Part shown: in pieces, positions 1 through 34,241 of the stretch | How positions within the stretch are numbered: position 1 is the stretch's first letter | How the letters are laid out: every line of letters starts with the position of its first letter | Assembly: GCA_018302685.1 (NCBI GenBank) | Contig: JAGVZK010000010.1 | Location: forward strand, 1-34,241 | DNA length: 34,241 nucleotides | DNA from: Candidatus Woesearchaeota archaeon | GTDB taxonomy: Archaea > Nanobdellota > Nanobdellia > SCGC-AAA011-G17 > GW2011-AR20 | Reading direction: 5' to 3' | Made by a program: the position numbers and the translations under genes | Notes under the pieces: model-generated | Database searches by the model: none | Told to the model about the DNA's origin: nothing | The model's input: only the letters and a program-made list of their open reading frames with translations

Positions 1-516
1 GCAATGTCTGGAGAGGGAATGGACTGGAATGGACTAATGGAGCTTTTTGAGGCTGCGAGGTGGGCGCCATCCTCATACAACAACCAGCCATGGAGATTTA
101 TTTATGCGTTAAGAAATACCGAGCACTGGGAAAATTTATTTGAGCTCATGATTGATTTCAACAAGTCATGGGCAAGGAATGCTGCAGCCCTTGTCGTTGT
201 CATTTCAAAAAAAACTTTTGACCACAATGGCGAGGACTCAATAACCCACAGCTTTGACGCCGGAGCTGCATGGGAAAATCTGGCGCTCCAGGCTTCAGCC
301 AATGGGCTGATAGCACACGGAATGCAGGGATTTGACTATGAAAAAGCCAGGAATACCTTAAAAATACCTGACGGCTATAAAGTTGAAGCAATGATAGCGA
401 TAGGCAAAGTTGGGAAAAAGGAAGATTTGCCTCAGGAATTACAGGAGAGAGAATTTCCATCCGACAGGAAAAAAATAAATGAAATTGCCTTTGAAGGCAA
501 ATTTATGGGGGAATAA
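1..516 (+). CDS. nitroreductase family protein (5' end outside window)
   Basis: ORF 4..516; motif [23 protein letters not shown] is typical of nitroreductases. The usual N-terminus precedes 'AMSGE', and the frame is open to the window edge, so the gene is probably partial. Confidence 0.85.
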
Positions 517-518
517 AA

Positions 519-1106
519 ATGTTCGAACTGCCAAAATTGAATTATGAGTACAATGCACTTGAGCCTTACATAGATGAAGAAACGATGAAAATACACCACA
601 CAAAACATCATCAGGCTTATACTGACAATTTCAACAAAGCCATAGGGGGAACAGACAAAAGCGCCGAGGAAATAATTGCCGGCTTGAATGAAGTTCCTGA
701 AGACAAGAGAGTTGCTGTTAGGAATAATGGCGGAGGCTATGTCAACCACAAATTGTTTTTCAGCATTCTAAAAAAAGATGTCGAGTGCGACGGCAAAATC
801 ATGAATGAGATCAACAAAGAATTTGGAAGCCTTGACAAGTTTAAAGAAGAATTTTCAAATGCTGCGTTAACACAGTTTGGCTCAGGCTGGGCATGGCTGG
901 TCGTCAGCAGGGGGAAACTTGAAATCATAAAGACAGGAAATCAGGATAGCCCATTAACAGAGGGAAAAAAGCCAATACTCGGAATTGACGTATGGGAGCA
1001 TGCATACTACCTTAAATATAAGAATAAAAGGGCTGAATATGTGGAGAATTTTTTCAAAGTCATTAACTGGGGCAGGGTAAATGAATTGTATCTTAAAAGC
1101 AAATAA
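519..1106 (+). CDS. sod: superoxide dismutase (Fe/Mn family)
   Basis: [56 protein letters not shown] motifs; 195 aa. Confidence 0.95.
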
Positions 1107-1192
1107 TTTCTCTTTAGTTGTAAACTGAGATTAGAAATATATATAAATAGAATAAGAGGGGCTGTTACAGAAAATTTTTTGAGGGTGGTAGA

Positions 1193-1585
1193 ATGGGGTA
1201 TACAATAAATGGCAAAGACATAGAGTTCTTAACTGGTTTGAATGGATTAACAGAAAAGCTGAATAATGATCAATTTCGAGAGTTCGTTAGAATTCTAAAC
1301 AGTGGAGATTGCTTTGTTCCATATGTTATGATAAGCTATGGCGGATCCTATAATCTCAGCACTTTAATTGGGAGGCTGGAAGAACTGAGGAATAGCCACA
1401 CTAATTTCGGAGTGAATGTTGCATTGGTTCAAGGAAGTTTGAGAAAGCAATTAACATCAATATCAAACACAAGGATGCCTGAGGATCAAGAAAGTCTTAG
1501 TTTACTTTATAAGGCTCTCTTTAATTCTGAAAACGTGGGAAGAGTGAGGAGTTATATATTAGCTCCGTTTGAGGATTTATTTTAG
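1193..1585 (+). CDS. hypothetical protein
   Basis: 130-aa ORF with ATG start and an AT-rich TATA-like sequence (atatatataaatag) upstream; no family recognised. Confidence 0.55.
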   Translation: MGYTINGKDIEFLTGLNGLTEKLNNDQFREFVRILNSGDCFVPYVMISYGGSYNLSTLIGRLEELRNSHTNFGVNVALVQGSLRKQLTSISNTRMPEDQESLSLLYKALFNSENVGRVRSYILAPFEDLF

Positions 1586-1619
1586 CAAAGTTTATTAAGA
1601 AAAAATTGTAACCAAAGAC

Positions 1620-2786
1620 ATGAATTTCAATAGGTTTGCAATTATATTTTTGATTTTTGCTTTATTACTTGGATTTTTAACTGGCTGCACGGCAAAACAA
1701 ACTCCAGGGATTAAGCCGGGAAACTTTTTCGAGGAAGGACAGTGCGAAGGCCCAGTAATAGGAACAATGGTGAGAAGCAACGTACTGCTGAGCAATAAAT
1801 TCTACAGGGAGGGTTTTACAGACAACTTTGAGTGGGGAACTATTCCTGGGAAGCACGAATTTGAGATCATCCATCCATCCGGCAGCGAGTACCGATTTGA
1901 AAGCGCAGATGCGGCTCTAAGCCTTTTAGAAAACAGCAACAAACATTATGGAATATATCACAATCTCATTACGTCAAGGGACATCAGAATTCCTGACTGG
2001 TATAAATTGCTGAGCCAGGAAGAGAAAAGAGCCTTTCTTGAGAATCACATAAGAACAATGGTTTCACGATACAAAGGGAGAATTCCTGTCTATATTGTAG
2101 TCAATCATCCCTTGCTGTGGGAATGGAAGTCTGCAAATGATTTCATGGGAACCGGGTGGAACAGGGTTGATGCCCTGAGCAATTTCTTCACATGGGCTCA
2201 TGAAGAAGACCCTAAAGCAATCTTGATATTAAATGAAGGAGGGGACTCAAGTCTTGAAACAGGAGTTATCATCAACCAGAGCAGAGGGCAGGAGTATGTT
2301 GATTTGATAAATGAGCTTTTAGACAGGGAAGTTCCAATCCACGGAATCGGGCTTATGGGGCACTTTGGATTGGGCGACGGGACTCTACCTCCTGACGAGC
2401 ACCTTATTAATATTCTGGATTTATATGAGTCAACAGGGCTTCCAATCTTCATAACTGAATTGGATGTAAGCTATGACTGGACAAGGGCATTTGCAAACCC
2501 TGAAGATTCTGAATATCCCTTTAATCCTGAAACTGAATTTGAGGGTGATGGGATGAAGTATGAAAACTATTGGGAGTATCAGGCATATGCATACAAGCAT
2601 GCGATTGAATTATTTTCATCCCATAAGAGCGTCGTGGCAATCTATCTTTGGGACATTGTAGAAAGCCCAGAATCATGGAGAACCGGAACAGGAATATATT
2701 TTAATGACGGCAAGCCAAAGCCCGCCTACTATTCAATCAAGCCACTGCTTGATGATGCCAAAGGAAGGAAACTATGCATCACCTAA
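1620..2786 (+). CDS. GH10 (endo-xylanase-like) family lipoprotein, degenerate active site
   Basis: N-terminal hydrophobic segment plus lipobox-like LTGC. GH10-like blocks: LENHIRTMVSRYKGRIPVYIVVNH, HGIGLMGHFG, PIFITELDVSYDW, WDIVESPESWR...KPKPAYYSI. Confidence 0.8.
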   Translation: MNFNRFAIIFLIFALLLGFLTGCTAKQTPGIKPGNFFEEGQCEGPVIGTMVRSNVLLSNKFYREGFTDNFEWGTIPGKHEFEIIHPSGSEYRFESADAALSLLENSNKHYGIYHNLITSRDIRIPDWYKLLSQEEKRAFLENHIRTMVSRYKGRIPVYIVVNHPLLWEWKSANDFMGTGWNRVDALSNFFTWAHEEDPKAILILNEGGDSSLETGVIINQSRGQEYVDLINELLDREVPIHGIGLMGHFGLGDGTLPPDEHLINILDLYESTGLPIFITELDVSYDWTRAFANPEDSEYPFNPETEFEGDGMKYENYWEYQAYAYKHAIELFSSHKSVVAIYLWDIVESPESWRTGTGIYFNDGKPKPAYYSIKPLLDDAKGRKLCIT

Positions 2787-2851
2787 GAGGGAATAGAAGC
2801 ACTTAAAAAGGGCATTTACAACCCTACTTACAATTGTAAAAAGGAGATAAA

Positions 2852-3070
2852 ATGAGACAAGAAGACAATAAAAGGTCAGGCAGAAATCGTGATTCTGGCG
2901 GATACGGAAGCAATTATGGTTCAAGGGATTTTGGCTCCGAACAGAGAGAAATGCATAAAGCTGTTTGCTCCGAGTGCGGAAATGAATGCGAAGTTCCATT
3001 CAAACCAACAGAAGGCAAGCCAGTATACTGCAAATCATGCTATGCTAACCACAAGCCAAAAAGATTTTAG
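2852..3070 (+). CDS. small CxxC-x17-CxxC zinc-ribbon-type protein
   Basis: C-SE-C-(17 residues)-C-KS-C spacing in VCSECGNECEVPFKPTEGKPVYCKSCY; basic/Gly-rich N-terminus. Confidence 0.8.
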   Translation: MRQEDNKRSGRNRDSGGYGSNYGSRDFGSEQREMHKAVCSECGNECEVPFKPTEGKPVYCKSCYANHKPKRF

Positions 3071-3170
3071 ATAAACCTAAGTTTTGGATAAAATCACAAA
3101 AATTTATTTCTTATTTGTTGAAGTCAATTCCACCGGAACAAATTAATATTCTAAATCACTCCTGTTACAA

Positions 3171-3662
3171 ATGAACTGGAAGAGCCATTTATTCATCAGC
3201 GCTGTTTTGACTGCCCTAATCTCCTATCTTTTGAAAATAAACCTGCTGTCGATGGAAATCATCCCCTTGGTTATTGCAGTCGTGGCATTCAGCCTCCTTC
3301 CAGATATTGATCACCCAAAATCAAAGATTTCCTCATGGTTCAGGATTTTCTACATTCTTCTCGGGATTTATTCCATCTATGGAATAATTAATGGAGAACT
3401 TGTTTATTCAGTGTCACTAGCATCGGCCATTTTGCTGTTCATTTTTCACGCCGGAATTTCAGAGAACAGCTACAGGCACAGAAAGTTTCCGCACAGCTTT
3501 ACATTTGGGGTTATTGCCTCAATGATATTATATGCCTTCACAGGGTTAATTATTGCACTTATAGGTTTTGGATGCTTTACAATTCATCTTTTACTAGACA
3601 ACCATGTTTTAAGGGCATTCAATTATGATATCAAACTATGGAGAAAGCTTTTAAGAAGATGA
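3171..3662 (+). CDS. membrane-bound metal-dependent hydrolase-like protein (YdjM/DUF457 type)
   Basis: Multiple TM segments; LPDIDHPKSKIS and HRKFPHSF motifs. Confidence 0.75.
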   Translation: MNWKSHLFISAVLTALISYLLKINLLSMEIIPLVIAVVAFSLLPDIDHPKSKISSWFRIFYILLGIYSIYGIINGELVYSVSLASAILLFIFHAGISENSYRHRKFPHSFTFGVIASMILYAFTGLIIALIGFGCFTIHLLLDNHVLRAFNYDIKLWRKLLRR

Positions 3663-3703
3663 CTGTTAGTTAAGCTTTTATATTAATTTCATTCCCTAAA
3701 TAA

Positions 3704-5416
3704 ATGGATCGGAAAAACATCACGTGGGATCTGTCTGATCTTGGCAAGCTGGAAAATATTGACAAGGAAGTTTCTGAAATAAGGAAATTAGCGGACAAAA
3801 TAGAAAAATACAGAAAAAATTTCAATGAGAACATTTCCTCTAAGGAATTTCTTAAGATACTGAATGAGACTGAAAAATTGATGGTCCGCCTGTCAAAAAA
3901 TGCCTCTCTGATCCATCTCAATTTTTACAAGGACACAAAAAATCCTAAATTCCACTCGTTAACATCAAAAATAGACACTCTCGGAGCTGAAATCAGCAAC
4001 AAACTCATGTTCATCAGCCTTGAATTCAAAAAATTCAGCGAAAAAAACGCAGAGAGGCTAATCAAGGAAACTCCAAGCCACAGCTACTATTTGAAAAGGC
4101 TGCGGGAGCTGAAGGATTACACTCTTGCCGAAGAGGTTGAGAAGGTTATTAATCTGAAGGATGTTAGCGGAATCAACGCATTAATTTCAATCTATTACAT
4201 CTTTGTCTCTGAATTCAAATATGAATTTGAAGGCAAAAAAATAACGCAGGAGGAACTGCTGAAGCATGTCAAGGATACTAATCCAAAAAGGAGGGAAAGG
4301 GCATATGAATCTTTATTGGGGAAGTACAGGGAAAATAAAAATATCATCTCATTGATATATTCCAATGTAGTCAACAACTGGATGACGGAAATTCAGCTGA
4401 GGGGATACAAAAGCCCAATCTCAATAAGGAATGAGGCAAACGATCTTGAGGATGAAGATGTGGACACCCTTCTGAGAGTCTTTGAAAAGAATATTGACAT
4501 TTTCAGGGAATACTTCAATGCCAAAGCCAAAGCCCTTGGAGTGAAAAAGCTCAGGAGGTACGACATCTATTCGCCTATGTCAAAAATAAAAAAGGAATTT
4601 GATTTCAATAAAGGAAGAAATCTTGTCATTGATTCTTTTTCAGGCTTTGACGACTTTAAGAAAATAGCGGAGGATATCCTTAAGAATCATGTTGACAGCG
4701 AGGTAAAGGAAGGAAAGAGGGGAGGAGCCTTCTGCCACTGCCCCAATCCCAAAACAAAGCCATTCGTGATGATGAGCTACACAGGAGATTTAAAATCGGT
4801 TGAGACGCTTGCACATGAACTTGGACATGGAATACACTTCAGCCTATCAAGCAAGAATAATATTTACTCTCACGATGCAGTGCTTCCTATGGCCGAGACC
4901 GCATCAACTTTCTGCGAAACCCTCTGGCTCAGCCACATGAAGAAAAAATTCCGGGACATCAGAAGAGACCTTATTTTCACCGAGCTTGACGGTGCATACG
5001 CTTCGATTGCAAGGCAGTTTAATTTCGTCATCTTTGAAAAGAAGGCTCATGAGCTGATAAAAAACGGCGGAAGCTCAGAGGATATTGAAGAGTTATACCT
5101 TGACCTGCTGAAGAGGCATTTTGGCGACTCTATAGAACTGAATGATATATTCAGATATGAATATCTTTACATTCCCCATATATTTGAAACTCCCTTCTAC
5201 TGCTATGCCTATGGTTTTGGACTGCTGCTGGCGCTGAGCCTCTACAGGAAATACCTTGATGACAACAGCTTCAAAAAAGACATTGTGAAGATATTTAAGA
5301 GCGGAAGCAATGATTCTCCGAGGAATATCCTTAAAAAATCTGGGATCGAGATGAATGGAGAGTTCTGGCAGAACGGCTTTGATTATCTGAGAAGTCTCGT
5401 GAAAGATTTGAAATGA
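3704..5416 (+). CDS. pepF: M3 family oligoendopeptidase F
   Basis: 570 aa; zinc motif ETLAHELGHGIHF (HExxH) with the downstream AETASTFCE helix typical of M3B peptidases. Confidence 0.93.
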   Translation: MDRKNITWDLSDLGKLENIDKEVSEIRKLADKIEKYRKNFNENISSKEFLKILNETEKLMVRLSKNASLIHLNFYKDTKNPKFHSLTSKIDTLGAEISNKLMFISLEFKKFSEKNAERLIKETPSHSYYLKRLRELKDYTLAEEVEKVINLKDVSGINALISIYYIFVSEFKYEFEGKKITQEELLKHVKDTNPKRRERAYESLLGKYRENKNIISLIYSNVVNNWMTEIQLRGYKSPISIRNEANDLEDEDVDTLLRVFEKNIDIFREYFNAKAKALGVKKLRRYDIYSPMSKIKKEFDFNKGRNLVIDSFSGFDDFKKIAEDILKNHVDSEVKEGKRGGAFCHCPNPKTKPFVMMSYTGDLKSVETLAHELGHGIHFSLSSKNNIYSHDAVLPMAETASTFCETLWLSHMKKKFRDIRRDLIFTELDGAYASIARQFNFVIFEKKAHELIKNGGSSEDIEELYLDLLKRHFGDSIELNDIFRYEYLYIPHIFETPFYCYAYGFGLLLALSLYRKYLDDNSFKKDIVKIFKSGSNDSPRNILKKSGIEMNGEFWQNGFDYLRSLVKDLK

Positions 5417-6057
5417 TTGATGAAATCCACAAAATCCTGAAGGAAGAGGTGAGGAATTACAATGTTCCGATTGCGGAGCTCATTAAATTAAAAACTGAGA
5501 GCAAGTTCAAAACTTTAATAATAACAATACTGTCCTCAAGAACAACGGACAAAACACTGCTTAAGATCCATGACAGGATATTCTCCGAAATTAACGGCTT
5601 TGACGACCTTAAAAGGCTTTCAGCCAGCGAGATTGAAAAATTGATATATCCAGTTGGATTTTACAGGAACAAGGCGAAATACCTCAAAAGACTGCCTGAT
5701 GTGATCGAGAAAGAATTCAACGGCAGAATTCCAGACAATGTTGATGATCTGATGAAGCTGCCCGGCGTCGGAAGAAAAGTCGCGAATGTAGTGAGTGTAG
5801 TCGCATTCGGCAACTATGACATTGGCGTCGATACACATGTCCACAGGATAATGAACAGACTAGGATATTTAAAAACCAAAAATCCCGACGAGACTGAAAA
5901 AACACTGAGGAAGAAGCTTCCAAAAGAATACTGGAAAGACATAAATTACATCCTGGTTGCTTTTGGCCAGAACTTATGCACTCCGATAAGCCCACACTGT
6001 AGCAGGTGCCCGATAAGAAAATACTGCAAAAGAGTTGAAGTCAAGAAATCAAGATAG
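5413..6057 (+). CDS. nth: endonuclease III
   Basis: HhH LPGVGRKVANVV, VDTHVHRIMNRLGY, Fe-S loop C-x6-C-x2-C-x5-C; overlaps pepF stop by 4 nt. Confidence 0.95.
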   Translation: MIDEIHKILKEEVRNYNVPIAELIKLKTESKFKTLIITILSSRTTDKTLLKIHDRIFSEINGFDDLKRLSASEIEKLIYPVGFYRNKAKYLKRLPDVIEKEFNGRIPDNVDDLMKLPGVGRKVANVVSVVAFGNYDIGVDTHVHRIMNRLGYLKTKNPDETEKTLRKKLPKEYWKDINYILVAFGQNLCTPISPHCSRCPIRKYCKRVEVKKSR

Positions 6058-6423
6058 CTCAGTCTTTAAATCCCCCCACAATTGACTGAGTTTCTTTACA
6101 AATTCTTCCAGGCTAAGTTCTTGGAGATTCCTAATTTCGTTGTCTTTGAGTGAAATCATTTTCCCATTTGAGGCCACCAAATCTATATACTTTTCTCCGA
6201 CCATTCCATTCATGTCTGTAGTTGTGGTGCATGAATACACCAAGCACAACTTAAGATTGTTTAAGCAGTATGCTAACCTAAGGACTGAATTTGTAGTACT
6301 TTCATCGGTAAAATATATTTCATGATCCGGTTTCAGCACCTGCCCACCCATAATTACAACTATCTCCCTTAGACCAGAATCAAGCTTACCGGCCAAATAC
6401 ACTGAAAAATCAAATTTCACCAT
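6049..6423 (-). CDS. hypothetical protein
   Basis: 124-aa ORF starting ~30 nt from a TATA box shared with the divergent glycosylase gene; convergent overlap with nth. Confidence 0.6.
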   Translation of the reverse strand: MVKFDFSVYLAGKLDSGLREIVVIMGGQVLKPDHEIYFTDESTTNSVLRLAYCLNNLKLCLVYSCTTTTDMNGMVGEKYIDLVASNGKMISLKDNEIRNLQELSLEEFVKKLSQLWGDLKTELS

Positions 6424-6444
6424 TCTAAATCATGGATTAAAAGA

Positions 6445-6454
6445 TTTTATAAAA
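6445..6454. promoter_or_regulatory. palindromic TATA box (ttttataaaa) between divergent genes
   Basis: Perfect 10-nt palindrome located ~30 nt from the minus-strand start (6423) and ~35 nt from the plus-strand start (6481). Confidence 0.6.
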
Positions 6455-6480
6455 CTTATTGCCCTATTCCAAAGTATATA

Positions 6481-7089
6481 ATGGAAAAACTAATTGGCCA
6501 TATAAACCTTCTCAGAAGAAGTTCAATCAAAAATAAAATAGACAGTAGGCTAAAAGAATTTGAAAACAACAACGAATGGTTTTCCGAATTGTGCTTCTGC
6601 ATCCTGACTGCCAACTCAAAGGCAAAGACCGCAATAAATATCCAAAATGAGCTTGGTGAGGATGGATTCCTCAATTATGGTTTAAGTAAAATAAGGGAAT
6701 CAATAATAAGGAACAAGCACAGATTTCCAAACAACAAATCAAGATTCATAACTGAGGCCAGGAAATTCAAAGACATCAAAAATATATTAAATGGCAAGGA
6801 TGAATTTGATGCGAGAGAATTTCTGGCAAAAAATGTCAAAGGCATTGGGTACAAGGAGGCAAGTCACTTTCTGAGGAATGTAGGCTATAAAAATCTTGCA
6901 ATTCTTGACAGGCACATAATCACCCTTATGGCTGAAAATAAACTCATTGAAAAGCCAAAAAACCTGAATAAGAGAAATTACATTAAGATTGAGGGTGAAT
7001 TCAAAAAGATATGCGACAGGACAGGAATGAGTTGCGCAGAGCTTGACATGTACATGTGGCATCTAAAAACAGGAGAAGTCCTAAAGTAG
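6481..7089 (+). CDS. ogg: 8-oxoguanine DNA glycosylase/AP lyase (Ogg2-type)
   Basis: 202 aa; WFSELCFCILTANSKAKTA, KGIGYKEASHFLRNVGYKNLAILDRHI (HhH-GPD with K...D). Confidence 0.9.
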   Translation: MEKLIGHINLLRRSSIKNKIDSRLKEFENNNEWFSELCFCILTANSKAKTAINIQNELGEDGFLNYGLSKIRESIIRNKHRFPNNKSRFITEARKFKDIKNILNGKDEFDAREFLAKNVKGIGYKEASHFLRNVGYKNLAILDRHIITLMAENKLIEKPKNLNKRNYIKIEGEFKKICDRTGMSCAELDMYMWHLKTGEVLK

Positions 7090-7094
7090 AAATG

Positions 7095-7102
7095 TTTATA
7101 AA
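7095..7102 (+). promoter_or_regulatory. TATA box (tttataaa), probable leaderless promoter of speD-like gene
   Basis: tttataaa starts 29 nt upstream of the ATG at 7124. Confidence 0.6.
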
Positions 7103-7123
7103 TAAAAATTCTAAAATTTTTGG

Positions 7124-7417
7124 ATGAAAGCGGAGATATTCAACTTCAACAGATGGATAAATGAAACAAATTCCGCAAAGTTAAGGGATAAATTCGACAA
7201 AATTCTCAGAAAGTCCGGATTTACTGTCCTTAATCTTTCAGAGCATCATTTCCAGCCATATGGTTACACCGCGCTATGGCTGCTTGGGGAGAGCCACTTT
7301 GCAGTCCACACTTTTCCCGAAGAGAACAAAACTTACATAGAGCTTTCAAGCTGCAACAGGAAGCTTTACAATAAATTTCTCAAACTTTTGCAGGATGGCG
7401 GGACGCTGTTCAAATAA
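7124..7417 (+). CDS. speD: S-adenosylmethionine decarboxylase proenzyme-like (SpeD family), short form
   Basis: 97 aa; autocleavage-type motif GESHFAVHTFPE and downstream SSC matching the ESH...TWPE...TCG arrangement of SpeD. Confidence 0.8.
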   Translation: MKAEIFNFNRWINETNSAKLRDKFDKILRKSGFTVLNLSEHHFQPYGYTALWLLGESHFAVHTFPEENKTYIELSSCNRKLYNKFLKLLQDGGTLFK

Positions 7418-7460
7418 ATAATAGGAACGTTTTTATGTACTGATAAATATTGGTATTGTA

Positions 7461-7740
7461 TTTGGGCAGGCAGCCAAAACATTTAACATAAGTTTGACTG
7501 GGTATCCTGTTTCAAGTTATGAAAGAACAATCGACTTTTCTTAAATCTTATTATACTCTAATGCGGTATGTTGATGACATTGTAGATAGAAATGCTCCTC
7601 TTCCAGTTAGATTTCAATCTTCAGTTGAATTTGTTGAAAAAAAATTGATTTTGCTAAACATGCAACAAATCCACGAAATTCTGCAGATTGTTTAATGTTG
7701 TATTGTTTTCAATTAGCAAATAAATTTGGACAAGAATGAG
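7461..7740 (+). pseudogene. squalene/phytoene synthase family relic (frameshifted)
   Basis: Frame 1: FGQAAKTFNISLTGYPVSSYERTIDFS*; frame 2 (7519..7695): FLKSYYTLMRYVDDIVDRNAPLPVRFQSSVEFVEKK...; frame 3: FAKHATNPRNSADCLMLYCFQLANKFGQE*. RYVDDIVD is the Asp-rich motif of the family. Confidence 0.6.
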
Positions 7741-7777
7741 AATCTACGAAGCTTACGAAGGATAGAATAACAATTAA

Positions 7778-9661
7778 TTATCTAATTCTGACAGCATCTA
7801 ATGTTCTTGGCGCTATGGTCTCAATTCTGAATGTCTTATGGATGCTTGAGGCCAAATCAAGGCACTTTGAACTTTCCCCATGAACCAATATTATCTTCTT
7901 GGGCTTTGGATCAAGCCTCTTGACAAAATTCATCAGCTGGTCCCTGGAAGAGTGGCCTGAAAATCCCTTGAGCGCAAAAATTTTGAGCTTGACGCTGATG
8001 GTTTCATCCTCGCTGATTCTTATGTCTCCGTCCCCGTTTTCAAGCCTTCTTCCCAATGAACCAGGCCCCTGATAGGAGACTAGAACAAGAGAATTTCTCT
8101 CAGAATTTGCAAGCTCCTTGAAATACTCAACAGAAGCTCCTCCGGTCATCATGCCAGAAGTGGCCAATATGACGCACGGCCCACCCTCTATCACTTCCTT
8201 CATTTCTTTCTGTGAGCCCACATGATGGAATATCTTGCTCAGGAATGGATTGTGATCCTTGTGGAATATTGATTTTTTTACCAGTGAATTGAAGAAATCT
8301 GGATAAGCAGTGTGGATTGCGGTGACATCCCACACCATCCCCTGGACATAAACAGGTATTTCGGGAATCAGCCCGTTCTTGTGCGACTTTTCGACTATCA
8401 GCATGATCTCCTGGGCTCTTCCAACTCCAAGGACAGGGATAAGGCATTTGCCTCTTTTCTCAATAGTCTCTTTGATTATTTTGACTAATTCATTTTCGGA
8501 GTCCTTTCTTGTCGCAGGATTGTCGTCCTTTCCTCCATAAGTTGCCTCCATGATTACTGTTTCCAGCCTCGGAAATTTTGTTATTGCCTGTGATAATAAA
8601 TTGGAATTCTCATAATTTATATCTCCAGTGTAAAGGAGATTATGAAGGCCGTTTCCAACATGAAGATGGATCATTGCGCTTCCAAGGGTGTGTCCGGCAT
8701 TGTATAGAGTAATCCTTATATCTGGAGTGATGTCTGTAACCTCTTCGTAATCTAAGACAACAGTGTGCTTCACGACTTCTTTAATGTCTGTTGAAGAGTA
8801 AATTGAATCCTTGGCTTCCTTCTGCGATACTGAGATGTAATCCAGCGTAAGCAGAGCCGCAATATCCCTTGTCGGGGCCGTGCAGTAAACCGGGCCTCTG
8901 TAGCCCATCTTGAATAGGTAGGGAAGAAGTCCGACATGATCCAGATGGCTGTGGCTTATGATGACGGCATCTAGATCGTTTATGTTGAACTCTGGAGCCT
9001 CCAGATATGGAAATGCATCCTGTTCATTTGCAATGTCAATTCCGCAGTCAAGCAGGACTCTTGATTCTGGGGTCTGCAGCAGTATGCACGACCTTCCGAC
9101 GTGCCTTGCAGCCCCGAGGAAAGTGGCTCTTATCCACTGCGACCTCTTTTCCCTTGTCCATCCGTCATATATTCTTTTTCCTATTTTGTTGAGGAACCTT
9201 CTTCTGTAGTCATTGTTCTCATACAGGACTCCTCTTATGTTCTCGATTAATTTTGATCTTATTGAGGGTGTTCTCTTGATCTGTGGAACCCAAAGTGTTT
9301 TTTCCCTTATGTCTTTCAGAACTTCTCCAGCTTTTCCGATTGCAACTCCCGGCTTCTCAACTTCTATAATCACAATTGACCTTTGAGGATCAAATATCAT
9401 TTGGGACAGTCCAGCATCCCCAGGAATCAGTTTTCTTATCTGCTCTTCAGCCTTTTCAATTCCCATTGTCATGCTCGGGTCAGGCCTGAGCTCAACTCTC
9501 TTCTTGATGCTGTCAACGATCTTCTTGATCACTCCATTGCTGTTCAGAAAAAAATCCTTGGTTTTTGTATAAACAACTATGTTGGCCCCTTCAAATAATG
9601 TGTCAGAAATATCTACATTACTTGGTATTTCCTTTAATACTTCTTTTATTATATCTGCCAT
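7778..9661 (-). CDS. aCPSF1/FttA-type beta-CASP ribonuclease, transcription termination factor
   Basis: 627 aa; N-terminal KH-like region, MBL motif ISHSHLDHVG, beta-CASP motifs (MEATYGG, GHSSRDQL, LVHGE). Confidence 0.95.
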   Translation of the reverse strand: MADIIKEVLKEIPSNVDISDTLFEGANIVVYTKTKDFFLNSNGVIKKIVDSIKKRVELRPDPSMTMGIEKAEEQIRKLIPGDAGLSQMIFDPQRSIVIIEVEKPGVAIGKAGEVLKDIREKTLWVPQIKRTPSIRSKLIENIRGVLYENNDYRRRFLNKIGKRIYDGWTREKRSQWIRATFLGAARHVGRSCILLQTPESRVLLDCGIDIANEQDAFPYLEAPEFNINDLDAVIISHSHLDHVGLLPYLFKMGYRGPVYCTAPTRDIAALLTLDYISVSQKEAKDSIYSSTDIKEVVKHTVVLDYEEVTDITPDIRITLYNAGHTLGSAMIHLHVGNGLHNLLYTGDINYENSNLLSQAITKFPRLETVIMEATYGGKDDNPATRKDSENELVKIIKETIEKRGKCLIPVLGVGRAQEIMLIVEKSHKNGLIPEIPVYVQGMVWDVTAIHTAYPDFFNSLVKKSIFHKDHNPFLSKIFHHVGSQKEMKEVIEGGPCVILATSGMMTGGASVEYFKELANSERNSLVLVSYQGPGSLGRRLENGDGDIRISEDETISVKLKIFALKGFSGHSSRDQLMNFVKRLDPKPKKIILVHGESSKCLDLASSIHKTFRIETIAPRTLDAVRIR

Positions 9662-9680
9662 TATTATAGAACTTTATTCC

Positions 9681-10316
9681 TTAAGCTGAAATATCCATCT
9701 GGTTGTCTTTGTTGAAAACTTCCTTTATGCCACTTTTTGTCACTTCATAAACTTCAATTCCATTTCCTGATGCGGCGTCTCTCTGTATTGCTGCGTTCAC
9801 TGCCTGCACTGCAAGTTTAATAGCATCCGGGGAGTTCATGTTCCTTCTGTAATTTGACTCAAGCGTCCCTGTGGCATACATCATTCCTGAGCCGTCAGTA
9901 GAATAATCATCAAACTTTATTACGGAGCCGTCCATCCCGATTGAATATAAATGTGCTCCCTCACCGTCCCTTCCAGCAACTAAGAACTCAACCACTGAAG
10001 GGATATACTGCCTTGCGCTTCCATAAAGTATATTTGCCAGGAAATTCACCGACTCCTTGACAGAGTGAGCCTTATTTCTCCTGAGCTCTGTCAGCTTCAG
10101 GTTAGCTCTTAAAAATCTTCCAAGCAACTGTGCATCAGATACTGAGCCAGTCATTGCAATGAGGAGATTATCATTGACTTTGTATATTTTCTTGAATTTT
10201 TTATCCACAACTATTCTCCCTGCTAGAGTAACCCTCTTGTCAGCCGCCAAGATGACCGAATCTTTGGCGCATAAGCCCACAATCGTGGTTCCTGTTTTCT
10301 TGATTTCTTTTTCCAT
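9681..10316 (-). CDS. psmB: proteasome beta subunit
   Basis: Short propeptide ending KTG before TTIVG; DSVILAADKRVT; SGSGMMYATGTLE-like region. Confidence 0.95.
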   Translation of the reverse strand: MEKEIKKTGTTIVGLCAKDSVILAADKRVTLAGRIVVDKKFKKIYKVNDNLLIAMTGSVSDAQLLGRFLRANLKLTELRRNKAHSVKESVNFLANILYGSARQYIPSVVEFLVAGRDGEGAHLYSIGMDGSVIKFDDYSTDGSGMMYATGTLESNYRRNMNSPDAIKLAVQAVNAAIQRDAASGNGIEVYEVTKSGIKEVFNKDNQMDISA

Positions 10317-10403
10317 CTTGAATCACTTAGAAACTCACTGGTTTATCTGTGTCTGAATTTGTTTATAAATTTTTTGGTGATGTTCCCCGGAAGAAAATTA
10401 TAA

Positions 10404-10676
10404 TTAGTTTATGATTTCAATTTTTAATGCATTGTACATCCATCTATGAAGTAGACAATGTCGTGCAGTCACTCTAATCTCTTTTTGTGGTTTCAATGAT
10501 TCTATGTATTCATCACACCAATTAAGCAAATAAAAACCAAAACAAAGGTCTTTCCCCCCATAATCAACTTTAGGTAAGATGTTCAAATAAAAAACCGGCT
10601 TTTTCAAACGTTGCCTTTCTTTCACTCCATCAAGAGCAACTGTTCCTTCAAATATCCTTTCTCTTAACCCTAACAT
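10404..10676 (-). CDS. hypothetical protein
   Basis: ORF 10404..10748 trimmed to internal ATG at 10676; a TATA box (tttataaa) lies ~36 nt upstream of this ATG, inside the upstream gene tail. Confidence 0.5.
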   Translation of the reverse strand: MLGLRERIFEGTVALDGVKERQRLKKPVFYLNILPKVDYGGKDLCFGFYLLNWCDEYIESLKPQKEIRVTARHCLLHRWMYNALKIEIIN

Positions 10677-10701
10677 CTTAATCACTGTTAAGTTGTGAAG
10701 G

Positions 10702-10998
10702 TTATTTATAAACTTTTTGGTCATTTGTAAATTCAATCCATAATGCAAGAGGATAGTAATGTCCCCCGCTACTTTTTCTCATGAACAAATCCGTTACCAA
10801 CGCTTTAACACCGTCTGCTAAATAAATTTTATCTTCCTCAGGGGCTATATAAAATAACCTTCTGGGAGACTTGCCCTCAAGATTACCAGTATCAGAACTC
10901 TCCAAATTGATGTAGCATACTTTTAGAATCCCAAAAAGATGTTCTTCAGATTCGCGCCATTTTTTTATTCGCCCTTCAAGTCTTCTTATGAGTGCCAT
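10702..10998 (-). CDS. hypothetical protein
   Basis: ORF 10702..11157 trimmed to MALIRRLEGR... at 10998 because the longer form overlaps the divergent PIN gene. Confidence 0.5.
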   Translation of the reverse strand: MALIRRLEGRIKKWRESEEHLFGILKVCYINLESSDTGNLEGKSPRRLFYIAPEEDKIYLADGVKALVTDLFMRKSSGGHYYPLALWIEFTNDQKVYK

Positions 10999-11047
10999 GA
11001 ACTCAACCAAAGAAATATTTTTATAAGCATTGTGGTAATGCAATAGC

Positions 11048-11383
11048 ATGAAAAAAGTAATTCTTGATACAAATTTTATTTTATCCTGTCTAAGCTTTAA
11101 GATAGACTTCATTGTGGAAACAAGAAAGCTGGTTCCAAATTCTACATTGAGCATCATGAAGGGAACGCTTCACGAATTGGAAAATAAGAAGCTTGGAAAT
11201 CTTGCATTGCAGATATTGGGCGAAAAAAAAGTAAACGTGATTGATTCAGGGGATTACGTCGATAATGAAATACTGAATCTGAAAGGAGATTATGCGGTGG
11301 CAACTAATGACAAGGAACTGATTAAAAAATTAAAATTCCCAATAATAAGGATCAAGCAGAAAAAATATCTAATTTTGCAGTAA
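11048..11383 (+). CDS. PIN domain protein (Fcf1/VapC9-like)
   Basis: ILDTNFIL N-terminus; acidic ELENKK, GDYAVATNDKELIKKLK typical of archaeal PIN proteins next to rpoE. Confidence 0.85.
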   Translation: MKKVILDTNFILSCLSFKIDFIVETRKLVPNSTLSIMKGTLHELENKKLGNLALQILGEKKVNVIDSGDYVDNEILNLKGDYAVATNDKELIKKLKFPIIRIKQKKYLILQ

Positions 11384-11423
11384 GAGTTAACTTTAAAAAC
11401 CTTAAACGTTCAATTTAAATAAA

Positions 11424-11960
11424 ATGTTTTATGAATACGAATTAAGGAGTCATATAAGGGTTGACCCAAAGAACTTTCAGGACGATGTCAACAAGGCGGT
11501 TCTCAAGCAGTTGAATGAAACCTTTGAGACATTCATAGGGAAAGATTTGGGGATTGCGATAGGAGTTTCTGAATTGATTGAGGTGGGAGAGGGGATAATA
11601 ATACCTGGGGACGGGGCAGCTTATTATGACACCAGATTCAAGCTCCTGACTTTCAAGCCAGAGCTTCAGGAAGTGTGCCTCGGAGAAATCTCAGACATAA
11701 CTGATTTTGGGGCTTTCATAAACTTAGGACCTATAGACGGGATGATTCATGTGTCCCAGACAATGGATGATTATGTGACTTTTGCAAAATCAGGCGTTTT
11801 AACCGGAAAGGAAACTAAGAAAAGTTTAAAAATAAAGGATTTGTGCAGAGCTAGAATAGTTGCAATAAGCTACAAGAATATAAGGGACCCTAAAATCGGA
11901 TTGACAATGCGTCAGGCTGAGATGGGAAAATTGTCCGATTTGAAGGAGAGTAAAAAATGA
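11424..11960 (+). CDS. rpoE1: RNA polymerase subunit Rpo7 (E')
   Basis: MFYEYELRSHIRVDP N-terminus; S1 domain with ISDITDFGAFINLGPIDGMIHVSQ. Confidence 0.95.
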   Translation: MFYEYELRSHIRVDPKNFQDDVNKAVLKQLNETFETFIGKDLGIAIGVSELIEVGEGIIIPGDGAAYYDTRFKLLTFKPELQEVCLGEISDITDFGAFINLGPIDGMIHVSQTMDDYVTFAKSGVLTGKETKKSLKIKDLCRARIVAISYKNIRDPKIGLTMRQAEMGKLSDLKESKK

Positions 11961-12139
11961 AAAAAGTGTGCAAGAAATGCGGGTTATTCGTCGAAAAAGA
12001 CAAATGCCCAAATGATGGGGGCGATAGTTTTAGCGACAGCTGGAAAGGCCGTCTGTTCATATTTGACGCTAACAAGTCAGAAGTTGCAAAGAATTTAGAC
12101 ATTAAAATGAAGGGGGAGTACGCAATCAAGATAAAATGA
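11957..12139 (+). CDS. spt4: Spt4 (RpoE'')
   Basis: VCKKCGLFVEKDKCP...SDSWKGRLFIFDANKSEVAKNLDIKMKGEYAIKI; ATGA overlap with rpoE1. Confidence 0.9.
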   Translation: MKKVCKKCGLFVEKDKCPNDGGDSFSDSWKGRLFIFDANKSEVAKNLDIKMKGEYAIKIK

Positions 12140-12420
12140 AAGTTCTGAGCCAATTTAAAAATAATTTGATGGGAAGGGTTGATTATGAAATTGATGTGGG
12201 CCACGACAAGTCCTCCACTCCAAAGAGGGATGAAATAATTAAAAAATTGGCTGAATTCTTCAAGGTGAATCCCAAATTGGTGAAATTGAGGGCAATTAGC
12301 CAGAAATACGGCTTTCCAAAGAGCAGAATCAAGGCCTCTATCTATGAGTCAGAAGAGGGATTTAAGGTTGAGGTAACAAACAAGAAGAAAAATGGCAAAA
12401 AAGAAGAAACCAAAAAATAA
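12136..12420 (+). CDS. rps24e: 30S ribosomal protein S24e
   Basis: [30 protein letters not shown]; position after spt4. Confidence 0.95.
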
Positions 12421-12574
12421 AAGCCCGAGCAAGAAATCCGCTAAGTATAAGTTGGAGGGATCTAGCCTTGTTAGGGGTAGAACCTGCCCAAAGTGCGGTC
12501 CAGGAGTATTCCTGGGAAAGCATAAAGATAGGCTTTACTGCGGCAAGTGCCATTACGTTGAGATGGGTAATTAA
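12392..12574 (+). CDS. rps27ae: 30S ribosomal protein S27ae
   Basis: [26 protein letters not shown] zinc ribbon; overlaps rps24e by 29 nt. Confidence 0.95.
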
Positions 12575-12823
12575 TTTTCTTTAAAAATCATTATCTCTTG
12601 AGGCAATGAATCCTCTGGATTAAAATTAGAATTGCATCACCTCCAATTATTGTGTCACAAACTTATTATAAAACCCGAAGAAGCTCCATCCGAAGACAGA
12701 GACTTCTTGGGAAAAAAGAGGTGATTAATATTGGGATAATCTACTAGTATATAAACCTTTCGGTTAGTTCTTATTTTAAAGTAGTTACATAATCTTATAA
12801 AACGTTAGTAGTATCTTTCACTC

Positions 12824-13546
12824 ATGCACCAAGAAATATATAACATGCTCATTCAAAGAGACGAGATTACGTGGCAGTCAATTCTTATGGATTTGATAAA
12901 ATCAGAGCAGATGAGCCCATGGGACATAGACGTTTCCCAGCTGGCAAAGATGTATCTCAAAAAAGTTAAGGAGATGAAAGAGGCAAACCTTCACATTTCA
13001 GGCAAGATAATCCTTGCATCAGCTATGTTGTTGAGAATCAAGTCAAACAAGCTGGCAAACGAGGAAGTGTATAATTTTGATTCTATGCTCTTCAAGGAAG
13101 ATGATACTTATGAGGAGCTTGAAGACTTATTTGATTCCGCTCCAGATCCTTCAAAGGGCTCGTTCAGGCCCCAATTGACAATAAAGACGCCGATGCCGAG
13201 GAAGAGAAAAGTCACATTGAATGATCTTGTGTCTGCATTGAACAAGGCCCTTGAGATAGAGAAGAGAAGAACTATAAGAAACCAGCTTAATCAGATTGTC
13301 AATGTAAAAATTCCAGAGAAAAAAGTTGACATTTCCCAGTTGATTAAGGATGTTTATGACAAGATTGTGACTCTCTTCCAGACTAAGGAAAAATTGAAAT
13401 TTTCAGCGCTTGTGAATTCTGAGAAGAAGGAGGACAAGATAATGACATTCATTCCGGTTCTTCACCTTGCAAATCAGGAAAAGATAACAATAAATCAGGA
13501 GCAGGAATTTGGTGAGATAGACATAGAAATGTATCGCCAAAGCTGA
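12824..13546 (+). CDS. scpA: segregation and condensation protein A (ScpA kleisin)
   Basis: ITWQSILMDLIKSEQMSPWDIDVSQLAKMYL...ASAMLLRIKS. Confidence 0.9.
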   Translation: MHQEIYNMLIQRDEITWQSILMDLIKSEQMSPWDIDVSQLAKMYLKKVKEMKEANLHISGKIILASAMLLRIKSNKLANEEVYNFDSMLFKEDDTYEELEDLFDSAPDPSKGSFRPQLTIKTPMPRKRKVTLNDLVSALNKALEIEKRRTIRNQLNQIVNVKIPEKKVDISQLIKDVYDKIVTLFQTKEKLKFSALVNSEKKEDKIMTFIPVLHLANQEKITINQEQEFGEIDIEMYRQS

Positions 13547-13611
13547 AATAGAATTTAAAACCACAAAAGATTTATAAAAAAATAAAACAGACAAAAAAGG
13601 GGTGAAAAACT

Positions 13612-14337
13612 ATGAGTTTCAATTATTTGGGTGCAATAAAGAGGCCTTTTGCAGATTTTAACAAGCTTTTAATCGGAGTTTTGTTTTTATTAATACCAAT
13701 AGTCAATATAGCGACGGGATTCTTTGTGAGGGGGTACAGGCTTGAGGCTGCCAAGAATTACAATAAGAAGCTTCCTGAATGGAAGGACTTCGGAAAGTTG
13801 TTTGTTAGGGGTTTGCTGTCTTGGGTCATCGCGATAATATACATGATCCCCGCATTCATTCTGTTGTTCGTTTCAATAGGAAGGATTATCTATGATGTGA
13901 TTATCCAGTATGGCTTGAGTCAGGGATTGAGCACGGATAATCCTCTGTCGGATTCCATAATTCAGAATTTCCTCCTGAGCAATACAGGGCTGATACCTGT
14001 GTTCTTCATAGGATTGGTTCTGATGGTGATGGCTGCTTATATAACTCCGATTGCAGTCATGGGGTACATTCAGAAGTACAATTTTAAGGATGCATTTAAG
14101 CTTGGTGAAGTGTTCAGGAAGGCATTTACAGGGAAGTACTTCGTTGCAATCCTGGCAATACTGCTCTATGGCTTTATAGTAAGCCTGGTGTTGAATGTGC
14201 TGCAGATGGGGATAGTTTTGATAGGTGTCCAGTTCATTGCGGTCGCCTTGACTCTGATAGTGACTTCATTGGCGTCATATATGCTGATGATAACAAACTA
14301 TACAGTCTTTGGGGAAGTCTATCCAAAGATTAAGTAA
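13612..14337 (+). CDS. DUF4013-like multi-pass membrane protein
   Basis: FNYLGAIKRPFADFNKLLIGVLFLLIPIVN...GYRLEAAKN; several TM helices; SD-like aggggtg upstream. Confidence 0.8.
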   Translation: MSFNYLGAIKRPFADFNKLLIGVLFLLIPIVNIATGFFVRGYRLEAAKNYNKKLPEWKDFGKLFVRGLLSWVIAIIYMIPAFILLFVSIGRIIYDVIIQYGLSQGLSTDNPLSDSIIQNFLLSNTGLIPVFFIGLVLMVMAAYITPIAVMGYIQKYNFKDAFKLGEVFRKAFTGKYFVAILAILLYGFIVSLVLNVLQMGIVLIGVQFIAVALTLIVTSLASYMLMITNYTVFGEVYPKIK

Positions 14338-14398
14338 TTTTTTTCTCTTTCTAATTGAATAGAGAATTATAGCCAAGCCCCCAAAATTCTTTTGACTT

Positions 14399-15238
14399 TC
14401 ATTTGTAAAATTTTATTTCTATTTTTTTATCAATGCTTAGAATTGCGAATTGCCCTTTGTCCGCCTCGCCTGGATTGACTAGCAAACTTTTGCCTATTTT
14501 TGCAGTTTTTTGTGAATACTCATGCATGTGGCCGCAAACAACAATCTTTGGCTGATATTTTCTTATATACTTTAAATAATACTCGTCCCCAAGATTTTTT
14601 CCATACATCGGGCTCTCTTTACACAGTATTTTATCCAGATGGTTTAAGGGAGGATCATGAATTAAAAAAATAGAATTATCAAAAGTTTCCACTTGAGAAA
14701 ATATTCTTTTTAATCTTTTATCCCACATTGAATTTGTTCTCGCAATTCCTTTTTTAATGTATTTGTTAAACTTAAGTTTTTCCTTTCCTTTTTCAGTAGG
14801 AAACCTGTATCCTGAATTAGCAATTAATGTAAAATCTTTTCTTTTAATTGTTCTAGCGTCCAACAATTCCAAATTTTTATATTTCTTAACTTCTTTTGAC
14901 AAAGAAACCAAAGAAGGTTTTTTGTTTCTTGAGTTCTTTTCCAAATCAAAATTGCCCCTTATAATATAAACTTTTTTCCCAAGCGAATTCAGAAATTTCA
15001 GCGTATTAATTAGGGTTTTACTTGACCTAATCCTTATTTTATTATATTTTTCTTTTCCGATTATTTTTTCCAAAGGTTTTTTGTCAAGTTCATTCCAATA
15101 TTTGAAAATGTATTTTCTCAAACCTCCGTCCGAAACGAGGTCCCCATTGCATAGGGCATATTCAAAATCTAAATTATAAACTCTATTCAACTTAGAATGT
15201 ATTTTTCCATGGAAATCACCAATCAATAAGAATTTCAT
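14399..15238 (-). CDS. metallophosphoesterase
   Basis: GDFHGK...CNGDLVSDGG, IRGNFD, LIHDPP, VCGHMHEYSQ motifs. Confidence 0.9.
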   Translation of the reverse strand: MKFLLIGDFHGKIHSKLNRVYNLDFEYALCNGDLVSDGGLRKYIFKYWNELDKKPLEKIIGKEKYNKIRIRSSKTLINTLKFLNSLGKKVYIIRGNFDLEKNSRNKKPSLVSLSKEVKKYKNLELLDARTIKRKDFTLIANSGYRFPTEKGKEKLKFNKYIKKGIARTNSMWDKRLKRIFSQVETFDNSIFLIHDPPLNHLDKILCKESPMYGKNLGDEYYLKYIRKYQPKIVVCGHMHEYSQKTAKIGKSLLVNPGEADKGQFAILSIDKKIEIKFYK

Positions 15239-16374
15239 TTCATTCTCTTAATTAAATCCTCTCTCTTCAGCAGGTCTTCTTTTCCAGATTTCATGTCCTT
15301 CAGTTTGAATTTTTTGTTTTTAACTTCGTCAGAGCCGGCAAATACAACATATGGAATCCCCATTTTGTTTGCATACTCAAGCCCCTTGCTTATTTTGTCA
15401 AGAACAATTGTCCTAAGCCCGTTGTCCCTTAAGAATTCGCCCAATTTAATTGCATCCCTATCCTGTTTTATATTGACAATCAGGCACTGAAGATTATCCA
15501 TTTCAATTTTGGCTAGTTTCTGGAGCCTGTCCAGCCCGAAAGCCAGTCCGGTGCACTGAACCCCGTCAATCAGATATGACCCCCCTGCAACAACAGTTTC
15601 TTTCATGCCTTCTGATTTTACTTCAAAAACATTCCTGTTATAGTAGCTTAAGCCCCTTGCCAGAGTTGGCAGGAATTTTATCCTAACGCCGAAGTATCTG
15701 CAGTACTTCTCCAGCTCCTCAATGTCGCTGTAATTTTTATATTCCTTGAAGTTAGTTTTCTTTAATTTGTCAATCAGCCTGTCAGCATTGTATGCCTTTA
15801 GATTATCCTTGACCTCTTTTTCACTGAGCTTATCTAGTTTGTCTATCTCTCTTATGACCTCTTCTTTCTTCTTGATTCCTTCCTTGTCCAGAATCTCGTT
15901 CAGCAGTCTTCTGGAGTTTACATAAATCTCGTATTTTATTCCCAGCTCATCCAGAACTTTTGAGGTTATCTTTAGGACTTCAGCATCATCTATGTAGTCG
16001 GAGCCAACAACGTCAATATCGCACTGAGTGAACTCCCTGAATCTGTTTGAGGATATTGGCTCGTCCCTGAATACGCTTCCAATCTGGAATCTCTTGTACG
16101 GAAGCCTCTTGTTCTTGGAAATTCTCTTGAGCTGAAATGTGAACTCATATCTCAGGGCAAGATCCCTCTTTCCCTTGTCTTTAAGCCTGAAGATATCGGA
16201 GATTACTTCATCGTTTTCATTTCCTTTTTTTACGAAGCTCTCAAACTCAACTATCGGCGTCTCAGCGGGCTCGTATCCATACAACCTGAAATTATTTGCC
16301 AGAATCTCCTTTATCTTGCCCCTCTTGATTGCGTCTTCCCCAGTTACATCCTTGAACCCTTTGACAGTTTCCAT
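15235..16374 (-). CDS. hisS: histidyl-tRNA synthetase
   Basis: KGFKDVTGEDA N-terminus; class II motif 2 FQIGSVFRDEPISSNRFREFTQCDID; GLSYYNRNVFE. Confidence 0.95.
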   Translation of the reverse strand: METVKGFKDVTGEDAIKRGKIKEILANNFRLYGYEPAETPIVEFESFVKKGNENDEVISDIFRLKDKGKRDLALRYEFTFQLKRISKNKRLPYKRFQIGSVFRDEPISSNRFREFTQCDIDVVGSDYIDDAEVLKITSKVLDELGIKYEIYVNSRRLLNEILDKEGIKKKEEVIREIDKLDKLSEKEVKDNLKAYNADRLIDKLKKTNFKEYKNYSDIEELEKYCRYFGVRIKFLPTLARGLSYYNRNVFEVKSEGMKETVVAGGSYLIDGVQCTGLAFGLDRLQKLAKIEMDNLQCLIVNIKQDRDAIKLGEFLRDNGLRTIVLDKISKGLEYANKMGIPYVVFAGSDEVKNKKFKLKDMKSGKEDLLKREDLIKRMK

Positions 16375-16385
16375 CTTTTATAAAA

Positions 16386-16471
16386 GCGGTGACGGGGACT
16401 TGAACCCCGGACTTAGGATTTCTGTTGGTGAAAACCACAGTCCTAAATTATACCAACTTAACTATCACCGC
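16386..16471 (-). tRNA. tRNA-His (GUG) with 15-nt intron at 37/38
   Basis: Minus-strand GCGGTGA/TCACCGC acceptor; GTTA/TAAT D stem; TAGGA/TCCTA anticodon stem; CTGTGG^intron^A loop; CGGGG-TTCAAGT-CCCCG T arm. Intron TTTTCACCAACAGAA; a CTGT/ACAG helix with 3-nt bulges GGT and AAA forms a relaxed BHB. Encoded G at -1 (plus-strand c16472). Confidence 0.9.
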
Positions 16472-16733
16472 CATAAACCTCCAGATTTGATATAGAATTA
16501 CCTAAATAAAAGTCTTTTCTATTGGTGAAAACAATCAACTCGTGCCATTGTACAATTGAAGAGAATCAATGGTTTATAAAATTTGTTATTTCATCGCTGA
16601 ACATTGCATTCCAAAAGTTTCTCATAGTCTTTCACCAAAATGCCATCAGGAGATAATTAGTCTTTAATGAACAACCATTCTTGAAATAAAACTTTCCAAA
16701 ACCTTTTTAAATTCAGTTCTTCCAAAAATTCCT

Positions 16734-16991
16734 ATGGAAGCGGTAATATCAAGTTTCAGGAGAGGAAGGCACACTCAGTATACCAGTCAGATGATTATAG
16801 AGCCTAACATGGACAGTGAGAAGGCAAAATCCTTGATAGGAAAAACAGCTGTCTGGACATCGCCAGGGAAGAATAAGAAGCAAATAAAAGGGAAGATAAA
16901 GAAACTTCATGGAAACAAAGGAAGATTGAGAGTTCATTTTGAGACAGGAATGCCCGGCCAGTCATTAGGGGCAAAGGTAAGGATAGAATAA
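16734..16991 (+). CDS. rpl35ae: 50S ribosomal protein L35Ae
   Basis: MEAVISSFRRGRHTQYTSQMII...GKTAVWTSPGKNKKQIKGKI. Confidence 0.92.
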   Translation: MEAVISSFRRGRHTQYTSQMIIEPNMDSEKAKSLIGKTAVWTSPGKNKKQIKGKIKKLHGNKGRLRVHFETGMPGQSLGAKVRIE

Positions 16992-16992
16992 G

Positions 16993-17520
16993 ATGGCAAG
17001 CTTAAGAAAAGGAAAATGCTACAGAAAGCAGGTAAGACCCTACACCAGAACATCTAAGGTTAAAGCAAAGTCATTCATAAAGACAAGACCTGCAAACAGG
17101 ATTGTAAGGTACAACATGGGAAATTCCCAGAAAGATTTCAAGTACGAAGTTCTCATAGTTTCAAAGGAGGATATCCAAATAAGGCATAATGCTCTGGAGT
17201 CTGCAAGGCTTGTTGTCTTCAGAAGACTGCAGAAGCTTGGCAATACTAATTTTTATTTTCAGATTAATGTTTTCCCTCATCAGATTCTTAGGGAGAACAA
17301 GATGCTTTCAGGGGCAAGGGCAGATAGGCTGCAGACAGGTATGAGCCATGCTTTTGGGAAGCCGATGGGGCTGGCGGCGAGGGTGAAAAAGGGGAAGGTT
17401 ATCCTGTCAACAAAGGTTGACTCTGAAAATCTTGAAGCCGTGAAAGATGCCATGAAAAAATCAATACCAAGGCTGCCTTGCAGGTGTTCAGTTGAAATTA
17501 AGAAGATTGATTCTTCATAA
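16993..17520 (+). CDS. rpl10e: 50S ribosomal protein L10e (L16)
   Basis: RPYTRTSKVK...ENKMLSGARADRLQTGMSHAFGKPMGLAARVKKG. Confidence 0.97.
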   Translation: MASLRKGKCYRKQVRPYTRTSKVKAKSFIKTRPANRIVRYNMGNSQKDFKYEVLIVSKEDIQIRHNALESARLVVFRRLQKLGNTNFYFQINVFPHQILRENKMLSGARADRLQTGMSHAFGKPMGLAARVKKGKVILSTKVDSENLEAVKDAMKKSIPRLPCRCSVEIKKIDSS

Positions 17521-17538
17521 ATATTTTTGAATATAAAA

Positions 17539-18123
17539 CTAAACCATCCTTACGAACACAAATTCGCCAAAATCTTCTTTGACCAGCCCGTTTTTACTCT
17601 TAGTTATTTTTATCATTTTTTGGAGATATTTTCCGATGGGCCCGATGAGGATTCCACCCTCTTTCAACTGTTCAATTAATCTCTCAGGGATTCTTTCAGG
17701 GGCAGCTGTTAAGATTATCTTGTCAAATAGGGATTTCTCTTTTAATCCTTCGTATCCATTTCTGTTGAAGATTTCAAAATTTGTTATCCCTTCTTTTTGG
17801 AGATTTGCCTCAGCGAGGTCGATCAGTTCCCTGTGAATCTCCAGAGAGTATGCTTTCCTCACCATTGAGCATATCAGGGCCAGATTGTATCCTGAGCCCG
17901 TCCCAATCTCGAGGACTTTGTCATTTCTCTTTAGTTCAAGCGCCTGAAGCATTATCATAATTGTAGTCGGCTGGGAGATTGTCTGTCCGCACTTGATTGG
18001 AAGTGCACTGTCAATGTAGGCCTGGCTCCTGTTCAGGACGAAATTCTCCCTCTCAACTCTCCGGAAAGCTTCAATTAATCTATCATCATGAACAATTCCA
18101 TTGGCCGTCCAATAGTCTATCAT
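17539..18123 (-). CDS. pcm: protein-L-isoaspartate O-methyltransferase
   Basis: SALPIKCGQTISQPTTIMIMLQAL, VLEIGTGSGYNLALI; start trimmed to MIDYWTANGIV because the longer ORF overlaps the divergent gene. Confidence 0.93.
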   Translation of the reverse strand: MIDYWTANGIVHDDRLIEAFRRVERENFVLNRSQAYIDSALPIKCGQTISQPTTIMIMLQALELKRNDKVLEIGTGSGYNLALICSMVRKAYSLEIHRELIDLAEANLQKEGITNFEIFNRNGYEGLKEKSLFDKIILTAAPERIPERLIEQLKEGGILIGPIGKYLQKMIKITKSKNGLVKEDFGEFVFVRMV

Positions 18124-18183
18124 CTGCTCTTTTCCAATCACGCAATAAACAATATTTAAAAATAGATAAACCTTTTTGTATTC

Positions 18184-18813
18184 ATGAAAAACATCATTGT
18201 ATTCTGCGCGCACAGCGATGATTCTGAGATTTCAATAGGGGGGACAATATTGAAATATTCCCTAGATTATAACATCATAAAGCTGATCCTTTCTTCAGGG
18301 GAAAAGTCAACGCCGCACCTTCACGAGGAGTACATAATAAATGAGAGAATAAAGGAGACTGAGAGAATATCCAGGAAGATGGGGATAAAGGAAAATATTT
18401 ACTTTCATTTAATCGACGGGAAACTGCAGAAGTTCAAGAATGATGAGGGCATATTAAATCAGGTCAGGGATATAATCCTAAAATACAGGCCGGCGAAGAT
18501 ATTCACTTTGACTCCTATAGACCCGCATCCAGACCATAGGGCGGCTAATGAGATAACACTGAATGCCCTGAAGCTTTCCAAATATGAATGCCCTGTTTAT
18601 GGGTATGAAGTGTGGAATTTGATAAAGTTAAGGCAGCCGATGGTTTATGAGGATATCACCGAATTCTTCAGGAAAAAGGTGCAGCTCATGAGGGAATTCA
18701 GGTCCCAGTGGATATCCATTTATGCCTTGTTGATCCCGACATACATAAGGGCAATAAGGAACGGGGGAAAGATAAAAAAGAAATATGCTGAGAGGTTTTT
18801 CAAGCTGAAATGA
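18184..18813 (+). CDS. PIG-L/LmbE family deacetylase
   Basis: CAHSDDSEISIGGTI (AHxDD) and PIDPHPDHRAANE. Confidence 0.9.
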   Translation: MKNIIVFCAHSDDSEISIGGTILKYSLDYNIIKLILSSGEKSTPHLHEEYIINERIKETERISRKMGIKENIYFHLIDGKLQKFKNDEGILNQVRDIILKYRPAKIFTLTPIDPHPDHRAANEITLNALKLSKYECPVYGYEVWNLIKLRQPMVYEDITEFFRKKVQLMREFRSQWISIYALLIPTYIRAIRNGGKIKKKYAERFFKLK

Positions 18814-19844
18814 AATACTTATTCATAATAACAGGAGTTGCATACGGCCATCTGACGAGGCAGGAGTCTATCATAAGCAGGCTGGAGAAGCTGGACAGGA
18901 ATGCAGAGATAGTGATTGCAGGTTATAACACTTCTTACAATTATTTTAAAAAAAAGTATAAAGTCATAAAGCTTGAGCCGATTTATTTTGGGAGTGAATG
19001 TCCACGGGTAAAAACATTTGAAATCCTTTCGAAGAACAACAGGCTCATCTCAAACTGGATTAAAAATTATCACATAATAAAAAGCTTCAGGAAAAGCTTC
19101 AATCCCAACGTTACAGTTTCTGACTGGGAGCCTTTTTCCCTTTTCCTGAAGGACTGCTACATGACATGGAATTACAAGCCATTTCCGGCCAGAACGCTTT
19201 CATTCATATTCCAGAAGTTTTTGCTGAATGTCCTTTTCTCGGTAATAAAGCTGGTAGATAAGAGGATAATCATTCCAAGCATAATGGAAATGAATGACAC
19301 AAAGAACTTCCTTTATTTCCCTTTGATAATAAGAAAATTCCCAGATGAAGTAAAGGAAAAAAAAGGGTATAAGAATTCAATAGTTGTCATGATTGGCGGC
19401 TCTGACTTTGGAATTTCACTAGCAAGAAAAATAAGGAATGTCTCCAAAAATTTCAATGAAAAATTCGTTTTCTTTGGTTTGAAATGCAAATCTGAGAACT
19501 GCATCGGATTTAGGGGATTCAGGGGCGATTATCTGTCGTTTTTGAAGTCATCAAAGGCTGTGATAAGTCTGGCAGGATACTCCGGATTGTCGGAGGCATT
19601 GGTTTACAAAAAGCCTAATTTGATTTTCCCGATAAAAAACTGGATAGAGCAGGATTCTGTCGCAAGGGAGTTTGAAGATTATGTTAAAGTTGGGAGCATA
19701 GAGTCATCAGAGGCTGAAATAAAGGATATACTTGAGAATTTTCTTTTGAATCTTGAAAACTACAAGAAGAGGCTCGACAGTTTGGAGATCAAGGATGGAG
19801 CAAGAGAAGTGGCGGAATTCCTGTATAGAGAGGCTAGTTCTTAG
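18810..19844 (+). CDS. GT-B fold glycosyltransferase (MurG/UGT-like)
   Basis: ITGVAYGHLTRQESI N-terminus, VVMIGGSDFG, VISLAGYSGLSEALVYKKPNLIFPI...EQDSVA; ATGA overlap with deacetylase. Confidence 0.75.
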   Translation: MKYLFIITGVAYGHLTRQESIISRLEKLDRNAEIVIAGYNTSYNYFKKKYKVIKLEPIYFGSECPRVKTFEILSKNNRLISNWIKNYHIIKSFRKSFNPNVTVSDWEPFSLFLKDCYMTWNYKPFPARTLSFIFQKFLLNVLFSVIKLVDKRIIIPSIMEMNDTKNFLYFPLIIRKFPDEVKEKKGYKNSIVVMIGGSDFGISLARKIRNVSKNFNEKFVFFGLKCKSENCIGFRGFRGDYLSFLKSSKAVISLAGYSGLSEALVYKKPNLIFPIKNWIEQDSVAREFEDYVKVGSIESSEAEIKDILENFLLNLENYKKRLDSLEIKDGAREVAEFLYREASS

Positions 19845-19845
19845 C

Positions 19846-20018
19846 GAGGTAATTTCCCATTCTTCTTATCAATATGAACCAATACTCTGCTTAAGGGAGA
19901 TATGAAATGTTCAAGAAGAGTCCATGTTGATAAATCATTTGTTTTAACGTATGAATTGGATGGAGAGAATAAAGTTGTGAGACTTCAGGATTATGAGTAT
20001 CATAGTAATTTTTATTAA
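19846..20018 (+). pseudogene. RelE/ParE-type toxin relic
   Basis: LLKGDMKCSRRVHVDKSFVLTYELDGENKVVRLQDYEYHSNFY* (ORF 19902..20018) matches the RelE C-terminal pattern; upstream fragment SSYQYEPILC lies in another frame. Confidence 0.6.
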
Positions 20019-20122
20019 GTGGCTGTCAGCAGAATATTTCTTAAAGCAGCTCTGCAAAAAAAGCCATACATAGTAAAGTGACAAATGTCATTTCAGACCA
20101 CAACTAAAAAAAAGCCAAAACT

Positions 20123-20130
20123 TTTATAAA
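20123..20130 (+). promoter_or_regulatory. TATA box (tttataaa) of rpoK
   Basis: 29 nt upstream of ATG at 20152. Confidence 0.6.
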
Positions 20131-20151
20131 CCCTTTTTTAGACCTTAATCC

Positions 20152-20352
20152 ATGGAATTCACGAAGTTTGAGAAGGCAAGGATCATTGGGGCAAGAGCTC
20201 TTCAGTTGGCGATGGGTGCGCCTGTTCTGGTCAAGCTGGATAAGAAGGACTTTGATAGGATTAAGTACAATCCAATTGAAATTGCAAAGATGGAATTCGA
20301 AAAGGACATTCTGCCGATAACAATCAGAAGACCTATGCCGGCAAAGTTATGA
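20152..20352 (+). CDS. rpoK: RNA polymerase subunit Rpo6 (RpoK)
   Basis: [26 protein letters not shown]...[11 protein letters not shown]. Confidence 0.97.
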
Positions 20353-20387
20353 ATAAATTTAAATAACTTGATTTTCTCTTAATACCA

Positions 20388-21479
20388 ATGTTAAACGCCG
20401 CCAAAATACTTAATTCTAGAGAGGAGCAGACCATTCAGGTGAACTGGAATGGATTCATCGGGAGCGCTCCGGAGGGCAAGTCAAAGGGGAGCTTTGAGGC
20501 AAAGCCCTATTTAACAAACATTGATGATGAAATCTCAAAGCTAAGGGAGATAAACCTTCCGGAAATTAATTCTTTTGAGGATTTTAGGACTGTTGAAAGG
20601 CTGTCCAAAGACCTTGGAAGTGTTGCAAGAATTGCTCTAGAATTTGCTATCATCCAGTCTAAGACATACAAGCTGTTTGACGGAAGGAAATTGCCGAGGC
20701 CACTTGGAAATGTTATTGGAGGCGGGCTTCACAGAGAGAATTCGACATTAGAGTTTCAAGAGTTTCTGGTCATTGACTCAAAGAGCAGGAGTTTTGTCAA
20801 GGCTGCCGAGAACAACATGAATTTTTACAATTTCATTGGGGAGAAGCTTGGCGCAAAATTGGACAATTTTGATGGAGGTAGAACAGATGAGGGGGCATGG
20901 AGCCCTTATATGAATAATGAGGATGTTCTGGATCTACTTTCAAAGTATTCCAAAAAATTCGGATTGAGGATAGGCATTGACATGGCTGCCTCAAGTTTTT
21001 TCAGGAACAACCTTTACACTTACAAAGATAAGGAGTTGACCAAGGACGAGCAGATAGACTACGTCAATTCATTGATTAAAAAGTACGATTTATATTACGT
21101 TGAAGATCCGCTTCACGAGAATGATTTCCTTGGATTTTCTCACATCAACAAGAGGGCTCTGGTTGTCGGTGATGATTTAACTGTTACAAACATGACCAGA
21201 TTGAAGCAGGCTCTGCAGCTGAGCTCCGTCAATGCATTCATTGTGAAGCCCAATCAGTGCGGTTCTTTGGTTGAAGTCAGGGAGATAGCTGATTATGCCA
21301 AGGGGCTCGGTGTTGTCCCAATTATAAGCCACAGGTCCGGAGAGACCATGGACACTTCAATAAGTCATCTTGCTGTTGGCCTTGAAATCCCAATCATTAA
21401 ATGCGGAATCTTTGGGAAAGAAAGAGAAGTCAAGATTAAAGAGCTTATTAATATCGAAAAAGAAATTTCTTCAAAATAG
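20388..21479 (+). CDS. eno: enolase (compact)
   Basis: 363 aa; GIDMAAS, YVEDPL, VGDDLTVTN, IVKPNQCGSL, SHRSGETMD, KCGIFGKER active-site blocks. Confidence 0.93.
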   Translation: MLNAAKILNSREEQTIQVNWNGFIGSAPEGKSKGSFEAKPYLTNIDDEISKLREINLPEINSFEDFRTVERLSKDLGSVARIALEFAIIQSKTYKLFDGRKLPRPLGNVIGGGLHRENSTLEFQEFLVIDSKSRSFVKAAENNMNFYNFIGEKLGAKLDNFDGGRTDEGAWSPYMNNEDVLDLLSKYSKKFGLRIGIDMAASSFFRNNLYTYKDKELTKDEQIDYVNSLIKKYDLYYVEDPLHENDFLGFSHINKRALVVGDDLTVTNMTRLKQALQLSSVNAFIVKPNQCGSLVEVREIADYAKGLGVVPIISHRSGETMDTSISHLAVGLEIPIIKCGIFGKEREVKIKELINIEKEISSK

Positions 21480-21591
21480 ACTTTTAAAAAGAATCTGATT
21501 CATCACTTTAAAATAAAAAGTATAAATCGAAAGATATATAAGATAAAATTGTGGTTTAATTATATACTTTTAAAAAGGAGGTGTATTTATA

Positions 21592-22272
21592 ATGGCATTG
21601 GATGCTGTCACAGCAACGGGTTCTTTGATATTGAATCCCCTCGTCAATCTATGGGTTGGGTTCATAAACATTCTGCCGGGCATTGTTGCAGCTATTATTA
21701 TTCTGATAATCGGCTACTTCATATCTTTGGGGCTTGGCCACTTGGTTAGAATAATCTTAGAAAAGGCGGGATTGAACAAATATTCAGAGACGCACAAGAT
21801 GGCGGGAATTGTGGGTCACATAAGGCTGAGCCATTTGTTTGGAGAAATCATAAAATGGTACGTTTTCGTCGTGTTTATCAGTGCGGCTGTAGGTGTTCTA
21901 AATTTGGGGCAATTGTCAACAATCCTCAATGAGTTTGTTTTGTGGCTGCCTAATGTTATCGTTGCGGCTATAATAATAATATTTGGAATTGCACTGGCTC
22001 ACTTTGTAAGCATGAAGATTGAGGAGCATACGGAGATGAAAGGGACAAGGTTCCTCGTTAAGATTTTCAAGATTGTGCTGATATACATAGTGGCCGTAAT
22101 CGCATTGAACCAGATTGGTGTTGACGTTGGAATTTTGGAGAATACGTTCTTGATCCTAATAGGTGCTTTGGCTGTTGGAATAGCTGTGGCATTGGGAATC
22201 GGATTGGGAAAGTCATTCGGGCCTCAGGGAAAGAATATAATAAAAGACCTTGAAGATTTAATGCACCACTAA
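21592..22272 (+). CDS. small-conductance mechanosensitive channel-like TM protein (conserved TM helix repeats, no beta domain)
   Basis: Repeated hydrophobic LPGIVAAIIILIIGYFISLGLG / LPNVIVAAIIIIFGIALAHFVS segments; GIGLGKSFGPQGKNII end; SD aaaggaggtg upstream. Confidence 0.8.
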   Translation: MALDAVTATGSLILNPLVNLWVGFINILPGIVAAIIILIIGYFISLGLGHLVRIILEKAGLNKYSETHKMAGIVGHIRLSHLFGEIIKWYVFVVFISAAVGVLNLGQLSTILNEFVLWLPNVIVAAIIIIFGIALAHFVSMKIEEHTEMKGTRFLVKIFKIVLIYIVAVIALNQIGVDVGILENTFLILIGALAVGIAVALGIGLGKSFGPQGKNIIKDLEDLMHH

Positions 22273-22402
22273 TTTCTTTCTTTTTTTATTTTTGTTTCTA
22301 AAAATGCATTATTGCCTAAGCGGGACTTGACTGAACATTTAATTGTAATTTCTTAGCAGTAAACATAGTATTTTATAAACCCCTTTCTAAGGATTTTTCT
22401 CA

Positions 22403-23083
22403 ATGATATCAGGTTTTAGGGATTTATACAAAAATTCTACAATTGCAATACTTGGTTCAGGACCATCGATTGGATTGTATTCAGAAAAAGAGGATATCGC
22501 CATTTCTGTTAATGGAGCATCCTTGTTGACAGGCAAAAAATATAATTTCTTTTTAGCCGGAGACGTTAGGGCGCCAGAAAGAAAATGGTGGCTTGCTTCT
22601 AAAGGTTTGGAAAATGTAGTAAGAGTAGTGTCTTCATACATTGCTCCGTTTGATCCAATTCTTTACCCGGATGAAGACGTTCGCAATTCCATTTTAAAGA
22701 AATACAATAGTTTTGTCGAATTGAATCCTTATATTAATTTTGTGCCAGAACATATTCCTGAAAGGCCCAATGCATTTTTTAGGTTTGGGGGTTTTGGTAA
22801 GGAATATGTGGAAAGAATTTCAAGAAAGCAGGATCTGCTATACTGGGGAGGCACAATATCATCAATCGCCCTGCAATTTTCTATTATTCTTGGAGGAGAA
22901 GATATTCACCTGTACGGATGTGGTCTTGATAACCACACAGGCAAAAATTATCATTATCCCGTCCATGATAATGAAAGAGGAGGGATTGAAAATGAGCAGG
23001 TTGAAATTATGCAGGCGACAATAGATAAAATAAGGGGCATGAAGATTAGCATATCAATCCACGGAGAGTCGAGAATTAAATAA
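22403..23083 (+). CDS. DUF115/MptE-like or GT42 sialyltransferase-like protein
   Basis: AILGSGPSIGLY, SVNGA, YWGGTISSIALQFSIILGGEDIHLYGCGLDNHTG pattern. Confidence 0.5.
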   Translation: MISGFRDLYKNSTIAILGSGPSIGLYSEKEDIAISVNGASLLTGKKYNFFLAGDVRAPERKWWLASKGLENVVRVVSSYIAPFDPILYPDEDVRNSILKKYNSFVELNPYINFVPEHIPERPNAFFRFGGFGKEYVERISRKQDLLYWGGTISSIALQFSIILGGEDIHLYGCGLDNHTGKNYHYPVHDNERGGIENEQVEIMQATIDKIRGMKISISIHGESRIK

Positions 23084-24542
23084 TCTTCTCAAACAGTATC
23101 TCCGGCTCCCCAACTTTGTAGATTTTTATTTCATTGTTGAATCCTTTTAAATCCTGCATTTCAATGTTCAGCAGTGAGGATATTTTTTCTGATGTCGAAG
23201 GTATGAAAGGCCACAGCAATATTGATATCCTTCTTATCGATTCAAGGCATGTGTACATTACTTTTTCCAGTTCCCCGTCCTGCAATTTCCATGGCTCCTT
23301 CTGGTTGATGTACCTGTTTGTGTCCTGGACATATTTCCATATCTCATTCAATGCTTCAGTTATTTTGTAATTTTTCATTAATTCTTCAATGTTTTTTATT
23401 TCAAATTTGATTTCAACCGGCGACTTCTTTATCTCAGGCAGTTTTTTGCACAGGCTTAAAGTTCTTGACACCAGATTGCCAAGCTCATTCGCCAACTCAT
23501 TGTTAATCCTATTTTTCAGCGATTCCTCGGAAAAGTCGCCATCATCATAAAACATAACCTCTCTGGCCAAAAAGTATCTTATGCCGTCAACAGAGTACTT
23601 CTCAGCAAGTTTTACAGGGCTTATAGAATTGCCGAGCGATTTTGATATCTTCTGCTTGTTGAATGTCAGAAAGCCGTGTATATAAACTGTTTTAGGTGGC
23701 TTGATGTCTGCCGAGAAAAGCATTGCAGGCCATATTACCGCGTGGAACCATCCATTGTCCTTCCCAAGAAGATGAATGTCCGCAGGCCAGTATCTCTTGA
23801 ACGTCTCTTTTGGATATTCAATTCCGGACAAGTAGTTTATCAGGGCTTCCCACCAGACATAGGTCACGTAATTTTCATTCAGTGGAAATGGAATCCCCCA
23901 CTCAAGGCTTGATTTCAACCTTGTTATATTGAGGTCGTTGAGCCCCTCTTTTATCCTATTTATTATTTCGTTCCTTCTTGCCTTTGGCTGTATGAATTCT
24001 TCATTTTCCTTTATGTGCTTCAGCAACCTATCTTTGTATTTGCCTAATCTGAAGAAGTAGCTTTCTTCTTCCAGAATCTCCGGAACTTTGTTGTGGTGTG
24101 GGCATTTTCCATCAACCAAGTCTTTTTCAGTGATATAAGCTTCGCATCCCTTGCAGTACAGCCCCTTGTAAGTGCCTTTGTAAATATCGCCTTTCTTGTA
24201 TATCTTCATAGTTAATTCTTGGGCTGTCTTGATGTGATCCTTGTCAGTCGTTCTGATGAATCGGTTTGGTTTTATGTTGAGAAGGTTCCAGACGTGTTTG
24301 AATTTTGAAGAGTTCTCATCAACAAGCTCTTTAGGGGTTAGCCCTTGGTCTTTTGCTGCATCCGCTAATTTTTGGCCGTGCTCATCAGTTCCTGTCAGGA
24401 AAAATACATCATCCCCTAGATTTTTATGCCATCTTGATATAATATCAGCTATTACCTTTTGATAAGCATGCCCCACATGCGGAATAGAATTTACATAATC
24501 TATTGCGGTGGTGATGTAAAACTTTCCCATTATATTCCACAT
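23076..24542 (-). CDS. metG: methionyl-tRNA synthetase
   Basis: TTAIDYVNSIPHVGHAYQKVIADI, FLTGTDEHGQK, KISKSLGN; zinc-knuckle CKGCEAYI. Confidence 0.96.
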   Translation of the reverse strand: MWNIMGKFYITTAIDYVNSIPHVGHAYQKVIADIISRWHKNLGDDVFFLTGTDEHGQKLADAAKDQGLTPKELVDENSSKFKHVWNLLNIKPNRFIRTTDKDHIKTAQELTMKIYKKGDIYKGTYKGLYCKGCEAYITEKDLVDGKCPHHNKVPEILEEESYFFRLGKYKDRLLKHIKENEEFIQPKARRNEIINRIKEGLNDLNITRLKSSLEWGIPFPLNENYVTYVWWEALINYLSGIEYPKETFKRYWPADIHLLGKDNGWFHAVIWPAMLFSADIKPPKTVYIHGFLTFNKQKISKSLGNSISPVKLAEKYSVDGIRYFLAREVMFYDDGDFSEESLKNRINNELANELGNLVSRTLSLCKKLPEIKKSPVEIKFEIKNIEELMKNYKITEALNEIWKYVQDTNRYINQKEPWKLQDGELEKVMYTCLESIRRISILLWPFIPSTSEKISSLLNIEMQDLKGFNNEIKIYKVGEPEILFEKII

Positions 24543-24737
24543 CTTCAGTATTTTTTAAACCTTTTTATGCGGGAGAATGTGAAGAAAACATAAGAGGGAC
24601 TTTGTTTAAAAAGTAGTAATTTGATTTGGCTATTGGTTGAGATGAGCAATATTGTTCACTCTAAATGTATTAACCAGCTATCTTAATTAGTTGAGCAGAC
24701 CGTTTTTGATAGCACATTCAAAATATTTTCCAATAGT

Positions 24738-24745
24738 TTTATAAA
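24738..24745 (+). promoter_or_regulatory. TATA box (tttataaa) of rps2
   Basis: 30 nt upstream of ATG at 24768. Confidence 0.6.
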
Positions 24746-24767
24746 TCCATTTTTTCTCAAACTTTCA

Positions 24768-25358
24768 ATGACAACCAATGAACAGGAGCTGTTGGTTCCG
24801 CTTGAGGCTTACCTAAAATCAGGAATTCACATAGGAACCAAGTATAAGAACAGTTACATGGAGCCGTTTATATACAAGATAAGGAATGATGGCCTGTTTG
24901 TTCTTAATGTTCAAGAAGTCGATAAAAGATTAAGGCTGCTGTCAAATTTCATAAATCAGTACAGCCCTGGTGAGATGGTCATCGTCTGCAGAAGGGAAAA
25001 TGGATGGGATGCGGTTAATAAATTCTCGGAGATCACTGGAATAAAGGCATTTATAGGGAGATATCCCCCAGGCATGCTGACGAATCCTAATCTTGAGAGG
25101 TTTACTGAGACAAAAATGATATTTGTAGTGGATCCCATTCCAGACAAGAATGCTGTGAAGGACGCCGCGAAAATAAGGGTTCCTGTAGCTGCACTGTGCG
25201 ATACAAACAATGACAGCTTGAATGTTGATTTCTGCTGTCCGTGCAACAACAAGGGCAAGAAGAGCCTTGGTTTGGTGTTCTTTATTTTGGCAAGGGAATA
25301 TCAGAGTTCCAGGAAAAAAGAGTTCAGCGCCAGCATTGAAGATTTCGAAAAGGAATAA
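24768..25358 (+). CDS. rps2: 30S ribosomal protein S2
   Basis: YLKSGIHIGTKYKNSYMEPFIYKIRNDGLFVLNV; GRYPPGMLTNPNLERF; DPIPDKNAVKDAAKIRVPVAALCDTNN. Confidence 0.97.
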   Translation: MTTNEQELLVPLEAYLKSGIHIGTKYKNSYMEPFIYKIRNDGLFVLNVQEVDKRLRLLSNFINQYSPGEMVIVCRRENGWDAVNKFSEITGIKAFIGRYPPGMLTNPNLERFTETKMIFVVDPIPDKNAVKDAAKIRVPVAALCDTNNDSLNVDFCCPCNNKGKKSLGLVFFILAREYQSSRKKEFSASIEDFEKE

Positions 25359-25393
25359 AAAGATTTTTAAATTCAAAAATACAATCATTTCCC

Positions 25394-26773
25394 ATGAAGA
25401 GGTTGATTTTTGTTTTTCTGGTTTTGGTTTTTTCTATGGGTGTAAGTGCCGCGGTCTATGATGTCGAGGTGAATCCAGTTAAGGATGTCATCTTTTATGG
25501 CGAGAAGGCAGTCTTTGATGTCACGATAAAAAATCTGCAGGATGTCAACGATAAAGTCACATTTTCAATAAGCGATCTCGACTGGGGGTGGGACAAAAAG
25601 TTCTTTGACATTGGAAGCGGCGGGCAGATTGGCTTCAATCTTGGGCTAACGCCTCCTGAGGATGCACCGATGGATGTCTACAGCTTGGGATTCAGGATTT
25701 ATTCAGTCAATGATCCAGGCAATTATGTGTACAGCAATCTGATTGTCAACCTTGTTGATAATGAAGACCTTCTCGAAGTGAAGAGAATTGACTATGGGAA
25801 TGGGCTTGATCCAAGCAAGGACAGGAGTATTCTCAAGCTGACAATGAAGAATGTCTATAATTTTGAACTGAATGACCTAGAGGTTTATCTTGACAGCGAT
25901 GCATTCAGCGCAATGCAGACCGTGAGCTTCGGCGATTCTGAGCTGAAGACAATTGAATTCGAGGTTAATGTTGATGACAATTCCCTTGAGGGAGATCATG
26001 ACTTGAGGATCCTTGTGAAGAAAGGGGACTCAATTTACATAGATGAAGTGCAGAATGTGAAAATAGGACAGTATCCAAATCTCATGGAGGATGTTGTTGA
26101 AGATTATGGATTCCTCACAAAAGAAATTAATGTAATAAAAAGAAACGGAGGAAACACAGTTGCGGGTGACAGCTATACAATGGCTTTAGGTTATTTTGAC
26201 AGGGTTTTCAGCAAGGTCAGCCCAAGGCCTGACTTGATCGAGAAGGAGAACTGGCAGTACTTTTACACCTGGAATTTCCAGCTGGGCCCTGGCGATGAAT
26301 TCAACGCAAGGCTCTTCGTTAACTACAGGGATCCATTGTTCCTGCTCATCGCCGTCATAATAATAATATATTTTATATATTACATGTCTGAAAGAGGGAT
26401 AATCCTCAATAAGAAGGTCCTGACAGTAAAGACAACCCAAGGAATAAGCCAGATGAAAGTTCTGCTTTATGTCAAGAACAAGGGCAAGAGAAGAATAAAG
26501 GATGTAAGGATTGTTGATATTCTTCACGGGGTTGAAAAGCTGCCGAATGAGTACGGCTCCTTGAGGCCCAATAAGATCAAGAGAAGGGGGAATGATGTTG
26601 TTCTTGTTTGGAATGTGAGTCTTCTCGGAAAGGAGGAGAGGATACTGAGCTACAAGATAAGTGCCGAGACTGCAATAAAGGCTCCAATGAAGCTGCCGGG
26701 TGCTATGGCAAGATTCAAGATAGGCGGCAGGCAGTATATCGTGAAGTCAAATTCAAACGTTATCTATTCTTAA
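25394..26773 (+). CDS. exported membrane-anchored protein with Ig-like/NEW3-like beta regions
   Basis: Signal peptide MKRLIFVFLVLVFSMGVSAA; YDVEVNPVKDVIFYGEKAVFDVTIKN; C-terminal TM LFLLIAVIIIIYFIYYM. Confidence 0.75.
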   Translation: MKRLIFVFLVLVFSMGVSAAVYDVEVNPVKDVIFYGEKAVFDVTIKNLQDVNDKVTFSISDLDWGWDKKFFDIGSGGQIGFNLGLTPPEDAPMDVYSLGFRIYSVNDPGNYVYSNLIVNLVDNEDLLEVKRIDYGNGLDPSKDRSILKLTMKNVYNFELNDLEVYLDSDAFSAMQTVSFGDSELKTIEFEVNVDDNSLEGDHDLRILVKKGDSIYIDEVQNVKIGQYPNLMEDVVEDYGFLTKEINVIKRNGGNTVAGDSYTMALGYFDRVFSKVSPRPDLIEKENWQYFYTWNFQLGPGDEFNARLFVNYRDPLFLLIAVIIIIYFIYYMSERGIILNKKVLTVKTTQGISQMKVLLYVKNKGKRRIKDVRIVDILHGVEKLPNEYGSLRPNKIKRRGNDVVLVWNVSLLGKEERILSYKISAETAIKAPMKLPGAMARFKIGGRQYIVKSNSNVIYS

Positions 26774-26806
26774 GTTTTATAAACTTCTAATTTAATAGTT
26801 TATGCT

Positions 26807-27352
26807 ATGGAAAGGGGCCAGTTCTGGTACAATGATTTTATGCTTGCGTTTTCAATCCTGGCTGTAATTGGACTGATATTTGTCGCTTCGATGATTGATA
26901 TCAGCTCAAGGGATGACGATGTGGATGTTCTCTACGATGAGGCCGTGTCAATAAGCAGCAGCCTGATGAGCAAGGGATACAATCCAGGGGAATGGAGCCA
27001 GCTTGATGGAAGAGTGGGGATCGTTGAAGGAAGCAAAGTCAACATTGAAAATCTCCAGAGTTTTTATAGCCTAACCCAAGGGACTAATCCTGAAGAGGAA
27101 TTCATTTCAACAGTAAAGCCACTGTTGGGGGTCAATAACGATTTTGCCTTTTATTTTGAGGACAAGATGGGAAGTGTGGTCTCAGAATTTTCCTATGATT
27201 TTGGGGATGGGTACTTTGGGCATCCATCATTCAGTGGAATTAGTAGTCTTGACGCTGATAATGTCCTATTCTTTATAAGGTTTGTTTATCTTGATGCTGA
27301 TTCCGACGGGAAGGGGGAGATAGTGAAGATGGTGGTGGCAATATGGAGCTGA
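26807..27352 (+). CDS. pilin-like / single N-terminal TM exported protein
   Basis: Charged N-terminus then TM MLAFSILAVIGLIFVASMID; TATA 31 nt upstream. Confidence 0.65.
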   Translation: MERGQFWYNDFMLAFSILAVIGLIFVASMIDISSRDDDVDVLYDEAVSISSSLMSKGYNPGEWSQLDGRVGIVEGSKVNIENLQSFYSLTQGTNPEEEFISTVKPLLGVNNDFAFYFEDKMGSVVSEFSYDFGDGYFGHPSFSGISSLDADNVLFFIRFVYLDADSDGKGEIVKMVVAIWS

Positions 27353-27780
27353 ACAAAAAAGGGATATTCTTCACAATGGATGCGTTCATGGGGTTGAGCC
27401 TGTTTATCCTGATTCTTGTGACTCTGTACATTTTCTTCATAAGCGCGGGGACTTTGGAGCAGCAGTACTATATATCTGAGGACTTCTTTGATGTTTTTTC
27501 AAATATAAAATTCGATGAATTGGATACAGAAAAGTATGATGGGGTCTTTGCACTTCTCGTCGAAGGGAAGATAAACAATACAGATTATACCCTTTCTGAG
27601 CAGATAATCATTCTCAGTTCAGAGGGTAATGATGCAAATGCATCCCTCCTGGTAGGCGATTTCACGGAGGGCCTGCTGGATGAAAGGTTTGGCTTTAGCT
27701 TTGAGCTAGAAGATGAGATATATGCAAGGGAAAATAAAAAAAATTCCCTGGTTTCAAGGGGAAGATTATTGACTGGCTAG
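27343..27780 (+). CDS. pilin-like protein
   Basis: KKGIFFTMDAFMGLSLFILILVTLYIFF type IV pilin-like N-terminus; overlaps preceding gene by 10 nt. Confidence 0.65.
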   Translation: MELNKKGIFFTMDAFMGLSLFILILVTLYIFFISAGTLEQQYYISEDFFDVFSNIKFDELDTEKYDGVFALLVEGKINNTDYTLSEQIIILSSEGNDANASLLVGDFTEGLLDERFGFSFELEDEIYARENKKNSLVSRGRLLTG

Positions 27781-28736
27781 CCCTGGATAGGAAATAGTAA
27801 TCCGTACATTATCAGATACTCACCGGTTAGATAAAAGTCAGGATAATCATCAAGATAAACCTGCTGGTTATCTTCCGAGTTTTCAGTGAAGTAATAGTAG
27901 TCTGTGGTCGTGTAATGGTTTGGATTTGCATAGTATCTTGTGTTTATGAAGGATGCTATTCCATATGGCGATGGTGATGACAGCTGGCCTGTCAGCCTTT
28001 GAAGGAATGAAGGCGCGGTTGTCGAAGCTACATAAGTGATGGTTTCTATGTCGGAAATCAGTGCACTCTCGTTCCATTCCTGATGCTTGGCTTCAAATAT
28101 TGTGACGTTTCTTGCAGCCAATCCCAAATTCTCATTTTCAATTATTCTCGCAGGATCCCTGAAATTGTAAAGCGGAATCTTCGCAGTTACATTCTGATTA
28201 GGGTAGTAGAAGAACGTATCCTGATCCTTTGATGAGATGTTGTAGTACACATTTAGCGATATTGTGAGGTAGAAAGGCTCCTCCTGATAAACATCAATTG
28301 AATTTATGTTTGCATAATTGAAATCAATCCCTGTTAAATTTGCAAGATAGCCCACCTCATCAAATAAATATCTTAAGGTGTAATTGTACCCCTCTTCAAA
28401 CATTAGGTCCTGCTTTGTTTCGAGAAAATATCCATCCTTCATTATCGCATCATATATTATGTCTGGATTTGTCTCAGGGTTAAGATAGGCTCCTGTATTT
28501 TCAATGTATTTTACTATTGATCTTGTTGCCTGGATTCCTGACAGCTCTATAACCTTGGGGATGTATTCCTCGTTTGCTGCCTTTATGAAAGCATTCAGTG
28601 TCTGGACCTCGGAATTTGCCGTCTGCGTCCTTATGCTTGACTGGTTGTTCGAAACTATAAGGAAAGTCAGAAGAATAATAGAAAGGAGTATAGTTGATAT
28701 TAAAGTGAAGATCACTGACTTTTTGTTCATAACCAT
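27777..28736 (-). CDS. pilin-like exported protein
   Basis: MNKKSVIFTLISTILLSIILLTFLIVSNNQSSIRTQ N-terminus followed by a long extracytoplasmic region. Confidence 0.65.
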   Translation of the reverse strand: MVMNKKSVIFTLISTILLSIILLTFLIVSNNQSSIRTQTANSEVQTLNAFIKAANEEYIPKVIELSGIQATRSIVKYIENTGAYLNPETNPDIIYDAIMKDGYFLETKQDLMFEEGYNYTLRYLFDEVGYLANLTGIDFNYANINSIDVYQEEPFYLTISLNVYYNISSKDQDTFFYYPNQNVTAKIPLYNFRDPARIIENENLGLAARNVTIFEAKHQEWNESALISDIETITYVASTTAPSFLQRLTGQLSSPSPYGIASFINTRYYANPNHYTTTDYYYFTENSEDNQQVYLDDYPDFYLTGEYLIMYGLLFPIQG

Positions 28737-29752
28737 ACTTTGATTCTCGCCAATATTGTCTTGAATAAGTTGGATGAAAATATGGAGCAGTCATCCACAC
28801 AGGGGGGATTTGGGTTGTTTAATGAAAATAATACCTCATCTGAAACTGAATTCAGGACATCTGATATTTTTATTTCAAGTTTGTAATCTCTATTGTCACA
28901 TGTCGTCGAATCCCAATTGTAAGTCACTTCCTCATTTTCATTTCTTGGAATGCTATAATCTGTGTATTCATTGATCAAATTGCAGTTCTCAGCCTGGCAG
29001 TTCATTGTGCAAGTGTCAGCATTTACTGGCACATAATCTTGATGTGATTCGCTGTACTTGTAAAGGTAATATTTCACAAACTGTATATTTTCTGGGGCAA
29101 ATTCATAAGGAAGAAGATTGCTCTCTGCATTTATGCTTATTTCAACTGCCCCTGACTGCTCTGAATTTTGAATGGGATTGTTTATAATTAACACAGGGGT
29201 TGTAGCTCCGGTTATTGTGACGTATTCAAATGAAGTGTACTCTTGTCCATTTATCTGCCCTAATTCCACAGAATAAGTAAATGACTGTCCGCCTTCATTA
29301 GGTGCATCCACTGGTACAGATAGTTCACAAAATGAATCTGTGCATACAATTCCTGCAAATGCATTCTGCTCGCTGTTGTAGTAAATCAGTTGATAATTTA
29401 TTTTAGAAGGGTTTGTCACATTTGTCAATATTTCAAACTGCTGGCCTGGAGATGGAAAAGAAGGGCTTAAAGATATATCAAGAGCTCCGCACTGTCCGCA
29501 ATCAGGATCACAAGGAAGGCATTTTACCCCCTCGTAAATATTGTCATTGCATCCGCTCCAGTCTCCATAATCCTGGGGGCATATGTCATCAACAGTTCTT
29601 GAGCAGACATTTTCATAATCGCCCCCGCAGAAGGATGCTGTCGAGCAGAATGTCCCGATTCCTATAGAAGCAGTTTGCCCCCCGACCGCGGCGTACGAAA
29701 CATTCAAACTCACCAAAAGTACAAAAATTAATGGAAATATCTTCTCAAGCAT
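28727..29752 (-). CDS. secreted protein with Cys-rich N-terminal region
   Basis: Signal peptide MLEKIFPLIFVLLVSLNVSYAA; about a dozen Cys in the first ~100 residues; overlaps neighbours on both sides. Confidence 0.7.
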   Translation of the reverse strand: MLEKIFPLIFVLLVSLNVSYAAVGGQTASIGIGTFCSTASFCGGDYENVCSRTVDDICPQDYGDWSGCNDNIYEGVKCLPCDPDCGQCGALDISLSPSFPSPGQQFEILTNVTNPSKINYQLIYYNSEQNAFAGIVCTDSFCELSVPVDAPNEGGQSFTYSVELGQINGQEYTSFEYVTITGATTPVLIINNPIQNSEQSGAVEISINAESNLLPYEFAPENIQFVKYYLYKYSESHQDYVPVNADTCTMNCQAENCNLINEYTDYSIPRNENEEVTYNWDSTTCDNRDYKLEIKISDVLNSVSDEVLFSLNNPNPPCVDDCSIFSSNLFKTILARIKVWL

Positions 29753-30191
29753 TAAGGCACACCTCTTTTGATTCTTGGCTAGCTATGTTGTCACAGTATG
29801 ATTTGTCATTCTTTATCAGAGACTGTATCAAATACAGCCTGTCTTTGCATTGAATGTCATTCCCACAGTCATCAATAGTCTCGGCTATTATAGAACTCAC
29901 AACCATTGTGCACTCCGCCTTATCCTCCTTATCATTTATTTCATTGCACTTCTTGATGTCCTTACTCCTTGCAGCCTCATTTTGGATTATGAAATTGCAT
30001 GAGGTTATGCATGCAGAATTGCCATTGCACCTTGAAATACATGATGAATCCTGAACAGTTTGAGATGGTTCAGAAGCCTGAATAGCATCATCTTGAGACG
30101 GAGGAGCATTAAAAATAGAGAAAATCACAAGGACCACAAACAGGACAGCGACTCCGATGATTATCTTTACAGGAGTATTTATAGCAATCAC
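29745..30191 (-). CDS. small membrane-anchored Cys-rich protein
   Basis: N-terminal TM VKIIIGVAVLFVVLVIFSIF; ten Cys in the exported part. Confidence 0.7.
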   Translation of the reverse strand: MIAINTPVKIIIGVAVLFVVLVIFSIFNAPPSQDDAIQASEPSQTVQDSSCISRCNGNSACITSCNFIIQNEAARSKDIKKCNEINDKEDKAECTMVVSSIIAETIDDCGNDIQCKDRLYLIQSLIKNDKSYCDNIASQESKEVCLNA

Positions 30192-30314
30192 CTCTCTGTT
30201 TTAGCTTGTTTTTTTGTTTATAAATTTAATCCCTGACGCTCTCTTTAGCAATAATTATCATAAATTTATTTATTTAGATGAATTAATCAGAAAATTGTCC
30301 GATTTGAAGAGTCT

Positions 30315-30575
30315 TTGCGTTTTGATGCGAGCGTAGATGTTCCAGGCATTAGTGCGGGATTGCTTGCTTTAGGAGGTCTTAGCGTATATATAAATCCAGA
30401 GAAAATAATACTCCTTAGGGTTTTTGATTTTTACAATCCTTCATATCCTTCTGCTGAAGTGGAAAGAATTTACAAGATGAAATGGTTTATTGATGGGATT
30501 GAACCCCTTAAAGGAGTCCTTAATGACAGAGGAGTAAGTTTGGAAAAGATATTCTCCATCAGTGAGGGGATCTAG
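30315..30575 (+). CDS. hypothetical protein (start codon uncertain, TTG)
   Basis: 86-aa open frame with plausible composition (GLSVYINPEKIILLRVFDFYNPSYPSAEVERIYKMKW); no ATG start. Confidence 0.35.
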   Translation: MRFDASVDVPGISAGLLALGGLSVYINPEKIILLRVFDFYNPSYPSAEVERIYKMKWFIDGIEPLKGVLNDRGVSLEKIFSISEGI

Positions 30576-30655
30576 TGGATCTTCTCTGCCTGTTGCCAAT
30601 GTTACCATAGCCCCCATTTGGCATTTTGCATATAGAAGAATGCGGGCTCCAGCAT

Positions 30656-31750
30656 TTAATTCTTTAGCATGAACTCCCTCAGCTTGTCTTTTGCCTCTTC
30701 TCTTTTATCCTGGTGCTCTTCCAGAAATTTATTCAGTTTAACAATCAATATCTCTTTGATTTCTGACGTCAGCAATTTTCCTGATTTGTAATCATCATAA
30801 ATCTTCTTCAGCTTATTGTCATTGGGCTCAAAGAACATCCTCAGGTACTGGTAGCTTACATCTATGTCTGGATTTCCCCCTTTCTCCTTGTGCTCCTTTA
30901 TTGTAGATCCCCCGCCTGAAAATGCGTATTTTTTTATCTTATCTTCAACTTCTCTTTTTGAGTCGCTCAGGAATATGCTTCCTTCCTTTGACGATGACAT
31001 TTTAGGATTTCCATGAAGGGAGGGGATGAACTTGGCATGAAGTGCTGCAGGCTTCTCAAAGTTGAAATCCTTGTGATCTGCTATGTCCCTGGTCAGCCTT
31101 ATGAATGGATCCTGATCTATCCCTATTGGAACCACACTCAAGTGCCTTCCTTCATTGAACTGTGGGAAAAGAATATGAGCGGCCTGCATCGCCGGATAAA
31201 AGCTCCATCCTATGTTGCTTTCATTCTTCAGCCCAAAAGCGGCCTTGGCTGTGGAGTAAGTTATCCTCTTTGCAATCATCCCAGCATACTTGTACATTTT
31301 TGTGTAGACAAAGTCCTCAAATATGAAAGTCCTCTTTGGCTTGAACCCCAATGCGATGAGATCAAGTATGTTGTCCTTTGAATATTCCAAAGCATCATCA
31401 AAAGTCAGGTTCTCTTTCACGTAAAACTTTTCATCATCGGAGATAGGAATATAAACGTTGCAGTTGAAACTGTCTTGGAGGGACTTAGCGACAAGAAAAG
31501 GCACTAGGTGACCAAGATGCATCCTTTCAGAGGGTCCTCTTCCAGTTATGACAGAAACCTTCATTTTTTTGTCATGATTGTCGAGCCATTTGTCAAAATC
31601 CCTGTGCGAAAAATAAATCCCCCTTCTTAACAGGGGATGAGTGCCGTCAAGCCTTTTTTTAATTCTGTCATTTATCAGAGAAACCCCAAAATCCTTGACG
31701 AGCTTGCTGTAGTCAACCTCACCTTCAACTTCCCAAGGAGTAACTTTCAT
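30656..31750 (-). CDS. trpS: tryptophanyl-tRNA synthetase
   Basis: VITGRGPSERMHLGHLVPF (HIGH-like), DQDPFIRLTRDIA, KMSSSKEGSIFL (KMSKS). Confidence 0.96.
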   Translation of the reverse strand: MKVTPWEVEGEVDYSKLVKDFGVSLINDRIKKRLDGTHPLLRRGIYFSHRDFDKWLDNHDKKMKVSVITGRGPSERMHLGHLVPFLVAKSLQDSFNCNVYIPISDDEKFYVKENLTFDDALEYSKDNILDLIALGFKPKRTFIFEDFVYTKMYKYAGMIAKRITYSTAKAAFGLKNESNIGWSFYPAMQAAHILFPQFNEGRHLSVVPIGIDQDPFIRLTRDIADHKDFNFEKPAALHAKFIPSLHGNPKMSSSKEGSIFLSDSKREVEDKIKKYAFSGGGSTIKEHKEKGGNPDIDVSYQYLRMFFEPNDNKLKKIYDDYKSGKLLTSEIKEILIVKLNKFLEEHQDKREEAKDKLREFMLKN

Positions 31751-31987
31751 GGAAATTTTCAGATTTAGGAATATTTAAGTTTTTGGTTGTTCGACTTTGT
31801 TAAATAAGATGTGTTTATAAAGCTTTCTATTTGTTACTACTAATAAAAGACTATCTAACTATAAGTTCCCCTCCCTTTACGTCTTTATGTGGTGGGGCTT
31901 CGCCATTGAAGACAGCATTCTCAAAAACTTTGATTTTTTGCCTTCGGCATCGTTGCACTAAATTTCAGCCCCACAGGGAATATAACA

Positions 31988-32051
31988 GCGGACGCCGTCC
32001 CTTGTTAAGTTCGTTTCCAGCTTTTACGAAGTTCTGGAAACTTGCGTCCGC
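31988..32051. repeat. nested inverted repeats / potential structured element
   Basis: gcggacgc (31988-31995)/gcgtccgc (32044-32051) enclosing gtttccag (32013-32020)/ctggaaac (32034-32041). Confidence 0.6.
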
Positions 32052-32055
32052 AAAG

Positions 32056-32071
32056 TACTTTTTAGTGGCTA
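32056..32071 (+). repeat. left arm of 16-bp inverted repeat
   Basis: tactttttagtggcta, exact reverse complement of 33664-33679. Confidence 0.9.
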
Positions 32072-32148
32072 GTGTTCAATAGAAAGAGCGAAGAGACACA
32101 TCAAGAACAAATATTAAGGGGACATTTCGTAGTGATTGTAGATGTGTA

Positions 32149-32865
32149 TTATTTTTTACTTACACTCCAAAGAATATTAAAATATATTTTGAACGTGTCT
32201 GCAAACTCTTTTCCCCTAATAACTATTGAAACAACTTCAGTTTCATCAAGTTTTCCAATAATTAGATTGTTTTCATAAATTACAAATCCTACTGAAGAAG
32301 AAAATCTTTCAGGCAAAAATTTATATTCTATCTTTTTAAAGAATTTTAATCTTTCAGATATATTTTTAGTATCTGGTTGTAGTAGTTTTATCTTTAATTG
32401 TTCAAATTTATCTCGTATGTACTTTGAAAACTTAAAACTTTCAACAAGATGTAAACCTCCGCCAACCCAATAGACTTCTTTTCCATTTTCAATTGCATCT
32501 TCTAAGATTGTCTTTATTCCTTGTTTTCCCGTTAATATTTCTATTTTTGTGTTGTTGAATTTTGATTTTTGTAAATTTTGTAAAATAGGCAGAATTGTCT
32601 CTAATGTGAATACTTTTTCATCTATTAATTGTTTTAGTGTTTTAACATCATTCGCATTGAAAAATTTTGTCCCATTAACAATATTATATGTTAATAGACC
32701 TTTAGTGATTAATAATTCTAAGTTATCATAAATAGTTCTTCTGTTGATTCCCGTATTTTTAGAGAGTGTGACTGTTGTTTGTTGCGGAATTTTTAATAAA
32801 GATAAATATATTTTTGATTCTATGGTATTTAATCCTAATTTTTTTAATTCTTCATAGAGTTCCAT
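32149..32865 (-). CDS. TrmB family transcriptional regulator
   Basis: MELYEELKKLGLNTIESKIYLSLLKIPQQTTVTLSKNTGINRRTIYDNLELLITKGLL winged HTH; C-terminal TrmB-like domain; start trimmed from ORF 32149..32964. Confidence 0.88.
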   Translation of the reverse strand: MELYEELKKLGLNTIESKIYLSLLKIPQQTTVTLSKNTGINRRTIYDNLELLITKGLLTYNIVNGTKFFNANDVKTLKQLIDEKVFTLETILPILQNLQKSKFNNTKIEILTGKQGIKTILEDAIENGKEVYWVGGGLHLVESFKFSKYIRDKFEQLKIKLLQPDTKNISERLKFFKKIEYKFLPERFSSSVGFVIYENNLIIGKLDETEVVSIVIRGKEFADTFKIYFNILWSVSKK

Positions 32866-32952
32866 ATCATCAAGGATTCGTTCAAATATATAAAGCTTAC
32901 GGGGGATTTCCCACACATTGATTATTATACTTAATGATGATACCCTTCGATA

Positions 32953-33621
32953 ATGATAAAACACATACTGTTTATGCCTGATGGAAACAGACGATTTGCT
33001 AAAGAAAAAAACATTTCTCTTGAAGAATCATATCTTGTAGGTGCTAAATCTCTTAGATTATTTAGTGATTTTTTTCTTTTAGAAAATAATTGGAATATAT
33101 TAACGATGCATTGGATGTCTAGATACACGCATGGTAGAAATGATGGGAGTCTTAATCCTATCTATGATGCACTATATAATGAATTTACAAAATTACATGA
33201 TGAGAAATATTTTTCTAAAAAAGATATTAAATTCAAGTGGATTGATCATTCTAATAAACTGCCTAAAAATTTGGTAGAACTGTGCCAAATATTAGAGAAA
33301 GAATCCAGTTATGGGGACAAAATATGCTATAATTTATTGGGTTATGATTTGGAAACAGATGAACGAATAGCATATGAACAAACAAATAATTATGAAGATT
33401 TTACAAAAAATAGATTAATTCCTGATATAGATTTGATTATTCGAACTACTGAGATGAGATTATCAAAAGGTCCAGTTTATGCTATGTCTCAAGCACAGAT
33501 GCTCTTAGTTCATAAACTTAATCCAGAATTAACAAGAGACGATTTGGAAAGATCATTACATGAATATAATGCTCTTGTAGAATACAGAAAGATAACGAAT
33601 CCCATTCATTTATCTACTTAA
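32953..33621 (+). CDS. divergent cis-prenyltransferase (UppS-like) homologue
   Basis: ILFMPDGNRRFAKEK (MDGNGRWAK-like) and IRTTEMRLSKG...(IRTSGExRLSN-like); 222 aa. Confidence 0.8.
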   Translation: MIKHILFMPDGNRRFAKEKNISLEESYLVGAKSLRLFSDFFLLENNWNILTMHWMSRYTHGRNDGSLNPIYDALYNEFTKLHDEKYFSKKDIKFKWIDHSNKLPKNLVELCQILEKESSYGDKICYNLLGYDLETDERIAYEQTNNYEDFTKNRLIPDIDLIIRTTEMRLSKGPVYAMSQAQMLLVHKLNPELTRDDLERSLHEYNALVEYRKITNPIHLST

Positions 33622-33663
33622 ACTTTTCTTTTGTAGTCTAAATGTCCCATTCTCCGTCATTCG

Positions 33664-33679
33664 TAGCCACTAAAAAGTA
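33664..33679 (-). repeat. right arm of 16-bp inverted repeat
   Basis: tagccactaaaaagta, exact reverse complement of 32056-32071. Confidence 0.9.
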
Positions 33680-33849
33680 TTGAAATTAACATTGCTTGAC
33701 CTGAAGCGAAGCGGAAGGCACGAGTGGAGCAAGAAGCGACCTCGTGAGTTGAGATTTCGTTCTCAGCCGATTTCGTAGCGTAGTTGCTGAAAGTGTATTA
33801 ATTTTAGAGTAGCGAAAGATTTATAAACGAAATGTTTTTCTTCTAAATT

Positions 33850-34086
33850 ATGGAAGAACTTTATAGAAAAATTAAGAGCGAATTCTATAAGATAATGAAT
33901 ATTGCTTCAATAGCAGGATTTTATATAGGCGGTGCGATGCAATTAAAAGGAATGAACGCCAATAATGATAAGCTGATTGAAGTTGGATTATATACTACTC
34001 TCCTCTCGGCAGGTTATTATTTAGGCAGAAAATTTGCGGAAAAACAATTTAAAAAAGCTTCTAATCTTGAAAATAAACTAAAATAA
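33850..34086 (+). CDS. small membrane-associated hypothetical protein
   Basis: 78 aa, hydrophobic segments IASIAGFYIGGAMQL and YTTLLSAGYYLG; TATA (33820-33827) 30 nt upstream of ATG. Confidence 0.6.
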   Translation: MEELYRKIKSEFYKIMNIASIAGFYIGGAMQLKGMNANNDKLIEVGLYTTLLSAGYYLGRKFAEKQFKKASNLENKLK

Positions 34087-34113
34087 ATCTTTCGCTAAAT
34101 TTCTTTCAGCAAT

Positions 34114-34182
34114 TTCGTTAAAGCTTTGTTAGACAAAGTTGCATAGCAATTTTGTAAATTTTCTTTGTGTGGCTTTAACGAA
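34114..34182. repeat. 11-bp-stem inverted repeat with internal hairpin
   Basis: ttcgttaaagc 34114-34124 / gctttaacgaa 34172-34182; internal ctttgt-tag-acaaag. Confidence 0.65.
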
Positions 34183-34241
34183 GCGAGAAATCATAAGGCT
34201 GAGAATTGCGAGTGAAACGAGCAACCTCGTTGGGTGGGTGG

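Follow-up and report, generated by a model that had tools for sequence, protein, structure and literature searches.

The divergent gene pair near the right end of the window (the whole stretch of 34,241 nucleotides analysed here) encodes a TrmB-family regulator and a cis-prenyltransferase-like (UppS-like) enzyme. The pair is well supported as a horizontally exchanged, accessory regulator-cargo cassette, in which regulator and operator probably stay constant while the cargo is swapped. In distant archaea, relatives of this regulator keep the same predicted operator but drive different genes with it, several of them for lipid enzymes, which makes the pair look like an exchangeable accessory module. 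In the mechanism we propose, the TrmB-family repressor would be autoregulated: by binding an operator palindrome in the promoter that the divergent genes share, it would control its own gene together with one adjoining cargo operon, here the divergent cis-prenyltransferase. Regulator plus operator would be the constant part, with cargo, frequently a prenyl-lipid or membrane gene, being exchanged among lineages. The module may travel with larger accessory islands. Where inverted repeats form its borders, they would show how far the exchanged block extends; recombination probably joined this block to extragenic repeats that match, with no transposase of its own involved. We infer repression by the regulator, its ligand, the activity and product of the enzyme, and the role of the repeats. 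It should be noted that all compared genomes are draft assemblies and that names given by inspection (TrpRS, ZIP-like, TyrRS-like, secretion ATPase) are readings of the sequence, save where Pfam is cited.

Table 1. Positions of the cassette, its borders and the neighbouring repeats in the window
Feature	Position	Strand	Remarks
R1 repeat, core GCCTTCGGCATCGTTGCACTAAA	31912..31968	+	intergenic, outside left arm (about 90 bp)
Left arm of 16-bp perfect inverted repeat, TACTTTTTAGTGGCTA	32056..32071	+	
R3 repeat (TGTCCCCTTAATATTTGTTCTTGATG...)	32073..32125	-	downstream of TrmB
TrmB-family regulator, 238 aa from conserved ATG	32149..32865	-	PF01978; subfamily alignment
Divergent promoter/operator, predicted	32899..32935	+	right half-site CCACAC (32911-32916) and downstream CATTGATTATTATACTTAA conserved
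Divergent cis-prenyltransferase, UppS-like, 222 aa	32953..33621	+	PF01255; AF2 model; PDB matches
Right arm of 16-bp perfect inverted repeat	33664..33679	-	exact reverse complement of TACTTTTTAGTGGCTA
R4	33776..33828	+	promoter-side flank of small gene; short collinear inverted matches to R2
Small membrane protein, 78 aa, beside cassette	33850..34086	+	place held by lipoprotein gene in G075
R2 conserved AT-rich hairpin element	34080..34192	+	3' of small membrane-protein gene

Regulator, operator and changing cargo

Both genes bracketed by the inverted repeat are what the original prediction had named, a TrmB regulator (PF01978, 42.8 bits against a cut-off of 25.6, E 5e-11) and a UppS-like protein (PF01255, Prenyltransf, 63.4 bits, E 3e-17). 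Alignment with relatives indicates that the regulator probably starts at the ATG at 32865, not at the upstream GTG at 32964. Only its N-terminal winged helix matches known families in Pfam, NCBIfam and the PDB; these searches did not recover the sugar-binding C-terminal domain of classic TrmB and TrmBL1, and the NCBIfam score is 33 bits where 650 are needed. Since nothing is recognisable in the C-terminal two thirds of the protein, the sugar ligand proposed earlier is unsupported. The subfamily to which the regulator belongs is sporadic, with six members in five families. Its closest TrmB relative within the order is found in another family (genome G075), a profile search added G365, G367 and G346 (members score 273-444 bits vs 154 for the next TrmB), and G460, more distantly related, came to light as the sixth member in a subsequent search (209 bits). 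No relatives of either protein were found in viral and phage collections, and plasmid collections yielded distant matches only (22-28% identity).

The palindrome GTGTGG-N6-CCACAC is predicted to be the dedicated operator of this subfamily. It occurs without mismatch once per genome in G075, G365, G367, G346 and G460, always at the divergent promoter of the regulator, and is absent from G011 and G020, genomes without a subfamily TrmB. The predicted site is thus exact in five relatives, and the window keeps the right half-site only, along with the downstream CATTGATT-TATA region; its left half-site (ACGGGG, 32899-32904) is degenerate, with 3 of the 6 bases kept. Of 103 genomes of the order, only two contain the string CCCACACATTGATT, in each case at the homologous promoter (window and G075). 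Viral contigs carry the operator 14-mer in many unrelated contexts, and these occurrences were set aside.

The cargo at these loci is a cis-prenyltransferase in the window, a methyltransferase plus a polyprenyl synthetase in G075, a methyltransferase alone in G365, a VTT/DedA protein (PF09335) in G460, and small membrane proteins without a family in G367 and G346. For the DedA family in bacteria, translocation of undecaprenyl phosphate has been proposed (PMC9876793). The window is the only case of the subfamily regulator with a cis-prenyltransferase. Co-occurrence of TrmB and UppS-like genes, which had been suggested as a check, was seen a second time at locus L068, where the two genes are divergent across a perfect palindrome, AGTTGTTATT-aaa-AATAACAACT; however, the TrmB of this pair is a different one, 27% identical to the window regulator and outside the subfamily, and was rejected as the same regulator. 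Taken with the subfamily loci, this independent pair means that a link between TrmB and a polyprenyl-lipid gene is seen more than once, although the lipid theme may be partly accidental because two of the six cargos are uncharacterised small proteins.

The cargo enzyme of the window is predicted with high scores to have the cis-prenyltransferase fold. An AF2 model using 32 sequences (a model from 6 sequences was poor) reached pLDDT 93 and pTM 0.90 and matched solved cis-prenyltransferases in the PDB (E 1e-14, TM about 0.8), with Z,Z-farnesyl, undecaprenyl and neryl diphosphate synthases as the best matches. In cis-prenyltransferases the Asp of DGNxR is catalytic and RxxExR is the phosphate site; the window protein keeps D10, G11, N12 and R14 of DGNRR and R164, E167 and R169 of R-x2-E-x-R. 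The conserved YxE Glu near the C terminus is not found and aligns to Q182, which is invariant in the UppS-like clade, and the score against TIGR00055, the undecaprenyl diphosphate synthase equivalog, is 53.7 bits, below the cut-off of 109.6. This clade is rare, being present in 3 other genomes among 371 (phylum sample), and a pattern-based scan of GTDB contigs gave 5 loci. A canonical UppS is also encoded in three other genomes with the UppS-like protein, which makes the latter an extra paralogue there; none was found in the assembled part of the window's genome (78% complete). The window enzyme would probably be a second, conditional maker of polyprenyl diphosphate, either for a lipid carrier or for a short Z-isoprenoid. 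A truncated UppS-like gene also lies at a contig end in G186 (L069, 504-1391), followed by a tyrosine-recombinase-like gene.

Composition, islands and extragenic repeats

The suspicion that the cassette is more AT-rich than its surroundings was correct, with a GC content of 28% vs 39% in the rest of the window and a GC3 of 0.17-0.19 in the cassette genes, 0.24 in the next small gene and about 0.44-0.51 in seven other window genes. The nearest relative at this locus, G011, is collinear with the window through TrpRS (84% identical), and 74 bp upstream of TrpRS it has a secretion-type ATPase operon where the window has the cassette; the window's genome carries counterparts of the initial genes of this operon on its contig C3. 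Comparison of the trpS locus, as originally recommended, shows the cassette to be absent from this locus in the relative, but because the difference lies exactly upstream of TrpRS, where a rearrangement is present, the cassette sits at a synteny break and not opposite a clean empty site. At three of the six regulator loci an aminoacyl-tRNA synthetase gene lies no more than two genes away (for Trp, Thr and Leu by inspection; window 30656-31750, L241 4942-6696, L243 1332-4091), which is perhaps an insertion preference. A defence reading was rejected, as PADLOC gave no meaningful match among the window proteins.

Movement is best seen in G075 and G365. These genomes belong to different families and share a 1502-bp regulator-methyltransferase block at 84% DNA identity, with abrupt edges, an end at the TrmB stop codon and unrelated flanks. 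The G075 cassette lies within an island of ~11.5 kb that is missing from its congeners G020, G037 and G064 and is placed between the RNase P RNA gene (RF00373) and a membrane-protein gene. In G037 and G064 this membrane-protein gene and the next, tRNA-synthetase-like gene are within 1 kb of RNase P, and in G020 the tRNA-synthetase-like gene itself is within that distance. No integrase was seen in the island by inspection.

Extragenic repeats (R1-R3) accompany the cassette. R1 recurs in the window's genome, on contigs C3 and C28, and also within the G075 island; copies lie at L073 1600-1656, L075 1858-1903 and L280 934-961, and the repeat is common to different families of these archaea. Two lipoprotein genes of the G075 island are followed by elements homologous to R2 (77-79%), and 7 compensatory base pairs occur across 4 sequences (the window, L087 9870-9990, L280 1391-1509 and L253 1491-1612). 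In the 480 kb searched, R2 was found in the window, the G075 island and G086 only, and no Rfam family reached its cut-off for R2 in the window or L087. R3 is again downstream of TrmB in G075, and in G365 it lies beside an HNH-like/recombinase-like gene pair (names by inspection). The flanks of the small membrane-protein gene (33776-33828 and 34083-34120) show inverted matches between R4 and R2 of 15 bp (exact) and 18 bp (83%), each individually near chance level. The two lipoprotein genes of the G075 island have the same flank layout in different letters, so that the flanking arms seem to change together.

Read most economically, these data suggest a frame in which regulator, operator and extragenic repeats stay constant and recombination exchanges the coding sequences. 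A more specific form would be a transposase-free exchange element of DPANN archaea, its frame consisting of R3, the TrmB gene, the operator, a small envelope gene and R2 with inverted-repeat borders, and its lipid-carrier enzymes swapped between lineages by recombination; we regard this specific form as unlikely.

Borders of the cassette and competing explanations

The 16-bp perfect inverted repeat that gave rise to the original prediction is present and is unique in both window and genome. Its arms are the sole 16-mer inverted pair in a scan of the window, and the 473-kb assembly (78% complete) contains no additional arm copy when 2 mismatches are allowed. Dinucleotide shuffles of both flanking intergenic stretches gave an inverted 16-mer in 0 of 20,000 cases and a 14-mer in 7 of 20,000. 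The inner blocks that had been thought to extend the terminal similarity (32119-32127 and 33640-33648) are indeed exact inverted 9-mers, but they sit 47 and 15 bp inside the arms; they are not collinear with the arms and thus do not extend the termini, and a match of such length is unremarkable. Sixteen viral contigs carry one exact arm 16-mer each, which were taken as chance and set aside because none of the 16 has a pair. A large hairpin (31988-32051, GCGGACG...GCGTCCGC) lies immediately outside the left arm.

Related genomes show how far such borders recur. Perfect inverted repeats of at least 16 bp spaced 0.3-3 kb number five in 434 kb of related archaeal DNA, two of which are the window cassette and the related G075 cassette; the remaining three are 16-17 bp long and have one or both arms inside open reading frames. 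The divergent G075 cassette lies between the arms of a perfect inverted repeat of 64 bp, one arm starting at each of its two stop codons. This repeat is unrelated in sequence to the 16-bp arms of the window, and no inverted repeat is present at the G365 and G367 cassettes; from cassette to cassette the repeat is not conserved.

One alternative is that the 16-bp repeats are the terminal inverted repeats of a non-autonomous DNA transposon with two cargo genes, moved in trans by a transposase. This would account for a perfect, non-chance repeat at both borders and for the TA that the arms carry at both outer ends, as in TA target duplication of the Tc1/mariner or IS630 type, and it draws on the perfect repeat around the homologous G075 cassette and on an IS630-type transposase remnant (DDE_3) on contig C28. 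We nevertheless consider it improbable, as the ends have no second copy in the genome (assembly 78% complete), no clear target duplication is seen beyond TA, the G075 repeats are unrelated in sequence and start at stop codons, and G365 carries the block without repeats. The ends around the IS630 remnant (AGTAGTTAA) also differ from those of the cassette, and on this ground it was rejected as the partner transposase. The split IS630-type gene (L075 777-1679, in the window's genome) lies near another R1 copy, and no transposase is present near the window cassette. The original idea of a self-contained mobile module accordingly survives as an AT-rich, horizontally acquired unit that has no transposase, is missing at this locus in the nearest relative, and whose regulator recurs elsewhere, with its operator but beside different cargo, in one further case inside perfect inverted repeats; what lacks support is the view of the repeats as transposition ends.

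It is more doubtful still that the repeats are functional 3' elements common to both transcripts, such as termination or processing signals or extra regulator sites, and not recombination borders. In the window and in G075 the arms do lie 3' of both genes and in the same sense per transcript, and TACTTTTTAGTG is similar to TACT-N3-AGTA, the classic TrmB site (PMC4158304). Against this, the two cassettes have arms of unrelated sequence and G365 has none, the subfamily operator is a different palindrome, and a T-run terminator is not present in the transcript sense. An ordinary local gene pair with a coincidental inverted repeat is very unlikely: three other perfect repeats of 16-17 bp do occur at a spacing of 0.3-3 kb in the related DNA, but one or both of their arms fall within open reading frames, no shuffling of the flanks yielded 16 bp, and composition and the synteny break show a foreign block. 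Least likely of all is an assembly or binning artefact that placed 2.4 kb of AT-rich DNA from another organism at the contig end; the sharp GC drop, the end of the contig at 34241 (562 bp past the right arm) and the failure to find the block in the nearest relative would fit, but R1, which lies about 90 bp beyond the left arm, recurs on C3 and C28 within this bin, and foreign GC is expected in an acquired block.

Significance and relation to known systems

DPANN archaea, with their tiny genomes, rely on partners, and to our knowledge the acquisition and control of their envelope functions are poorly known. A regulator that keeps its operator while changing its cargo points to a few testable genes connected with polyprenyl-lipid supply (cis-prenyltransferase, trans-prenyl synthase and VTT/DedA protein) and supplies a precise operator for binding tests. 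The recurrence of inverted-repeat borders without a transposase poses a concrete question of how genes move in these archaea.

The regulator resembles the TrmB family (PF01978; PMC4158304) in its N-terminal winged helix, in the palindrome next to BRE/TATA of the target promoter and in its place beside the target. It differs in being ~240 aa long with a C-terminal part that has no family match, in an operator unlike the classic sites (TACTN3AGTA, TATCACN5GTGATA and TACTN7-8GAGTA; PMC4158304), in the tie of its subfamily to one divergent promoter and in a cargo that is mostly not sugar genes. The enzyme shares the fold and the DGNRR and R-x2-E-x-R motifs of cis-prenyltransferases (UppS, PF01255; (2Z,6Z)-farnesyl and neryl diphosphate synthases). 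Unlike canonical members, it belongs to a separate clade (RTTEMRLSKGPVYAMSQAQM), has an invariant Q in place of the YxE glutamate, and occurs beside a canonical UppS in three other genomes tested.

Archaeal integron gene cassettes, which have been reported from Nanoarchaeota among other phyla (PMC9668308), are likewise small units of genes in which a noncoding element follows the ORF, whereas the two genes of the window share one divergent promoter. An integron reading was tentatively set aside, since the regions read contain no same-direction array and no integron integrase, and the end boxes of R2 are not in attC order (by inspection). Like horizontally transferred islands and regulator-cargo cassettes, the system has foreign composition, a sporadic distribution, empty sites, and toxin-antitoxin-like and envelope genes nearby. 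It is set apart from such islands by an integrase not being seen in the island (inspection), by perfect inverted-repeat borders in two cases and by a constant regulator and operator with changing cargo.
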